Notes under the pieces: model-generated
What the model saw: the letters and a program-made list of their open reading frames with translations, nothing else
The model's database searches: none
What the model was told of the DNA's origin: nothing
Shown here: positions 1 to 64,000 of the stretch, piece by piece
Numbering within the stretch: the stretch's first letter is position 1
Layout of the letters: every line of letters starts with the position of its first letter
DNA from: Geomonas sp. RF6
GTDB taxonomy: Bacteria; Desulfobacterota; Desulfuromonadia; Geobacterales; Geobacteraceae
Assembly: GCF_021044625.1 (NCBI RefSeq)
Contig: NZ_CP087999.1
Span: forward strand, 4,361,001 to 4,425,000
Direction: 5' to 3'
Length of the DNA stretch: 64,000 nucleotides
Position numbers and translations under genes: made by a program

Positions 1-901
1 GGAGGAGGATGTCTGCTACGACAGGCTGCGCAGGGACGGCCAGACGCTGTCGGCGGAAGTGAAGCTCCTGGTGCGGGGAGAGGAGCGTTTCCTCTGGAGT
101 GCGGCCGCTCCTCTCTACGACATGCAGGGGAACCGGGTCGGCGGCATCCAGACGCTGCGCGATATAACGGATCTGCGCAATTCGGAAATGGAGCGCACGA
201 AGCTCGAGGCGCGGCTTCGCCATTCCAGCCTCGTCCGCTCCCTCATGGTTCAGCTAAGCCACGACCTGAGGACGCCGATCACGCCTCTCTTCGCCCTCCT
301 TCCGATGGTGAAGGAGAAGGTGCACGACCAGTCGGTGCAGAGGATGCTGGAGGTCTGCGAGAGAAGCGCGAACCAGATCCTCGGGCTCACCACGAAGGTC
401 GTCGAACTGGTGCGCCTCTCCAGCGGTTCCGTGCCGGTGGAACTGGCCCCTGTGCGGCTGGCGGCAGTGGTGCAGGATGCCGTGGTCAGAAGCGCTCCTC
501 TCCTGCAGGAGCGCGGGGTCTCCTGCTGCATAGAGCTCGATCCGGCCCTCACCGTGCTGGGAGCCACCGACCAGCTCGCGCTCCTCTTCGAGAACCTCTT
601 CTCCAATGCCGCCCGTTACGCGGCGCAGCAGGGGAAGGTCCGGGTCTGGGGGATCATGGCGACGGAGACCGTCACCATCGGTGTGGAGGACGACGGGGTC
701 GGTCTCGACGCGGAGCACTGCGAACTGATCTTTGACGAATTCTTCAAGGCGGACACCGCCCGCCACGACGTGAACACGCAGGGACTGGGGCTGGCACTTT
801 GCAAGCGGATCGTTCAAAACCACAAGGGGAGCATCTGGGCGGAGAGCCCGGGGGCTGGGCAGGGAACCACGATTTTTTTCACATTAAAGCTCGCAGCTTG
901 A
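1..901 (+). CDS. Sensor histidine kinase, C-terminal part (5' end outside window)
   Basis: The reading frame is open from base 2, so the gene starts upstream and only about 299 residues are visible. The first ~55 residues look like the end of a PAS domain (ends in a typical DITD). Next comes a HisKA dimerisation helix with an SHDLRTP H-box (His codon at 260-262). The HATPase domain has an N-box (ENLFSNAARYA), a G1 box (EDDGVGLD) and a G2 box (GLGLALCK). No membrane segment is visible, so the sensor input is in the missing part. The next gene, 30 bases downstream, is a single-domain response regulator, its likely phosphotransfer partner, followed by a CheB-like methylesterase. Kinase identity is clear; the signal is unknown. 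Confidence 0.93.
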   Translation, partial: EEDVCYDRLRRDGQTLSAEVKLLVRGEERFLWSAAAPLYDMQGNRVGGIQTLRDITDLRNSEMERTKLEARLRHSSLVRSLMVQLSHDLRTPITPLFALLPMVKEKVHDQSVQRMLEVCERSANQILGLTTKVVELVRLSSGSVPVELAPVRLAAVVQDAVVRSAPLLQERGVSCCIELDPALTVLGATDQLALLFENLFSNAARYAAQQGKVRVWGIMATETVTIGVEDDGVGLDAEHCELIFDEFFKADTARHDVNTQGLGLALCKRIVQNHKGSIWAESPGAGQGTTIFFTLKLAA

Positions 902-930
902 AAATCCGGAGCATACACAGAGAGGAACTT

Positions 931-1329
931 ATGAGCAAGAAAGTAATGATCGTCGACGACAACGAAGGTGTGCGTGTAACGGTGGAGATCATCTGTCAGT
1001 CGGCAGGGATCGACCTTACCGTAGCCGAGGACGGGACGCACTGCCTCGCCCGCCTGGAGGAGGGGTTCAAGGGGGTTATCCTCATGGACATCATGATGCC
1101 TGGGCTGGACGGCTGGGACACCATCAGGGAAATCGTCGCCCGCGGCTTCTACGACGGGAACATCATCGTCATGCTGACCGGGAAGGGGGAGCCGGACGAG
1201 AAGATGGACGGGCTGCAGGAGTACGTGACCGACTACATGACGAAGCCGTTCGGGCAGTCCACCCTCATCGCGGCCCTGAACTATTACACCAGCCTGCTGA
1301 AAGAGGCAGATGCAGAGGTTGCGGCATGA
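931..1329 (+). CDS. Single-domain response regulator (CheY-like)
   Basis: 132 residues forming one receiver domain and no output domain. The acidic pair D9/D10, phosphoacceptor D53 (in LMDIMMPG), T83 and K105 (in TKPF) are all present, so it should be phosphorylatable. The ATG at 931 was chosen over an upstream in-frame ATG at 799 because the latter lies inside the kinase gene, while 931 has an AGAGAGGA ribosome-binding site and starts exactly at the receiver fold. It probably takes phosphate from the preceding kinase. Its stop overlaps the next start by 4 bases (ATGA), so it is translationally coupled to the CheB-like gene. Confidence 0.93.
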   Translation: MSKKVMIVDDNEGVRVTVEIICQSAGIDLTVAEDGTHCLARLEEGFKGVILMDIMMPGLDGWDTIREIVARGFYDGNIIVMLTGKGEPDEKMDGLQEYVTDYMTKPFGQSTLIAALNYYTSLLKEADAEVAA

Positions 1330-1934
1330 GCAAGAGAAATGTGGTGGTAATCGGGGTATCGACAGGCGGTCCCCCGACGCTGGAAGAGCTTTTTAGCGAG
1401 CTCCCCCCTGTAAAGGGCGCCATCATCGTGGTGCAGCATGTGGCCGCCATCATGGATTCACGCATTGCGAAGGCTCTGGACAAGGTCTCTGCCATGCCGG
1501 TCTCGCTGGCAGAGGATGGTGCCTTTCTCTGGGACGGCCAGGTGTATGTCGCCCCCGGCGGGTACCACCTTGCCCTCGACAAGAACCAGCAGGTGAGACT
1601 GATCGACGGGCCGCGGGTGAATTACGTGCAGCCCGCTGTGGACGTCACCATGATGTCGCTGGACAAGCAGTTCTTCGGGGGGAAGATTATCGGCATCATA
1701 CTCACCGGGATGGGTAAGGATGGCGCCGAGGGAATCCGGCACATAAAGGGGATCGGCGGCGTCACCATCGCCCAGGACAAGGAAACCTCCATCATCTTCG
1801 GCATGCCGAAGGCTGCCGCCGATACCGGTGCAGTGGACTACGTACTCTCGCCGAAGGAGATTGCCGCGAAGCTGGTGAGGATCCTCGGGCCGCTCGAGGA
1901 AGGAAAGCCGGTGCAGAGCCGGGCGGCGGGGTAA
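1326..1934 (+). CDS. Stand-alone CheB-type protein-glutamate methylesterase domain
   Basis: 202 residues matching only the catalytic half of CheB. The Ser-His-Asp triad is visible as S12 (GVSTGG), H38 (VVQHV) and D132 (GMGKDGAEG), with spacing close to that in classical CheB. The usual N-terminal receiver is absent; a separate receiver protein is encoded immediately upstream with a 4-base overlap. This suggests that the two halves of CheB are split here, or that the methylesterase serves a non-chemotaxis pathway. No cheR, cheA or chemoreceptor gene lies beside it. Catalytic activity is inferred from the conserved triad. Confidence 0.9.
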   Translation: MSKRNVVVIGVSTGGPPTLEELFSELPPVKGAIIVVQHVAAIMDSRIAKALDKVSAMPVSLAEDGAFLWDGQVYVAPGGYHLALDKNQQVRLIDGPRVNYVQPAVDVTMMSLDKQFFGGKIIGIILTGMGKDGAEGIRHIKGIGGVTIAQDKETSIIFGMPKAAADTGAVDYVLSPKEIAAKLVRILGPLEEGKPVQSRAAG

Positions 1935-1945
1935 GTACCGATCCG

Positions 1946-1977
1946 AGGGGGAGCAGCCGGCGCCGGCGCTCCCCCTT
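1946..1977 (+). terminator. Hairpin after the CheB-like gene
   Basis: A GGGGGAGC/GCTCCCCC stem with a GC-rich loop lies 12 bases after the stop codon. Only two T residues follow, so it is a weak intrinsic terminator by sequence. Confidence 0.5.
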
Positions 1978-2330
1978 GACGTTCCAACCACCTGTTGCCC
2001 CGACAATTTTGCCCCCCTTTTTTTCTCCTCCTCCCTGCAGAACTTCTCCAGGAAAGACATTCCAACCTCCTGTTTCCTCAGCACATTATCCGCCCGTATA
2101 TTCAGTGCGCAAAGGGTGAGCAAACTTGACTAGCAATCCCGGTGCTCTAACCTTTTTACGTTTCCCCTCCTCTTTTTCCTGGTTCCGCTCTCAACTGTTC
2201 GCAGCTCCAGGTCCTCGTGAAATCGATGGTATACGTAGCGACAGTTGAAGAGCCAGGTGAAGTGTAGCTCTCTCTTTTGTGGGTGAGGCGTCGTGGGTAT
2301 CCAGCGAGTGCAAAGCGATGAGGTGACGCC
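1978..2330. other. Intergenic region without recognised gene
   Basis: About 350 bases between the CheB-like gene and the pseudokinase. I see pyrimidine-rich DNA and a TTGACT at 2126-2131 that could be a -35 box, but no convincing -10 box at the right distance. Reading frames on the minus strand here have no family resemblance. Confidence 0.5.
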
Positions 2331-3386
2331 ATGATCGACAGAGAAATCGGGCCGTACAGGGTGAAAGACCAGATCCCCTTCCGCGGCCCCGGGAGGCTCT
2401 TTGAAGGAGTTCATGCGGTCCTCGGGCGCAAGGTTGCGATCAGGGAGATCCCTTCAGATGTATTTACCGATGACCTTTCCAGGGAGCGGTTTCTGAGGGC
2501 AGCGAAGATCGTACAGAGGCACGCGACTGAATATCTCGCCGCGGTCCACCTCTGCAGGGAGGTCTCCGGCACGATACTCCTGGTGACGGAGCATTTCCCT
2601 TCCTCCCTGGGGGATCACCTGATAAGGGAGGGGGGTGTGCGCAGCGGAGATGTAGTGGCAGTTGGCCGGGCCCTCCTGCAGGGGGTGAAATTCCTGCATG
2701 AGAACGGGATCGTGCACGGCAACATCTGCGAGGAGACGGTGGCCTTTGCCAGCGACGGCTCTCCAAAGCTCACCAGCTGGGGGGTGAGACGGAGCTGCGC
2801 GGGGAAAAGTGGGGAAGGAGCGGATGGCGATGTCGCCGGCGATCTCCAGGCCGTGGGTGAGCTCCTGCAGCGGCTGGAAAAGGCGGGGTCTTCTGCGAGT
2901 GGGGGCGCTCCGAGTTCCAGCTGCGCCGCGCAGGGGGGGGGGCGCACAGGGATCCAGGCGGTCATCGCCAAAGCGCTCGCGCCGGATCGTGCAGATCGAT
3001 ACCCGACCGCGGAGGAGTTTCTGGCGGACCTTGAGCGACTGCCGCAGGGAAGGGGGGAGCTCTGTGGGGGGGGGAGGCGGGATGAGACAGAGATATTCCC
3101 CCTGCTCCGTTTTCCCGGGCGGCGAGTGTCGTGGGGCCTCCTCTTCGGGCTCATGCTGGTGCCATTGGTTTTCGCCACCATGACGCGCAAGACCGATCTT
3201 CCGAAGGTGCCGCATAAGGGAGTAGTCGAGCGGGGGAGCGAGAGCGACGCCTCTCCCGGGGGTGCCCTTCCGGGTCTTCTGCCGATCCGGAAGACCGCGG
3301 TGAAGAAAGGAGACGATCTGGCGCAGCAGAAGAAGGAGCCCGACCGGAAGAGGACGAAGGGGGAAAAAAAAGAGGAGCGCGAATGA
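2331..3386 (+). CDS. Membrane-anchored Ser/Thr protein kinase-like protein (pseudokinase)
   Basis: 351 residues. Residues ~8-237 follow a eukaryotic-type protein kinase fold: a VAI(R)EI strand (35-40), a hinge-like VTEHF, the helix LLQGVKFLHENGIVHGN and a C-lobe ending AKALAPDRADRYPTAEEFL. The catalytic residues are replaced: the VAIK lysine is R38, HRD is HGN (129-131) and DFG is SWG (149-151). A single transmembrane segment lies at ~266-283, followed by a ~65-residue Lys/Arg/Glu-rich tail outside or at the membrane. It is therefore probably a non-catalytic scaffold or ATP-binding regulator. No phosphatase or FHA gene is adjacent. The ATG has a GAGGTGA-type ribosome site just upstream. Confidence 0.75.
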   Translation: MIDREIGPYRVKDQIPFRGPGRLFEGVHAVLGRKVAIREIPSDVFTDDLSRERFLRAAKIVQRHATEYLAAVHLCREVSGTILLVTEHFPSSLGDHLIREGGVRSGDVVAVGRALLQGVKFLHENGIVHGNICEETVAFASDGSPKLTSWGVRRSCAGKSGEGADGDVAGDLQAVGELLQRLEKAGSSASGGAPSSSCAAQGGGRTGIQAVIAKALAPDRADRYPTAEEFLADLERLPQGRGELCGGGRRDETEIFPLLRFPGRRVSWGLLFGLMLVPLVFATMTRKTDLPKVPHKGVVERGSESDASPGGALPGLLPIRKTAVKKGDDLAQQKKEPDRKRTKGEKKEERE

Positions 3387-3403
3387 GTTCCTGCCAAAGT
3401 GCC

Positions 3404-3430
3404 GCCGGCAGCTGTTGCAGCGCTGCCGGC
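3404..3430 (+). terminator. GC-rich hairpin after the pseudokinase gene
   Basis: Perfect 8-bp stem GCCGGCAG/CTGCCGGC with an 11-base loop, 17 bases after the stop. No T-run follows, so a termination role is uncertain. Confidence 0.35.
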
Positions 3431-3486
3431 GCCCTTCACCTCCCCCCCCTTGACTTCCCGAAGAACAATCTGCAAGACTGGTATCT

Positions 3487-3858
3487 ATGGACATTTTTGC
3501 TGCCATAGCTGAACGCAGGATCCAGGAAGCGATCGACCGCGGCGAGTTCAAAAACCTGCGGGGCAAAGGGCAACCTCTGGAGATGGAGGATCTGAGCGGC
3601 GTACCGGAAGATTTGCGGATGGCGTACAAGATCCTGAAGAACGCCGGCTGCGTCCCTCCGGAGGTGGAGCTCACAAACGAGGTCTCTTCGCTCAGGCGCC
3701 TCGTACTCGACCTCGATGAGGGGGAAAAACGGACGAAGAAGGTGCGGGAGCTCAACTTCAAGCTGATGAAGCTGGAGATGATGCGCAAGCGCCCCCTCTC
3801 CCTCGACCTCCTCCCTGAGTACGAGGAGAAACTCCTCAAGAAGCTGGAGAAGGAGTAG
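3487..3858 (+). CDS. DUF1992 / DnaJ-homologue subfamily C28 domain protein
   Basis: 123 residues, the usual size for bacterial DUF1992 proteins. The family signature is visible at the N-terminus (AERRIQEAIDRGEFKNLRGKG, written here in two overlapping parts: AERRIQEAIDRGEF and FKNLRGKGQPLE), followed by the PEDLRMAYKILKNAG segment. The rest is strongly helical and charged. The function of the family is not established; it is sometimes found linked to J-domain proteins. It is encoded alone between the pseudokinase gene and the convergent PilZ gene. Confidence 0.88.
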   Translation: MDIFAAIAERRIQEAIDRGEFKNLRGKGQPLEMEDLSGVPEDLRMAYKILKNAGCVPPEVELTNEVSSLRRLVLDLDEGEKRTKKVRELNFKLMKLEMMRKRPLSLDLLPEYEEKLLKKLEKE

Positions 3859-3879
3859 CCCTTTCCCGAGGGGTGCTCC

Positions 3880-4593
3880 CTAGCAGAGGGCCTCTTTCAG
3901 CTCCCTGACGATCTCCAGTTGTCGCTGGTATATGAAGACCGACAGGACCTGCTCGCTTCTGCTGGTATGGTCGAAACTGAAACTGCACCGGAAAGGGGGG
4001 GCATCTCCCTCGATCGCGACGACCTTGCACGGGATGCACAGACAGTCGGTATCGAGCGCCGGCAGTGACAGCTCCATCTCCAACGTCCCCCCTTCTGAAA
4101 GGCCGTCTCTTACCACCGTGTTGATGCAACTCCCCCCGAGAGAGACATCGTGCACCGCCCCCACAATCGTTTCGTGCTCTGTTTTGAGCCGCACGGTAAC
4201 CGGTTTCTTCAGCCGGACCCTTACCGTCTTTCTTTTCAACACGTCCAGCTCTGCCTCTCTGAAGTCGCCGAGCTTCACGGAGGATCGCCTCATGTCGATG
4301 CTGCAGAGTCGGCCGAGCAGCGTCCAGTCGAGAAGGGGCGACTGCAGGTATGCCTCGTCGCACTGTGAGATGCTCGCCAGCTGGAGCTCGGAAGTGTTCA
4401 ACTCCACATATTTTCCATTCACTTCCCGTATCGTCGCCGGGTGCGATATGGGGATCTCCTTGTAGACGTTGGTGAGGGTGATAGGCGCCGGTTCCGGGAA
4501 GGCGTGCAACTCCTGCAGGCGCTGGATGAATTTCTGCTGCTCCGCATCGGAAGAGCAGGGTCTTTCTCCGTCCGCTTCAGTGCTCATGCTCAT
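3880..4593 (-). CDS. PilZ-domain c-di-GMP-binding protein with YcgR-like N-terminal domain
   Basis: 237 residues. The C-terminal ~110 residues are a PilZ domain, with the c-di-GMP-binding RxxxR motif (RKTVR) and DVSLGG (the D/NxSxxG motif). The N-terminal ~115 residues form a beta-rich region resembling the flagellar-brake (YcgR-like) N-terminal domain. It probably changes partner binding upon c-di-GMP binding. The same window encodes at least two GGDEF proteins that could supply the ligand. It is convergent with the DUF1992 gene (21 bases apart). The target process (motility, EPS, pili) is not shown by the sequence. Confidence 0.87.
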   Translation of the reverse strand: MSMSTEADGERPCSSDAEQQKFIQRLQELHAFPEPAPITLTNVYKEIPISHPATIREVNGKYVELNTSELQLASISQCDEAYLQSPLLDWTLLGRLCSIDMRRSSVKLGDFREAELDVLKRKTVRVRLKKPVTVRLKTEHETIVGAVHDVSLGGSCINTVVRDGLSEGGTLEMELSLPALDTDCLCIPCKVVAIEGDAPPFRCSFSFDHTSRSEQVLSVFIYQRQLEIVRELKEALC

Positions 4594-4670
4594 CCCTCCC
4601 TTCGGGTAGGTGTGGTGCTATGGCTGGAGCGAATGACCTCCGATTACAATGGCAAAGTATAAACCACCCT

Positions 4671-4773
4671 TATCCGCAGATTTCGCAGATTACGCACATT
4701 TTTACAGGAGCTGCACTTATCTCGTACGTCATGCTTCAGATTTAAATCTGCGAGATCTGCGTAATCTGCGGAC
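4671..4773. repeat. Imperfect inverted repeat with CTGCGTAATCTGCGG arms
   Basis: The left arm (4671-4700) contains CCGCAGATTTCGCAGATTACGCA and the right arm (4741-4773) contains a near reverse complement, ending TGCGTAATCTGCGGAC. The core TGCGTAATCTGCG matches exactly. This looks like a dispersed non-coding palindromic element in the intergenic region between the PilZ and permease genes; it is not inside a gene. Confidence 0.7.
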
Positions 4774-4796
4774 AAAAAATGATTATCCCCCACGAC

Positions 4797-4843
4797 AAAA
4801 AAAGGGGAACTTCGCGGCTTGGCCGGCTGAAGCTCCCCTTTTT
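4797..4843 (-). terminator. Intrinsic terminator, permease gene
   Basis: AAAAAGGGGAACTTC and GAAGCTCCCCTTTTT form a hairpin with A/T runs on both sides, 20 bases past the stop of the minus-strand YaaH-family gene. It could work in both directions. Confidence 0.75.
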
Positions 4844-4863
4844 CTGGATTATGTGGCCTTTTG

Positions 4864-5505
4864 TTAGTGGGCGGACTTTCCTACTGGGCCGAGGGGGAGG
4901 AGAGTCTTGCCGTAAACCTCGTTGATGACCTGGGCAAGGCCGCAGTACACCGCGGAGAGACCGCAGATGATCCCTTCGTAGCCGGCCACGAGCTTGATGC
5001 CGGGGTTTTCCAGCGCGTCACCGATGGCAAGGAGGAAGAAGAGGGCGGTCAGGAGCCCGAAGATCACCTGAAGCGCACGGTTCAGCCTGAAGGTGCAAAG
5101 CCAGAGGACTGCAGTGAAGGAGCCCCAGAGAGCAAGATAGGCAACGAGCGCCGCGGTGCTCGGAGCCTGCCCGATGCCGAGCTTCGGCATGACCAGGATG
5201 CCGACCAGGGAAAGCCAGAAGAGGCCGTAAGAGGTGAAGGCGGTGGTGCCGAAGGTGTTGTTCTTCTTCCACTCCATGATACCGGCGATGACCTGTGCCA
5301 TGCCGCCGTAGAAAATCCCCATGCCGAGAATCATCGTGTCGATCGGGAAGAAGCCGGCATTGTGCAAGTTAAGACAGATGGTCGTCATGCCGAAGCCAAG
5401 GAGTCCGAGGGGGGCAGGGTTTGCCGTGGTGTCCCGAATTTCACGAACACCGTTTTCTCTTTCGCTGATTTCCTCTTCAATGGCGATGACCTTCGCTTTT
5501 TCCAT
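4864..5505 (-). CDS. satP: GPR1/FUN34/YaaH (SatP-type) acetate/succinate permease
   Basis: 213 residues. The family signature NPAPLGL is at residues 29-35, followed by about six hydrophobic membrane segments, as expected for a SatP/YaaH channel-like transporter of acetate and other short monocarboxylates in the inner membrane. The start at 5505 is chosen because it has a strong AAAAAAGGAGAACTGC leader, while the upstream in-frame ATG would add an unrelated 39-residue extension. Acetate uptake fits an acetate-oxidising lifestyle, but substrate is inferred from the family. It is a single gene with its own terminator. Confidence 0.9.
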
Positions 5506-5812
5506 GCAGTTCTCCTTTTTTAATTGTTGTATCAGTGAGGGTGGTGATATAGGATCACGAACTGTTAGACGCCTGGCTGAAGTCCTGTTTACCCAGCATG
5601 TTACGCTGTTTGGAAAGCGCAAATATGGTGGCGATAATTAAATGTATTTCTTAGTAGTTGTCAACCAGGTATACATTACCGGAACAAAAAAACGTTTTTT
5701 TCCCGCAAAGTCCCGCCGCATAAGCGTTTTTCGCGCTGAAATCATGCGGCCATAGTACAGAGCTTTGCAATTATAAGCAACAGGATTAAGCCGTATACAA
5801 GGAGCAGGGAGC
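5506..5812. other. Divergent intergenic region, permease / mobA
   Basis: 307 bases between two divergent genes, so promoters for both must lie here. It is AT-richer than the surroundings. An AATGTAT...ATACATT pair (around 5640-5684) is an imperfect inverted repeat and could be an operator. I cannot assign -35/-10 boxes with confidence. Confidence 0.4.
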
Positions 5813-6445
5813 ATGGTTATTCCAGGAGGGGGGGGAGAACTCTCCGGCATTACAGGGGTCATCCTGGCAGGGGGGGCTTCCAGCAGGATGAAGAGGAACA
5901 AGGCCCTACTCCCCATTGAAGGGGAGACCTTCATAGGTCGGACCTACCGGAAGCTGAAGGTACTATTCCCCGAGCTCCTCCTGGTAACGAACACGCCTGA
6001 GCTCTACGACTTTATTCCGTGCCCGAAGGTGCCCGACTTCTACCCCGGCGCAGGGGCGCTCGCTGGAATTCATGCAGGGCTCATGCACGCCGCCACGCAG
6101 CACGTTTTCGTCGTGGCCTGCGACATGCCATTTCTGAACGAAAGCTTGATCCGTTACCTGTGCGGGAGGGGTGAGGAAGGGGACATCATCATCCCTGAGA
6201 ACCATGGCGGAGTAGAGCCGCTGCACGCCGTGTATAGCAGGCGCTGTTGCGACCCGATGCAGGAAAGTCTTTCGGAGGGGAGATACCGGATCATCGATTG
6301 CTTCAACACCCTTTCGGTGGTGAAGGTTTCCTGCGAGGAGGTGGAAAGGATCGATCCGCACCTCCTTTCCTTTCGAAACGTGAACACGCCGGAGGAGTAC
6401 GAGATGATACTGCAGGGGGTACAGGGGAAGGGGAAGAGGGGATAG
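5813..6445 (+). CDS. mobA: Molybdenum cofactor guanylyltransferase
   Basis: 210 residues, typical MobA size. The nucleotide-binding signature LAGGASSRM..NKALLP (residues 19-33) is followed by the conserved VPDFYPGAGALAGIHAGL and ACDMPFL motifs. MobA transfers GMP from GTP to molybdopterin to make the bis-MGD cofactor of formate dehydrogenase, nitrate reductase and similar enzymes. It is encoded alone and ends in a clear terminator. The start at 5813 has an AAGGAG-type site; a few extra N-terminal residues (VIPGGGGEL) precede the fold. The absence of other moa/moe genes nearby is normal. Confidence 0.9.
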   Translation: MVIPGGGGELSGITGVILAGGASSRMKRNKALLPIEGETFIGRTYRKLKVLFPELLLVTNTPELYDFIPCPKVPDFYPGAGALAGIHAGLMHAATQHVFVVACDMPFLNESLIRYLCGRGEEGDIIIPENHGGVEPLHAVYSRRCCDPMQESLSEGRYRIIDCFNTLSVVKVSCEEVERIDPHLLSFRNVNTPEEYEMILQGVQGKGKRG

Positions 6446-6452
6446 TTGCGGT

Positions 6453-6475
6453 ACCCTCACGCGGCGAGGGTTTTT
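6453..6475 (+). terminator. Intrinsic terminator of mobA
   Basis: ACCCTC/GAGGGT stem, 7-base loop, then TTTTT, starting 8 bases after the mobA stop. Confidence 0.85.
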
Positions 6476-6588
6476 GCGGCGTGCCGCGAGTCCGTTGAGC
6501 TGCACCTCTGGTGCAATAAACGCACGGCGGCTGCCTGCGCTCGGTGCCCAAGCAGCCATCCCTTTGAAGTTGAAGCCTGCAGTACCCT

Positions 6589-7029
6589 TTACCCAGCGTG
6601 GCGCTGGAACCAGCTTAGAATGGCCTGCAGCGGCTGCGCTCCCGTCAGTTGATCCGCCACCTTCCCCTGCTTAATCAGGAATATGGCCGGGATGCCCCGG
6701 ACTCCGTACCGCCCCGCCAGATTCGGGTTTTCATCGGTGTTCACCTGCACCACCGCACCCTTTCCCGCTATTGATTCTGCAACCTGTCGCACCACCGGTG
6801 CGAACGAGACACAGTGCGGTCACCACGGCGCCCAGAACTCGGCAAGGACCGGTCCCCTGTAGCTGCTCACGAAGTCGTCGAAGGCCGCCTCGGAGAGCAC
6901 CCGTGGGTGCGCGTACAGAGGGGGGAGCTCCGCCTTGCAATTGCCGCAGTGCCCGGGTACCCCTTCCTTCTCCTCCGGGATGCGGTTCTCCGTCCCGCAG
7001 GAAGTGCATGTGATCAGAAAGCTTCCCAT
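6589..7029 (-). CDS. trxC: Thioredoxin 2-like protein with in-frame TGA at the active site (probable selenoprotein)
   Basis: Read through one TGA codon (6822-6820), the frame gives 146 residues. An N-terminal zinc ribbon has Cys pairs at 8/11 and 28/31, as in thioredoxin 2. A full thioredoxin fold follows: the strand before the active site is VLAEFWAPW, then codon 70 is TGA, then PHC (71-73), then VSFAPVVRQVA and NTDENPNLAGRYGVRGIPA with the cis-Pro. So the WCxxC motif becomes W-U-P-H-C. Both sides of the TGA are in the same frame and fully conserved, which argues against a decayed gene. A hairpin of SECIS type follows the TGA. The start at 7029 has an AAGGAGGC site. Expected role: cytoplasmic disulfide reductase with a selenocysteine nucleophile. 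Confidence 0.87.
6784..6822 (-). promoter_or_regulatory. Bacterial SECIS-like hairpin directly after the TGA codon
   Basis: In the mRNA the TGA is followed by 23 bases and then a three-base apical loop GGU. The loop closes a perfect 7-bp stem, TCGCACC/GGTGCGA, and a lower CTG/CAG pairing extends it. Bacterial SECIS elements sit within the coding region just after the UGA and carry a G/GU in the apical loop at roughly this distance, as in E. coli fdhF. The match supports recoding of the TGA as selenocysteine. selA, selB and selC are not in this window. Confidence 0.78.
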
Positions 7030-7104
7030 CGGTTGCCTCCTTTTACTCCAGATAGTTCCTCTCCCGTTCCGTGCCGCGCCCCGCTCCTCACGGTGCCTCT
7101 ATCC

Positions 7105-7995
7105 CTAGTAGATCCTTTTGCCAAAAAGCGAGGCCGCGAGTTCCACGGCCAGTAGCGCCGTCCGGTTCTTCTCGTCCAGTATCGGGTTTATTTCCACGAT
7201 GTCCAGCGCGCAGTGGCGGCCGGCATCGGCGATGATCTCCATGAGAAGTTGCGCCTCCCGATAGGTGAATCCGCCGGGGGAGGGGGTGCCTACCCCTGGG
7301 GCTGACAGGGGGTCGATGCAGTCCATGTCGAGGCTTACGTGAAGCCGGTCCCGGTGCTCCAGTCGCTCCAGTGCCTCCCTCATGACGTTACCGGCGCCGC
7401 GCTCGTCTATGTCCCTCATGGTGTAGACGGCGACGCCACTCTTGCGCAGCTGCGTCCGTTCCTCGGCGTCCAGGTCCCTGATCCCGATCACCACCACGTC
7501 CTCGGGGGAAACCTTCGCCCCGGGGCGCCCCACCTCGACGAGCTGTGGGTACCCGTGCCCCAGGAGCACCGCGAGGGTCATACCGTGGATGTTGCCGGAA
7601 GGGGAGCTCTGCGGCGTGTTGAAGTCGCCGTGCGCATCAATCCAGATGAGTCCCGCGGGGGATATGTGGGTTGTCCCCCCTATGGAGCCGATGCCGATGG
7701 TGTGGTCTCCTCCGATGAAAATCGGGACCCGCCCCCCTTCCACAGCAGCGCGACCGGCGTGATAGGCGGCCTCACACGTCTGCTTGATCGCCGGGAGGTA
7801 ATGCTGCCCGCGCTCTTCGTTCACCGTCTCCCTGATCGGGACCGCGAGGTTACCGCTGTCGTGGATGTGGTACCCGAGGGAGGCGAGACGATGGGCGAGT
7901 CCGGCATAGCGCACAGCGCCTGGGCCGAGGTCGACGCCGCGGTGGGTCTGTCCGAGGTCGATCGGTACCCCTATGATTTCTATGGTGCCTGTCAT
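7105..7995 (-). CDS. rocF: Arginase
   Basis: 296 residues of the ureohydrolase family. Manganese ligands are visible in GGDHTIGIG, in DAHGDFN and in SLDMDCIDP. The SPSGNIHGM segment and the ending [11 protein letters not shown] are typical of arginase rather than agmatinase. The start at 7995 is the first residue of the fold ([13 protein letters not shown]). It hydrolyses L-arginine to ornithine and urea in the cytoplasm. The gene just upstream on the same strand (14 bases apart) encodes an ornithine cyclodeaminase-type enzyme, so the pair could turn arginine into proline. Confidence 0.9.
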
Positions 7996-8009
7996 GATCG
8001 CTCTCGCTG

Positions 8010-9098
8010 CTACTTCAGGTTGTGCCAGATGTTGACCATGAAATCCTGCACGTTCGTCAGGATGGCCATCGCCTGCGCGGAGCCGCGGTTGGCGAGCTTG
8101 TCGACGCAGAACTCCGTCATGTCCACCACATAGAAAAAGACAGGGCGCACCGTGCCGTCCTCCATGACGTGGTAGCTCGGCACCATGTTGCCGAAGGCGA
8201 TGCTGTGCAGCTGTGTCGCCAGGGCGAGGACCGTGGTGGCGCGGCGCGCGTACTGCCGCATGGCGTCCTGCGCCTGGTAGACGTCGGAAATGACCTCCGG
8301 GAGCGGCCCGTCGTCCCGTATGGAGCCGGCGAGGAGGTAGGGAACCCGGCACCGCTCGCAGGCGGCGATGATGCCGTCTTGCAGGTTCAGTTCCCGGATC
8401 GCCTTCGAGATGGAGCCTGCCTGCCGCACCTCGTTCAGTATGTCCAGGTGGTTGTAGTGTCCCCTGGGGCGCAGCGTCTGGGTGTAGATGTCCTGCCCGA
8501 GTCCGGTGCGGAAATGTGCCGCCTCGAGGTCGTGGGTGGCGAGCGCGTTCCCCGCAAGGAGCGCGTGGCAATAGCCTGCCTCCACCATGAATTGCATGGC
8601 ATCCCTGCTATCCTTGTCGAAGGCGACGGCGGGGCCGAGTACCCACACTATGTGGCCGTGCTCCCGGTCGTGGCGCAGGACACGGTACATTTCGTCATAG
8701 GAGCGTGAAAAGGGGGTCTCCCTGGTGCCGCGGCTGCGGAAGGTGAACTTGTCGCAAAGTTCAGGATCGTCGCACACAAACCCGGTGCTGTGCACGTAGA
8801 TCCCTTCTTCGCCGTTTTCCGTTCTCCCGATGACGACGGGATCTCCCTTCCTTACCCGGCGCGCCTCCACCACTTCGAGGGCGCTTTCCTTGAGAACCAT
8901 CACGGCGTCCATGCGGCTTTCGCGGGCGAGAAGCCAGTGACCGCCGCCGAGGTGCACGTACTCCGGGTGGTTGGAGGTGCCGTGGAAGTCTCTCGGGACG
9001 ACGCCGTCGGCGGGAGCGGGCTCTGTGCGCACCGTGCGCGCCTGCAAGAGTTCCGGTGTGTCGAAATCGGGAGGAATATAGACAGGGATGATGGACAT
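8010..9098 (-). CDS. TIGR00300-family protein (LOR/SDH-like), probable ornithine cyclodeaminase
   Basis: 362 residues from the ATG at 9098, which is preceded by a weak GAGGCGG site; an in-frame ATG 30 codons upstream adds a sequence unlike the family. Family-like stretches include HPEYVHLGGGHWLL, DKFTFRSRGTRE, the nucleotide-binding-like HIVWVLGPAV and RGHYNHLDILNE. Proteins of this family in methanogens were linked to ornithine cyclisation to proline, and a related domain forms the C-terminus of cyanobacterial arginine dihydrolase/OCD fusions. The adjacent arginase gene supports ornithine as the substrate. It is not related to the classical mu-crystallin-type OCD. Activity is inferred from family and context. 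Confidence 0.75.
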   Translation of the reverse strand: MSIIPVYIPPDFDTPELLQARTVRTEPAPADGVVPRDFHGTSNHPEYVHLGGGHWLLARESRMDAVMVLKESALEVVEARRVRKGDPVVIGRTENGEEGIYVHSTGFVCDDPELCDKFTFRSRGTRETPFSRSYDEMYRVLRHDREHGHIVWVLGPAVAFDKDSRDAMQFMVEAGYCHALLAGNALATHDLEAAHFRTGLGQDIYTQTLRPRGHYNHLDILNEVRQAGSISKAIRELNLQDGIIAACERCRVPYLLAGSIRDDGPLPEVISDVYQAQDAMRQYARRATTVLALATQLHSIAFGNMVPSYHVMEDGTVRPVFFYVVDMTEFCVDKLANRGSAQAMAILTNVQDFMVNIWHNLK

Positions 9099-9253
9099 TG
9101 CCGCCTCGCCTCGTCGGGGACTGGAACCTGTCTTGATTTTATTATCGCCCGCGTAAATGGCAATAATGAGAAGGTGCGATAACCTCATCGACGCCGCGAT
9201 AGTCGTGAATTAAGAAAGAGGCTGAATCTTTTTGTCCGGGAGGGGAGGGGGAA

Positions 9254-9973
9254 ATGATAAAGGGGATTGCTCTCCCACTTCTGTTCCTTGTAGCTTCTCC
9301 GTCTTTTCTCGCAGCCGCATCGCCTGGAGAAAACGTGGGCTCGGGACCGACAGCGGTGGAAATAATCTCTCATCTGAACAGCTCGTGGCAGAAGGTTCGC
9401 GGATACCAGACGGAGACGGAGGTGGCTGAGTACCGAAACGGCAAGCTTCAGATCACGAAGAGCTTCCTGTACAGCTTTCGCAAGCCGCGCGACTTCCGCA
9501 TCGATATGCATCACCCTCACCGCGGCACCTCCCTCATCTGCTGCGACGCCGAAGGAAAGATCCTCGTGCGCCCCGGGGGAATTGGCGCCGTCTTCAAAAA
9601 GAGGCTCTCACCGGACAACCGGCTTCTGGCTGACCCTTCGGGGCAACGCATCGACCAGACGGATCTCGGCCTCCTCATACGCAACATCGGCCACAGCCTC
9701 ACCGACCAGCGCCGTGGAGATATGAAGGTGACGGACGAGGGGGGGCGACTGGTCGTGGAGAGCGTGGCGAGCGATCACTTCCTCCCCGGGGTGTTGACGC
9801 GGTACCGATTTGTCATCGAGAAGGGGACGTGGCTGCCGGCACAGGTCGTGGAGCTGACCCCTGAAGGGGTGTTGAAGAGGGTGGTGACATTCGGCACGGT
9901 AAATCTTCTTTCGGACTTCCCTCCCGGCTTCTTCATATCGGACCGGGAGGATAGGGGGGGCGGTGGCAGATAG
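9254..9973 (+). CDS. Exported LolA-like / lipoprotein-carrier-fold protein
   Basis: 239 residues with a signal peptide (IKGIALPLLFLVASPSFLAAA). The mature part reads like a LolA/LolB or MucB-type half-barrel: a helix with ISHLNSSWQKVRGYQTETEV, then repeated beta strands (SFLYSFRKPRDFRIDM, TRYRFVIEKGTWLPAQVVEL). Such folds bind lipid acyl chains or lipoproteins in the periplasm. It overlaps the next gene by 11 bases, so it is probably cotranscribed with the UbiA-like and polyprenyl synthetase genes. It may therefore carry a product of that pathway. That link is inference from position only. Confidence 0.65.
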   Translation: MIKGIALPLLFLVASPSFLAAASPGENVGSGPTAVEIISHLNSSWQKVRGYQTETEVAEYRNGKLQITKSFLYSFRKPRDFRIDMHHPHRGTSLICCDAEGKILVRPGGIGAVFKKRLSPDNRLLADPSGQRIDQTDLGLLIRNIGHSLTDQRRGDMKVTDEGGRLVVESVASDHFLPGVLTRYRFVIEKGTWLPAQVVELTPEGVLKRVVTFGTVNLLSDFPPGFFISDREDRGGGGR

Positions 9974-10688
9974 TGGTGCTGTTGAGAGGCTTGGCGAGTG
10001 GTACGTGCCGAAACGGGGACCAAAGCGCCTGCGCACCTTCCTCGGGCTTTTGTTTCTCCCTTACACCGGCATGGTCCTTTCCTTTTCCGTCATCGGCTCC
10101 CTGCTGGCGGCGGAGGTCAGCTACGACAGGGTTTTTGCCATCGTCTTCATCTTCTTTTTCGGGCTCGGGGTCGCCGCCCACGCGCTGGACGCCCTCGGCA
10201 GCCGCGGGGTGAAGCCGTGGGGGGAGGTATTCAGCCGGCGGGAGCTGTGGGGACTTGCCATCATCGCCCTTGCGCTTGCCTACGCTCCGGCGATCTACTA
10301 CATGGTCGTCGCGGTTCCCTTCCTTTCCATCCTCGCACTCCTCGAAGGGTTCTTTGCCTTTGCCTACAACCTGGAGTTGTTCGAGGGACGTTTCCACACT
10401 GACCGCTGGTTTGCCTTCTCCTGGGGGGCGCTCCCTGTCCTTTCCGGTTACGTGATGCAGACCAACCGTCTCTCGTTGACGGCGCTCGTCGTGGCACTCT
10501 CCATGGCGTTCATCAGCCTCGTGGAGATAAAGGTGTCGCGCCCCTACAAGGAGCTGCGGCGGATCTCCCCCCCGCACGGGAGCGCTGAGTCGATCCTCAT
10601 GGCGCGCTACGAGACGGTCCTTAAATGCATAAGCCTGGGTGTAATTTTCCTCGGCCTCGGTATGCTCCTCTGGAGGCTCGGTGTCTAA
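9963..10688 (+). CDS. Polytopic membrane protein, UbiA-superfamily-like
   Basis: 241 residues with about seven to eight hydrophobic segments and a GTG start overlapping the preceding stop. The order of features resembles UbiA prenyltransferases: after TM2 there is AHALDALGSR...PWGEVFSRREL where UbiA has the NDxxD loop followed by a P-x-x-x-G-x-I-S motif, and later FAYNLELFEGRF where UbiA has its second Asp-rich loop. However, the two Asp-rich motifs are incomplete, so it may be a diverged or non-catalytic member. The following polyprenyl synthetase gene would supply a prenyl diphosphate donor. Identification is tentative. Confidence 0.5.
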   Translation: MADSGAVERLGEWYVPKRGPKRLRTFLGLLFLPYTGMVLSFSVIGSLLAAEVSYDRVFAIVFIFFFGLGVAAHALDALGSRGVKPWGEVFSRRELWGLAIIALALAYAPAIYYMVVAVPFLSILALLEGFFAFAYNLELFEGRFHTDRWFAFSWGALPVLSGYVMQTNRLSLTALVVALSMAFISLVEIKVSRPYKELRRISPPHGSAESILMARYETVLKCISLGVIFLGLGMLLWRLGV

Positions 10689-10725
10689 ACCAGATGAGCG
10701 AAGGTTCAAAAGGACGGGAGGTTCA

Positions 10726-11721
10726 ATGCGCGAAGGGTTCCTGCAGTACGCAGAGGGGGTGAAGCCTCGCCTGGATGCAGCTTTTGATCTGACGCTGGAC
10801 CGGCTCCTGGATGCTTCCGCCCCCTTCGGCTTCACCGGCGAGATGGCGCCCCTGAAGAGCGGGAAGAAAATGCGGGGGCTTCTCCTTTGCCTGGTGGCGG
10901 AGACCCTTGGCGGGGAACTCCCCGCCGCCTTGCCGCGAGCCGTCGCCGTCGAGCTGATACATACCGCTTCACTCATACATGACGACTTCGTCGATCAGCA
11001 CCGTTTCCGCCGGGACCATGCCGCTCTCTGGAGCCTCGACGGTGCCCGGCGTGCGGTGCTCCTCGGGGATGTGATCTTCGCCTCCGCGATCAGGATGATG
11101 AGCGAACTTGGGCGCGAGGATGGCCGCATCGTGTCGGAGGCGATCGCGGAGGTCGCGCTCGGGGCTTACCAGGAGCCGCTCGGAGTCGATGCGCTTCTCG
11201 GGGAGTTAAAAAAGGGGAGGGTGACGAAGGGGGTCTACCGAAAGCTCATCCACCTGAAGACCGCCATCCTTTTCGGCGCCGCCTGCGAGCTCGGGGCGGT
11301 CGCGGCGAAGGGGGGCGAGGAGGCGGCTCGCCGCTGGCGCCAGTATGGCGTGAAGATCGGCGCAGCGTACCAGATCGCCGACGACCTGCAGGAGGTGGAG
11401 CTCGCACTTCAGAGGGGATCTGTTCGCGCAGACGATCTCACCGCTCTCTCTCCCGCGCTCCTCTTCTTTGGGGGAGCGCTGCTGCCGCACATCGTGCTGG
11501 GGCTCTCCGGCGGCGAGCTGGAAGTCTCCGGCGAGGTGCGGGAGCTTTTCGAGGATGTGGCGAGTGGCATGAAGAAGGAGCGGGAACGGTCGCTGCAGGA
11601 TGCGGTCGCCGAGATCGCAGCCGATCTCAGGGACGATCACCTGGGGAAAGTGGCGCTGCGAACACCGTGGGAGCTTATAGATCTTTTTGATGCTGCGTCG
11701 CGGGGGGCTTGCGTGCCGTGA
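10726..11721 (+). CDS. Polyprenyl (trans-isoprenyl) diphosphate synthase
   Basis: 331 residues. The first aspartate-rich motif DDFVD is at 86-90, the second is DDLQE at 219-223 (DDxxD expected, last residue changed to Glu), and the LKTA motif lies at ~177-180. It should elongate an allylic diphosphate with IPP; chain length cannot be read from the sequence. The ATG at 10726 was chosen because GGGAGG lies just upstream; a GTG at 10681, overlapping the previous gene, would add 15 residues. Neighbours (UbiA-like, methyltransferase, FAD oxidoreductase) suggest a dedicated prenyl-lipid or quinone pathway rather than the general octaprenyl synthase. Confidence 0.85.
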   Translation: MREGFLQYAEGVKPRLDAAFDLTLDRLLDASAPFGFTGEMAPLKSGKKMRGLLLCLVAETLGGELPAALPRAVAVELIHTASLIHDDFVDQHRFRRDHAALWSLDGARRAVLLGDVIFASAIRMMSELGREDGRIVSEAIAEVALGAYQEPLGVDALLGELKKGRVTKGVYRKLIHLKTAILFGAACELGAVAAKGGEEAARRWRQYGVKIGAAYQIADDLQEVELALQRGSVRADDLTALSPALLFFGGALLPHIVLGLSGGELEVSGEVRELFEDVASGMKKERERSLQDAVAEIAADLRDDHLGKVALRTPWELIDLFDAASRGACVP

Positions 11722-12403
11722 CGAGGGCTGCGCTTCCGAAGGTGAGGGAACGGGTCTTTATCTCGCAGAAATCGTGAGACTCCAGCGCCTCCAGGGTCTT
11801 TGGAAGCCAGCGGGTGTCGCGCAGGAAACCGGGGAGTTCCTCAAAGACCGTGCGCCACTCCGGGAAGTAGCGCCCGCCGAAGCTGCGCATGAGGGTAAAG
11901 CAGCCATGCCAGAAGGGGAGGACGGCACGGTTGGCGGGGTAGGTAAAATCGTGCAGCACCATCACCCCCCCGGGACGCAGCATCCGGCGGGCGTTTTTTG
12001 CGAGCTCCCCGAGGTCTGCATACTTTGCGAGGTACGAGGAGGTAATGCAATCCTGCTCCCCGGGGACGATTACCTCTTCCGCTCTCCCGAGAAGAAACTT
12101 CACGTTCTTGATCCCTTCCCGCTGTGCCTTTTCCCTGGCGAGCGACAGATACTCTTCCCGAAGTTCCACCCCCGTGACGGTGCACTGCGGAAACCTGCGC
12201 GCGATGGCGAAGGTCAGAATGCCGGTGCCGCATGCCTGGTCGATGATGCGCGTCGGTGAAGGAGGGATCTGCTCGAGGATCACCTTCTTCCAGTACCGGT
12301 CGAAGCCGGCGGTGCAGATGTTGACGACCTGGTCATAGGAGAAGCCGGTGCCGGAAAAGAAGCGGGTGACAGTCTCGAGCCTTGTGAGATCTGTTTCTTC
12401 CAT
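11675..12403 (-). CDS. Class I SAM-dependent methyltransferase, UbiE-like
   Basis: 242 residues. The SAM-binding motif I is IIDQACGTGILTFAIA (~52-67), followed by motif II VTGVELREEYL and the post-motif MLRPGGVMVLHDFTYP. The layout resembles UbiE/COQ5 C-methyltransferases of quinone synthesis. Its 3' end overlaps the 3' end of the convergent polyprenyl synthetase gene by 47 bases. The FAD oxidoreductase gene is 37 bases upstream on the same strand, so the two form an operon. Substrate unknown; a prenylated ring or chain is suggested by context only. Confidence 0.8.
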   Translation of the reverse strand: MEETDLTRLETVTRFFSGTGFSYDQVVNICTAGFDRYWKKVILEQIPPSPTRIIDQACGTGILTFAIARRFPQCTVTGVELREEYLSLAREKAQREGIKNVKFLLGRAEEVIVPGEQDCITSSYLAKYADLGELAKNARRMLRPGGVMVLHDFTYPANRAVLPFWHGCFTLMRSFGGRYFPEWRTVFEELPGFLRDTRWLPKTLEALESHDFCEIKTRSLTFGSAALVTARKPPATQHQKDL

Positions 12404-12440
12404 CGTATCTCCTTCACGGAAGCGAGCGCGGCTCGGCGGA

Positions 12441-13490
12441 TCAGCCGGGATTGGCGCGGGTGACGTAGTTTGCCGCCAGGATCTTCAGAATGCCCCACAC
12501 TTCTTTTATGCCGACCTGCAGGTTCATGCGGCGGGAGTTTTTCAGGAGGATGCGGGCTTCCCGGATTCCCACCGTCTCACCCCTTTTCAGCGCATCCACC
12601 ACGTCGCGCTCCTCCTTCATCCACTGGAACTCCGAGAGGATCGCTTCCTGGTATCCTGCCGGTTTCTCCCAGTTATCGAGGAGCAGCTCAACGCTGCGCA
12701 TCCCGGGGGCGATGCCGTCGCCAACCAGCGGCGCCACGCACCCTATCGCCTCGCCAATTCCCCAGATGGAGGGAGTGCCCGGAACGACGAAGGGGAGGGA
12801 CTGGTGCGGTCCTGTCAGACGAATTGTCCCCAGGCAGCCGCAAAGGGTCTGCATCTTGTACCGCTCCGTCTCGCTCTGGAACCACCCCATCCTCTTCAGT
12901 ACGGCGCGGGGGTCCTCCAGGAGGGTGCCGCACCCCATGTGGTAGCGCCGGTCGGAAAGGGGGAAGCACCAGGCATATCCTACGCCGACGATGCGGACCC
13001 GGTTTTCCAGCGGGGCGTCGGTCTCCACCAGGTACTGGCAGCAGTTGAGGATGACATCGTCTTCGATCGGCGGCAGGAGCGCCCTGTGAGCACCGGTTGC
13101 GTCTATTATCCTGTCGTAGCCGGTCGTCGGGGGGGGAGCGCAACAATAGGTCGCGCCGCCGAGGAGGTCGTGGATCAGTGCGGGCTTGTCGAAAGTGAGG
13201 AGCTCTGCGTTCACCTTCAGCCCGTCGATGACTACGGTCTCCAGTTTTTTGAGGATGTACTTCGCAGGGTCGAGGCCGGCTTTCTGTACGAGCCTCGTGA
13301 AATCGGAGGTTGTCCCCCAGGCGCACGGTGTAAGGCCGCACTGGGTGTTTTGCTCCCGGTCGAAGAGGTGAACGCGGCACCCTGCGTTTGTCAGCAGCCT
13401 GTACAGGTAGGCACCAGTCATGCCGGCGCCTGCAACGGCAACGTTCAGCCTGCTCCTTCCTGGCGGCACGATTTTCCCCTCCATCGTCAT
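12441..13490 (-). CDS. FAD-dependent oxidoreductase, geranylgeranyl-reductase-like
   Basis: 349 residues. The N-terminal dinucleotide-binding motif GAGMTG (21-26) ends in an acidic residue after the second strand (LFDRE), as in FAD-binding Rossmann folds. A second FAD motif is seen near VAPLVGDGIAPGM, typical of the GR2/geranylgeranyl reductase and PHBH groups. Such enzymes reduce or hydroxylate isoprenoid chains or quinone rings. It has an unusually high number of cysteines for the group. It is the first gene of a two-gene minus-strand operon with the UbiE-like methyltransferase. The start could be ATG 13490 or 13484; the fold begins after both. Confidence 0.75.
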   Translation of the reverse strand: MTMEGKIVPPGRSRLNVAVAGAGMTGAYLYRLLTNAGCRVHLFDREQNTQCGLTPCAWGTTSDFTRLVQKAGLDPAKYILKKLETVVIDGLKVNAELLTFDKPALIHDLLGGATYCCAPPPTTGYDRIIDATGAHRALLPPIEDDVILNCCQYLVETDAPLENRVRIVGVGYAWCFPLSDRRYHMGCGTLLEDPRAVLKRMGWFQSETERYKMQTLCGCLGTIRLTGPHQSLPFVVPGTPSIWGIGEAIGCVAPLVGDGIAPGMRSVELLLDNWEKPAGYQEAILSEFQWMKEERDVVDALKRGETVGIREARILLKNSRRMNLQVGIKEVWGILKILAANYVTRANPG

Positions 13491-13617
13491 CAGATCTCCG
13501 GCGGGAAAAATTATAGCAGACGAAGTGAGGATCGAAAGGAAGGAGGCCGGAAGTATCTTCTTCTTTCCGGCACGGCATCGTATACTCTGTCAGTGGATCG
13601 GTAAAAGGAGAGAAACC

Positions 13618-14013
13618 ATGGAGTGCGGAAGCGGCAGCGCGCCGTTGGAGCTCGTGAAGGCGATCGACGAGTTCAACAAAAGGGAGTGGTTCGAGTGCCA
13701 CGAAACGCTGGAGGAGCTCTGGGTGCGCGAGCAGGGGGAACTGCGTGATTTTTACCAGGGGCTTTTGCAGATCGCCGTGGCGCTGCATCACTGGAGAAGC
13801 GGAAACTATGGCGGTGTCCTGTCGCTCCTGAAGGGTGGGGCTCAGTATCTGCAGAAGGTGCGGCAGGTTTGCTACGGGGTGGATGTCGTCCGGGTGGTGG
13901 ACGATGCGCTGAGGCTGCGGCAGGCGTTGTCGGAGCTGGGGGCGGATCGGATGTGGCAGGTCGACCGCTCGCTCCTCCCTGTTATCACCTTAACCTCTCC
14001 TTCAGAGGATTGA
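13618..14013 (+). CDS. DUF309 domain protein
   Basis: 131 residues. The family signature is clear: FNKREWFECHETLEELW, followed by FYQGLLQIAVALHHWRSGN. The conserved His/Glu/Arg pattern in two helices suggests a small helical bundle, possibly with a metal or ligand site, but the function of the family is unknown. The ATG at 13618 has AAAGGAG upstream; an upstream in-frame extension overlaps the divergent promoter region and was not used. It ends at a bidirectional terminator shared with the carbonic anhydrase gene. Confidence 0.88.
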   Translation: MECGSGSAPLELVKAIDEFNKREWFECHETLEELWVREQGELRDFYQGLLQIAVALHHWRSGNYGGVLSLLKGGAQYLQKVRQVCYGVDVVRVVDDALRLRQALSELGADRMWQVDRSLLPVITLTSPSED

Positions 14014-14018
14014 CAGAA

Positions 14019-14044
14019 AAAGGGCCGGCATTTGCCGGCCCTTT
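14019..14044. terminator. Bidirectional terminator between DUF309 and carbonic anhydrase genes
   Basis: Perfect stem AAAGGGCCGGCA/TGCCGGCCCTTT with a two-base loop between two convergent stops; A and T runs flank the stem in both directions. Confidence 0.85.
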
Positions 14045-14061
14045 GGTCTTTCGTGGTGATA

Positions 14062-14754
14062 CTACTTCAGCAGGGTCACCTGGCCGTCGTCCAGGTCATA
14101 CTTTGCGGTCACGATCTTGACCTTCCCTTCCTTCACCTGCTCTGCGAGCACCTTGGAGCGCTTGGTCAGGGCAGCTGCGACAGCTTTGGCGTTGAGCTCT
14201 ACAGCGCACTCAACAACTTCTTCTGCGCTCTTCCCTTTGCTGATCTGCTTCGCCTTCTTCGCGTTCGGGAGAATTTCCTTCACGATGGCGCCGATGTTCC
14301 CTTCCGGCTTCCCTTTCGCGTCCACAGTCGCCTTCACCGCGCCGCAACGCTCGTGGCCAAGGACCATGATCAGCGGGGAGCCGAGGTGCTCGGTCGCGTA
14401 TTCGATGCTGCCGATGACGATCGGGTCGGGCACGTTGCCTGCGACGCGGACCACGAAAATTTCGCCTACGGACTTGTCAAAGATCAGCTCGGGCGGGACG
14501 CGGGAATCGGAGCAGGAGAGGATGACTGCGTACGGGTGCTGGCTCTTGGCCAGTTTCTGGCGAGCCTGCGTGTCGGTGGCGGCACAGGTGCCGAGCTTGT
14601 TCGCTACGTAGCTCTTGTTGCCGTCCAGAAGCTTCTGCAGCGCCTCGTCTGCGCTGATGCCGGCGCCCCCTGCCGAGGCAAGTGCCAGTCCTGCGGTTGC
14701 GGCCACTACTGCGGCCAGGGAAACAATCTTGCACACGATCCCTTTTTTGGTCAT
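14062..14754 (-). CDS. Beta-class carbonic anhydrase with signal peptide
   Basis: 230 residues. Zinc ligands C81, H134 and C137 (HERC) and the catalytic dyad D83/R85 (CSDSR) are all present, so it should interconvert CO2 and bicarbonate. The N-terminus (KIVSLAAVVAATAGLALASA) is a signal peptide, so the enzyme is predicted to be periplasmic; cytoplasmic beta-carbonic anhydrases lack this. A GGAGGG site precedes the start. It is a single gene with a terminator. A periplasmic role could be to handle CO2/bicarbonate at the cell envelope. Confidence 0.9.
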   Translation of the reverse strand: MTKKGIVCKIVSLAAVVAATAGLALASAGGAGISADEALQKLLDGNKSYVANKLGTCAATDTQARQKLAKSQHPYAVILSCSDSRVPPELIFDKSVGEIFVVRVAGNVPDPIVIGSIEYATEHLGSPLIMVLGHERCGAVKATVDAKGKPEGNIGAIVKEILPNAKKAKQISKGKSAEEVVECAVELNAKAVAAALTKRSKVLAEQVKEGKVKIVTAKYDLDDGQVTLLK

Positions 14755-14966
14755 ATCTTTCCCTCCTGTGATGTAATCGGGGAAGCCCCGAGATGCATGG
14801 TGGTCCGACTTCAGGTGTACGCGGATGAGCTCTCGCCGCAGATCTGGTTAGGTACCACTTGTGTTAGTCGAGGTCAATGATTTTCTGGACGCAGAGATTC
14901 ACCTCTTCCGGAACGAGCCATCCCAGGCCCGGCTCCAGGCGGGGCAAGAAGAGGGGTGCCATTGCC

Positions 14967-15029
14967 GGGGTCAGGCTTTGCATTTGGGTATCTGGAAGAG
15001 TCAAATCACCAAATGCAAAGCCTGACCCC
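14967..15029. repeat. Palindromic repeat, GGGGTCAGGCTTTGCATTTGG family, copy 1
   Basis: The left arm GGGGTCAGGCTTTGCATTTG and its exact reverse complement CAAATGCAAAGCCTGACCCC enclose a ~23-base loop. Two more copies of this family are at 33547-33618 and 33711-33782. It lies in a 429-base intergenic region (14755-15183) that holds no other recognised element. The family resembles REP elements mobilised by IS200-like (RAYT) transposases; no such transposase is in the window. Confidence 0.85.
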
Positions 15030-15183
15030 AGAAGGTGCCGGGGCGCTCACACGGCCGTTCTTCCTGCATCTTTTCCCTTTTCTGCGCCCTCTTTCTATGC
15101 GATTATCGCTGCCGGAAAGTGGTAAAAGGAGCGGTGCGCCTGAATCGGCCGTAACCGCTTCGGACGAAGAAAGGAGATATGCG

Positions 15184-15423
15184 ATGGAGGAAAAGTCGGT
15201 ACAGAAGAAGTCGCAGCTGGCAGGGGGCGACTCGGCCGCGGGTTGGCAATGGTGCGGCCAGTGTGAACGCGCCTCCAAAGGGGGAGCGGGGTACTCCTGC
15301 GGCTACGACGATTGCGAGGGGTATATCGGCAATATCTGGACCTGGGAATACGTGCGCAAGCAGCACCCGCACTTGCCGGAAGTGCCCGAGTACGATGTGA
15401 TCTATTCCATAAAGGGGGCGTAG
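15184..15423 (+). CDS. Small Cys-rich protein, possible zinc-ribbon
   Basis: 79 residues, no family recognised. A run of aromatic and cysteine residues WQWCGQC...YSCGYDDCEG gives a C-x2-C and C-x4-C arrangement that could bind zinc or iron. The C-terminal half (IWTWEYVRKQHPHLPEVP) is rich in aromatic residues and prolines. The ATG at 15184 is in frame with an AAGGAG site at 15171-15176. An ATG five bases earlier is in another frame and gives an unrelated Arg-rich product. It lies 2 bases before the nitroreductase start and is surely cotranscribed with it. Function unknown. Confidence 0.7.
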   Translation: MEEKSVQKKSQLAGGDSAAGWQWCGQCERASKGGAGYSCGYDDCEGYIGNIWTWEYVRKQHPHLPEVPEYDVIYSIKGA

Positions 15424-15425
15424 AG

Positions 15426-15968
15426 ATGGAGAGTATGATAGAGCTGCTGCGCAAGCGTCGCAGCATCCGCTCCTACACGCCGGAGCCGGTTGACCAGGAG
15501 TCCGTGGCGCTCCTGGTGGAGTCGTTGCTGCGCTCCCCGTCCTCGCGCGACCTCAAGCCGTGGGAGTTCATCGTGGTGGACGACCGGCAGCTTCTGAACG
15601 GGCTCGCCCAGTCGAAGGCGCACAGCGCGTCATTTCTCAAAAATGCCGCATTGGCGGTCGTGGTGATAGCCGACCCGCAGAAGTGCGACGTGTGGATCGA
15701 GGACTCGTCCCTTGCCGCTATTTTGCTGCAGATGACCGCGACCTCCCTTGGGCTCGGGAGTTGCTGGGTGCAGATCCGGTTGCGCTCGCACGCCTCCGGG
15801 AAGAGTTCCGAGGAGTACGTCCGCGAGCTTCTGGGGATCCCGCAGCACATGCACGTCCTTTCTGTCATCGGAATAGGGCACCCGAACGAGATGAAGAAGG
15901 GGATTCCTGCTGATCAGCTGGAGTACGGCAAGGTGCGCCACAACGGTTATCACGAGCCGTGGCGCTGA
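15426..15968 (+). CDS. Nitroreductase-family flavoprotein
   Basis: 180 residues. FMN-binding signatures are visible: RRSIRSYTPEPV at the N-terminus, RSPSSRDLKPWEF, and the central LQMTATSLGLGSCW. The C-terminal VIGIGHPNE is typical. Members use NAD(P)H to reduce nitro compounds, quinones or specialised substrates; this short form is one of the minimal members. The ATG at 15426 is chosen because it begins the fold (ESMIELLRKRRS). The stop overlaps the Smr gene start by 10 bases, so the genes are translationally coupled. Confidence 0.9.
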   Translation: MESMIELLRKRRSIRSYTPEPVDQESVALLVESLLRSPSSRDLKPWEFIVVDDRQLLNGLAQSKAHSASFLKNAALAVVVIADPQKCDVWIEDSSLAAILLQMTATSLGLGSCWVQIRLRSHASGKSSEEYVRELLGIPQHMHVLSVIGIGHPNEMKKGIPADQLEYGKVRHNGYHEPWR

Positions 15969-16255
15969 ACCCTCCCGAGCACGACGATGCCGTCGTCCTC
16001 CCCATCGACGGCGTTCTCGACCTGCACCTCTTCAACCCGCGTGAGATAAAGGACCTCATCCCCGACTATCTCGCCGAGTGCGTCGCCCGCGGCATCTTTT
16101 CGGTGAGGATCATTCACGGCAAGGGAAGCGGGACGCTGCGCGAGAGTACCCACGCACTTTTGCGCAGGCTCCCGCAAGTTTCCTCCTTCCGCCTCGCCGG
16201 GGACGACGGGGGGGGGTGGGGTGCTACTCTGGTGGAGTTGCGGAGGGCGTCGTGA
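15959..16255 (+). CDS. Smr (small MutS-related) domain protein
   Basis: 98 residues with a GTG start inside the end of the nitroreductase gene. The Smr signature is present: LDLHLFNPREIKDLI, then the nuclease-type motif RIIHGKGSGTLRE. A stretch of seven G (16209-16215) encodes GGGW near the end. Stand-alone Smr domains can nick DNA or cleave RNA, including at stalled ribosomes. The gene overlaps the following MutY-like gene by 4 bases (GTGA), which suggests a link to DNA repair in this operon. Confidence 0.88.
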   Translation: MALNPPEHDDAVVLPIDGVLDLHLFNPREIKDLIPDYLAECVARGIFSVRIIHGKGSGTLRESTHALLRRLPQVSSFRLAGDDGGGWGATLVELRRAS

Positions 16256-17076
16256 CAGGGATTCTTACCGCTGAGCAGGTGGAACGCTTCAGGGAAGAGG
16301 TGTACAGCCACTACCGCCAGTTCGGGCGGAAGCTCCCGTGGCGCGAGACGCACGACCCGTACGCGGTGCTCGTTTCCGAACTGATGCTGCAGCAGACCCA
16401 GGTGCAGCGGGTAGTGCCGAAATACGCCGATTTTCTGGCGAGCTTCCCCTCCTTCCGCGATCTGGCGCTCGCTCCCCTCTCGGAGGTCCTCTCCCGGTGG
16501 CAGGGGCTCGGGTACAACCGGCGCGCCCTTTTTCTGCAGCGCTGTGCCGGGGAGGTGATGGAGCGCTTTGACGGGGAGCTTCCGGCGGATGTGGAGCTTC
16601 TCGAAACCCTTCCGGGGATCGGTCAATACACCGCCCGCGCCGTCGCCGCCTTTGCCTTTGGGGAGCCGACCGTTTTCATCGAGACAAACATACGCGCCCT
16701 CTTTCTGCACCGATTCTTTCCCGACAGTGAGGCGGTTCCCGACCGCGCCATCCTCCCGCTCGTCGCACAGACCGTGGACCGCATCGATCCCCGGCACTGG
16801 TACTACGCCCTCATGGATGCAGGTGCGCTGCTGAAGAGGGAGGTGGCAAATCCCGGGCGCAGGAGCGCCCACCACACCAGACAGTCCCCCTTTTGCGGCT
16901 CCAATCGCGAGCAGCGAAGCTGGATCCTGAAGGCGCTCCTCGCCGATCCCGGCAGCACTGCCGAGAAGCTTCTCCTCGCCCTTCCTCTCGAGCCCGATTC
17001 CCTCCTCAAAAACCTGCACCAGCTGCAGCGGGAAGGGTTCCTGAGAGAGGAGCGGGGCGGCTTTCACATCGCCTGA
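16252..17076 (+). CDS. MutY-like HhH-GPD DNA glycosylase without Fe-S cluster motif
   Basis: 274 residues from a GTG that overlaps the Smr stop. The N-terminal catalytic helix SELMLQQTQVQRV matches MutY, including the catalytic Glu. The helix-hairpin-helix LPGIGQYTARAVAAFAFG is present. At the catalytic Asp position of the HhH-GPD family there is E144 (FIETNIRA). The four-cysteine [4Fe-4S] motif after the domain is missing, with only one Cys in SPFCGS. No NUDIX-like C-terminal domain is present; instead ~70 residues look like a winged helix. It may be a variant adenine glycosylase or have a different lesion specificity. Confidence 0.78.
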   Translation: MTGILTAEQVERFREEVYSHYRQFGRKLPWRETHDPYAVLVSELMLQQTQVQRVVPKYADFLASFPSFRDLALAPLSEVLSRWQGLGYNRRALFLQRCAGEVMERFDGELPADVELLETLPGIGQYTARAVAAFAFGEPTVFIETNIRALFLHRFFPDSEAVPDRAILPLVAQTVDRIDPRHWYYALMDAGALLKREVANPGRRSAHHTRQSPFCGSNREQRSWILKALLADPGSTAEKLLLALPLEPDSLLKNLHQLQREGFLREERGGFHIA

Positions 17077-17366
17077 CGCACCCGCTCGTTCCTTCCTTTT
17101 TATCCACCCGCCGTATCTTTTTTTTATACACCTCAACGGATCGCCCGAAGGTACCGGAATAACGGACGAAACGTCTCCCGAGAGAGCACGCCGGCGGCGA
17201 GCTACCGCCATTTTCGTATATTTCCGCTATACAATACAACCATTCTTGTAGACGCTATAATGCTCAAAAGTGCCGGAATTACAGGTATTTAAACGTATAC
17301 CGCACGGCCGTAAAAGTGGCTTTCCTGTTGCACCTTCAAAGGTATGGAAGACAACAGGAGGATGCC

Positions 17367-17588
17367 ATGAAAACACTCGCCAAAGCGACCCTGGCAACTG
17401 CCGTTGCAGCAACTCCCGCCAACGCAGCAGGCGGCTCCACCGGTGGCAGCCCGATGCTGATCGCCGCCTTTTGCGGTTTTGTCGCCCTCATCATCGCCTT
17501 TCAGTTCGTCCCGGCCGTGGTACTTCTCGGGGGGATGTTGAAGGGGCTTTTTTCCGCCCGAAAGGAGGGGAGAGAGGCGAAGAGCTGA
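17367..17588 (+). CDS. Small membrane protein A of a paralogous pair flanking a receiver gene
   Basis: 73 residues: a signal-peptide-like start (TLAKATLATAVAATPANAA), a short Gly/Ser linker, one membrane segment (AAFCGFVALIIAFQFVPAVV) and a basic tail. An AGGAGG site precedes the ATG at 17367. The same AF-GF-ALI--Q--PAV pattern occurs in the 78-residue protein at 18028, so the two are paralogues. Between them lies a receiver-domain gene 40 bases downstream. No family function is known to me. They may be subunits of a small membrane assembly or regulators. Confidence 0.72.
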   Translation: MKTLAKATLATAVAATPANAAGGSTGGSPMLIAAFCGFVALIIAFQFVPAVVLLGGMLKGLFSARKEGREAKS

Positions 17589-17628
17589 TCGTGCCTGCGG
17601 GCGCATTCCCGCCGCATGTGGAGGCCAT

Positions 17629-18009
17629 ATGACCAATGTGCTGGTGGTGGATAAAGACCAGAGCGCCAGGAAGATGCTGGCGGAACTCCTCACCGAGGAA
17701 GGATACGAGGTCAGCGTCACCGGGTCGGCTGCGCAGGCGCTCTACCTCGTTCTCAAGAAACGCGCACAGGTCGTCCTGCTCGGGGAGGAGTTCGACGATG
17801 CCGGCATTGCCGAGCTCGTCCCGATACTGAAGCAGCTGAACAAGGAGATGAGCATCATCCTCGTCTCCGACGATCTCCCCCTCGCGCTGGTTCGCAAGGT
17901 GCGCAAGGAGGGGATCTTCTACCACGTCCTGAAGCCTTTCGGGCGTGACGAGATCAGGCAGGCGGTAAAATGCGCCTTTGCAAATAAGGGTTTCTGTTCA
18001 GCCTTTTAA
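17629..18009 (+). CDS. Receiver-domain protein lacking the phosphoacceptor Asp
   Basis: 126 residues with a full receiver fold (VLVVDKD, VTGSAAQAL, VVLLGEEFDDAG, IILVSDD, LKPFGRDEI). The phosphoacceptor position is Gly (G52, LLGEEF where LLDxxM is usual). D8 and D10, S80 and K102 remain. It therefore cannot be phosphorylated in the normal way and is probably a protein-protein interaction or atypical receiver. It sits between two paralogous small membrane protein genes, 18 bases before the second, so it probably works with them. Confidence 0.82.
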   Translation: MTNVLVVDKDQSARKMLAELLTEEGYEVSVTGSAAQALYLVLKKRAQVVLLGEEFDDAGIAELVPILKQLNKEMSIILVSDDLPLALVRKVRKEGIFYHVLKPFGRDEIRQAVKCAFANKGFCSAF

Positions 18010-18027
18010 CGCGAAAGGGAGGGTGCC

Positions 18028-18264
18028 ATGAAAAGAGCAATTCCATTCGGCGTAGTTTTCGGAACGGTAGCCAATGCCTATGCGGCAGCGGAACCGGATG
18101 ATGGGAGCGGTATCTTTGTGTGGGCTTTTCTCGGTTTCTGCGCCCTGATCATCGTCGTGCAGGTCATCCCGGCGGTCCTGGTCATGTTCGGAATCGCGAA
18201 GGGGATTGCCGGTAAACCGCAGCCCGTTGAGGAAAAGACGACGACCACCATGGGCTCCGAATAG
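18028..18264 (+). CDS. Small membrane protein B of the paralogous pair
   Basis: 78 residues. It has a hydrophobic start (AIPFGVVFGTVANAYAAA, possibly a cleaved signal), an acidic DDGSG linker, one membrane helix (WAFLGFCALIIVVQVIPAVL) and a Thr/Glu tail. It is similar to the 73-residue protein at 17367 over the membrane helix. The GGGAGG site upstream of the ATG is good. It ends ~27 bases before a strong terminator, so the three genes form one transcription unit. Confidence 0.72.
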   Translation: MKRAIPFGVVFGTVANAYAAAEPDDGSGIFVWAFLGFCALIIVVQVIPAVLVMFGIAKGIAGKPQPVEEKTTTTMGSE

Positions 18265-18291
18265 GATCCGGCAACGTTCATCAGATACCAC

Positions 18292-18325
18292 AGAGGTCTC
18301 CACAGAGGGAGGCCTCTTTTTTTTT
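18292..18325 (+). terminator. Intrinsic terminator of the small membrane protein/receiver operon
   Basis: AGAGG and CTCC pair with GGAG and CCTCT (one-base mismatch in the stem), followed by nine T residues. Confidence 0.85.
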
Positions 18326-18667
18326 ACCCGCCCTCAAACTATTTTACGCGGCGCCGTCTCTCGGTGTTGATGCCTAAAAAGTAGCCACGCCCCATCCCGC
18401 TGTGCTCATTAAATATCCTCCTGCATAAAATCCTCGCGACTTTCTCCTTCTAACCCCTCAAAAGAGCAACTCTTTTTCTCTGAAGCTACAGATGGCATGT
18501 GTCGTGCTATCCCCGGATAACTGTTTCAACAGGCAAGGGGCCTTACAGTGAGCGGTAAAGGTGTCTTTGTTGAGTCATAGCCGAAAGGAGGGCTGGTCGT
18601 AGTAGGTAGGAAAGGAGTCGATGTGAAAAGAAACGCCTTATTCAATCCCATTACAAAGGAGTAAGAG
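18326..18667. other. Intergenic region upstream of the outer-membrane protein gene
   Basis: No gene is seen. At 18493-18508 the sequence TGGCATGTGTCGTGCT has the GG-N10-GC spacing of a sigma-54 promoter but deviates from consensus at -12. If used, it leaves a ~150-base leader before the gene at 18668. An AAGGAG lies just before that start. Confidence 0.35.
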
Positions 18668-19474
18668 ATGACAAAAATCGCTAGAATTCTGGGCTTGGCA
18701 ATGACACTTTCCCTGGCAGCAGCAGGTTCCGCCCTGGCAACGCCGTCAACGCAGATCTGGATTCCTTCCACCGACGTGCAGCCCTTCAAGGTCGCTCACC
18801 TGGGGATCGACAACTACTTCAGGGCCTCCGCCACCCCGAAGATGGCCGGCAACACCGGCACCCGGGATGCCAATACGATGGACATAGGCGCGACGGTGGG
18901 GGTCCTCCCTTTTGAAAAGATCCAGATGGAGATCGGTTTCGACTACCTCGTCATCGCCAGCGCCCCGAATGACAACCATCCCTGGAGCGGGAACTTTAAG
19001 CTCGGCACCCCGGAAGATTCACTCTTCAAAGGCTCCCCCGCACTCGCCGCGGGTATGTACAACGTCGGCCCTTCCCAGAGGAAAGACATTGCAGGTGGCG
19101 TCGTGGCAGGGCAGAACATCGCCTACGGCCTGGTGGCGAAAACGATCCCCGCAATCGGCGCGATCCCTTCCCTCGGCAGGCTCTCCGCCGGTTACTTCAG
19201 CGGCTCCGAGCGTGCCCTCGTCTCCAACGCCGGCGCTCCTTCCAACGACGGCGTGCTCCTCTCCTGGGACCGGACCATGAGCGAGATCTCGGACAAGCTG
19301 TGGCTCGCGGTCGACTACCAGGGCGGCCACAGCGCCATGGGAGCCCTCAACATCGGCGCGTCCTGGGCATTTGCGAAGAACGTTTCCGTGATCTTTGGCT
19401 ACGACATCTACAACAGGAAAGAGGCGGCGGGGAACAACACCTTCACGACGCAGCTCGACATCAACTTCCCGTAG
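18668..19474 (+). CDS. Outer-membrane/periplasmic beta-rich protein, unknown function
   Basis: 268 residues with a cleavable signal peptide (ARILGLAMTLSLAAAGSALA). The mature part alternates short amphipathic strands with Gly/Asn turns, e.g. DIGATVGVLPFEKIQMEIGFDYLV and KNVSVIFGYDIYNR shown here in parts, and ends in a strand finishing with Phe-Pro (TQLDINFP). This is the pattern of a small outer-membrane beta-barrel. No transporter family can be named. The ATG at 18668 has a good AAAGGAG site, and a strong terminator follows. Confidence 0.7.
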   Translation: MTKIARILGLAMTLSLAAAGSALATPSTQIWIPSTDVQPFKVAHLGIDNYFRASATPKMAGNTGTRDANTMDIGATVGVLPFEKIQMEIGFDYLVIASAPNDNHPWSGNFKLGTPEDSLFKGSPALAAGMYNVGPSQRKDIAGGVVAGQNIAYGLVAKTIPAIGAIPSLGRLSAGYFSGSERALVSNAGAPSNDGVLLSWDRTMSEISDKLWLAVDYQGGHSAMGALNIGASWAFAKNVSVIFGYDIYNRKEAAGNNTFTTQLDINFP

Positions 19475-19501
19475 TCATCTCTTCCCTTTGATGCAATCAG
19501 T

Positions 19502-19532
19502 GGGGGGCTCCGTCGAGCCCCCCTTCTTTTTT
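19502..19532 (+). terminator. Intrinsic terminator of the outer-membrane protein gene
   Basis: GGGGGGCTC/GAGCCCCCC stem with a four-base loop and a T-rich tail (TTCTTTTTT). Confidence 0.9.
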
Positions 19533-19560
19533 GTGTGAGGCAAATCGGGGTGTTGTAGTT

Positions 19561-19760
19561 GTAGGGCCGGGATAAGCCGCAGGCGTTTTCGGCATAGGTA
19601 CAACCGCGGACGGAGTTGCCGGAAACGCTTCCCTTATTCCGGCCTACATTCTGTCAGGTGCATGGAGGTGTTGTAGGCCGGGATAAGCCGCAGGCGTTCC
19701 CGGCATAGGTACAACCACGGACGGAGCTGCCGGAAACGCTTCGCTTATTCCGGCCTACAT
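19561..19760. repeat. REP-like inverted pairs, GTAGGCCGGGATAAGCCGCAGG family (two modules)
   Basis: Two ~88-base modules (19561-19648 and 19673-19760). Each begins with GTAGGCCGGGATAAGCC, runs through CAGGCGTT and ends with the inverted form GGAAACGCTT...CTTATTCCGGCCTACA. The two differ by a handful of bases. The arrangement resembles enterobacterial REP/BIME elements. Related copies are at 25262-25343 and, as a tandem array, at 35941-36300. The elements fill the gap between the outer-membrane protein and hemerythrin genes. Confidence 0.85.
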
Positions 19761-19812
19761 CGATGGTGCGCAGGGGAGGGAGGTCGTCACAACCATGTGA
19801 CGGCAGCCTGTA

Positions 19813-20214
19813 CTACTCTTTTGCGAGGAACTCGGCGAAATCCATGTCCGACCTGCTTATGTGCTCCAGGAGCCATTTCACCATCGTCTTGTTTGTGAGG
19901 ATGACCAAAGAGAGGGTGGCCCCCTCCTCGGAAACCTGCTTTGTCAGACGGTCGACCTCGCTGGTAAAGCTTCTGTGCTGCGCCTTGTGCTCCTGATAGC
20001 CGGGGTAGGCATGGCTAAGTTGAAGCGCCTCCTCCGTGGCGAAGTGCGTCTTTACGTAATCCCCCAGAAAGATCAGGAGGCGCAGCACCTCCTCTTTTCC
20101 CTTCCCCTCGTTGCAACTCGTCAGCAGGAGGTTGAAACGGCTGAAGAGCTCTTTGTGCTGGGCATCAATTTCCTTCACTCCGGTGTTCAGATCGTCATTC
20201 CACTCGATGGACAT
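19813..20214 (-). CDS. Bacteriohemerythrin
   Basis: 133 residues, the usual single-domain size. The diiron ligand motifs are present in order: AQHKELF (HxxxE), HFATEE, HKAQHRSF and the C-terminal HISRSD. It binds O2 reversibly at a di-iron site in the cytoplasm and may act in oxygen storage, sensing or delivery, common in microaerophilic and anaerobic bacteria. The ATG at 20214 is chosen over a GTG at 20217 because it is six bases from a GGAAGGAG site. Confidence 0.93.
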   Translation of the reverse strand: MSIEWNDDLNTGVKEIDAQHKELFSRFNLLLTSCNEGKGKEEVLRLLIFLGDYVKTHFATEEALQLSHAYPGYQEHKAQHRSFTSEVDRLTKQVSEEGATLSLVILTNKTMVKWLLEHISRSDMDFAEFLAKE

Positions 20215-20498
20215 CACATTCTCCTTCCAAGTCCTTGCTTCTCGCGTGCTTTTTCAGGTTCCGCACCTGAAGCCTTCCGGCACGGTGTCACTGCGTCGAG
20301 GCCGTCCTGGCATCTTTACGTCGGTTGCCGTGGACTTTCTCACCGCTTCAGGTTTATAATCACTCCTCGGTTCTCCGGCTCCGCTCTTTACTCTTTTTTG
20401 AGGTCGGTGTAAATGGAAAAAGTATTCGCGCTTTCAGTCGACGAATCGTCCTTTGCATCGTGAGTGCAGCCGGGAACATTTTCGCACCAGGGGGTTTC

Positions 20499-21296
20499 AT
20501 GAGTCAGTTGGAACAGATCGCAGAGTGTCTGGAAAAGCTGCAGGGAGAGGCATATCTCCAGTTGAAGGAGGGGCCGCTGAAGGAGACCCTCCTCAATGCG
20601 GCTGCGGAGGAGGACCCGTCTGTCGCGCAGGCGGCTGAATTTGAGGTTGTCCTCGCTGCCCGCGAAGGGGACGGGGTGCCCCTTGTGGCTCTGCGTTTCG
20701 GGAGGGAAGGGGAAATGCGCCGCTGCGAGGTCGCCGCGTCCGACTTGCAAAGCGAAGCGCTGGACGAGATCTCCTCGCAACTTGGCCATCTTGCCGAGCG
20801 TGAGGAGGGAGTGGCTGTTGCCGCTTCCCCCGAGGAAGAAGAGGGGGAGGACACCTTCGGGATCGTCGCCGCTGCAAACCGCCTGCGCGTCTCCGCCGCC
20901 TGGCTTAAAAGCGTCGTCCCGTGCACCTATTACACCTACGAAGAGATAGACGGCAGGAAGAAGATAAAGGAATACTTCTGGTCGAGGGAACTGATCCGCA
21001 TTCTCCATCAGCTGCGCTCCAAAAAAGCCGCTCCGCAGGAGGTGGAATTCATAGCCCAGCACTGCTGCGAGGGGGATATCGCCTGGTCCAGGGAGATCAT
21101 CGGGCGCCTCAAATCGTACAGCAGGGGAGAGGGGAATCAGCAAAAGGCACAGCAGCCTCAAAGAAACCCGCAGCAACAGAAGGCGCAGCAGCCGCAGAAA
21201 TCCCAGCAGAACAAGCCCGCGCAGCACCCGGCGAAACCGAACCCGCGCCCCCGAAACGACGGGGAGAGGGGGCGAAAGCCCGCTCGCAGCCAGTAG
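20499..21296 (+). CDS. Hypothetical protein with Gln/Pro-rich tail
   Basis: 265 residues, no family recognised. Residues 1-125 are acidic and mixed alpha/beta. Residues ~130-205 (IVAAANRLRVSAAWLKSV, YYTYEEIDGRKKIKEYFW, ELIRILHQLRSKK) look like a helical DNA- or protein-binding domain. The last 55 residues are low-complexity Q/K/P repeats (QQKAQQPQ, three times) ending in a basic RGRKPARSQ. The ATG at 20499 starts at SQLEQIAECL after a GGGGG stretch; an upstream in-frame ATG at 20325 adds sequence without support. The basic tail suggests nucleic-acid binding. Confidence 0.6.
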   Translation: MSQLEQIAECLEKLQGEAYLQLKEGPLKETLLNAAAEEDPSVAQAAEFEVVLAAREGDGVPLVALRFGREGEMRRCEVAASDLQSEALDEISSQLGHLAEREEGVAVAASPEEEEGEDTFGIVAAANRLRVSAAWLKSVVPCTYYTYEEIDGRKKIKEYFWSRELIRILHQLRSKKAAPQEVEFIAQHCCEGDIAWSREIIGRLKSYSRGEGNQQKAQQPQRNPQQQKAQQPQKSQQNKPAQHPAKPNPRPRNDGERGRKPARSQ

Positions 21297-21484
21297 GGGA
21301 ATGGAAAAAATCGCCTCAGGCCGTTCCGCTTCGCCAGCTCCTAGTTGCTTATAATTAGAAAAGATGATAATGATGTCCTCCTGATCGAGCCGGCGAGCGT
21401 CCGGACCCCGCTCGCTACCGGGGTCGCGGGCCGGCCCCGGGCCTCTACTGCTACCGTGCCAAACGATACTTCTCCGGAGTACCC

Positions 21485-22411
21485 ATGCCCAGCAGCGTTT
21501 TGGTGATAGACGATTCTCAACTGATTCGGGAGCAGGTTGTCTGCACCCTGAGGAGCGAGGGGCTATTCGACCAATACCGGGTGGCCCACGACGGGCTGGA
21601 AGGGTTCAAGTCCCTCGTCGAGGGGGGGAGCGATCTCGTCATTTGCGACGTGGAGATGCCGCGCATGAACGGCTTCAAGTTCCTGCAGCTGGTGAACTCC
21701 CGCCCGGAGCTCTCCGACATCCCGATCATCATGTTGACCGTCGCCATGGATCCACAGTCGAAGATCCGCGGTCTCAACGAGGGGGCGAGCGACTACGTCA
21801 CAAAGCCGTTTGACGCAGGCGAGCTGGTGGCGCGGGTCCGCGTCCAGATGAAGATAAAGTCCCTCCAGGACGAGCTGAAGAGGGCGAACGCCCTCCTGAA
21901 GGAGCTCAACAACCTCGATCACCTCACCAACCTGTACAACCGCCGCTACCTTACCGAGGTGCTGGAAAAGGAGTTCGTGCGGGTGAAGCGCAGCAGCCAG
22001 GAGCTGACGCTGGTGATACTGGACATCGACCGCTTCAAAAAGATAAACGACACCTACGGACACCAGTGCGGCGACGCCGTCCTTGCGGAGATCGCGGCGG
22101 TCACGAAAGCGTCGCTGCGCACCTACGACATCGCTGCCCGCTACGGCGGCGAGGAGTTCGTGCTCCTTTTGCCCTCGACCTCCCTCTCCGACGGGGTGGT
22201 AGTTGCCGAGCGTCTGCGTCAGGCGGTGCAGGCAATCTCGTGGCCCGCGCCGATGCGGGACCTCGCGGTGACGGTCAGCCTCGGGGTGGCGACTTACCCT
22301 TCGCCGCTGGTGGACGGTGTGGAGTCCCTGTTCCGGCACGCCGACGAGGCGCTGTACCGGGCGAAGATCGGTGGGCGCAATCGCGTCGAGGCGATGCTCG
22401 TCCCCCGCTAG
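21485..22411 (+). CDS. Response regulator with diguanylate cyclase (GGDEF) output
   Basis: 308 residues. The receiver (1-125) has D9/D10, phosphoacceptor D55, T85 and K107. The GGDEF domain (~140-305) has an active GGEEF motif (221-225) and the inhibitory RxxD site (RTYD, 212-215) five residues before it. It should make c-di-GMP from two GTP upon phosphorylation, with product feedback, like PleD/WspR-type proteins. No kinase gene is adjacent. The PilZ protein at 3880 is a possible effector in the same window. Confidence 0.94.
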   Translation: MPSSVLVIDDSQLIREQVVCTLRSEGLFDQYRVAHDGLEGFKSLVEGGSDLVICDVEMPRMNGFKFLQLVNSRPELSDIPIIMLTVAMDPQSKIRGLNEGASDYVTKPFDAGELVARVRVQMKIKSLQDELKRANALLKELNNLDHLTNLYNRRYLTEVLEKEFVRVKRSSQELTLVILDIDRFKKINDTYGHQCGDAVLAEIAAVTKASLRTYDIAARYGGEEFVLLLPSTSLSDGVVVAERLRQAVQAISWPAPMRDLAVTVSLGVATYPSPLVDGVESLFRHADEALYRAKIGGRNRVEAMLVPR

Positions 22412-22629
22412 CTTCACCCGAAATCCCCTCTTTTTACCCCCTCAGGTAAACCCTTCTCTCATGCGATCCCGGCGCTGCTGCCCCCCTCCCGGAGCGGTCG
22501 CCGCGCCAGATTTCCCATTGCAAAAACCCCAGCAAACCTTAGTATTTATTATGGTTTAGTAATTGCAGCACCCTGCTAGAATAACCGTCGACGGTTGAAC
22601 CACAGAGCCGCAGAAAAGGAGACTGGACG

Positions 22630-25191
22630 ATGCAGAGCATCAAGCAGCGGAAGAAGGTCGTGTACAGCCCGGGACTCACCGAGCTGCCGCCTCTGCCGAT
22701 GGACGTGCCGGGACTCAAGGAAGGGTTCCGGCATCACTATACCTGCCACCTGGGGCGAGACAAGTACTGCAGGTCCCCCCGTTACTACTATAAGGCGCTC
22801 GCCTTCACCATTCGTGAGAGGCTCATGGAGCGCTGGAACAATACCCGTTACGCCTATCTCGATGCCGACTGCAAGCACGGCTACTATCTCTCCCTCGAAT
22901 TTCTCATGGGGCGGGCGCTGGGGAATGCCCTGCTGAACCTCGGCATTACGGACGAGGCGTCGAGGGCCCTTCTGGAACTCGGCCTGAAACTCGAGGACCT
23001 TTCCGCCGAGGAGATCGATGCGGGGCTCGGAAACGGTGGTCTCGGGAGGCTGGCAGCCTGCTTCCTGGACAGCTGCGCGACGCTGGAGCTCCCGGTCATG
23101 GGGTACGGGATCCGCTACGAGTACGGCATGTTCCGCCAGCGCATCGTGGACGGCAGGCAGGTCGAGGAGCCTGACCACTGGCTGCGCGACGGCAACCCCT
23201 GGGAGGTGGAGCGCCCCGAGTACACCCAGCGCATCAGCTTCGGCGGGCGTTGCGAAAGCTTCCGCACCGAGAGCGGAGAGACCTCCTACCGCTGGGCCGA
23301 CACCCGCGACGTTCTTGCGGTTCCGTACGACATCCCCATTCCCGGCTACCGCAACGGCACGGTGAACACGCTCCGGCTCTGGAAGGCGGCGGCGACCGAT
23401 GTATTCGACCTCGACGAATTCAACGCGGGAAGTTACACCGAAAGCGTCGCAACGAAGAACGAGGCGGAAAACATCACCATGGTCCTCTACCCGAACGACG
23501 CCAGCGAAAACGGGAAGGCCCTCCGTCTGCGCCAGCAGTACTTCCTCGCGTCGGCGAGCCTGCAGGACGTCGTCGCCCGCTGGAAGGCGCACAAGGAGGA
23601 TTTCGCGGACTTCGCAGAGAAGAACTGCTTCCAGCTGAACGACACCCACCCGAGCTGCGCCGTGCCGGAGCTCATGCGCATCCTCATGGACGAGAATGGT
23701 CTTGGGTGGGACGAGGCGTGGGGAATCACCACCCGCACCATGGCGTACACGAACCATACGCTCCTTCCCGAAGCGCTGGAGCGGTGGCCGCTGCCGATGT
23801 TTCAGCAGCTCCTCCCCCGTTCCCTGGAGATAGTGCTGGAGATCAACGCCCGCTTCCTGAAAGAGGTAGCGAAGCGCTGGCCGGGGGACAGCGACCGGCT
23901 GCGACGGATGTCCATAATCGAGGAAGGGGAGCCGCAGCAGGTGCGCATGGCGTACCTCGCGATCGTGGGGAGCTTTTCCGTGAACGGCGTCGCGGCGCTG
24001 CACTCCCATCTCCTCTCCGAGGGGCTTTTCCGCGATTTCTACGAGTTCTGGCCCGAGAAGTTCAACAACAAGACGAACGGTGTGACGCCGCGCCGCTGGC
24101 TTGCCTGGTGCAACCCCGGATTGAACAGACTCATCACTGATACCATCGGGAACGGCTGGGTGGCCGACCTTGGGCGCATAAGGGAGCTCGCCCCATATGC
24201 GGACGACCCGGCTTTCCGCGAGCGCTGGCACAGCGTAAAGCAGGAGAACAAGGCGCGGCTTGCGTCCCTCGTGGAGGCGAAGTGCGGTGTCACCTTCAAC
24301 ACCGAAAGCCTCTTCGACGTGCAGGTGAAAAGGATCCACGAGTACAAGCGGCAGCTTCTGAACGTGCTGCACGTGATCCATCTCTACGACCGTATCAAGC
24401 GCGGTGACACGGCGGGGTGGACGAACCGCTGCGTGCTGATCGCGGGGAAGGCAGCCCCCGGCTATTACATGGCGAAGCTCATCATAAAGCTCGTGAACAA
24501 CGTGGCGAAGGTGGTAAACGACGATCCGGACGTGGGGGACCTCCTGAAGGTCGCTTTCCTCCCGAACTACCGGGTCACCGCCATGGAGTACATCTGCCCG
24601 GGGACCGATCTCTCAGAGCAGATCTCCACCGCCGGGAAAGAGGCGTCGGGCACCGGCAACATGAAGTTCATGATGAACGGCGCGCTCACCATCGGGACGC
24701 TCGACGGCGCGAACATAGAGATCCTCGAGGAGGTGGGGGAGGAGAACTTCTTCCGCTTCGGCCTCACCGCTCAGGAAGTGGAACAACTCAGGCCGAATTA
24801 TTATCCCCATGCGGTCATCGCCAGCGATCCGGACCTCGCCCGGGTGATCTGGCTCCTCCAGAGCGGCCACTTCAGCATGTTCGAGACCGGGATCTTCGAC
24901 CCCATCGTGCAGGCCATCACCTCACCCCGCGACCCCTGGATGGTGGCGGCGGACTTCCGCAGCTACGTCGAGGCTCAGAAGCGGGTCGCGGCCGCCTATC
25001 ACGACAGGGAGGGGTGGACGCGCAAGAGCATCATCAACAGCGCCTATAGCGGGAAGTTTTCCACCGACCGCACCATCGCTGAGTACAACGAGGGGATCTG
25101 GCATCTCGATCGGGTCAAAGCCGAAAGGGGGTCCCAGGAAGAGGACGCAGCAGAACACCACCTGGAGGAGCGGGAGCGCTCCTTCGGGTAG
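22630..25191 (+). CDS. glgP: Glycogen/starch/alpha-glucan phosphorylase
   Basis: 853 residues, the full length of bacterial and animal-type phosphorylases (GT35). The N-terminal YYLSLEFLMGR and NGGLGRLAACFLDS motifs and the PLP-lysine site EASGTGNMKFMMNG (K679) are intact. It removes glucose units from glycogen ends as glucose 1-phosphate in the cytoplasm. The window also encodes a debranching enzyme (61525) and the oxidative pentose phosphate enzymes, which can use the released sugar. The ATG has an AAAAGGAG site. A strong terminator follows, so it is a single gene. Confidence 0.95.
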   Translation: MQSIKQRKKVVYSPGLTELPPLPMDVPGLKEGFRHHYTCHLGRDKYCRSPRYYYKALAFTIRERLMERWNNTRYAYLDADCKHGYYLSLEFLMGRALGNALLNLGITDEASRALLELGLKLEDLSAEEIDAGLGNGGLGRLAACFLDSCATLELPVMGYGIRYEYGMFRQRIVDGRQVEEPDHWLRDGNPWEVERPEYTQRISFGGRCESFRTESGETSYRWADTRDVLAVPYDIPIPGYRNGTVNTLRLWKAAATDVFDLDEFNAGSYTESVATKNEAENITMVLYPNDASENGKALRLRQQYFLASASLQDVVARWKAHKEDFADFAEKNCFQLNDTHPSCAVPELMRILMDENGLGWDEAWGITTRTMAYTNHTLLPEALERWPLPMFQQLLPRSLEIVLEINARFLKEVAKRWPGDSDRLRRMSIIEEGEPQQVRMAYLAIVGSFSVNGVAALHSHLLSEGLFRDFYEFWPEKFNNKTNGVTPRRWLAWCNPGLNRLITDTIGNGWVADLGRIRELAPYADDPAFRERWHSVKQENKARLASLVEAKCGVTFNTESLFDVQVKRIHEYKRQLLNVLHVIHLYDRIKRGDTAGWTNRCVLIAGKAAPGYYMAKLIIKLVNNVAKVVNDDPDVGDLLKVAFLPNYRVTAMEYICPGTDLSEQISTAGKEASGTGNMKFMMNGALTIGTLDGANIEILEEVGEENFFRFGLTAQEVEQLRPNYYPHAVIASDPDLARVIWLLQSGHFSMFETGIFDPIVQAITSPRDPWMVAADFRSYVEAQKRVAAAYHDREGWTRKSIINSAYSGKFSTDRTIAEYNEGIWHLDRVKAERGSQEEDAAEHHLEERERSFG

Positions 25192-25214
25192 CATTTCCAT
25201 TCTCGAGAGAAAAG

Positions 25215-25249
25215 GGGCGGGCGCCATCACGGCGGCCCGCCCATTTTTT
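25215..25249 (+). terminator. Intrinsic terminator of glgP
   Basis: GGGCGGGCGCC pairs with GGCGGCCCGCCC (one bulge), then ATTTTTT. Confidence 0.85.
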
Positions 25250-25261
25250 ATCAGTTGTAGT

Positions 25262-25343
25262 TGCAGGCCGGGATAAGCCGCAGGGGTTCCCGGCGTCCAT
25301 CCCCATCGGACTGCCGGAAACGCTTCCCTTATTCCGCCCTACA
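25262..25343. repeat. REP-like inverted pair, GCCGGGATAAGCC family
   Basis: A single module: GCAGGCCGGGATAAGCCGCAGG, then an inverted half ending GGAAACGCTTCCCTTATTCC, then GCCCTACA. It is close to the modules at 19561-19760. Together with the terminator it fills the 357-base gap (25192-25548) between glgP and the CheW gene. A GATCATTTTT and TATAATTAGA (25415-25424) could be a promoter region for cheW. Confidence 0.75.
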
Positions 25344-25548
25344 TTTCTCCCAGATCATTTTTTTCTGCCTAAAACGTGCCTGCCGCTCAAGATTTCCCGT
25401 TCCTTGTCGAAGTTATAATTAGAGAACGACATTCAGGCACTAAATTGCCATTCCCTGCCTCCGCCGAAGAGGTAAGAATGGCGATTATGAGGCTTTTGGT
25501 TCATTAAATAGGTCAAAATTACCAGGACGGAAAAGAGGAACGGTTACG

Positions 25549-26040
25549 ATGTCTAGAGACACGGTAGCAAGGAAGGTGGGGGTAAGTGGTGCCTTGATCC
25601 AGCTGGTCAGCTTCCGGCTGGCAAACGAGGAATACGCAGTCGAGGTGCTGAGGGTTCGGGAGATCATCCGGATGACCGCCATTACCCACGTCCCAAACAC
25701 CCCCCACTGCATCGAGGGGATCATCAATCTGCGCGGAAAGGTCATTCCTATTGTCTCGCTCAGGGGGCGTTTCAACATGATGCCGGCCGACCACGACCAG
25801 CACACCCGCATCATGGTGATGGACGTGGCCGGCACCCTCATGGGGTTCGTTGTGGACGGCGTCTCCGAGGTCATCCGCATCGCCAGCTCCGACATTCAGC
25901 CCCCTCCGAACCTGGTGACCTCCAGTGTCGACTCTGACGTCATATCGGGAGTCATACATCACGGCGACCAGCTTCTCATCTTGCTCCAGCTGGACCGCAT
26001 GTTCTCCGAATGGGAGCAGAGGGCGTTCGAGGCCTTCTAG
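25549..26040 (+). CDS. cheW: CheW-like chemotaxis coupling protein
   Basis: 163 residues. The CheW beta-barrel is clear: LVSFRLANEEYAVEVLRVREIIR, shown in part, then VPNTPHCIEGIINLRGKVIPIV (again the most conserved portion) and MGFVVDGVSEVIRI. The NLRG motif for receptor and CheA binding is intact. CheW links chemoreceptors to CheA; no CheA gene is nearby, so it works with a pathway encoded elsewhere, perhaps the soluble receptor-like protein at 36312. The next gene (51 bases downstream) is a GGDEF protein, a possible c-di-GMP link. Confidence 0.93.
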   Translation: MSRDTVARKVGVSGALIQLVSFRLANEEYAVEVLRVREIIRMTAITHVPNTPHCIEGIINLRGKVIPIVSLRGRFNMMPADHDQHTRIMVMDVAGTLMGFVVDGVSEVIRIASSDIQPPPNLVTSSVDSDVISGVIHHGDQLLILLQLDRMFSEWEQRAFEAF

Positions 26041-26091
26041 GCCTGCAGCTTCTGGAGGGCATCCGGCAAGGGGCCGTCCTTTGAGGAAACG

Positions 26092-28014
26092 ATGGACAGT
26101 AACAGGTCCCCCTCCAGCACAGTTCGCTTCCTGTCCCTCTACGTCGTCGGGGGTGCGGGATGGATCCTCTTTTGCCTCCCCTTGATCGGCGCGCTGATCA
26201 AGAGCGAAGTCACGAGGTATGTGGTCTGCGGTCTTTGCGGCTTTCTCTTTCTGACTGTCTCCGCCATTTCCCTGAAGAGGCTCCTGCTGCGCTCCCTGCG
26301 TGAGACACAGGACCTTTTCGAGGCAACGTTCGAGCAGACGGCGATAGGAATGGCGCACCTCTCCACGGACGGATCGTGGCTGCGGGTAAACTGCGCCTTT
26401 TGCTCCATGCTCGGGTACAGCGACAGGGAGCTCACTTCCTTCGGCTACCGGGAGATCACTCACCCGGACGATATGGCCGTGAGCGACGAGCAGTTGCGCA
26501 AGGTATTGCGCGATGAGCTTCCCAGCTACACGCTGCAAAAGCGCTACCTGCACAAGAGGGGGCACGCGATATGGGTTTCCCTCACCCTCGCTCCCCTCCG
26601 AAGTGTGGACGGGAAGGTCGCCTATCTCATCGCGGTGGTAGAGGATATCTCGGAGCGGAAAAAAGCCGAGGAGGAACTGGCACGCCATCGCGACGACCTC
26701 GAGTCGCTGGTAGCCGAGAGGGCGGCGGAGCTCTCCAGGAGCGAGCAGCGACTGAAAGAGGCGCAGATGATCTCCCACGTCGGGAACTGGGAGCTCGACC
26801 ACCTCTCTGGCACCCTCTCCTGGTCCGACGAGCTGTGCCGTATCGTGGAGCTCGAGCGGGGTGCTAAGCCTTCGCTGGAATACTTCCTTTCGCTGCACCA
26901 CCCTGAGGAGCGCGCGGCGATTGTCCATGACTATGCCTGCTGCCGGGAGAGCGGGGAGCTCTGTACCGTCGAGCACCGCCTCTTTTTCCCAGACGGGAGG
27001 ATAAAGCACCTGCATGAGCACTGCCGCACCTACCTCGACGAGAGGGGGAGGGGGGTGCGCAGCGCGGGGACGATCCAGGATGTCACAGCCCATTGGGAGA
27101 CGGAAGAAAGGCTGCGCCAGTTCTCCCGCGTGGTGGAGCAAAGCCCCGTGTCTGTGGTCATTACCGATCTCTCCGGGAGCATCTCCTACGTAAACCCCAA
27201 ATTCTCCGAGCTCACAGGCTACTCCCCCGAGGAAGTACTCGGCCGCAACCCCCGCCTCCTGAAGACTGGACTCACGGACGTGGAAGTGTACCGGGATATG
27301 TGGCTTGCGCTGCGGGAGAGAAAGCCGTGGCGCGGGGAATTCTGCAACAGGAAAAAGGACGGCTCCCTCTACTGGGAGCGGGCGTATATCGCTCCTGTCC
27401 TCGATGCCCATGGCGTCACCACCGGTTTCGTGGCGGTAAAGGAAGACATCACGGAGCAGAAGGAGACGGAAGAGAAGCTGCGCGAGCTCTCTCTCTGCGA
27501 CCAGCTCACCGGGCTCTCGAACCGCCGCGGCTTCCTCGTGCTGGCGGAACAGCAGATAAAGGTATCGAACCGTCTCCGCAAGGGGTTTCTCCTCATCTAT
27601 GTCGATCTGGACGGCATGAAGTGGATAAACGATACGCTGGGGCACGGGGAGGGTGACCGGGCACTGGTCGATACCGCGGCGATCCTGCGAGGTTCCCTGC
27701 GCAGCTCCGACGTCATCGCCCGCCTTGGCGGGGACGAGTTCGCCGCCATGTCGCTGGAGGGGGGGGAGTCGACCGGGGAAGCGCTCGCAGCGAGGCTCCA
27801 GCAGGCGGTCGCAGCGCACAACGAAAGCCCGGGACTGCGCTATCCCCTCTCACTCAGTTTCGGCATAACGCATTACGACCCGGCGCACCCCTGTTCGATC
27901 GATGAGCTCCTGGCGCGCGGGGACGCGCTGATGTACGAGGTGAAACGGCAGAAGAAGGGGGCGGGACTCCTCCTCGACCGCGGGCGCTCCCCCCGTGCGC
28001 TGAGGTTATCGTAA
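26092..28014 (+). CDS. Membrane PAS-PAS-PAS-GGDEF diguanylate cyclase
   Basis: 640 residues. Two membrane helices at ~11-34 and ~43-62 are followed by three PAS/PAC domains (~75-195, ~220-330, ~340-460). Typical PAC ends are DISERKKAEEEL, DVTAHWETEERL and DITEQKETEEKL. The GGDEF domain (~465-630) has GGDEF at 546-550 and an RSSD inhibitory site five residues before, so it should be active. No EAL domain is present. The upstream part is a multi-input sensor; ligands are unknown. It probably shares a transcript with the CheW gene. Confidence 0.93.
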   Translation: MDSNRSPSSTVRFLSLYVVGGAGWILFCLPLIGALIKSEVTRYVVCGLCGFLFLTVSAISLKRLLLRSLRETQDLFEATFEQTAIGMAHLSTDGSWLRVNCAFCSMLGYSDRELTSFGYREITHPDDMAVSDEQLRKVLRDELPSYTLQKRYLHKRGHAIWVSLTLAPLRSVDGKVAYLIAVVEDISERKKAEEELARHRDDLESLVAERAAELSRSEQRLKEAQMISHVGNWELDHLSGTLSWSDELCRIVELERGAKPSLEYFLSLHHPEERAAIVHDYACCRESGELCTVEHRLFFPDGRIKHLHEHCRTYLDERGRGVRSAGTIQDVTAHWETEERLRQFSRVVEQSPVSVVITDLSGSISYVNPKFSELTGYSPEEVLGRNPRLLKTGLTDVEVYRDMWLALRERKPWRGEFCNRKKDGSLYWERAYIAPVLDAHGVTTGFVAVKEDITEQKETEEKLRELSLCDQLTGLSNRRGFLVLAEQQIKVSNRLRKGFLLIYVDLDGMKWINDTLGHGEGDRALVDTAAILRGSLRSSDVIARLGGDEFAAMSLEGGESTGEALAARLQQAVAAHNESPGLRYPLSLSFGITHYDPAHPCSIDELLARGDALMYEVKRQKKGAGLLLDRGRSPRALRLS

Positions 28015-28114
28015 TCCGGGGGAGCGTTGGGCCTTCTGCAGTGCTTCGTGGAAAACAATATCTTGTTCCTGCGAACTGATGGATGAACCTCCGTCCAGGC
28101 GCGGCAGGCGGGGA

Positions 28115-28414
28115 CTACAGGTCTGCGGCGAGGGAGTCGCGGGCACAGTTGGAGAGAAAGTCGAAGACTTCGCCGCGGGTGGCGATGAAACGGGGGAGGT
28201 CCTGGTTCATCAGGTCCTCCAGGAGGTGGAGGGTGTCGGCGTCGTCCCGCCGCAGGTCGTCCATGACCGCCTCCAGCACCGGGAGGACTTCGTAGAGGTC
28301 GTTGCGGTTGAAAGGGGCATCGTCCGGCTTCCCCCGAAACTTCGGCAGGTCTCGCGTTTCCACCACCCTAGGGTAGCGGTACTTCAGATCCGATGGTTTG
28401 ATGACGAGGGGCAT
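28115..28414 (-). CDS. Small hypothetical protein (YRYPRVVETRDLPKF-type)
   Basis: 99 residues from the ATG at 28414, preceded by AGGAGACAAAGG. It begins PLVIKPSDLKYRYPRVVETR, is acidic, and has a helical C-terminal half (LYEVLPVLEAVMDDL, LHLLEDLMNQDLP, EVFDFLSNCARDSL). No signal or membrane segment, so it is cytoplasmic. An in-frame upstream ATG would overlap the next minus-strand gene out of frame and was rejected. It lies 49 bases after the HTH/Cys-tail gene on the same strand and is probably cotranscribed. Function unknown. Confidence 0.65.
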   Translation of the reverse strand: MPLVIKPSDLKYRYPRVVETRDLPKFRGKPDDAPFNRNDLYEVLPVLEAVMDDLRRDDADTLHLLEDLMNQDLPRFIATRGEVFDFLSNCARDSLAADL

Positions 28415-28463
28415 ATCCTTTGTCTCCTGATTCAGTTGATGCGCTTCGGTCTCCGTCCCGACC

Positions 28464-28703
28464 CTAGTGGCAGCCGCAGGAGCCGCTGCAGCCAGTCCGG
28501 CAGGAAGTCGTCGCGCCGACAGCTTCGTCCGGGTGGTACGACTGAAGCGACGACTCGGTGATCCACCAGCTTCCCTCACGGCACTCGCCCTCCAGCTTTT
28601 TTTGTTTGAGGAGCATGAGGATCTTCAGTGGCGTCGTGCCGAGCCGTGCTGCAGCGGCCTCGGCGGAGATCTGTGCTGTCTGGTCTTCTTTTTCCGTGGA
28701 CAT
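28464..28703 (-). CDS. Small HTH (excisionase-like) protein with Cys-rich tail
   Basis: 79 residues. Residues ~12-55 (ISAEAAAARLGTTPLKILML, then KKLEGECREGSWWITESSLQ) resemble a MerR/excisionase-type winged helix. The last 13 residues, SCRTGCSGSCGCH, hold four cysteines and a His and look like a metal- or cofactor-binding tail. A GAGGATG-type site precedes the ATG at 28703. The combination suggests a small metal- or redox-responsive regulator, but no target is evident. It probably forms an operon with the 99-residue gene. Confidence 0.68.
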   Translation of the reverse strand: MSTEKEDQTAQISAEAAAARLGTTPLKILMLLKQKKLEGECREGSWWITESSLQSYHPDEAVGATTSCRTGCSGSCGCH

Positions 28704-28917
28704 CCTCTTTCTCCTTTATCCGGGGTTGGTTCCCGGAGTCACACATACATGGAGCGTGCCACCGGTGCCACCCCCCGCCGAACGGGGTGGGGACGCGTGG
28801 AGGTGCCTGAGGCGCAGGCTCCCTGGCAGGAAGCTGCCTAAGAAACGTTCACAGAAGTGGCGTCCCTGGCAGTGCAATACAGCGAAGCGGTGGAGGGCCG
28901 AGAAGTCAGTGGCTTTT
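28704..28917. other. Divergent intergenic region with strong hairpins
   Basis: 214 bases between the small HTH gene and the hybrid kinase. On the plus strand it can form CCACCCC/GGGGTGG (28770-28793) and GGCAG-GAAG-CTGCC (28824-28837), with GGAG/CTCC between them. The GGGACGC string recalls a c-di-GMP riboswitch, but the rest of that motif is not convincing. It may be a structured leader of the kinase mRNA. Confidence 0.35.
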
Positions 28918-31900
28918 GTGAGCTTGAGAACGAAGATGACTGTGGCGATTTCCGCGCTTTTGGCTGTGCTCCTCTCCGCGTGCGCGCTATTGGCGCTTGG
29001 CTACCTGGAAAACCATCTCAAGCAGATGGTTTTTTCCCAGCAGTCCGCCATGATCTCGGCGGTGGCCGCCCAGGTCGATGATAAATTGCGTACCCTGCAG
29101 ACGGAACTGCACGGTCTGGCTTTCGGACTGACCCCCGCGATGATCGCCGAGCCGGCCGGTGCTGCGAGCTACATCTCAGCGCGTCCCGATTCCCTTGCCA
29201 TCTTCGACAATGGCGTCTACCTCTTCTCCCCTGCCGGAAAGGTCATGGCGGCGGTGCCGGAGGGGGTATCACTGCCGGGAGAGGAGCTCCGGGCCAGAGA
29301 CTGCATTAAGAGGACCGTAGCGACTGGCCGGCCCCAGATCCCCGATCCGTTCGTTCTGAACCAGAACGCCCCCCGCCCGGTCATCATGTTCACCACCCCC
29401 ATACTCGATCGAAACGGAAAGGTCATAGCGGTGCTCGGCGGGAGCATCGATCTCCTGAAGAAGAATTTCGTCGGCGCCCTCTCGTCGGTGAAACTCGGGG
29501 AGAAGGGGTATCTCTACCTCTTTGACAGCTCCAGAACGCTCCTAATGCACCCGGATCCCTCGCGTGTGTTGAAAAGGGACACCACCCCGGGCAAAAACCG
29601 GCTTTTCGACGCGGCGACGCGCGGATTCGAAGGGACGGGGGAGACTGTGAATTCCAGGGGAGTGCCGATGATAGCCTCCTTCAAGCGGCTCTCCTCCACC
29701 GGGTGGATACTCGGCGGCAATTTGCCGCAGTCCGAGGCGTACTCCCCGGTGTACGGGGCGCAGCGCTACGTCTTCCTCGCCCTCGTGCTGGCGCTGGCCG
29801 CTTCCGTTCTCGGCGTATCCCTTTGCACCAACCACCTGGTGGCGCCGCTGCTGCGGGTAACTGCGCAGGTACGGGAGCTCTCGGAAAAGAAGGAGGCATT
29901 CGGCCACCGCATCGAGGTGAAGTCGGAGAACGAAATCGGGGTGCTGGCGGACGCCTTCAATGCTGTGCTCTCGGAGCTCGACGCCCAGAAGGGTGAGCTG
30001 CAGCGGCAGCTCAGGTTCTTTCGCGCTCTCATCGATACCATTCCCTTTCCACTTTTCTACAAGGACACCAGCGGTGTCTTTCTCGGGTGCAACGAGGCCT
30101 TTGAGCGGGCTTTCGGCATGCCGATGGAGCGGCTGGTGGGGAAGATGGCGTCGGACTTCCAGCCGGACCACCTTGCCGAAATCTACCAGAAGGCGGACGA
30201 GGCGCTGCTGAGAGAGCGCGGTGTGCAGGTTTACGAGGCGCGGGTAGCGTTCGCCGACGGCACCGAGCATGACGTTATCTTCCACAAGGGGATCTACCCT
30301 GCTGCCGACGGTTCTCCCGGCGGGATCGTCGGGTCACTCCTCGATATAACTGAGCGGAAGCGATCCGAGGAGGCGCACGACAAGACGAGGCGCCAGATGC
30401 AGCTTATCCTCGATACGGTGGAGGAGGGGATTTACGGGCTCGATCTGGAAGGGCGCGTCACCTTCATCAATCCGGCCGCCGCGATAATGAGCGGGTTTTC
30501 CCAGGAGGAGCTTCTCGGATCGCACCAGCACTCGACGATACATCACTCCAGGGAGAACGGCGGCGTCTACCCTGTGGAGGAGTGCCCTATCTACGCGACG
30601 TTCAGGGACGGCATGACCCATCATGCGGACGACGAGGTCTTCTGGAGGAAGGACGGCACGAGCTTCCCGGTGGAGTATGCCAGTAACCCCATCGTGGAGG
30701 ACGGCCGCCTGGTCGGCGCGGTGGTGACCTTCACCGACATCTCCCAGCGAAAGCGCGCCGAAGAACAGCTCCTCATGCTCTCCCAGGCGCTGATGCAGAG
30801 TCCCGTCGGCGTCCTGGTGACCGATACCGAAGGCACCATCGAGTACGTAAACCCGAAAATCACCGAGGTATACGGGTACCTTCCGGAGGAGGTCATAGGG
30901 GAGAACCCGCGCATCTTCAAGTCGGGGCAGATGCCGCAGGAGGTGTACGCCTCCCTGTGGGAGACGGTGCGCTCCGGCAGGGTCTGGAGCGGCGAGATAC
31001 ACAACATGAAGAAGGACGGGGAGCTCTTCTGGGAGCGAGCCACCATCTTTCCCGTCAGGAAGAGCACCGGCGAGATCGCCAACTTCATGGCCTTCAAGGA
31101 GGACATCTCGGAGCAAAAGAGGCTGGAGGCCCAGCTGCGTCAATCCCAGAAGATGGAGGCGGTAGGGCAGCTGGCAGGGGGCGTCGCGCACGATTTCAAC
31201 AACATCCTCACCGTCATCATAGGGTTCGGTGAGCTTTTGCAGCATTCCCTGGAAAAGGAGGATTTCCGGCGCAAGCACATGGAGCAGATCATTGCCGCCG
31301 CAAGCCGCGCCTCGCACCTCACCGGGAGCCTCCTCGCCTTCAGCAGGAAGCAGCACATGCTCCTCGTACCGACCGACCTGAACACCCTCGGGCGCAAGCA
31401 CATGAAGTTCCTGTGCCGCATCATCGGCGAGGACGTCGCGCTGCACAGCGATTTTGGGGAGCAGCCGCTCGTGGTCCTCGCGGACGGCGGGCAGATCGAG
31501 CAGGTCCTCATGAACCTCGCGACCAATGCGCGCGACGCCATGCCGTCTGGAGGGACGCTGCGCATAGGCACGCAGAGGGTGGAACTTGACGACGACTTCT
31601 GCCGCGAGCACGGCTGCTCCGCACGGGGCTGGCACGTGCTTCTTACCGTCACCGATACCGGTACCGGGATGGATCCCCAGACGCTGAAGAAAATCTTCGA
31701 GCCGTTCTTTACCACGAAGGAGACGGGGCGGGGGACGGGGCTCGGGCTCTCCATCGTGTACGGCATCGTGAAGCAGCACGGCGGCTACATCACGGTCGTG
31801 AGCGAACGAGGGGTGGGGACGACCTTCAGCGTGTACCTTCCCGAAATCGCCCCTGCCGAGGAAAAGGTGGAGACCGTGCCCCTGCCGCGCCCGGAAGGGG

Positions 31901-32268
31901 GGAAGGAGACGATACTTCTTGCCGAAGACGAGCCGGCGGTGCGCGACCTGGTGCGCACCGTGCTGAAGGAATTTGGCTACAAGGTCATGGTGGCGCACGA
32001 CGGGGCGGAGGCGGTCGAGCTTTATTCCAGGCATGCCGACGAGATCGATCTCGCCCTCTTCGATGTGATCATGCCGAAAAAGAGCGGCAAGGAGGCGTGC
32101 GACGAGCTGCGCGCCATGAACCCGGCACTGCGCGTCCTCCTGCTGAGCGGCTACACCGCGGACAGGATCGAGGACCACGGGATCCTGGCGGAAGGGGTCG
32201 AGCTGATGATGAAGCCGGTCCAGGCGACGGCCCTGGCGAGAAAGGTACGGGAGATGCTGGACGCCTGA
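28918..32268 (+). CDS. Hybrid sensor histidine kinase: Cache-HAMP-PAS3-HisKA-HATPase-REC
   Basis: 1116 residues from the GTG at 28918. The start is uncertain: an ATG at 28936 is also possible, and an in-frame ATG at 28558 gives an implausible extension over the opposite genes. Order: membrane helix ~8-28, periplasmic double-Cache sensor (~35-275), membrane helix ~282-304, HAMP, three PAS domains (~365-737), HisKA with H758 (GGVAHDFNN), HATPase (NLATNARDAMP, DTGTGM, GTGLGLSIVYG), and a C-terminal receiver with D1049 (LFDVIMP). Autophosphorylation and intramolecular transfer to the receiver are expected; the final output partner is not adjacent. Cache domains usually bind small organic acids or similar ligands. 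Confidence 0.92.
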   Translation: MSLRTKMTVAISALLAVLLSACALLALGYLENHLKQMVFSQQSAMISAVAAQVDDKLRTLQTELHGLAFGLTPAMIAEPAGAASYISARPDSLAIFDNGVYLFSPAGKVMAAVPEGVSLPGEELRARDCIKRTVATGRPQIPDPFVLNQNAPRPVIMFTTPILDRNGKVIAVLGGSIDLLKKNFVGALSSVKLGEKGYLYLFDSSRTLLMHPDPSRVLKRDTTPGKNRLFDAATRGFEGTGETVNSRGVPMIASFKRLSSTGWILGGNLPQSEAYSPVYGAQRYVFLALVLALAASVLGVSLCTNHLVAPLLRVTAQVRELSEKKEAFGHRIEVKSENEIGVLADAFNAVLSELDAQKGELQRQLRFFRALIDTIPFPLFYKDTSGVFLGCNEAFERAFGMPMERLVGKMASDFQPDHLAEIYQKADEALLRERGVQVYEARVAFADGTEHDVIFHKGIYPAADGSPGGIVGSLLDITERKRSEEAHDKTRRQMQLILDTVEEGIYGLDLEGRVTFINPAAAIMSGFSQEELLGSHQHSTIHHSRENGGVYPVEECPIYATFRDGMTHHADDEVFWRKDGTSFPVEYASNPIVEDGRLVGAVVTFTDISQRKRAEEQLLMLSQALMQSPVGVLVTDTEGTIEYVNPKITEVYGYLPEEVIGENPRIFKSGQMPQEVYASLWETVRSGRVWSGEIHNMKKDGELFWERATIFPVRKSTGEIANFMAFKEDISEQKRLEAQLRQSQKMEAVGQLAGGVAHDFNNILTVIIGFGELLQHSLEKEDFRRKHMEQIIAAASRASHLTGSLLAFSRKQHMLLVPTDLNTLGRKHMKFLCRIIGEDVALHSDFGEQPLVVLADGGQIEQVLMNLATNARDAMPSGGTLRIGTQRVELDDDFCREHGCSARGWHVLLTVTDTGTGMDPQTLKKIFEPFFTTKETGRGTGLGLSIVYGIVKQHGGYITVVSERGVGTTFSVYLPEIAPAEEKVETVPLPRPEGGKETILLAEDEPAVRDLVRTVLKEFGYKVMVAHDGAEAVELYSRHADEIDLALFDVIMPKKSGKEACDELRAMNPALRVLLLSGYTADRIEDHGILAEGVELMMKPVQATALARKVREMLDA

Positions 32269-32296
32269 GCAGGCAGGAATTGCAGCCGGTACGCAG

Positions 32297-32326
32297 AGAG
32301 CCCGGGGGAGACCCTCCGGGCTCTTT
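32297..32326 (+). terminator. Intrinsic terminator of the hybrid kinase gene
   Basis: AGAGCCCGG and CCGGGCTCT stem, then TTTCTGT. Confidence 0.8.
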
Positions 32327-32357
32327 CTGTATCAGGGAGAGTTTGCGACGCCTGACC

Positions 32358-33485
32358 TTATCTGCCGCGGGTGTCCGGTGCGATGGCGTGGGGGAAGGGA
32401 ACCGCCGGCGTCGCGGGGGCGGGTGCTGGGGGTGCCGCTGGCGCTGTCGTCGGCGCGGGCGCCGTCGTCGCCGGTGACGGTGACGGTGACGGTGACGCAG
32501 GGGAGGGGGAAGCAGGTGAGTGGGAAGATGTAGCGGGGGCGTGCGTGCGCGGAGCTTCCCTTCCTGCGGGGGCATTCCCCCCCGGTTGTGCTCCCCCTGC
32601 AGGCGGGCGCAGCTGCGGTCCCCGGCGGACCCTCACCGCCGGTGATTCCGCCGGGCGCGCGGCGCTCCTGGAGGAAGTGCGCAGTTCCTGCCGATACCGG
32701 CTGTTGTCGCGCGCGGCGACGGAGCGGTCGATCCTGATCTCCTTTGCCTTGTCGCCGACGTACGCCTTGTTGCGGAGCTGCACGTGGGGGCGCGAGCGTT
32801 TCACCCAGCCGCGGTCGCGCCAGCCGTGGTAGTAGACGCGTCGTCCCCCCCAGTCGCAGTCCCTGTTCAGCCAGGATCCGATGGTGAAGCCGAATCCGTA
32901 GGTGATGGGGGGCGCGTCGTCGGGGCGCTCCTCCAGGTACACGGTCCGAGGGTCGTAGCGCGGCACGTAGAGATAGAGCGGGTCAGCGGGGACGATCCGG
33001 ATATATCCGGCCTGCACGATGACCTGCTCCTCCCTCGTGGAGCGGAGCTTCCCTGCTGCGTAAGCCCTCTCGCGCAGCCGCTGGATCGCGTCCAGCACCT
33101 CCGGTTCCTGGTTCAGGAACGCCTGCCCCACGGTCACCGTCCACTGGTATTCCCGCTCCATCATGAAGAGGACCTCCGGGTAGTGGGCGATCGCCTTCAC
33201 GCTCACGTCCCACTCCTCCCCGTCTATTCGCGCAGAGCTCCCGTAGCGCTCCAGGAAGCGGGCGGCGTAGACGATCTGGTCGGTGAAGGTGGCGGCGGGA
33301 AGGAGCTGGGCGAGGAGCGGGTCGGGGTAGAGCGCGATCGGCGCCAGCAGCTCTTCCAGCTCCTCCGGTGCCAGCCTTCCTGTCGACTGGTACCCGGGGC
33401 GAGCGCTGTCGGCGTGCGCTGCGCTGCCGGTGAGTAACACCAGGAGGCAGAGAGGAACCAGGACTGCGACGAGGCTCTTTTTCAT
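32358..33485 (-). CDS. DUF3300 exported protein with Pro/Ala/Ser-rich tail
   Basis: 375 residues from the ATG at 33485 (GGAG site six bases upstream). Signal peptide: SLVAVLVPLCLLVLLTGSAAHA. DUF3300 signature follows: ELLAPIALYPDPLLAQLLPA, then VLFMMEREYQWTVTVGQAFL and VPRYDPRTVYL. The rest is basic, and the last ~90 residues are low-complexity PSP and TAPA repeats. DUF3300 proteins are exported and of unknown function. The repeat tail likely makes a flexible or cell-wall-spanning extension. The upstream in-frame extension is dismissed because it runs through the repeat element at 33547. Confidence 0.85.
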   Translation of the reverse strand: MKKSLVAVLVPLCLLVLLTGSAAHADSARPGYQSTGRLAPEELEELLAPIALYPDPLLAQLLPAATFTDQIVYAARFLERYGSSARIDGEEWDVSVKAIAHYPEVLFMMEREYQWTVTVGQAFLNQEPEVLDAIQRLRERAYAAGKLRSTREEQVIVQAGYIRIVPADPLYLYVPRYDPRTVYLEERPDDAPPITYGFGFTIGSWLNRDCDWGGRRVYYHGWRDRGWVKRSRPHVQLRNKAYVGDKAKEIRIDRSVAARDNSRYRQELRTSSRSAARPAESPAVRVRRGPQLRPPAGGAQPGGNAPAGREAPRTHAPATSSHSPASPSPASPSPSPSPATTAPAPTTAPAAPPAPAPATPAVPFPHAIAPDTRGR

Positions 33486-33546
33486 AGCACGCTCCGGCGA
33501 TGGAATGGGGATGTGCGGACACTTCAGTTTACCACGGAGAGGGCCT

Positions 33547-33874
33547 GGGGTCAGGCTTTGCATTTGGGTATTTGGTTTTGGTGCAATCCGCAAATGCGCA
33601 AATGCGAAGCCTGACCCCGGGCAGAATACAGAAACAGTCCCCGTCCTTGCGGTGGGGCCTGTCAGCTCCAGCGTCATGGAGTGTCGGCGTCGTGCCGGAA
33701 GGTCATGCGTGGGGTCAGGCTTCGCATTTGGTTATTTGGCTGTGGGGGACCCCGCAAATCCCCAAATGCAAAGCCTGACCCCAGGGCAGGATACAAAAAC
33801 AGGCCCCGTCCTTACGGAGGGGCCTGCGAGCTCTAGCTGCATGAAGAGGTGTCGGCGTCGTGTCGGAGGGATGA
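33547..33874. repeat. Tandem ~164-bp duplication, each unit with a GGGGTCAGGCTT palindrome and a terminator-like hairpin
   Basis: Unit 1 runs 33547-33710, unit 2 from 33711 to about 33874. Each unit starts with the palindromic element (33547-33618 and 33711-33782; arms GGGGTCAGGCTT and AAGCCTGACCCC) and continues with matching GGGCAG-ATACA-AAACAG-CCCCGTCCTT, a GGGGCCTG string and GTGTCGGCGTCGTG. The units have diverged by scattered substitutions. The palindrome is the same family as at 14967. The region (33486-33910) holds no gene. Confidence 0.85.
33795..33825 (-). terminator. Terminator-like hairpin in repeat unit 2
   Basis: Read on the minus strand: AGGCCCC TCCGTAAGGA CGGGGCCT followed by GTTTTTG. 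It stands ~85 bases after the stop of the 55-residue gene and would terminate it. Unit 1 holds a decayed copy of the same hairpin. Confidence 0.7.
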
Positions 33875-33910
33875 ATGGGGGAGGGCCGACGCTCACGCGG
33901 CCGGATCACT

Positions 33911-34078
33911 TCAGTGGGGGACCTTGCTGCTGGTGATGAGGAACTGCATGACTCCGAGGAGGTTTACCAGCCTGCGCAATATCACGTTTTTTTCCTGTGC
34001 GTTTCGTGCCGCATACAATCTTTCTTTCAGAAGCTGATACTGTTCGTTTACTACAACCAGTGGATCAACCTTCTTCAT
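33911..34078 (-). CDS. 55-residue helical protein of unknown function
   Basis: Starts at the ATG at 34078, seven bases after a perfect AGGAGG, and is preceded by a consensus sigma-70 promoter. The protein is a single amphipathic/charged helix: KKVDPLVVVNEQYQLLKERL, then AARNAQEKNVILRRLVNLLG and MQFLITSSKVPH. No signal or Cys. The strong promoter, strong ribosome site and terminator argue that it is a real expressed small gene. It could be a small regulator or adaptor. Confidence 0.7.
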   Translation of the reverse strand: MKKVDPLVVVNEQYQLLKERLYAARNAQEKNVILRRLVNLLGVMQFLITSSKVPH

Positions 34079-34108
34079 TATAATCCTCCTAAGAAATGAT
34101 CTGCAGCA

Positions 34109-34137
34109 AATATAATCACCGCAGCCCGCGTTGTCAA
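34109..34137 (-). promoter_or_regulatory. Consensus sigma-70 promoter of the 55-residue gene
   Basis: On the minus strand: TTGACA (34137-34132), 17-base spacer, TATATT (34114-34109). The spacer leaves ~25-30 bases of leader to the ATG at 34078. Confidence 0.82.
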
Positions 34138-34257
34138 GGAGTATTATGTGCTTGAAAAATCGCATGTTTACGCTTGTAATGCGTGTCGTTGCGGAGGAGT
34201 GTCAAAAGAGGGGAGGGGCTGGATCGAGGGGAGGGACGCGGAGACTTTCTAATCTGC

Positions 34258-34309
34258 CAAAAGGCAGGGCCGGCGGGGAGAGAATCGGCTCTCCGGGCGC
34301 CGGCCCTGC
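34258..34309 (-). terminator. Intrinsic terminator of the lipoprotein gene
   Basis: Perfect 12-bp stem GCAGGGCCGGCG/CGCCGGCCCTGC with a 22-base loop, followed on the minus strand by CCTTTT. It starts 23 bases after the stop at 34332. Upstream of it, 34138-34257 holds no recognised feature. Confidence 0.7.
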
Positions 34310-34331
34310 GCTAAATGACGGAACTTTTATC

Positions 34332-35561
34332 CTACTGGTACTGGACGTAGAACGGCTTGGGGGTCAGTTTGAGGACCTCCTGCGGGGTGAGGAGCGGATC
34401 CCCCTTCTTCGTGTCGTTGTGGTAGAAGAGCTTGAACCCGGTCAGTTCCACCGGCTCGGCGACGATGTAGTCCTTGTAGGAGTCGCGCTTCAGCCACGGA
34501 GCGCCCCAGCCGTCCATGTTCATGACGATCTGCACCTCGGGTCGCAGGGCAATCTTCCTGTAGTTGGTGACGCCGTTCCTGGTGAACCTGTGCACCGTCA
34601 GCACCTTCGGCGGGATGTGGTACTTCTGCACCAGGTTCTGGAGGTATTCGCTCACGTAGTTGATGTCGGCGGCGTCGTACGTTCCGATCTTGGAACCGGG
34701 GCGGGCACCGCTCTTGATCAGGTTGAACTCCGGGTCGATCCCCAGGTGCACGTCGGGGTTCTTGAGGAGCCACTCGAAGCGCGGCAGTATGGTGCGGATG
34801 TTGTCGTGCCCGGTCTGGATGTCGATGAAGAGGATCGCCCCCGCTTCCTTTGCCCAGCCGTATACCTGGTTCACCACGGCGTCCGGCATGATCATGCGGT
34901 ACTTTCCGGCCTTTCCAGGCTCGCCCTGCGCGACGACGGCGATGAGGTGCAGTGCCGGCTGGACCGGGACCCCCGGGTCCGCCGCTTCCCAGCGGGCCAC
35001 CTCGCGCTTCAGACGACGCAGCATGTCGTCTTTCTGGAACTCGCCGAGCGCCCCCATCCGTTTGGAGAGGGGATTGCCGTAGTAGGCGACGATTCGCTTC
35101 GACGGGAGGATGGCGCCCGGGAGCGGCTTCGGATACTTTACGGGCCAACCCTTCTCTTTCGCGAATTCGGGGTCCTCACCGGCGAGGAACTTCTTCCCCG
35201 GCTCCTTCGCCCCCTTCACGCCTGCCGCCTTCTTCTCGCTCGGTGTCGCGGCGGTACCGGTCGCCGCGGGTGCCGCGGCGGTCGCGGCAGGGGCGGTGGT
35301 GCCACCTGTCGCTGCTCCGGCGTTGTCGTCTGCCTCGTGGGGAGCCGTGGCAGCCGTTTGGGCGGTTGCAGCCGGTGCGGCCGGGGCCGGTGCGGCAGGA
35401 TTTGCGGTTATCACCGGCGGGGCGGCCGTGGCGCCGGGGGAGGCGGTGATCTTCTTCGCATCGATCTTGCGGTCGCCGCAGCCGGTAACGAGGAGCGGAA
35501 TAAGGCAGAGGAGGGCGATGCCGGCGGTTTTGTGGGTGCAAGCCGCGTGGGTAGGCTTCAC
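34332..35561 (-). CDS. Lipoprotein with Ala/Pro/Thr linker and TIM-barrel-like domain, unknown function
   Basis: 409 residues. Signal peptide with lipobox (LLCLIPLLVTGC), so it is predicted to be lipid-anchored. Residues ~30-130 are a low-complexity A/T/P linker. The C-terminal ~270 residues form a soluble domain: AYYGNPLSKRMGALGEFQ, LHLIAVVAQGEPGKAGKY, ILFIDIQTGHDNIRT, VHLGIDPEFNLI, VQIVMNMDGWGAPW. The alternation of strands and helices with conserved Asp/Glu/His resembles a TIM-barrel hydrolase, but no family can be named. It has its own terminator. Export to the envelope suggests a surface or periplasmic role. Confidence 0.72.
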   Translation of the reverse strand: MKPTHAACTHKTAGIALLCLIPLLVTGCGDRKIDAKKITASPGATAAPPVITANPAAPAPAAPAATAQTAATAPHEADDNAGAATGGTTAPAATAAAPAATGTAATPSEKKAAGVKGAKEPGKKFLAGEDPEFAKEKGWPVKYPKPLPGAILPSKRIVAYYGNPLSKRMGALGEFQKDDMLRRLKREVARWEAADPGVPVQPALHLIAVVAQGEPGKAGKYRMIMPDAVVNQVYGWAKEAGAILFIDIQTGHDNIRTILPRFEWLLKNPDVHLGIDPEFNLIKSGARPGSKIGTYDAADINYVSEYLQNLVQKYHIPPKVLTVHRFTRNGVTNYRKIALRPEVQIVMNMDGWGAPWLKRDSYKDYIVAEPVELTGFKLFYHNDTKKGDPLLTPQEVLKLTPKPFYVQYQ

Positions 35562-35880
35562 GTAAAGCTCCTTTTCAAATGTAGTGTGCCGGGGCGGGGG
35601 AAGGCGCGCAGAGGAGCCTCTGCCGTCGCGGCGCGGGTTCGATGAGGTTTTTGTTTAGCTGGTTTGATCGACGGCGACCCGGGAGGTCGGGGGGGACCTG
35701 CTGCAGGGGAGTTAACCTTGGTTCTGCTCCGTCATCATTAAAATCGCCGATTTGGCGGACTCATACTACCCTTTCCAAAGTGCCGGTGTCAATGGATGAA
35801 TATGTGCGGAGAAGGTGCGGAGGTGAGTGAACTCATTGGTGAAAGTTATACTTTCAACGTCGGCAGTGGCACACTGCCAT

Positions 35881-36300
35881 GTAGGCCGCAATAAGCGCTA
35901 GCGTTTCCGGCATTCGCTGCTTGCGGCTTCGTCTGCGGTGGACTGCCGGGAACGCTTGGCGGCTTATCCCGGCGTACCTTGGGTGGATTGCCGGGAAGGC
36001 CTCGCGGCTTATCCCGGCTTACGTTTGGTGGACTGCCGGGAACGCCTGGCGGCTTATCCCGGCCTACGTTTGGTGGAGTGCCGGGAACGCCTCGCGGCTT
36101 ATCCCGGCCTACGTTTGGTGGACTGCCGGGAACGCCTGGCGGCTTATCCCGGCCTACCTTGGGTGGATTGCCGGGAACGCCTCCCGGCTTATCCCGGCCT
36201 ACGTTTGGTGGACTGCCGGGAACGCCTGGCGGCTTATCCCGGCCTACCTTGGGTGGACTGCCGGGAACGCCTCGCGGCTTGTCCCGGCCTGCATGGACGC
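35881..36300. repeat. Array of eight 45-bp REP-like tandem repeats plus a degenerate inverted half
   Basis: Units begin at 35941, 35986, 36031, 36076, 36121, 36166, 36211 and 36256, each 45 bases. Consensus core is TGCCGGGAACGCC and GGCTTATCCCGGCCTAC joined by TSGC (S = C or G), followed by a variable STTKGGTGGA linker. Units alternate between two slightly different types. 35881-35940 carries a degenerate unit in the opposite orientation (GTAGGCCGCAATAAGCGC). Because 45 is a multiple of three, all three forward frames stay open; no gene is implied. The wider gap 35562-35880 has no recognised feature. Confidence 0.92.
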
Positions 36301-36311
36301 CGGTGGACTCC

Positions 36312-38192
36312 CTAGCTGTGCGTCAGCTTTTGCGCTTCGCTGCTTATCTCGGTCGTTACCTGTGACATCTGCTCGGTGGAACGGCTCACGTCCGTCACCA
36401 GCTGTGCGGTGCTGGCGAAGCTGGTGCAGGCGGCTTCCGCCTTTTGCCTGATCCTGCCGTACACGATCCTCAGCTCGTCGGAATACGGCTTTATCTTCGC
36501 CGCCTCCTTGCGGGAGGTCTCCGCGAGGGCCTTTACCTCGTTTGCCACCACGGCAAAGCCGCGCCCCACGTCGCCGGCACGTGCCGCCTCGATGGAGGCG
36601 TTCAGCGCGAGGAGGTTCGTCTTGTCCGCTATGTCCTCTATGGCGGTGGCGATAGGTGCGAACTTTTCCGTCGTCTCGCTGGAGCCCTGGACTTCCTTCA
36701 CGAGCTGCGCGAACTCCGCTTCCTGGCTCTGGAAAAGCTCCATCAGCGCCCTGGACATCTGTGCCACCGAGGCGTTGGTGGCGTCCATCTCGGTGAGGGC
36801 CGTGGTGACGTTCCCCGCGATGGCGATCTCGTCCTCCCGCCTGCTTTCGATGGTGCTTTTCAGCTCCTCTATCTGCTCCTTTTCCACCACGATCTGATGT
36901 TCCTTGTAGTAGTGGCAGTTCTCCGGCTTGTTCAGCCCGTTGAAAACGGCGGTGGCCATTCCCCTGCATTCCCCGTAGCCGCAGGCGCTGCAGTTGTACA
37001 GGTCGGCTTCGGAGAACTTCGCCATCCTGCGGTACACCTCGGAGAGCTCGCGCTCGCTCGGCTTTTTGAGCGTGTTGTTCCCTGACAGGTCGAGATAGCT
37101 CCTCTGGTACAGCCCCGGCTCCCAATACTTCTCCACCAGCTTCTTCAGGGCCCGCTTCCCCCGCGCGTTCGCGAAGGGGCCGCTCTTCCGGTGTCTCCCC
37201 TGCATCTCCTGGTTTCGCTTCTCGATCAGCTCCTCGACCTCGTCCGGAGACTTCTGCTGGTTCAGGGTCCCCGGCCCGCCGTTGCACCCCATCTCGCAGT
37301 TCAGGCAGTCGACCAGGAGCGGCGCGCTCCCTTTCTCTATCCCTTCCGTGAGCTTCTTCAGGTAGTGGTAGATCGTAGCAACCCCTTCGATCTTCCTGGT
37401 CACCAACCCGATCTCCGGTACCTCCCGGGATGCCGTGCGCAAAAGCCCTCCCGGGGTGGAGAAGAGGACGGCCCGCTCGGCGGGGGGATTGTCGTAGTCG
37501 AGGGGGGGGAAGTCGGCGAGCCTGATCTTCGAGGCGGCGAGATAGTCCGCCACGGCGCGGTAGGTGACATTGTAGTCGCCAAGACCGGTCTCCTCGAACT
37601 CCCGCTTCTTTGCGAGGCAGGGGGAGAGAACGGCGACCTTGTAGTTGCTGTACTGCGGGTAGAAGCGCTTGATCATCTTCACCGTGTGCAGCATCGGGCT
37701 GTCTGCGGGGGCAAGGTGCTTTATGAGCTGGGGACGGTAGATCTGGATGAAACTTACGATGGCGGGGCAGGGCTGGGCTATGACGGTGCGCGGCTTGTTC
37801 TTATCGATGTGCTCAAGGTAGCTCTTCACCGTCAGCTCGGCCCCAAAGCTCACGTCGAATATACCTTCCACCCCGAGTGACTTCAGCCAGCCGTTCAGCT
37901 GGAGGTATTCGCCGGGAAAGTTTGCCGCCACAGCCGGGGCGACGATCGCCACGATCCTCGCCCCCCCCTGCAGATCGCGCAGGAAGAGGTCGAAGTCGTC
38001 CAGCGGCAACCTGGCATTGTGGGTGCAGGCGGTAAGGCAACTGCCGCAGGCGATGCAGATGTCGTGGTCGATCTCCACGGCGTCGCCGCTGCCGTCGTTG
38101 CAGTACTTCACCGGGCAGGCGGTGATACAGGCGTGGCAGTTCACACACTTGTCACTGCTTACTTCGATAACCTTCGCCAGTTTCTTCTTCAT
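36312..38192 (-). CDS. Soluble [FeFe]-hydrogenase-like iron-sulfur sensor fused to a chemoreceptor signalling domain
   Basis: 626 residues, no membrane segment. Residues 1-60 are a two-[4Fe-4S] ferredoxin (C16, C19, C22, C26 and a second set from C46). Residues ~75-330 match the H-cluster domain of [FeFe] hydrogenases: AQPCPAIV (C142, where catalytic enzymes have TSCCP), [11 protein letters not shown] (C192) and [13 protein letters not shown] (C296, C299, C303). A further cysteine cluster CSACGYGEC (401-409) and C426 follow. Residues ~440-626 are a methyl-accepting chemotaxis domain with the hairpin [20 protein letters not shown]. It is probably a sensory, not catalytic, hydrogenase relative that controls a CheA-type pathway in response to H2, redox or CO. 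The start follows a GGGGGG site. Confidence 0.88.
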
Positions 38193-38529
38193 GACCTGCC
38201 CCCCTGCTCATAGTCGTCCTCTGTTACTGATCGGTCTCCCTCTAGTAGGACTTTAGGGGGAAATCCCCACGCAGGTCTTCTTCAGGGGAGGGGGGGCGCA
38301 TCGTTGCAAAATTTTGACGCGTACCGAAAAAAGGTGGAGCCAAAGTATTGACTCCCCATCCTCCCTCCGCCCCCTGATAACCTGTAAATTCAGCGACTAC
38401 AGTGGTTCCGCCCCTTGGCACGCCCGTTGCTAATTAGGGTGTCGCGGTGGTGGCTCTCATTTAGCCGCGCGCCCTGCGGGAACGGCCATCGCTGGCTGCA
38501 GCACTCAATACCCCGCAATAGGACTGGAC
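38193..38529. other. Divergent intergenic region between the hydrogenase-like sensor and the EPS operon
   Basis: 337 bases. It contains the sigma-54 promoter at 38416 and an AGGGGGAAATCCCC-type palindrome (38254-38268) that could be an activator or other regulator site. An upstream enhancer site would be expected 80-150 bases before the promoter; I cannot identify it. Confidence 0.4.
38416..38431 (+). promoter_or_regulatory. Sigma-54 (RpoN) promoter of the exopolysaccharide operon
   Basis: TGGCACGCCCGTTGCT fits the -24/-12 consensus TGGCAC-N5-TTGC exactly. Transcription would start about 12 bases after the -12 element, leaving ~85 bases of leader before the ATG at 38530. This means that the operon needs an enhancer-binding activator. 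Confidence 0.8.
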
Positions 38530-41142
38530 ATGAAGAAAAGTTTTACTGCCGTTGCCTTAGCTCTTGTTACCTCTTTCACCAGCACCTCGATGGCCGCAAC
38601 CTTTCCTCCGGCTACGTCCCCTGCGCAAACGACCGCACTTTCCGCCTTCCCGGCGCAGCCCCCGCAGCTTCCCGCCGGCGCGTTGTCCGGCGCGGTTTCC
38701 GGTGCAGGGCTCACCCTCCGCTCCGGGGTGCCGAACCAGCAGCCGCAGAGCACCGTGCCTGCCGCGCGCCCTGAACCCGCCCCCCCGGTCCAGCCTCAGA
38801 CGCAGCCGTCCCAGCGAGGGTCCCAGGAGCAGCCCGTGGCGCAGGCGGGGGGGCAGGGGACCCCTGCGGAGAACGCGGCCTCGCAGCCCGAGCAGCGCTC
38901 ACCCCTCGAGCGCGCCCTTGCCGAGGACGTCCCCCGCAGCGACAAGGTCATGCAGTCGCAGCAGTTTCAGATAGGGGAGATCTCCCAGTTCGGCTACTCC
39001 TTCTTCCGTCCCGACAGCACCGGCTTCGCGCCCCAGACCGACGTCCCGGTCGGCCCGGAGTACGTCGTGGGGGCGGGGGACCGGCTGGTGGTGAATATCT
39101 GGGGCAGCTTCGACGGGAGCTACGAGCTCGAGGTCGGCCGCGGCGGGGAGATCGTGCTGCCGCGCGGAGGGGCCGTGAAGGTGGCGGGTCTTCCCTTCGG
39201 CTCCCTCCCCGATCTCTTCCGCGCAAAACTGGGGCGCACCTACCGCGACTTCCAGCTCAGCGTCACGATGGCGAAGACGAGGCTCATCAAGGTCTACGTG
39301 GTCGGGCAGGTCAATGCCCCCGGCGACTACACCGTAAGTTCCATGTCCACCCTCATAAACGCCCTCTCCGCCGCAGGGGGCCCCACCAAGAACGGCTCCC
39401 TGCGCAATATAAAGATCAACCGCAACGGCAAGGTGATAGACACGGTCGACCTCTACGACTTCTTCCTCAAGGGGAACAAGGGGCGCGACATCCGCCTGCA
39501 GCCGGGGGACACCGTGCTCGTCCCGGTGATCGGCCCCGTCGCCGGGGTCGCAGGGAACGTGCGGCGTCCGGCGCTTTACGAGCTGAAGGGTGAGCGGACC
39601 CTGAAGGAACTTCTCGAGCTCGCCGACGGCATCAACCCCACAGGGTACCTGCAGAGGGTCCAGCTTTCCCGGGTGCAGGCACACGCGAAGAAGGTGGTGC
39701 AGGACGTAAGCCTCGACCCCCAGCGGGGGAAAAGCGTGGAGCAGGTCACCGCCGGCATCGCGATCCAGGACATGGACATGGTGAAGATCTTCCCGATCGA
39801 CAACACCATGCGTGACTACGTGAGGCTCGAGGGGTACCTGCTGCGTCCCGGCGATTACGCTCTGGCGAAGGAGACGAGGCTGAGCTCGCTCCTTAAGGCC
39901 GCGGAACCCCTCCCGGAGTACTACGCAGCGGCGGGGCAGATCACCAGGCTCTACCCTCCCGACCTCCATCCGGAAATCATCTACTTCAACGTGGATCGGG
40001 CTATGAGCGGCGACCCGGAGCACGACCTCGCCCTTGCGGAGTTCGACAAGGTGAAGGTATTCGCCCGGTGGGAGATGGAGGAGCTCCCGACGGTGCGGGT
40101 GAGCGGCGAGGTGCAAAAGCCGGGGACCTTCCGCCTCTTCAACAACATGACGGTGCGCGACCTCCTCATGCAGGCCGGAAACGTGAAGGCTACCGCCTAT
40201 CTGAAGAACGCCGAGATCACGAGGCTCAGGCGCAGCGGCTCCGCGGTTACCTCCTACTCCGTAACGGTGGACCTGGCGAGCGTACTGAAAGGGGAGGGTA
40301 ACCAGAAGCTGGAGCCGTTCGACGAGCTGTACGTGCGCCGCATCCCCAACTGGGCGGAGGAGACGGACCGCTACATCACCCTCAAGGGGGAGTTCGTCTT
40401 CCCCGGTTCGTACCCCATCTACCGCGGCGAGCGGCTGAGCAGCGTCATCCGGCGTGCCGGCGGTTTTACCGACAAGGCGTTCCTGAGAGGGGCGAAGTTT
40501 TTGAGGACGCAGGTGCGGGAGCTGCAGCAAAAAAGGATGGACGAGATGCTGCAGCGCACCGAGGCCGAGCTTCTCAAAAAGCAGGGGGAGCTCTCCTCGC
40601 AGGCGAGTTCCAAGGAGGAGCTGGAGGCGACTAAGGCCTCCATCGAGTCGATGATGAAGTCGATCGACCTCCTGAAGGAGAAAAAGGCGGAAGGGCGCCT
40701 GGTGATCCACCTCAAAAAGCCGCAGGAACTGGAAGGGACCCCCTTTGACCTGGAGGCGAACGGCGGCGACGTCATCGAGGTCCCCTCCGACCCGCAGACC
40801 GTCTCCGTGCTGGGGCAGGTATTCAACCCCACGAGCTTCGTGTACACCCCCGGCGACAACGTCCAGGCGTACCTGAAGCGGTCCGGCGGGCTGACCCGCG
40901 AGGCCGAGACGAGGGACATCTACCTCATAAAGGCGGACGGCAGCGTCGTCAGCCGTCAGAGCTCGGGGGGCGGTTTCCTGGGCTTCGGCGGCTTCCTCTC
41001 CAAGGCACTCGACTCCGGCGACACCGTAGTCGTGCCGCAACGGATGGAGAAGGTTGCCTGGATGCGGGACCTGAAGGACATCGCCACCATCCTCGGCCAG
41101 ATCGCGGTGACGGCGGGGGTCGTTCTGGCAGCCGGGCTGTAG
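38530..41142 (+). CDS. SLBB-type polysaccharide export protein (Wza-like)
   Basis: 870 residues, much longer than Wza (~380). Signal peptide KKSFTAVALALVTSFTSTSMA without a lipobox Cys. A Pro/Gln-rich linker (~25-140) is followed by a poly_export domain (PEYVVGAGDRLVVNIWG) and several SLBB domains (VVGQVNAPGDYTV, VAGNVRRPALYEL, RLEGYLLRPGDYAL, VSGEVQKPGTFRL, LKGEFVFPGSYPI, VLGQVFNPTSFVY). A coiled-coil segment lies near residues 660-720. The C-terminus ends in a hydrophobic helix. It should form the outer-membrane/periplasmic export channel. First gene of the operon, 46 bases before the dehydrogenase gene. Confidence 0.92.
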   Translation: MKKSFTAVALALVTSFTSTSMAATFPPATSPAQTTALSAFPAQPPQLPAGALSGAVSGAGLTLRSGVPNQQPQSTVPAARPEPAPPVQPQTQPSQRGSQEQPVAQAGGQGTPAENAASQPEQRSPLERALAEDVPRSDKVMQSQQFQIGEISQFGYSFFRPDSTGFAPQTDVPVGPEYVVGAGDRLVVNIWGSFDGSYELEVGRGGEIVLPRGGAVKVAGLPFGSLPDLFRAKLGRTYRDFQLSVTMAKTRLIKVYVVGQVNAPGDYTVSSMSTLINALSAAGGPTKNGSLRNIKINRNGKVIDTVDLYDFFLKGNKGRDIRLQPGDTVLVPVIGPVAGVAGNVRRPALYELKGERTLKELLELADGINPTGYLQRVQLSRVQAHAKKVVQDVSLDPQRGKSVEQVTAGIAIQDMDMVKIFPIDNTMRDYVRLEGYLLRPGDYALAKETRLSSLLKAAEPLPEYYAAAGQITRLYPPDLHPEIIYFNVDRAMSGDPEHDLALAEFDKVKVFARWEMEELPTVRVSGEVQKPGTFRLFNNMTVRDLLMQAGNVKATAYLKNAEITRLRRSGSAVTSYSVTVDLASVLKGEGNQKLEPFDELYVRRIPNWAEETDRYITLKGEFVFPGSYPIYRGERLSSVIRRAGGFTDKAFLRGAKFLRTQVRELQQKRMDEMLQRTEAELLKKQGELSSQASSKEELEATKASIESMMKSIDLLKEKKAEGRLVIHLKKPQELEGTPFDLEANGGDVIEVPSDPQTVSVLGQVFNPTSFVYTPGDNVQAYLKRSGGLTREAETRDIYLIKADGSVVSRQSSGGGFLGFGGFLSKALDSGDTVVVPQRMEKVAWMRDLKDIATILGQIAVTAGVVLAAGL

Positions 41143-41188
41143 CGACAGGAATGAAGGAAACAAATACAGAAAGAAGGGGCTACTCAGC

Positions 41189-42469
41189 ATGAAACGCAAA
41201 ATCTCCGTCATAGGCCTTGGCTACGTCGGACTCCCGGTGGCGGTCGCCTTCGGGAAGTCGGCGCGCACGGTCGGTTTCGACATCAACGCAGAGCGGGTAA
41301 AGGAGCTGCGTGACGGCTACGACCGCACCGGCGAGGTCACTGCCGAGGATCTCCAGGCGGCGGATCTCTGGTACACCGACAGCATCGACGAGCTTCGCTC
41401 GGCCGACTTCCACATCGTCGCGGTGCCGACCCCGGTGGACGAGGCGAACCAGCCGGACTTAACGCCGATGCTGCGGGCCTCCGAGACGGTGGGGCGCGCG
41501 GTGAAGCCGGGCGACATCGTGGTGTACGAGTCGACGGTCTACCCCGGGGTCACCGAGGAGGAGTGCGTACCGATCCTGGAGCGCGTCTCGGGGCTTACCT
41601 GCGGCCGCGACTTCAAGGTCGGCTACTCCCCGGAGCGCATCAACCCGGGGGACAAGGAGCACACCTTCACAAAGATCAAGAAGGTCGTCTCCGGGCAGGA
41701 TGCCGAGACGCTGGAGATCGTGGCGGGGGTCTACGAGTCGGTGGTCTCCGCCGGCGTGCACCGCGCCTCCAGCATCAAGGTCGCCGAGGCGGCGAAGGTC
41801 ATCGAGAACACCCAGCGCGACCTGAACATCGCGCTCATGAACGAGCTCGCCATCATCTTCGACCGGCTGGGGATCGACACCGGTGAGGTCCTCGCCGCGG
41901 CGGGGAGCAAGTGGAACTTTCTCCGCTTCACGCCGGGGCTGGTGGGAGGTCACTGCATCGGGGTCGACCCTTACTACCTCACCCACAAGGCGGAGAAGGT
42001 CGGCTACATCCCCCAGGTGATCCTCGCCGGGCGCAGGATCAACGACGGCATGGCGAGATTTGTGGCGCAGCGCACCATCAAGGAGATGATCAAGGCGGGG
42101 CACTGCATCAAGGGGGCGCTGGTCACCGTGCTCGGCCTCACCTTCAAGGAGAACTGCCCCGACCTCAGGAACTCCAAGGTGGTGGACATCATCGACGAGC
42201 TCAGGGACTACGACGTCACCGTCCAGGTTCACGACCCCCTCGCCGACCCGGCCGAGGCGCTCCACGAGTACGGGGTGGAACTCACCCCCTTCGACTCTCT
42301 TGCCCCCGCTGCCGCCGTGGTGGCTGCGGTCTCGCACAGCAGTTACCTCGCCCTCGGCGCTGCCGAGCTCTCCTCTCTCCTCACCGAGGGCGGGGTCCTC
42401 ATCGACGTCAAGGGGAGCTACCCGCGCGAGGCGATGCGGGGGGCGGGTATCGAGTGCTGGCGCCTGTAG
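41189..42469 (+). CDS. tviB: Nucleotide sugar dehydrogenase, TviB/WbpA-type
   Basis: 426 residues. N-terminal NAD-binding [12 protein letters not shown], the [13 protein letters not shown] segment, central [11 protein letters not shown], the catalytic-Cys region [14 protein letters not shown], and C-terminal [17 protein letters not shown]. The best match by pattern is the UDP-N-acetylglucosamine/galactosamine 6-dehydrogenase group, which makes UDP-HexNAcA. With the following epimerase it gives a Vi-antigen-like UDP-GalNAcA precursor. The substrate is inferred from that pairing. It is 25 bases before the epimerase gene. Confidence 0.9.
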
Positions 42470-42494
42470 CACGGCGGGGAAAGGGGGAAAGGGA

Positions 42495-43538
42495 ATGACT
42501 GCGTTTGAGAAAGTACAGGAGGGGCTGCGCCGCGCCCCGAAGAAGTGGGTGGTCACCGGGGTGGCGGGATTCATCGGTTCCAACCTGCTGGAAAAACTCC
42601 TGGAGCTTCGCCAGGAGGTGGTGGGGCTCGACAACTTTTCCACGGGGAAGAGGGAGAACCTGGAGGAGGTGCGCGCCCTGGTTGGGGAGGAGAAGTGGCG
42701 CCGCTTCCACTTCATCGAGGGTGACATAAGAGAGCCTGCAGATTGCGAAAGGGCCTGCGCCGGCGCAGATTTCGTGCTGCACCAGGCCGCCCTCGGCTCG
42801 GTCCCCCGCTCACTGGAGCGCCCCGGCGACACGAACGACAACAACGTCACCGGAACGCTCAACATGCTGACCGCCGCGCGCGACGCGCGGGTCGGCTCCT
42901 TTGTCTATGCCTCGAGCTCGTCGGTGTACGGCACGCACCCGGCGCTGCCGAAGTTCGTGGAGACACTGGGGGAGCCGCTGTCGCCGTACGCGGTAAGCAA
43001 GTACGTCTGCGAGCTCTACGCCGCGCAGTTCTCCCGCCACTACGGACTGTCGTGCACCGGGCTTCGCTACTTCAACGTCTTCGGCGCCAGGCAGGACCCG
43101 GACGGGCCGTACGCCGCGGTGATCCCCCGGTGGGTCGCCACCATGATGGCGGGGGAGCCGGTCTTCATCAACGGCAGCGGGGAGACGAGCCGCGACTTCT
43201 GCTACGTGCAGAACGTGGTGCAGATGAACCTCCTGGCGGCGACGGCAGCGGGGGAGGGGGCGAACCGCGTGTACAACGTCGCGCTGAACGACCGCACCGA
43301 CCTGAACCAGCTCTTCGACATGCTGCGGCGCCGCCTCGCTCCGCGCTTCCCGCACCTGGAGAACTTTTGCCCCACCTACCGCGACTTTCGGGCCGGCGAC
43401 GTCCTTCACTCGCAGGCGGACGTCTCCGCCGCGGTGCGCCTCCTGGGGTACGCGCCGACCCACGGTATCGAAGAGGGGCTAGACGCCGCGCTTTCGTGGT
43501 ACGTGGCTCGCGCCGGCGGGGCCGGGCTCTCCTGCTGA
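42495..43538 (+). CDS. tviC: NAD-dependent UDP-sugar 4-epimerase, TviC/WbpP-type
   Basis: 347 residues of the extended SDR group. Cofactor motif [17 protein letters not shown], then the SSSVYGTHP segment, and the catalytic YxxxK ([13 protein letters not shown]). The N-terminal [19 protein letters not shown] extension is characteristic of WbpP/TviC UDP-GlcNAc(A) C4-epimerases. The ATG at 42495 follows AAAGGGGGAAAGGGA. It acts after or before the TviB-like dehydrogenase to make UDP-N-acetylgalactosaminuronic acid or a related sugar for the polymer. Confidence 0.9.
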
Positions 43539-43558
43539 GAGATTCGCGGGAGCAGAGA

Positions 43559-44782
43559 ATGAAGGAAAGGGAAAACGGAGTAGCGATGCAACAGCCAGCG
43601 GAGCGTCCCGGGGGTGCAGGGACGGTGAATATCCTTGAATACGTCCAGATCGTGGCGGAGCGGAAGTTCCTGATCCTGTGCACGACCTTCGTGGTGGCGC
43701 TGGGGAGCGCCCTCTTCAGCATGACGCTGCCAAACCTCTACACCGCGAGCGCCCTCGTGGTGGTGAGCGATGACGACAGCGGCGGGGTGGGGGCGATGCT
43801 CGCCCAGTTCGGAGGGCTTGCCTCCCTTGCGGGCGGCTCCATGGGGGGGCCGACGAAGGGGGACCTGTACCTGACCATGCTCTCCACCGACACCGTGAAG
43901 GACCCAATCATAGACCGCTTCCGCCTCATGCAGGTGTACGAGGCAAGGCTGCGCTCCGACGCCTACGCCGCGATGAACGCGAGGGCGGAGATCTCCGCGG
44001 GGAAGAAGGACGGGGTCATCACGATAAGCTACAGCGACGAGGACCCGAAGCGTGCCGCCGCGATCGCCAACGCCTACGTGGAGGAGCTCGGCAAGCTCAC
44101 CACGAACCTCAGCATGAAGGGGGCGGGTAGCAGCCGCGGCTTCCTGGAGCAGCGCCTCACCGCTGCAAAGGCGGACCTTGCCCGCGCAGACGAGGCGCTC
44201 AAGGGGTTCCAGTCGAAGAACAAGGTGGTCGCGGTACCCGAGCAGGCAAAAGCCTCCATCGAGGGCGTGGCCCAGCTCCAGGCCCAGCTCGCCATGCAGC
44301 AGGTGCAGCTCTCCTCGCTGCAGCGCCAGTTCGCCGACACGAGCCCGGAGGTGAAGGGGGTAAAGGCTGCCATCGGCACGCTGAAGGCGCAGATCGCCCG
44401 CCAGGAGGGTGGCGGCGCCCTCGGCTCCATACCGTCCATCGGGAGCATGCCGCAGATGGGGCAGGAGTACGTGCGGCTGATGCGGGAGCTGAAGATCCAG
44501 GAGGCGCTCGTCGAGACCCTCACGAAGCAGTACGAGATGGTGAAGATCAACTCCCTGAAGGACACTGCCCCCTTCCAGCTCCTCCAGATGGCGAAGGTGC
44601 CGGAGAAGAAGAGCAAGCCGGTGCGCAGCCGCATCGTCATCCTCTCCGCCGCCGCGGGATCCTTCCTCTCCGTCGTCTACGTCTTTCTCTGTGCATCCCT
44701 CACCCGGGTAGGGGAGGAGGATCGCCAGCGCCTGCAGCGGATCGGGGAGGCGCTCGGGTTGCGGCGCCGGCGCCAGGCATGA
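43559..44782 (+). CDS. Wzz/GNVR-type chain-length determinant protein
   Basis: 407 residues. Two membrane helices near the ends (FLILCTTFVVALGSALFSM and IVILSAAAGSFLSVVYVFLCA) flank a long periplasmic region with coiled coil (FLEQRLTAAKADLARADEAL, QLQAQLAMQQVQLSSLQRQF). The C-terminal PxxP-rich stretch AKVPEKKSKPVRSR precedes TM2, as in polysaccharide copolymerases. No tyrosine kinase domain is attached, unlike Wzc/CpsD. It should control chain length or export together with the SLBB protein. Alternative start ATG 43586; 43559 is chosen for its GGGAG site. Confidence 0.9.
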   Translation: MKERENGVAMQQPAERPGGAGTVNILEYVQIVAERKFLILCTTFVVALGSALFSMTLPNLYTASALVVVSDDDSGGVGAMLAQFGGLASLAGGSMGGPTKGDLYLTMLSTDTVKDPIIDRFRLMQVYEARLRSDAYAAMNARAEISAGKKDGVITISYSDEDPKRAAAIANAYVEELGKLTTNLSMKGAGSSRGFLEQRLTAAKADLARADEALKGFQSKNKVVAVPEQAKASIEGVAQLQAQLAMQQVQLSSLQRQFADTSPEVKGVKAAIGTLKAQIARQEGGGALGSIPSIGSMPQMGQEYVRLMRELKIQEALVETLTKQYEMVKINSLKDTAPFQLLQMAKVPEKKSKPVRSRIVILSAAAGSFLSVVYVFLCASLTRVGEEDRQRLQRIGEALGLRRRRQA

Positions 44783-44798
44783 AGGAGCGGGGTACCAC

Positions 44799-45998
44799 GT
44801 GGCATTGCTGAAAAAGTTCGCATCGGTCTCCCTCTTGAACGGGCTGCTCTCCGGGTGCAACCTCGGCTGCACCGTCCTCCTGGTCAGGTGGTTCGGCACC
44901 GCCGCGTACGCTGATTACACCATGGACCTCGCCACCGTATCCCTGGTGACGATCCTCCTGGAGGTCGTGCCGAGCTCCTACCTCGTCTTCCGGGTCCAGG
45001 ACGACCCCGAGCTGGTGCACGGCGCCGCCGGCCTCGCCTGCCTGAGCGCCCTCCTCATCGCGATCCTCCTCTTCGCCCTCGATCTCTTCGGCTCCTATCA
45101 TGCCTTCTCCCCCTGGATCGCGGGGTACGGAGCGCTCCAGGCGGTGAAGCGCTATCTCGACATCAGGCTGCAGTCGAGCGGGCGCCTGGCCCAGTTCTTC
45201 CAGATAGAGACCGCCGCCGCCGGGCTGCGCCTCGGCCTCATGGGGGGGCTCCTCTGGGCGGGGTACGCCTCTCCGACGGCGCTCTGGGGTTCGCTCTCCC
45301 TCTCCGTTCTCCTCGCCCAGTCGTTCTGGTTCGCCCGCAACCGCTCGGAGCTGAAGCCGTTCCTCCTTGTCCTGCGGAGCTCGACCTGGCACCCCCTGCT
45401 GCGCGACCGCGCCGCCTACACCCCGTACTACCTGGGGATCGGGGTGAAAAGGGTACGCGACAACCTCATGCCTCTCCTCGCCGGGAGCTTCTTCCCCACG
45501 AAGGAGGCGGCCGGCGCCTTTTTCCTCGCCTACCGCGGCATCTCCTTCACCTGCGGGCAGATCAGGGTGGTGGAGGGGCTCCTGAACCACAGAAAGACGC
45601 TCGGCGCGGCCTTGAGCCTCCCCCTTGTCAACTCCGTAATCGTTGCCCTCTGCTGCCAGCTTCTGTGCATCGCCGCCTCCGTCGCGCTTTGCCTCGTCTC
45701 CGGCAGCGAGGAGCTTTACCTCGAGACGGTGATCGTGCTGAGCCTCATGGTGTGGCCCTACGTATTTTCGGTGCTCCTCAGGGCGCAGGCGTACTCGAAG
45801 TATCACCTCGCCAGCATCAATGCGAGCCTGGTCGCCTACATAGCGATCTCCCTTGCCGCCGCAACCTCCCTGCGTTCTCTCGGCGTGACCTCGGGGAGCG
45901 CCTTCGCCTTCGTCCTCCTCCTTTGCGAGCTGGGGAGCCTGGGCACCATCTACTACCTGGAAAGGAGCAGAAATGAAGTACCTGAAGCTCTTGGCTAG
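44799..45998 (+). CDS. Wzx-like flippase / polysaccharide biosynthesis membrane protein
   Basis: 399 residues, GTG start. About ten to twelve hydrophobic helices with the pattern of the MOP/MATE-like flippase superfamily (LLKKFASVSLLNGLLSGC, LVRWFGTAAYADYTM, and the RDNLMPLLAGSFF loop with basic residues). It should move lipid-linked repeat units across the inner membrane. It is 16 bases after the Wzz gene and its end overlaps the acyltransferase gene by 26 bases. Assignment rests on topology and position; sequence similarity to named Wzx is low by eye. Confidence 0.75.
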   Translation: MALLKKFASVSLLNGLLSGCNLGCTVLLVRWFGTAAYADYTMDLATVSLVTILLEVVPSSYLVFRVQDDPELVHGAAGLACLSALLIAILLFALDLFGSYHAFSPWIAGYGALQAVKRYLDIRLQSSGRLAQFFQIETAAAGLRLGLMGGLLWAGYASPTALWGSLSLSVLLAQSFWFARNRSELKPFLLVLRSSTWHPLLRDRAAYTPYYLGIGVKRVRDNLMPLLAGSFFPTKEAAGAFFLAYRGISFTCGQIRVVEGLLNHRKTLGAALSLPLVNSVIVALCCQLLCIAASVALCLVSGSEELYLETVIVLSLMVWPYVFSVLLRAQAYSKYHLASINASLVAYIAISLAAATSLRSLGVTSGSAFAFVLLLCELGSLGTIYYLERSRNEVPEALG

Positions 45999-46533
45999 CA
46001 TCCTCCTGGCGCGCTTTCGCAAGATCACTTTCCGTTCGGAGGGGGAGGGGGTGCGCTACCCCCGGGCCCGCAACACCTTTGCCTACCCGAAGAACATCTC
46101 CCTGGGGGACCACGTGCACATCGGGCCGGGGTGCCACCTGGACGGCGCCGGCGGCATCGAGATCCGCCGCGGCACCATCTTCGCCCCCGGGGTGTACATC
46201 TACTCGCGCTCCCACAACTTCGACCGCGACCTGAAGGCGCTCCCCTTTGACAACGTCATGCTGACCGCTCCGGTGACGGTGGGGGAGTACGTCTGGATCG
46301 GCTCCCGCGTCACCGTCCTTCCCGGTGTCACCATAGGGGACGGTGCGGTTATCGGCGCCGGAGCGGTGGTGGCGCGCGACGTCCCCCCCTGCGCCGTGGT
46401 GGTCGGAAATCCCGGCAAGGTGGTGAAGTACCGCAACGTGGAGGAGTTCGAGGCGCTCAGGAAAGAGGTGGATCCCTTCGTGTACACCCGGCTCGGGCAC
46501 GGGAAGGTGTTCAGGAGGAAAGAGGATGTCTGA
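45973..46533 (+). CDS. Hexapeptide-repeat (left-handed beta-helix) acyltransferase
   Basis: 186 residues. The hexapeptide repeats are obvious: ISLGDHVHIGPGCHL, IEIRRGTIFAPGVYI, VTVGEYVWIGSRVTVLPGVTI and AVIGAGAVVARDVPP. The His in SRSHNF corresponds to the catalytic base of CysE/MaaT-type enzymes. It probably O- or N-acetylates a sugar of the exopolysaccharide, using acetyl-CoA in the cytoplasm. The start at 45973 lies inside the flippase gene; the stop overlaps the next glycosyltransferase gene by 8 bases. Confidence 0.9.
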   Translation: MKYLKLLASILLARFRKITFRSEGEGVRYPRARNTFAYPKNISLGDHVHIGPGCHLDGAGGIEIRRGTIFAPGVYIYSRSHNFDRDLKALPFDNVMLTAPVTVGEYVWIGSRVTVLPGVTIGDGAVIGAGAVVARDVPPCAVVVGNPGKVVKYRNVEEFEALRKEVDPFVYTRLGHGKVFRRKEDV

Positions 46534-47692
46534 GAAAAAGCTGGTGTACATACTGAACCGCTACGGGGCGGCGGAAGCGAGCCACTTCCACCACATTCTC
46601 GGCCTCCTGGAGACGATGGCCGAGCAGGGGTGCCAGATCGCCCTGGTAATCGAGAAGGCCGACAGCATCCCCGCCTTCCGCACCCCCCGCGTCAGGGTGA
46701 TCCCCCTGCGGCGCCGCAAGGGAGTCGGCCGTTTCCTGGAGCTCTTCGCCACCATTCGCGCCCTCATCAAGGAAGGGTACACCTCCACCTTCGTGAGGAT
46801 AGCGGCTCCCGCGGCTCTCACCGCCACGGCAGCGCACAGGATCTTCGGTGGTGCTGTCTTCTTCTGGCAGAGCGGCACGACGCTGGAGTACGACCGGGAG
46901 CAGCCCTGGTCCCTGAAGAAGGCGCGGTGGTTTGTCACTTCCCACCTCCCGAACTGCGCGGCGCGGCGCCTGGTGCACTTTTTCGTCACCGGCCCCTCCT
47001 TCATGGTCGACTACTACGCCACGGTCGGCAGGGTGCGCCGCGACAAGATCAGGCTCCTTTACAACGATATCGACGTGCGGCGCTTCGCCCCCTCCGCGGA
47101 GAGGAAAAAGGGGAAGCAGGAGTTTTTGCAGTCGCTCGGCTACCGCGGCGACGAGCTCCTCATGCTCCTCGTGCACCGCATGTCGCCGGTGCGAAGGACG
47201 CTCCTCTACTTCCCGAGCTGCCTCGCTCCGCTGAAGGATGAGGGTCTCCTTCAAGATGTGGTGGTAGTCGTGGCCGGCGCAGGGCCCGAGCTTCCCGCGG
47301 TGCGCGCGGCGGCTTCCGACTCGGGGGTCTCCGAGCGCTGCATCTTCCTCGGCAACGTGGCGAACAAGGAGATCGAGAAGCTCTACGGCATGTCGGACCT
47401 CTTCCTGCACCCCACCTACAACGAAGGGTTCCCGAGGGTAGTGCTGGAAGCTATGGCGGCGGGGCTTCCTATCGCCTCCACCGACGCGGGGGGTACCCGC
47501 GAGCTCCTGGGACCTGTGCAGGGGGAGCTGGTGGTCAGCCGCGACGAGCCGGCCGCCTTTGCCGAAATTCTCGCGCTTCTCGTGCGGGACCGCGCCCTCA
47601 GGGAGGGGCTCTCCCGGGAGAACCTGCAGTGGGTGCAGCGCTACTCCACTGAGGAGATTTCCGCCATGTACCAGGAGGTGCTCTTCGCATGA
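46526..47692 (+). CDS. GT4-family glycosyltransferase 1
   Basis: 388 residues with two Rossmann-like halves of the GT-B fold. The C-terminal donor-site motif is EGFPRVVLEAMAAGLPIAS. It should transfer a sugar from a nucleotide donor to a lipid-linked intermediate at the inner face of the membrane. Donor and linkage cannot be read. The N-terminus has no signal peptide. It overlaps its neighbours (8 and 4 bases), typical for this operon. Confidence 0.88.
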   Translation: MSEKKLVYILNRYGAAEASHFHHILGLLETMAEQGCQIALVIEKADSIPAFRTPRVRVIPLRRRKGVGRFLELFATIRALIKEGYTSTFVRIAAPAALTATAAHRIFGGAVFFWQSGTTLEYDREQPWSLKKARWFVTSHLPNCAARRLVHFFVTGPSFMVDYYATVGRVRRDKIRLLYNDIDVRRFAPSAERKKGKQEFLQSLGYRGDELLMLLVHRMSPVRRTLLYFPSCLAPLKDEGLLQDVVVVVAGAGPELPAVRAAASDSGVSERCIFLGNVANKEIEKLYGMSDLFLHPTYNEGFPRVVLEAMAAGLPIASTDAGGTRELLGPVQGELVVSRDEPAAFAEILALLVRDRALREGLSRENLQWVQRYSTEEISAMYQEVLFA

Positions 47693-48858
47693 AAAAGACG
47701 GTCCTCTTCCACGTCAGTGGCAACCAGTACGACCCCTTTCCCGCCACGCACCATACGCGCCGCATCTGGGAGGAGCTGAGCCGGGGTGTCGATGAGTATC
47801 ACCTGGTGGCCCGCGGCAGGATCAACTCTTACCAGCACTCCGTGCACGGCAAGATCCACCTGCACCTTCTCCCCGCCTGGGGGCGCCGGATGTGGGTCTT
47901 TTTCCTCCTGAGCTGGGCGCTCCCCTTCTTTGTGCTGCGCTACCGACCAACCCATCTCGTGGCGCAGTGCCCCGTGCTGGGGGGGCTCGCGGCAAGCGCC
48001 TGCTCGAAGCTCTTCGGGATTCCTCTCTTCATGGAGCTGCACGGGGTGCACTACTTCGTCCCTACCACCGAACGGATCGCCTCCCGGCTGGAGCACCTCT
48101 GCTACCGCCTCCTCTCCCCCATCTCCTTTGCCGCGGCGCAAAAGATCCGCTCCCTCTCCGAGCACATGACGCAGGAGCTTCGGCGCGTGTATGGAGCCGG
48201 GGCGGTGGAGAAGGCGGTGGTGGTGCCAAACCGCGTCGACCTGAAGGTCTTCTCGAGGGCGAAGGATTGCTACTCCATCGAGGGGGCGGTCCGCATCGTC
48301 ATGGTGGGGAGCTTCTACCCGGTGAAGAACCAGCTCGCGCTCGTCGAGGCGCTGCACCGGTGTGGGATCGACTTCAGGCTCTCCCTCGTCGGGGCGGGGC
48401 CTCTGAAGGGGGCGATCGTGGAGCTGGCGCAGAAGCTAGGGATCGCGGATCGTCTGGAGATCCACCAGAACCTGAGCCACGCGCAGCTTGCCGACCTCCT
48501 GGTGCGCCACGACCTCTACGTTCACTATTCCCTCGCGGAAGGGGTGCCCCGCGCGGTGCTGGAGGCGATGGCGGCGGGGCTCCCCGTCGTTTCCACCCCC
48601 GTCGGCTACATAAACGGTGTCCTGGTGCACGGGGAGAACGCGCTGCTGCTGCAGGAGCCGTGGGGCGACGACCTGTGCGCGACGCTGGGGCGCCTGCTCG
48701 AGTCGCAGCCGCTGCGGGAGTCCCTCGGGCGGCGGGCGCGCCGCACCATCGAGGAGAAGTTCGAGTGGCACCGCGTCTTTGCCCTTTACCGGCGCGAAAT
48801 CCTCTCCTGCGCTCCCCCCGTTTCCGGCCCGAAGGTGCTGCCGCCGTGCGTATCCTGA
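47689..48858 (+). CDS. GT4-family glycosyltransferase 2
   Basis: 389 residues, GT-B fold. The donor-binding half contains VGSFYPVKNQLALVEALHR, VGAGPLKGAI and EGVPRAVLEAMAAGLPVVS. The N-terminal half has a hydrophobic segment (MWVFFLLSWALPFFVL, ~65-80), probably for membrane association near the lipid acceptor. It overlaps the next gene by 13 bases. Sugar specificity is unknown. Confidence 0.88.
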   Translation: MKKTVLFHVSGNQYDPFPATHHTRRIWEELSRGVDEYHLVARGRINSYQHSVHGKIHLHLLPAWGRRMWVFFLLSWALPFFVLRYRPTHLVAQCPVLGGLAASACSKLFGIPLFMELHGVHYFVPTTERIASRLEHLCYRLLSPISFAAAQKIRSLSEHMTQELRRVYGAGAVEKAVVVPNRVDLKVFSRAKDCYSIEGAVRIVMVGSFYPVKNQLALVEALHRCGIDFRLSLVGAGPLKGAIVELAQKLGIADRLEIHQNLSHAQLADLLVRHDLYVHYSLAEGVPRAVLEAMAAGLPVVSTPVGYINGVLVHGENALLLQEPWGDDLCATLGRLLESQPLRESLGRRARRTIEEKFEWHRVFALYRREILSCAPPVSGPKVLPPCVS

Positions 48859-49904
48859 GGCTCTACCCCTTTCTCCCCCCGCTGCCGGGTGGGATGGAGA
48901 GGCACATCCAGCGCCTCTCTGAGGAGCAGCGTCGCCTCGGGTGCCAGGTAACGATCCTCTTCAACCGGGGGGAGGGGACCGCACCCTGCGACCTGCGTGT
49001 CCTGTCCTGGCTCAACCTCCGGAAGGTGCGCCCGCAGGCGCTGCGCGACCTCCTGTACTACCTCGCGGTGGCGCTGAAGGCGGCGGCAACCGGGATCCGC
49101 GCCGACGTCGTGCACGTGCACGGCGACTGGAGCGCCTTTTTCCTGGGGCGGCTGGTGCGCGCGATCACCGGCGCTTCCCGCTCCGTGGCGAGCCTGCACT
49201 GCGCGCCGCCGCGCAAGGGGTGGCACCTGGTGTACCGCGCGGCCCTCAAGGGGTACAGCGTGGTGTACACGACCGGCGCCGGGGACGCGGCGTATCTGCG
49301 CGAGCGCTGCAAAGTCCCCGCGTGCTGGCAAAACAGCGGTGTCGACGAGCATTTTTTCGAGGGGGTTACGGCGCCCGCTGAAACGCTTGCCGACGTGGTG
49401 TGCGTTGCCAACTTCCTCCCGGTCAAAAACCACGCGCTGGTCCTTGAGATCGCCCGGGCCCTGCCGGAGCGCCGCTTCCTCCTTATCGGGGACGGTCCGC
49501 TGCGCGCCCCCCTCGAGGAGCACTGCCTGACCTCGGGGCTCGCCAACGTCTTCTTCGCCGGGCGTCTCAGCGGACCGGAGGTGCGTCGCGCCCTCGCCGG
49601 GTCGAGGGTCTTTCTCTCCACCGCGCTCAGGGAGGGGACTCCCACCGCCCTTCTGGAGGCGATGGGGTGCGGGCTGCCGGTGGTGATCTCCGCCTCCAAC
49701 GACTACGGAACGCTGGTGAGGGAAGGGGAGAACGGCTACGTGGTAGAGGGGTTCGCCCCGGAGCGCTACGTGGCGCTCTTGCGCGGGCTCCTCGCGGAGG
49801 GGGAGAGGCTGAAGGAGATGGGGGAGCGAAACCGGCAGGAGAGCAGGCGTCACGTGTGGCCCGAGGTGGCCCGGCGCATCACCGGGTGGATGGAGGCTGT
49901 ATGA
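48846..49904 (+). CDS. GT4-family glycosyltransferase 3
   Basis: 352 residues from a GTG at 48846 that lies inside the previous gene. The first residues RILRLYPFLPPLPGGMERH form the typical acceptor-side start of GT4 enzymes; the donor side has VANFLPVKNHALVLEIAR, LIGDGPLRAPL and EGTPTALLEAMGCGLPVV. No earlier start fits the fold. It overlaps the following gene by 4 bases. Sugar specificity unknown. Confidence 0.88.
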   Translation: MRILRLYPFLPPLPGGMERHIQRLSEEQRRLGCQVTILFNRGEGTAPCDLRVLSWLNLRKVRPQALRDLLYYLAVALKAAATGIRADVVHVHGDWSAFFLGRLVRAITGASRSVASLHCAPPRKGWHLVYRAALKGYSVVYTTGAGDAAYLRERCKVPACWQNSGVDEHFFEGVTAPAETLADVVCVANFLPVKNHALVLEIARALPERRFLLIGDGPLRAPLEEHCLTSGLANVFFAGRLSGPEVRRALAGSRVFLSTALREGTPTALLEAMGCGLPVVISASNDYGTLVREGENGYVVEGFAPERYVALLRGLLAEGERLKEMGERNRQESRRHVWPEVARRITGWMEAV

Positions 49905-50989
49905 AGAGGGGAGGGGGAGAAGGGGGAGCGGTCCTCCAGATAGTCACCGGTCTCGGCGTCGGTGGAGCGGAGCGGGTCGTCCTGGAGCTCGCCACGCGCC
50001 TGCAAAAGGAGGGGTACCGCCCGATCGTGGTGAGCCTTGGCAGCCAGGACGGCATCCTCTCCCAGTACCCGGAGCTCTCCGTCCCGGTCCATACGCTGGT
50101 CATGAAGAAGAACCCCTGGTCTTTCCTGCGGGGGTGCGCGCAGATCGTACGCCTGGCGCGGCGCGAGGGGGCGCGGGTCCTGCACGCCCACATGTTCCAC
50201 TCCCTCGTGGTAGCCGTCGCCTGCCGTCTCCTCCTCCCCGGGAGCCGCGTCGTCTTCACCAGTCACAGCTTCAGCGGCTTCTCTCCGCTGCGCAGCGTGC
50301 TCATCAATCTGACGAAGGGGGTGCGGGACGCCGACGTCGTCTTCTCCAGCCGGCAGCACGTGAGCTTCAACTGCGCCAGGACGGCGGTGATCCCCAACGG
50401 GGTCGCACTCCCCGGGGAGGGCGCGGAAACGGTCGACCCCCGTGAGGGTGGGCGCGTCTTTCTCTTTGTGGGGAGGCTGGAGCGCCCCAAAAACCCGGTG
50501 GCCCTCGTGCAGGCCTTCTCCAGGATGCGCCACCGCGACTGCGAGCTGTGGATGGTCGGCGACGGCTCCTTGCGCGGCGAGGTGACGCGCGCCATCGCGG
50601 AATGCGGCGTCGGCGACCGCGTCAGGCTCCTCGGCGTGCGGGGCGACGTGCCGTCCCTCATGCAGGGGGCGGACTGCTTCGTCATGTCCTCTCTGTGGGA
50701 AGGGCTGCCGATGGTGATTCTGGAGGCGGGCGCCGCCGGAATTCCGGTCGTTGCCCCGCCGGTGGGGGCTATTCCGGAGATACTGGGCGACGGCTGCGGC
50801 TTTCTCGCGGAACCGGGACTCCTCGAAGGTGCGCTCGACGAGGTGCTGGACGATTACCAGGAGGCCCGGCGCCGCGGCAACCGGCTGCGCGAAAAGGTGG
50901 CCGGGAAATACAGCCTCGAAGGGATGGCGCGCGCCCATGCGGCGCTGTACGACGGGGTGTCGGCGGCGCCGTTCGCCGCTGCGAGGTAG
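49901..50989 (+). CDS. GT4-family glycosyltransferase 4
   Basis: 362 residues. LQIVTGLGVGGAERVVLELA is the N-terminal GT4 signature with the GGAE motif. The donor side has FVGRLERPKNPVALVQAF, VGDGSLRGEV and EGLPMVILEAGAAGIPVV. The start ATGA overlaps the stop of the previous gene. It is seven bases from the polymerase gene. Specificity unknown. Confidence 0.88.
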   Translation: MKRGGGEGGAVLQIVTGLGVGGAERVVLELATRLQKEGYRPIVVSLGSQDGILSQYPELSVPVHTLVMKKNPWSFLRGCAQIVRLARREGARVLHAHMFHSLVVAVACRLLLPGSRVVFTSHSFSGFSPLRSVLINLTKGVRDADVVFSSRQHVSFNCARTAVIPNGVALPGEGAETVDPREGGRVFLFVGRLERPKNPVALVQAFSRMRHRDCELWMVGDGSLRGEVTRAIAECGVGDRVRLLGVRGDVPSLMQGADCFVMSSLWEGLPMVILEAGAAGIPVVAPPVGAIPEILGDGCGFLAEPGLLEGALDEVLDDYQEARRRGNRLREKVAGKYSLEGMARAHAALYDGVSAAPFAAAR

Positions 50990-50996
50990 GAGAGGG

Positions 50997-52250
50997 ATGA
51001 ATCCGGACATCATCAAGGCGTGCGCGCCACCATTCTTCTTCATCATCTGGTTCATCTTCGCCCAGCGCGCCGCCAGCCGCCGCGTCGCCGGGGCCGCGCT
51101 TTTTTTCACCAGTGCCGTGGCCTGCTCGCAGAATTTCAGCCTGTGCTACCGCCAGGTGCACCAGCTGATCCAGGTCTTTCTCATCGCCGGGGCGGTCTTC
51201 TCCACCATCTTTTCCTGGCGGGTGCTGCGCTGCAACTCCATCTTCGCCGTCCTCGCCATCTTCATCGGGATATCTCTCGCCTTTGCGCCGCTCGACGCTG
51301 ACGCTCGGGTCCAGCTGGTGAACATCATCTCCGTGGTGGGGGTACTGAACTACCTGTACCTCTCCTGTCAGGAAAAGGGCGAGCTGCAGGAGCTCATGAG
51401 GTTCATCGCCTTTCTCGCCGTGGCTCTCGCGCTCGCCGGGATCGCGCAGTCTCTGCTCGCGCCGGGTACCCGCGCCGAGGGGACGATGAACAACCCGAAC
51501 TACTACGGCTATGTCCTCGGGCTCGGCTGCTGTCTCGTGGCGGTGGAGTGCCGCGGCATGCGCCGGATTCTCGCCCTTTTGATCCTTATGCTGGGGATCC
51601 TGGTCAGCGGATCGCGCAGCGCTCTCTTTTTCCCCCTGCTGCAGGTCGCCTGGAGCGCCTACCGCACCGGAAACGTGCGCCGGACCCTCGGGTACCTCTG
51701 CGCCTGCGCGCTTGTGGTGGGGATACTCCTCTCCCTGAACCTCACCCGCTTCTCCGACACGGAAGCGAGCCAGGGGAGCGACGCGGAAAGGATCATCTTC
51801 GCCATGATCGCCCTGCGCATGGCGAACGACCACCCCTTCACCGGGGTCGGGTGGGGGCGTTTCGTCAGCGAGTTCGGGGCCTACAGCACGGGAGCCGAGA
51901 AGATGCTCACCGACTCCGGCTCCATCGACGTCTCCGACCAGGAGCGGCGCGTCACCCACAACGACCTCGTGCGCATCCTGGCGGAGCTCGGTTGGGTGGC
52001 GTGCCTCGCGACGGTCGCCCTTTCGCTCTGGGCGCTGGTGAAGATCTTCAGGCGCAAGGGGTTCGGCGCGGAGTACCTCTTCAGCGTCTGGCTCGGGACG
52101 GTGACCTTTTCACTGACCCACAACAACCTCAACGGTGCTCTCTTCTGGTTCTTTTTCCTCCTCCCCTTCTTCCTCGATGGGCAGGCGCGTCAAGAAGCTG
52201 CCGTTCCTGCTTCCTTCCAGCGGGTTCCCCCCCTTGTCGAAGCGCGTTAG
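50997..52250 (+). CDS. O-antigen polymerase/ligase-type membrane protein (Wzy-like)
   Basis: 417 residues with about ten membrane helices and a large periplasmic loop between the later helices (~260-330, PFTGVGWGRFVSEFGAYS, DQERRVTHNDLVRILAELG). The WGRF and H-N-x-x-(V/L) motifs are typical of the Wzy_C/O-antigen ligase family. It should link repeat units into a polymer on the periplasmic side. The AGAGGG site precedes the ATG at 50997. Whether it is a polymerase or a ligase cannot be decided from sequence, but the EPS operon position favours polymerase. Confidence 0.85.
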   Translation: MNPDIIKACAPPFFFIIWFIFAQRAASRRVAGAALFFTSAVACSQNFSLCYRQVHQLIQVFLIAGAVFSTIFSWRVLRCNSIFAVLAIFIGISLAFAPLDADARVQLVNIISVVGVLNYLYLSCQEKGELQELMRFIAFLAVALALAGIAQSLLAPGTRAEGTMNNPNYYGYVLGLGCCLVAVECRGMRRILALLILMLGILVSGSRSALFFPLLQVAWSAYRTGNVRRTLGYLCACALVVGILLSLNLTRFSDTEASQGSDAERIIFAMIALRMANDHPFTGVGWGRFVSEFGAYSTGAEKMLTDSGSIDVSDQERRVTHNDLVRILAELGWVACLATVALSLWALVKIFRRKGFGAEYLFSVWLGTVTFSLTHNNLNGALFWFFFLLPFFLDGQARQEAAVPASFQRVPPLVEAR

Positions 52251-52307
52251 CAGCGAAGAAAAGGTTCATCCGGGTGTTTGCCCGGCACATTACGTACAGG
52301 AGTGGTG

Positions 52308-53576
52308 ATGTCTGCAGAGAAGAAGCGTCCGTGCGTCGTAGTGATCGCAAATACAACGTGGTACCTCTGGAATTTCAGGATGTCGCTCATGCGGATGCTG
52401 CAGGAGCAGGGGCTCGAGGTGGTGGCGATGGCTCCGGCGGACAGCTACGCAACGCGCATCGAAGAGGCGGGGATCCGCTTCGTGTCGATCCCTCTGAACC
52501 GGCGCGGCAAGAACTTCCTCGCCGAGGGGCGCACGGTAGTGGAACTCTGCCGTCTCTTCCGGATGCTAAAGCCCGACGTCGTCCTTTCCTACACTCCCAA
52601 GCCTAATATCTACGCATCGCTCGCCTGCAGGGCGTGCAGAATTCCCATCGTGAACAACGTCGCGGGGCTGGGGTACGCCTTCATCAGGAAGGGGGTGCTG
52701 CAACTGGTCGCCACCTTCCTGTACCGCGCCGCCTTCGCCTGGTCGCGGAAGGTCTTCTTCCAGAACAACGACGACCTTTCCATCTTCGTGGAGAAGGGGA
52801 TCGTCAAGCCGCACCTCGCGGAACGGCTCCCCGGCTCCGGCGTCGACACGACGCGCTTTGTGCCTGTGCCACGCCAGGGGGCGGGCGCTCCTTTCGTCTT
52901 CCTTCTGTGCGCCCGGCTTTTGTGGGACAAAGGTATCGGCGAATATGTGGAGGCGGCTCGCTCGGTGCGCTCCACTTCCGCGGAGGTCGTTTTCCGTCTG
53001 CTGGGGCCGCTGGACGACGGCAACCCGGCTGCCATATCCGCGAAGCAGCTCCAGGAGTGGGTGGATGAGGGGGTGGTGGAATACTTGGGCTCTACCGACT
53101 CGGTCGCCCCCTATTTTGCCGGGGCCGACTGCGTGGTCCTCCCGTCGTATCGCGAGGGGGTGCCCCGGACCCTTCTGGAGGCGGCAAGCATGGGTAAGCC
53201 TCTCATCACCAGCGATGCCCCAGGGTGCCGCGACGTGGTGGAGCACGGGACGACCGGTCTGGTGTGCGCCGTGAGGGATGCGGAGGATCTGGCGCGGCAG
53301 ATGAATACGATGCTGGAGATCGGAGCGGAGCAGCGCAGGGAGATGGGGGTACTGGGGCGCCTGAAGATGACCGAGGAGTTCAGCGAGACGATCGTGCTGG
53401 AGCGCTACCGGGCGGTCGTTGCGGGAATCGTGGGGCTTGAGCTCGGGGAGGCTCCCTCTGCTGAGTCAGTCGAGGCGAAAAAGGGTGCTAAAAAGGGGCG
53501 GATCGCTGCGGTTCTGATGCCGCGGAGAGAGGAAGATGCTGCGGTCCCTGCCAAGGGCGTTTTGAAGGGGCTTTAG
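52308..53576 (+). CDS. GT4-family glycosyltransferase 5 (PglA/CapM-like)
   Basis: 422 residues. The N-terminal VVIANTTWYLWNFRMSLM and SYTPKPNIYASLACR resemble the PglA/CapM group, which act on undecaprenyl-linked amino sugars. The donor side has LLCARLLWDKGIGEYVEAAR, EGVPRTLLEAASMGKPLI. The C-terminal ~40 residues are Lys/Glu/Ala-rich (EAKKGAKKGRI) and outside the fold. The ATG at 52308 has CAGGAG upstream, 58 bases from the polymerase gene. Last gene of the operon; 15 bases separate it from the convergent ferritin-like gene, with no clear terminator. Confidence 0.88.
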   Translation: MSAEKKRPCVVVIANTTWYLWNFRMSLMRMLQEQGLEVVAMAPADSYATRIEEAGIRFVSIPLNRRGKNFLAEGRTVVELCRLFRMLKPDVVLSYTPKPNIYASLACRACRIPIVNNVAGLGYAFIRKGVLQLVATFLYRAAFAWSRKVFFQNNDDLSIFVEKGIVKPHLAERLPGSGVDTTRFVPVPRQGAGAPFVFLLCARLLWDKGIGEYVEAARSVRSTSAEVVFRLLGPLDDGNPAAISAKQLQEWVDEGVVEYLGSTDSVAPYFAGADCVVLPSYREGVPRTLLEAASMGKPLITSDAPGCRDVVEHGTTGLVCAVRDAEDLARQMNTMLEIGAEQRREMGVLGRLKMTEEFSETIVLERYRAVVAGIVGLELGEAPSAESVEAKKGAKKGRIAAVLMPRREEDAAVPAKGVLKGL

Positions 53577-53591
53577 AGCCGGGGATACCTT

Positions 53592-54068
53592 TCAGGCGGT
53601 CGTCCAGGCTGAGCCTGCCGCTCCCATGAGGCGGCGGTACTCTTCCTCGATGACCTCGTACTGCATGCGGCTGCGGTCCAGCGCTTCTATGAAGGCCGCC
53701 CGATATTTCGGCTCGCGGACGGTGCGGGCGAGCACGCTGTAGCGGTCGATGCACCACTTTTCGCCGCTCAGGGCGATCTCCAGTGCCCGGCGCTCGCGGT
53801 CGTCGGTCTCCACCGCCTGGAGAAGCTGGTCGAAAATGGGATCTTCCGACCGGTGGTGCTTGTAAAGAAGGTCGGTACTGGCAAACTCGCTGCCGGTATA
53901 GAGTACGAAGAAAGACCTTGCGTGCTCAAATTCCTCATCCGCCAGCTGTGAGAAGATCTCTTTGGTCCTTTTGTCTGTCACAAGGGTTGCAGCGAGATGG
54001 CAAAAGTCGTGGCTCTTCTTCTCGTTGTAAATTGCCTCTCGAAGAATCTCCTCAATGAAATGTCCCAT
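53592..54068 (-). CDS. Ferritin-like (rubrerythrin-type) di-iron domain protein
   Basis: 158 residues, four-helix bundle. Iron-ligand motifs: EAIYNEKKSHDF, DEEFEHARSFF (ExxH) and the second pair in EIALSGEKWCIDRY and YEVIEEEYRRL. There is no C-terminal rubredoxin domain, so it is an erythrin-like protein rather than full rubrerythrin. Members handle peroxide or iron in anaerobes. Standard ExxH in the third helix is partly replaced (EKWCID), so iron occupancy is uncertain. It is a single gene. Confidence 0.82.
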   Translation of the reverse strand: MGHFIEEILREAIYNEKKSHDFCHLAATLVTDKRTKEIFSQLADEEFEHARSFFVLYTGSEFASTDLLYKHHRSEDPIFDQLLQAVETDDRERRALEIALSGEKWCIDRYSVLARTVREPKYRAAFIEALDRSRMQYEVIEEEYRRLMGAAGSAWTTA

Positions 54069-54430
54069 TGTCTCGCCCTCCAGCCACCTGCTATTGATGA
54101 CATTGGATCTGGTTAATAATAACTTCTCTCATCCCCGTTTTCAAGAAATACCTGCGCTTGCTCCGTATACATCCCTTTTTTCACTTTTCTCTTCTTTGTC
54201 AGTAGCTCATTGAGCCCGTGTCACTGTGCCTGTCATGCACTGTCATGGGACCTCTCCTTTGTCAGGCAACAACTTCAATGAAACCACTTTCTTCAATCCT
54301 GTATCCGTGATTCCTGACACTGTTCCGATTCATTCTGGAGCCGCGGTATTCGACAACAGTGGCGTGACCGGTACAATCTCTTCGTTCGGGGTGCACGCAT
54401 GCGCCGCGCTAAACGGTATGGGAGGAAGCT
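54069..54430. other. Divergent intergenic region, ferritin-like / SDR genes
   Basis: 362 bases. It holds the putative promoter at 54350 for the SDR gene and must hold one for the ferritin-like gene. A short reading frame from 54226 has no ribosome site and runs into the SDR gene in another frame; not taken as a gene. Confidence 0.4.
54350..54377 (+). promoter_or_regulatory. Putative sigma-70 promoter of the SDR gene
   Basis: TCGACA, 16-base spacer, TACAAT, about 50 bases before the ATG at 54431; each hexamer differs from consensus at one base. Confidence 0.5.
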
Positions 54431-55219
54431 ATGGACCTGATGCTGAACGGAAAATTGGCTCTGGTGACCGGCTCGACGAAAGGGATAGGTCTTGCCGTGG
54501 CGAAGGTGTTGGCCGCTGAAGGGTGCGGTGTCATCGTCAATGGGCGCTCGGAGGGCGGAGTTGAAGCCGCGATCGGTGAGATAGCCGCTGCCGCACCGGG
54601 TGCAAGCCTCCACCCTTTTGCCGGCGATCTCGCGACTGCTTCGGCAGCAATGGAGCTGCTGCAGCGCTATCCCTCTGTGGACATACTGGTGAACAACCTC
54701 GGGATCTACGAACCGAAGCCTTTTGAGGAGATACCGGACGAGGACTGGTTGAGGCTTTTCGAGGTGAATGTCCTAAGCGGCGTGCGACTCTCCAGGGAAT
54801 ACATCCGGGGGATGAAAGAGAGGAACTGGGGGCGCATTGTTTTCGTGAGCAGCGAGAGCGGCATCCAGATCCCTGCCGACATGATCCATTACGGCATGAC
54901 GAAGACCGCCATGCTCGCCGTATCGAGGGGGATAGCCGAGACGTGCGTGGGGACCGGGGTGACCTCCAACGCGGTGCTGCCGGGGCCGACCCTTTCGGCA
55001 GGGGTTGAGGAGTTTGCCGCCAAGTTGAGCGGGGGGCGCCCTTTTTCCGAGTTCGAGGAGGAGTTCTTCCAGCGCGTCCGTCCCACCTCCCTGCTAAAGC
55101 GCTTCGCCACGGCGACGGAGGTGGCGAACCTCGTCGCCTACGTGTGCAGCCCCCTTTCCTCCGCCACAAACGGCGCAGCACTGCGGGTGGACGGCGGAGT
55201 GGTGCGGGCGTGTTTTTAG
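54431..55219 (+). CDS. Short-chain dehydrogenase/reductase (SDR)
   Basis: 262 residues of classical SDR type. Cofactor motif TGSTKGIG (13-20), NNLG (in ILVNNLGIY), catalytic Ser in FVSSESG and the YxxxK (HYGMTKTA). The N-terminus and the arginine-containing NGRSEGG loop suggest NADP(H). It resembles 3-oxoacyl-ACP reductase-like SDRs, but the substrate is unknown. GGGAGGAAGCT precedes the ATG at 54431. A single gene between the ferritin-like gene and the pentose phosphate operon. Confidence 0.9.
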   Translation: MDLMLNGKLALVTGSTKGIGLAVAKVLAAEGCGVIVNGRSEGGVEAAIGEIAAAAPGASLHPFAGDLATASAAMELLQRYPSVDILVNNLGIYEPKPFEEIPDEDWLRLFEVNVLSGVRLSREYIRGMKERNWGRIVFVSSESGIQIPADMIHYGMTKTAMLAVSRGIAETCVGTGVTSNAVLPGPTLSAGVEEFAAKLSGGRPFSEFEEEFFQRVRPTSLLKRFATATEVANLVAYVCSPLSSATNGAALRVDGGVVRACF

Positions 55220-55273
55220 AACCCTCAAGTTGTGAGACAGTTCCTCTTTTTTTCAGGAGGCATGAGCCCTTAT

Positions 55274-55312
55274 GTTCCCCCCTTTGCGAAGGGGGGACAG
55301 GGGGGATTTGCC
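55274..55312 (+). repeat. 39-bp palindrome-rich repeat, copy 1
   Basis: GTT, six C, TTTGCGAA, six G, ACA, six G, ATTTGCC. The first part is a perfect CCCCCC/GGGGGG hairpin. The identical 39 bases occur in inverted orientation at 63645-63683, so the pair flanks the tkt-to-glgX operon. Located in the 248-base gap between the SDR and tkt genes, which holds no other feature. Confidence 0.9.
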
Positions 55313-55467
55313 TGGATGCCCCCTTTTCAGGGAAGCCTGGGAAAAGGTGAAAAGCCGCGCCTGGCTTGACATCACGCCCCTTTTGTTTAGCATTTGGTGA
55401 GCTTCGGTCAGAACGGCTCGGTCAACCGCTTGCCGTTCTTCTTATTTCACCGCAACAGGAGCCGGCA

Positions 55468-57558
55468 ATGCAGAGTCATTCAGCAGACCTTTTACCTTCC
55501 GATCTCGACCAGCTGTGCATCAATACCATCCGCTTTCTCTCCGTCGATGCGGTGCAAAAGGCGAACAGCGGCCACCCCGGCCTCCCGCTCGGCGCAGCGC
55601 CGATGGCTTATCTATTGTGGTCCCGGTTTCTCCGGCACAATCCCCGCAACCCCGCGTGGTTCAACCGTGACCGCTTCGTCCTCTCCGGGGGGCACGGCTC
55701 GATGCTCCTGTACTCTCTCCTGCACCTGACAGGTTACGATCTTTCCCTCGATGACCTGAAAAACTTCCGTCAGCTCGGTAGCAGAACGCCGGGGCATCCG
55801 GAGCGGGGGCGGACCGCGGGGGTGGAGGTCTCGACGGGGCCGCTCGGGCAGGGATTTGCCAACAGCGTCGGGATGGCAATTGCGGAGGCGCACCTCGCGG
55901 CGCGGTACAACCGTCCGGGGTTCGACATCATCGAGCACTACAGCTACGGCATCGCCAGCGACGGCGACCTGATGGAAGGGGTGGCATCGGAGGCGGCCTC
56001 GCTCGCCGGGCACCTGAAGCTCGGCAAGCTGATCTACTTCTACGACGACAACAGGATCAGCCTTGCTTCCTCCACAGACCTTACCTTCACCGAGAGCCGC
56101 GCGCGGCGCTTCGAGGCGTACGGCTGGCAGGTTCTTGTGGTCGATGACGCAAACGAGCTGATGATGCTCGAAAAGACGCTGGAAGCCGCGCGCCGGGAGA
56201 CGACTCGCCCCTCCCTCATCATCGTGCGCAGCCACATAGGGTTTGGCTCCCCGAACAAGCAGGACACCTTCGAGGCGCACGGCTCGCCGCTCGGGGCGGA
56301 CGAAGTGAGGCTTACCAAGGAGCGGCTTGGATGGCCGGTTGATCCCCCCTTTCTCGTTCCACCGGAAGCGCAGCAACATTTCCGCAAGGCGGTGGATAGG
56401 GGGGCCGAGCTGGAGAAGTCGTGGGAGGAGCTCTTTGAAAGATACTCGCGCGAATACCCCGACCTTGCGAAGGAGCTGCGCGATACCATCACCGGAAAGA
56501 TCCCGGGAGATCTCTCAGGATCCCTGCCGAACTTCCCGGCCGATCCAAAAGGTATGGCGACGCGTATCGCTTCCGGAAAGGTACTGAACGCGCTCGCGGC
56601 GAAGGTGCCGAATCTTCTCGGCGGCTCGGCTGACCTCAATCCCTCCACCTTTACCGCTCTTCAGGGACTCGGAGACCTGGAAGCCCCCGGGTTCGCCCCG
56701 AAGGACCGGCAGGGTGCCGTCGGCGGCGAGTGGGGTTACGGTGGGCGAAATGTGCACTATGGGGTGCGGGAGCATGCAATGGGGGCGATATCGAACGGCA
56801 TCGCCGCCCACGGCGGGCTCATCCCCTACGATGCGACCTTTCTTACCTTCTCCGACTACATGCGGCCGACACTGCGCCTCGGCGCGCTCTCCGAGCTGCA
56901 GGTGATCCACATCTACACCCACGACAGCATCGCTCTCGGAGAGGATGGGCCGACGCACCAGCCTGTCGAGCACGTCGCTTCCCTCAGGGCGATCCCGCAC
57001 GTCGTCGTGCTGCGCCCGGGAGACGCCAACGAAACGGCGGTCGCCTGGCTTCTCGCCCTGGAGAGGAAGGCGGGGCCAACCGCCCTCATCCTTTCGCGCC
57101 AGAACGTCCCCACCCTGGACCGGGCACGGTATGCCGGTGCGGAAGGGGTACGCCACGGTGCCTACATTATCTCGGAGGCGCCTGAAGGGAAGCCTCAGAT
57201 CATCCTCATCGGCACCGGCTCCGAGCTTCCGCTCGTTCTGGGCGTCCAGGACAAGCTCCTGGAGCGGGGCGTTCGGGCCCGGGTGGTCTCCATGCCGAGC
57301 TGGGAGCTTTTCGAGAAGCAGCCGCCGGAGTACCGGCGCGGCGTACTCCCCCCCGAGATAACGGCGCGCCTCGCGGTGGAGGCGGGGAGTCCGATGGGGT
57401 GGCAGCGCTACGTCGGCGACCATGGCGACGTCCTTGGAGTGTTAGATTTCGGCACTTCCGCCCCCGGCACCGCAGCTCTGGAGGCGTACGGCTTCACGGT
57501 GGAGAACGTGTGCAAGAGGGCTTTCGCCCTTATCGGGATGGCGGGGGAGGGTGCCTGA
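55468..57558 (+). CDS. tkt: Transketolase
   Basis: 696 residues, full length. N-terminal ThDP-binding residues: [29 protein letters not shown], and the ThDP motif [13 protein letters not shown] (as ASDGDLMEG). Central and C-terminal signatures [13 protein letters not shown] and [19 protein letters not shown] are intact. It transfers two-carbon units between sugar phosphates in the non-oxidative pentose phosphate path. The ATG at 55468 has a CAGGAG site; upstream in-frame sequence is not conserved. Its stop overlaps the rpiB start by one base (TGATG). First gene of the operon. Confidence 0.95.
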
Positions 57559-58019
57559 TGCGCGTGGGGGTTGCGGCGGATCACGGCGGGTATGCCCTCA
57601 AATCCCGCGTCGCCGAGGCGCTCGCCTCCGAGGGGCACGAGGTGGTTGATTTCGGCGCCTTCCAGCTGGAGCCTTCGGACGACTACCCCGATTTCGTGCT
57701 CCCTCTGGCAAAGGCGCTGTCGGAGGGCTCTATCGAGCGGGGGATCGCCATCTGCACCAGCGGGGTGGGGGCTTCCATTGCGGCGAACAAGGTCGCGGGG
57801 GTGCGGGCAGCCCTCATCTGCGACACCTATTCGGCACGGCAGGGTGTGGAGGACGACGACATGAACGTCATCTGCCTCGGGAGTCGCCTCTCCGGATGCG
57901 CGGACGCCGTAGATCTCATCAAGACCTTCCTGGGGGCGCGGTTCAGCGGCGCGGAGCGCCATCGGCGACGCCTGGGAAAGATAGCGAAAGTGGAAGAGGC
58001 GAAATGCCAGGTGGAGTAG
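57558..58019 (+). CDS. rpiB: Ribose 5-phosphate isomerase B
   Basis: 153 residues. RpiB/LacAB fold: [15 protein letters not shown] at the start, then [11 protein letters not shown] and [15 protein letters not shown] with the catalytic Cys, and the phosphate-binding H/R region. It interconverts ribose 5-phosphate and ribulose 5-phosphate in the cytoplasm. The start ATG uses the last base of the tkt stop (TGATG), so translation is coupled. Nine bases to gnd. Confidence 0.93.
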
Positions 58020-58027
58020 GAGGTCGT

Positions 58028-59044
58028 ATGCAAGTAGGAATGATCGGTCTGGGTCGCATGGGTGGCGACATGGTGCGCCGCCTTATCAGGGGGGGGCACG
58101 AATGCGTCGTCTTTGGACGGCGGGATGAGGTGGTCTCCGCCTTTGAAAAGGAAGGGGCAGTCGGAACACGCACCCTGCAGGATTTTGTCGCTCGCCTGGT
58201 GAAGCCTCGCGTCGTGTGGCTCATGGTCCCCGTTGCTGCGGTGGACGGGCTTCTTGCCGATATCGTGCCGTTACTCGAGGCCGGAGACATCGTCATCGAC
58301 GGTGGGAATTCATACTACCACGACGACGTCAGGCGCGCCCGCGAGCTAGCCCCGCGGGGGCTCAGGTACCTTGACGTTGGCACGAGCGGGGGGATCTGGG
58401 GGGCGGAGCGTGGCTACTGCCTCATGATAGGGGGGGATGCGGAGGTAGCGCATTATCTTGCGCCGGTCTTTGCCACCCTCGCTCCCGGGGTGGCGGCCGC
58501 CCCGCGGCTCCCGGGGCGCGAGACACAGGGGAGCAGCACCGCCGAACAGGGGTTCTTGCACTGCGGCCCCAGCGGCGCAGGTCATTTCGTAAAGATGGTG
58601 CACAACGGCATCGAGTACGGGCTTATGGCGGCGTATGCGGAGGGGCTGAACATCCTGCGGCATGCAAATGCGGGAGAAGCCGAGCGAGCGGTCGATGCGG
58701 AGACGACGCCGCTGCGCCATCCGGAGATGTACCGATACGACTTCGATCTTGCGCAGATCACCGAGCTGTGGAGGCGCGGGAGTGTGGTGGCGTCGTGGCT
58801 TCTCGATCTCAGCGCACAGGCTTTCCTGCAGAGCCCGAATCTCTCGGAGTTCCAGGGACGGGTGTCCGATTCGGGTGAAGGGCGCTGGACGGCGATCGCA
58901 GCCATTGAGGAGGGTGTGCCGGCCCCGGTGCTGAGCGCCGCACTCTACCAGCGCTTCAGTTCCCGCGGGGAGGCGGATTTTGCCGACAGGTATCTGTCGG
59001 CGCTCCGATTCGGCTTTGGCGGACACCTGGAAAAGCCCGTCTGA
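58028..59044 (+). CDS. gnd: 6-phosphogluconate dehydrogenase (decarboxylating), short form
   Basis: 338 residues, the short Gnd type rather than the ~470-residue enterobacterial form. NAD(P)-binding [16 protein letters not shown], the [10 protein letters not shown] motif and the catalytic [16 protein letters not shown] are present. It oxidises 6-phosphogluconate to ribulose 5-phosphate and CO2. Short forms are often NAD-linked; cofactor preference cannot be decided here. A GGAGG site lies before the ATG. 51 bases to zwf. Confidence 0.93.
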
Positions 59045-59095
59045 CACGTCTGACTGGTCTGACCGCGACTGGTCCGACTGCAACAGAGGAAAAAC

Positions 59096-60618
<1,523 letters not shown>

Positions 60619-60625
<7 letters not shown>

Positions 60626-61329
60626 AGATTTATGACGACCACGAAACCCTGAGCCGGGCCGCGGCGGAACTCTTCGCTCAGGAGGCGCGCCGGGTCGTGC
60701 CGGCGGCCGGCTCCTTTTCCGTCTGCATCTCCGGCGGGGAGACGCCGCGCCGCGCCTACCAGCTCCTTGCCGAGAAGCCGCTGCGTTCCCACATCCCGTG
60801 GCACGGCGTGCAGGTCTTTTTCGCCGACGAGCGGCTCGTCCCTCACGCCGACGAGCGCAGCAACGTGCAGATGGCGCGGCGGGCCCTGCTCGATCACGTC
60901 CCGCTCGCCGAGTCCCAGATTCGCGCGATACCCACGGAGGGTGAGCCTGAGCGGTGCGCCTCCCGCTACGAGGCGATGCTCATGGACCACTTCGCCGGGA
61001 GACCCCCCCGCTTCGATCTGGTCCTTCTGGGGCTGGGGGGGGACGGGCATACCGCGTCCCTTTTTCCGGGCACTCCGGCGCTGGACGAAGCGGAGCGCTG
61101 GGTCGCACCGGTGTACCAGGAGGGGGCGAAGATGAACCGGGTGACCCTCACGGCGCCGATCCTCAACCAGGCGGCGAAGGTCGCTTTCATTGTGTCAGGG
61201 AGTGAAAAGGCCGCCGTCCTTAAAGAAGTGCTGGAAGGGGATGCGCAGCTCCCGGCCCGACTCATAGCCCCGGTGCGGGGTGAGCTCCTTTGGCTCGTGG
61301 ACCGCGAGGCCGCCCGGCTCCTGGAGTGA
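60619..61329 (+). CDS. pgl: 6-phosphogluconolactonase
   Basis: 236 residues from the GTG at 60619, inside the end of zwf. DevB/Pgl-type motifs: SVCISGGETPRRAYQLL, VFFADERLVPHADERSN and LGLGGDGHTASLFPGT. It hydrolyses 6-phosphogluconolactone. The start follows GGAGGAAGGGG. The operon order zwf-pgl is common. 195 bases to the debranching enzyme; that gap contains no clear terminator. Confidence 0.93.
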
Positions 61330-61524
61330 CACCCTTGCCGTTCCCTGCAGCATATCTCGCCTCACTCGATGTGTGAAAGACGTCATTAATGGCTTTCCCA
61401 TCTCCCGTCTCTATGGTACAGCTTTCTGCAGCAGCCAGATTCATGAGTGCCGGATCGGAGGGGGACAGGCACCTTTTGACAAAGGAGCCAGTCCCCCATA
61501 CTGCAGTCGAGAGGGGTAATCTCC

Positions 61525-63612
61525 GTGTACGGTCAAGCCTTCGTCGAGAGAAGATCGAACAACTGGGGTCGCATCGAGGGGACGCCGACGCCTCTGGGCG
61601 CGGTCTGGGTGGATCAGGGGAATGCCTGCAACTTCGCGCTCTACTCACGCTACGCCACCGGCGTGACCCTGCTCCTTTATTCCCCGCAGGACGTGGTCAT
61701 CCCCGTGCTCTCCTTTCCGATGAACTATCTGAAGAACAAGACGGGGAGGGTGTGGCATTGCCGGATTCCGGCGAGCCAGGTGCCGGAAGGAGGTTATTAC
61801 GGCTATCGCGTCACGGGGCCCCTCGACCCGGACCGCGGGCACTATTTCGACCCCGACAAGGTGCTCCTCGACCCGCACGCGAGAGGGGTGTTCTTCCCGG
61901 AGAATTTTTCGCGCGAGCTGGCACGCTCCGAGGGGAGCAACGACGGGAGCGCGCCGCTCGGCCTCATCCCGCGGAAAGAAGAGAGCTTCGACTGGGGCGG
62001 AGACCGCCGCCCGCTCCACGGGCACGACACGGTCATCTACGAGCTGCACGTGAAGGGGTTCACGAAGCTCGACGGCCAGATCTCCCCTGAAAAAAGGGGG
62101 ACATTCGCCGGGCTGGCCGAGAAGATCCCCTATCTCCAGGAACTGGGGGTGACGGTCCTCGAGCTTCTGCCGGTGCACCAGTACGACCCCCAGGAGGGGA
62201 ACTATTGGGGGTACATGACCCTCAACTTCTTCACCCCCCATGTCTCCTACGGTAAAGAGGCGGGCGCCCCCGACGCGGTGCTGCGGGAGTTCCGCGAGAT
62301 GGTGAAGGCCTTTCATGCAGCCGGAATCGAGGTTGTGCTGGACGTGGTGTACAATCACACCGCCGAGGGGGACCAGCGCGGGCCGACCTACAGCTTCCGC
62401 GGTATCGACAACCGCAGTTACTACCTCATGTCCGCGGACGGGAAAGAGTACAGAAACGACGCGGGGACCGGCAACGTGCTGGACAGCTCCAACCAGGGCG
62501 TGCAGCGCATGATCGTGGACAGTCTGAACTACTGGACCCACGAGATGCGGGTCGACGGCTTCCGCTTCGATCTTGCCACGATCTTCACGCGCGACAGGGA
62601 AGGGCGGGTCAACCTCGACGACCCGCCGATCATCTCCGCCATCAGCGGCCTCGAGTTCTACGCGCCGATCCGGCTGATCGCGGAGGCGTGGGATCCTCTG
62701 AGCTACCAGCTCGGGCACGACTTTCCCGGGATCACCTGGCTGCAGTGGAACGGCAGGTTCCGTGATGAGGTACGCGCTTTCGTGCGTGGGGACCGCGGAC
62801 GGGTGGCTTCTTTCATGAGCTCACTGTACGGCAGCGACGACCTCTTCCCGGACAACCTGGCCGACGCCTACCACGCTTACCAGAGCGTCAATTTCATCAC
62901 CGCGCACGACGGCTTCTGTCTTTACGACCTCGTGGCGTACAACGAGAAGCACAACCTGGCAAACGGCCACAACAACGAGGACGGGGCCGATTACAACCTG
63001 AGCTGGAACTGCGGGTGGGAAGGGGACGAAGGGGCGCCGCCGGAGGTGCTGGAGCTGCGCAGGCGGCAGGTGAAGAATTTCTGCTGCATCCTCTTTCTCT
63101 CCAACGGCACGCCGATGTTTCGCGCCGGCGACGAGTTCATGAACACCCAGCACGGCAACAATAACCCCTACAACCAGGACAACGAGACGAGCTGGCTCGA
63201 CTGGAATCTGCTGGAAAAGAACAGGGAGATCTTCCGCTTCTTCAAGGAGATGATTTCCTTCAGGAAGGCGCACCCCTCCCTCGGCCGCAGCCGCTTCTGG
63301 CGGGATGATGTGAGCTGGTACGGCGCCAGCGGCGGAGTGGACTACGGCGACGACTCGCACGCGGTTGCCTTCTGCCTGCGCGGCGCATCGCAGAGGGATT
63401 GCGACATCTACGTCATGATCAATGCGTACTGGGAGGACCTTCCCTTTATCGTGCAGGAGAAAAAGCCGGGAGAGTGGAGACGCGTCGTCGATACCAGCCT
63501 GCCGAGCCCGGAGGATATCGTGGACCAGAACGGGCCGACGGTACTTAGCTCCAGGAAGTACCTCGTGCGGGCGCGGTCCGTCGTTGTGCTGGTCGGCGCG
63601 GTGCCGGTGTGA
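61525..63612 (+). CDS. glgX: Glycogen debranching enzyme / isoamylase-type
   Basis: 695 residues from a GTG with a GAGGGG site. GH13 features: N-terminal CBM48-like domain, DVVYNHTAEGD, the nucleophile D349 in VDGFRFDLAT, the acid in LIAEAWDP, and NFITAHDGFCLYDL with the conserved HD. TreX/GlgX-type debranching enzymes cut alpha-1,6 branches after phosphorylase has shortened the outer chains. It stands at the end of the pentose phosphate operon, so glycogen breakdown and sugar oxidation are probably coregulated here. glgP is 36 kb away. Confidence 0.92.
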   Translation: MYGQAFVERRSNNWGRIEGTPTPLGAVWVDQGNACNFALYSRYATGVTLLLYSPQDVVIPVLSFPMNYLKNKTGRVWHCRIPASQVPEGGYYGYRVTGPLDPDRGHYFDPDKVLLDPHARGVFFPENFSRELARSEGSNDGSAPLGLIPRKEESFDWGGDRRPLHGHDTVIYELHVKGFTKLDGQISPEKRGTFAGLAEKIPYLQELGVTVLELLPVHQYDPQEGNYWGYMTLNFFTPHVSYGKEAGAPDAVLREFREMVKAFHAAGIEVVLDVVYNHTAEGDQRGPTYSFRGIDNRSYYLMSADGKEYRNDAGTGNVLDSSNQGVQRMIVDSLNYWTHEMRVDGFRFDLATIFTRDREGRVNLDDPPIISAISGLEFYAPIRLIAEAWDPLSYQLGHDFPGITWLQWNGRFRDEVRAFVRGDRGRVASFMSSLYGSDDLFPDNLADAYHAYQSVNFITAHDGFCLYDLVAYNEKHNLANGHNNEDGADYNLSWNCGWEGDEGAPPEVLELRRRQVKNFCCILFLSNGTPMFRAGDEFMNTQHGNNNPYNQDNETSWLDWNLLEKNREIFRFFKEMISFRKAHPSLGRSRFWRDDVSWYGASGGVDYGDDSHAVAFCLRGASQRDCDIYVMINAYWEDLPFIVQEKKPGEWRRVVDTSLPSPEDIVDQNGPTVLSSRKYLVRARSVVVLVGAVPV

Positions 63613-63644
63613 TCGGAAAGGAGTGGTCGGGTGATGGCCTGAAA

Positions 63645-63683
63645 GGCAAATCCCCCCTGTCCCCCCTTCGCAAAGGGGGGAAC
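63645..63683 (-). repeat. 39-bp palindrome-rich repeat, copy 2 (inverted)
   Basis: Exact reverse complement of 55274-55312 over all 39 bases. A degraded relic of the same element may follow at ~63741-63772 (ACCTTCGGAAATGGGGGAACG). It lies in the 227-base gap after glgX and may double as a hairpin at the 3' end of the operon. Confidence 0.9.
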
Positions 63684-63839
63684 GTGAGGCCATCTGCAGT
63701 GCTTCGTGGCAATGTACCCACACTCCCACGGAATTCCCGGATGGACCTTCGGAAATGGGGGAACGTGATGCCCTCGACTAAGCCACGTTCTCCTGAATTG
63801 CAGAACAAGCACATTTTCACATGTCATATAGGAGGCGCT

Positions 63840-64000
63840 GTGAAACGCACTATTTTGGTCATGATCCTTTTGATCCTCTGTATCGCCTGTACCGTCGGCT
63901 GCACCAAAAAAGAGGCTGCGGCACCGGCTTCCGGGGCGAAAAAGCTCACTGTTATCACCACGCTCTTTCCCTTGTACGACTTCACCAGGCAGATTGCCGG
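63840..64000 (+). CDS. Metal ABC transporter substrate-binding lipoprotein (partial, runs off window)
   Basis: Only the first 53 residues are visible. A signal peptide with a lipobox (LILCIACTVGC) is followed by TKKEAAAPASGAKK and the start of the mature fold VITTLFPLYDFTRQIAG, typical of cluster A-I (ZnuA/MntC/TroA) zinc or manganese binding proteins. GTG start with an AGGAGG site. The metal-binding His residues lie beyond the window edge, so the metal cannot be stated. Confidence 0.78.
   Translation, partial: MKRTILVMILLILCIACTVGCTKKEAAAPASGAKKLTVITTLFPLYDFTRQIA

Follow-up and report, generated by a model that had tools for sequence, protein, structure and literature searches.

A thioredoxin gene of Geomonas sp. 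RF6 with a predicted selenocysteine at the active site

Selenocysteine thioredoxins of Geobacter and the gene described here

Thioredoxin was listed in a 2006 survey as a selenoprotein of G. metallireducens, G. sulfurreducens, and G. uraniireducens (PMC1794560), and was found again in 2007 by a stop-codon-based method as GSU3446 of G. sulfurreducens (PMC1914089); this prediction was the only literature found on GSU3446 itself. A thioredoxin with the UxxC motif is also present in the selenoprotein inventory of a 2026 review, according to which thioredoxins containing selenocysteine (Sec) are adapted to efficient work at high substrate concentrations (PMC13188914). The novelty implied by an initial sequence-only reading of the locus considered here is thus forestalled by the 2006 and 2007 reports. 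The gene is nevertheless a clean, well-supported example of a recoded gene that conventional open reading frame (ORF) calling splits and that was found by reading the raw sequence.

The gene lies in the window, a stretch of 64,000 nucleotides (NZ_CP087999.1, positions 4,361,001 to 4,425,000) from the 5.26-Mb single-contig genome of Geomonas sp. RF6, where it occupies positions 6589–7029 of the minus strand. It has 146 codons, including one in-frame TGA, followed by a TAA stop, and its translation from 7029 to 6589 yields the 146 residues MGSFLITCTSCGTENRIPEEKEGVPGHCGNCKAELPPLYAHPRVLSEAAFDDFVSSYRGPVLAEFWAPW-U-PHCVSFAPVVRQVAESIAGKGAVVQVNTDENPNLAGRYGVRGIPAIFLIKQGKVADQLTGAQPLQAILSWFQRHAG. This confirms the single frame with one TGA at the catalytic Cys codon noticed in the sequence-only reading, which did not state the strand. 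The TGA (6820–6822, minus strand) is codon 70 and occupies the position of the nucleophilic, N-terminal active-site Cys in W-A-P-W-U-P-H-C, the resolving Cys73 being retained. A Shine-Dalgarno sequence AGGAGG, read directly at 7036–7041 of the minus strand, is located 6 nt 5' of the ATG (7029–7027). In the conventional ORF list the gene appears as two fragments of 69 and 68 amino acids, as had been foreseen for standard gene callers.

The thioredoxin domain (residues 44–141; 6607–6900, minus strand) matches PF00085 with 92 bits at a cut-off of 23.5, and the match runs continuously across the TGA position. It is preceded by a CxxC...CxxC ribbon (residues 7–33; 6931–7011, minus strand). The protein is of the Trx2 type by architecture, and to this extent the label given to it earlier stands; however, the curated models are narrowly missed. 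The ribbon, with all four of its cysteines present, scores 26.9 bits against Zn_ribbon_Thio2 (PF21352), just below the cut-off of 27.1, and the NCBIfam TrxC equivalog (NF008229) gives 112.3 bits at a cut-off of 125 when C is substituted for U, so the protein is not classed as TrxC. Three other near-complete matches to the thioredoxin model, one of them above the curated thioredoxin cut-off, were found in the genome, all without TGA; therefore the Sec thioredoxin is not the sole thioredoxin of the organism.

Upstream of the gene (7105–9098, minus strand) lie a member of the arginase family and an ArgZ-like gene resembling arginine dihydrolase; the two form an arginine catabolism pair with no relation to thioredoxin. 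A promoter and terminator scan gave no promoter-like site for the thioredoxin gene, and its sole terminator-like site precedes the gene, close to where the arginase-family gene ends. The mobA-like, arginase-family, ArgZ-like, and other neighbors were unmatched in the flanks of the gene in 36 relatives, so the genomic context adds nothing.

The hairpin and the selenocysteine machinery

Downstream of the TGA, at positions 6787–6803 of the minus strand, is a candidate bacterial SECIS element, the stem-loop UCGCACC-GGU-GGUGCGA. The perfect 7-bp stem and the GGU loop were described correctly in the sequence-only reading, but the 23 bases it placed between the TGA and the hairpin are the distance to the apical loop, the stem itself beginning 16 nt after the TGA. 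Published constraints on bacterial SECIS elements are a stem of 4–16 bp, a loop of 3–9 nt with G within its first two positions, a loop 16–37 nt after the UGA, and an energy of at most -7.5 kcal/mol (PMC13188914). With 7 bp, 3 nt, GGU, 23 nt, and -16.3 kcal/mol (for a 50-nt stretch), the element agrees with all of them and with the bSECISearch consensus throughout, its 3-nt loop being at the small end of the range. On the other hand, under loose criteria a stem of this length or longer accompanies 7.8% of the TGA triplets in the window, and the fold z-score of the hairpin region is about -1 against shuffles; taken by itself, therefore, the hairpin is weak evidence and is not significant in the single sequence. 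What sets it beyond chance is that 71 distinct TGA orthologues conserve it, whereas most orthologues with Cys have lost it.

A search of the window for other selenoprotein candidates covered 15 TGA codons having open flanks and a C near the U, and only the thioredoxin stood out. The read-through candidates at 17630 and 55006 on the plus strand and at 38950 on the minus strand had no Pfam match.

All four genes of Sec synthesis and insertion, for which a search had been proposed, are present in the genome above the curated cut-offs: selC, encoding tRNA-Sec (77.4 bits, cut-off 47), selB (373.6 bits, cut-off 242), selA, which adjoins selC (611.9 bits, cut-off 268), and selD (351.9 bits, cut-off 125). 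The selD gene (G000:C1:2535725-2536639, L140) carries an in-frame TGA of its own, MTADKIRLTTMVQAAG-U-AAKLGP (...AAG-U-AAKLGP), and SelD is, judging from this codon, likely a second selenoprotein of the genome. Given this TGA and the Sec machinery, UGA recoding is expected in the organism independently of the thioredoxin. Among the relatives, no selB or selC match was obtained in the draft assemblies G086 and G090 (96% and 92% complete), whose thioredoxin copies (L034, L026) have both the TGA and the hairpin; the missing genes are most simply explained by assembly gaps.

The internal UGA is almost certainly decoded as Sec by means of the downstream SECIS. This reading is supported because the frame, the machinery genes, and the conservation of both the TGA and the hairpin are observed directly, from which we infer the insertion of Sec itself. 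The product would be a cytoplasmic thioredoxin with an N-terminal metal ribbon and a U-P-H-C active site. SelB carrying Sec-tRNA would bind the stem-loop in the mRNA, with its GGU loop 23 nt past the UGA, and decode codon 70. The selenol of Sec70 would then attack substrate disulfides, Cys73 would resolve the mixed selenenylsulfide, and the protein would be regenerated, as we assume, by thioredoxin reductase. Zinc as the ligand of the ribbon and the physiological substrates are both putative.

Orthologues and alternative explanations

When 196 related genomes were searched at the protein level, about 88 close orthologues were found in the order, most of them with exactly one in-frame TGA. In 97 fetched and aligned copies the active-site codon is TGA (76 copies), TGC (14), or TGT (7), and no other codon occurs. 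Removal of identical and damaged copies left 71 distinct Sec and 12 Cys sequences. Of the 71 Sec sequences, 70 form all six inner pairs of the stem, and the first base of the loop is G in every one. Counted from the loop, pair three varies between A-U and G-U, and pair six, C-G in 67 sequences, has changed on both sides to U-A in four (L129, L131, L135, L136), which is compensatory. Pair seven occurs as U-A or U-G and, in L124 alone, as A-U, again with compensation; one sequence has a mismatch there. The stem or the loop is lost in 10 of the 12 Cys sequences, being intact in L113 and nearly intact in L133.

Codon usage follows the same pattern. Over the hairpin-encoding codons 6–10 after the TGA, pairs of Sec forms with the same residue use the identical codon in 94–100% of cases, compared with mostly 26–64% at neighboring degenerate codons and 19–65% at codons 6–10 of the Cys orthologues; since the orthologues are related rather than independent sequences, these codon and pairing figures are descriptive and not a statistical test. 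The contrast between the Sec and Cys sets is nevertheless large and in the expected direction. Close relatives thus mostly have TGA with a conserved hairpin and not TGC without one; as selB and selC are also present, the initial proposal of a selenocysteine thioredoxin is supported.

Several individual copies deserve mention. The copy L114 of G020 has both the TGA and the hairpin. Five genomes (G005, G019, G052, G064, G114) each contain two separate TGA-bearing thioredoxin copies. The two copies of G005, and likewise those of G019, sit far apart in the tree, which suggests lateral transfer or an old duplication. In the copy L036 (G018:C76:3625-7047), a CGA within the hairpin region has become a second in-frame TGA, and the match also contains a TAA; this copy looks damaged, either because it is decaying or through an assembly error.

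Three other explanations of the TGA can be weighed against these data. UGA is partially mis-decoded in bacteria generally, and an ORF starting from the GTG at 6795 exists mechanically. Hence the codon might be read as Trp or Cys by suppression, or the downstream half might be translated separately from this GTG by coupling. We regard both variants as very improbable: the only alternative codons at the site are TGC and TGT, the genome has a complete Sec pathway, the GTG (6795–6793) falls within the hairpin (6803–6787), and a downstream half without the active site would not make a working thioredoxin. Still less probable is a pseudogene, in which a recent nonsense mutation to TGA has broken the thioredoxin so that no full-length protein is made. 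The stop codon does interrupt the frame, and the damaged appearance of the G018 relative would fit such a decay, but 71 distinct orthologues from many genera share the TGA at exactly this codon and conserve the downstream half, the site otherwise contains only Cys codons, and the hairpin is conserved with compensation; for the family this explanation is refuted by conservation. Finally, a sequencing error in place of a true TGC, one base away from TGA, is hardly credible, as the same TGA recurs together with the hairpin in dozens of independent assemblies, including single-contig genomes.

Exchange of Sec and Cys, and comparison with known systems

Apart from the Sec decoding of the RF6 gene, the orthologues bear on the history of the active-site codon. 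A maximum-likelihood tree of 84 rows, rooted with two Cys outgroups, nests the 12 close Cys forms at three separate positions within the Sec clade, and its well-supported branches require no fewer than four changes between the Sec and Cys labels, counting the outgroup step. Rooted in this way, the tree would be explained most simply by a single gain of Sec followed by three reversions, the outgroups being long branches and the root not firm. We consider it fairly probable that Sec was ancestral in the thioredoxin clade of the order, with three or more later reversions to Cys: one in a clade of ten Cys rows, one in L113 of G106, and one in L133 of G057. In each case selB and selC are kept in at least some members. 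Within the ten-row clade, neither selB nor selC was matched in G098 or G115; both genes are present in the other Cys genomes. The hairpins following the TGT or TGC codon in L113 (G106:C35:26457-27185) and L133 (G057:C297:7269-7943) would be relics of recent changes from Sec to Cys, and both genomes keep selB and selC.

No change from Sec to Cys in thioredoxin is recorded in the 2006 survey, which did describe SECIS remnants in FdhA and HesB-like proteins (PMC1794560). If the reversions are real, they would reveal Sec-to-Cys traffic in a family for which that survey had none, and would provide natural pairs for gauging the speed of SECIS decay after the codon change. The Sec and Cys orthologues, occurring side by side, form a convenient set for comparing both chemistries in one protein.

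Among described proteins, thioredoxin 2/TrxC (PDB 2ppt, 7d6l, 3p2a) shares with the RF6 protein the N-terminal CxxC...CxxC ribbon followed by the thioredoxin domain, and the alignments cover both. The differences are Sec in place of Cys, with W-U-P-H-C instead of the usual W-C-G-P-C, and scores just below the curated cut-offs for TrxC and the Trx2 ribbon. With the Sec-thioredoxin family including GSU3446, the protein shares the UxxC motif, the single TGA at the N-terminal Cys, the PF00085 domain, and the bacterial group; in this likeness, drawn from the published descriptions, no difference of substance was found. The gene is thus a further orthologue of the known Geobacter selenoprotein, sound rather than new.
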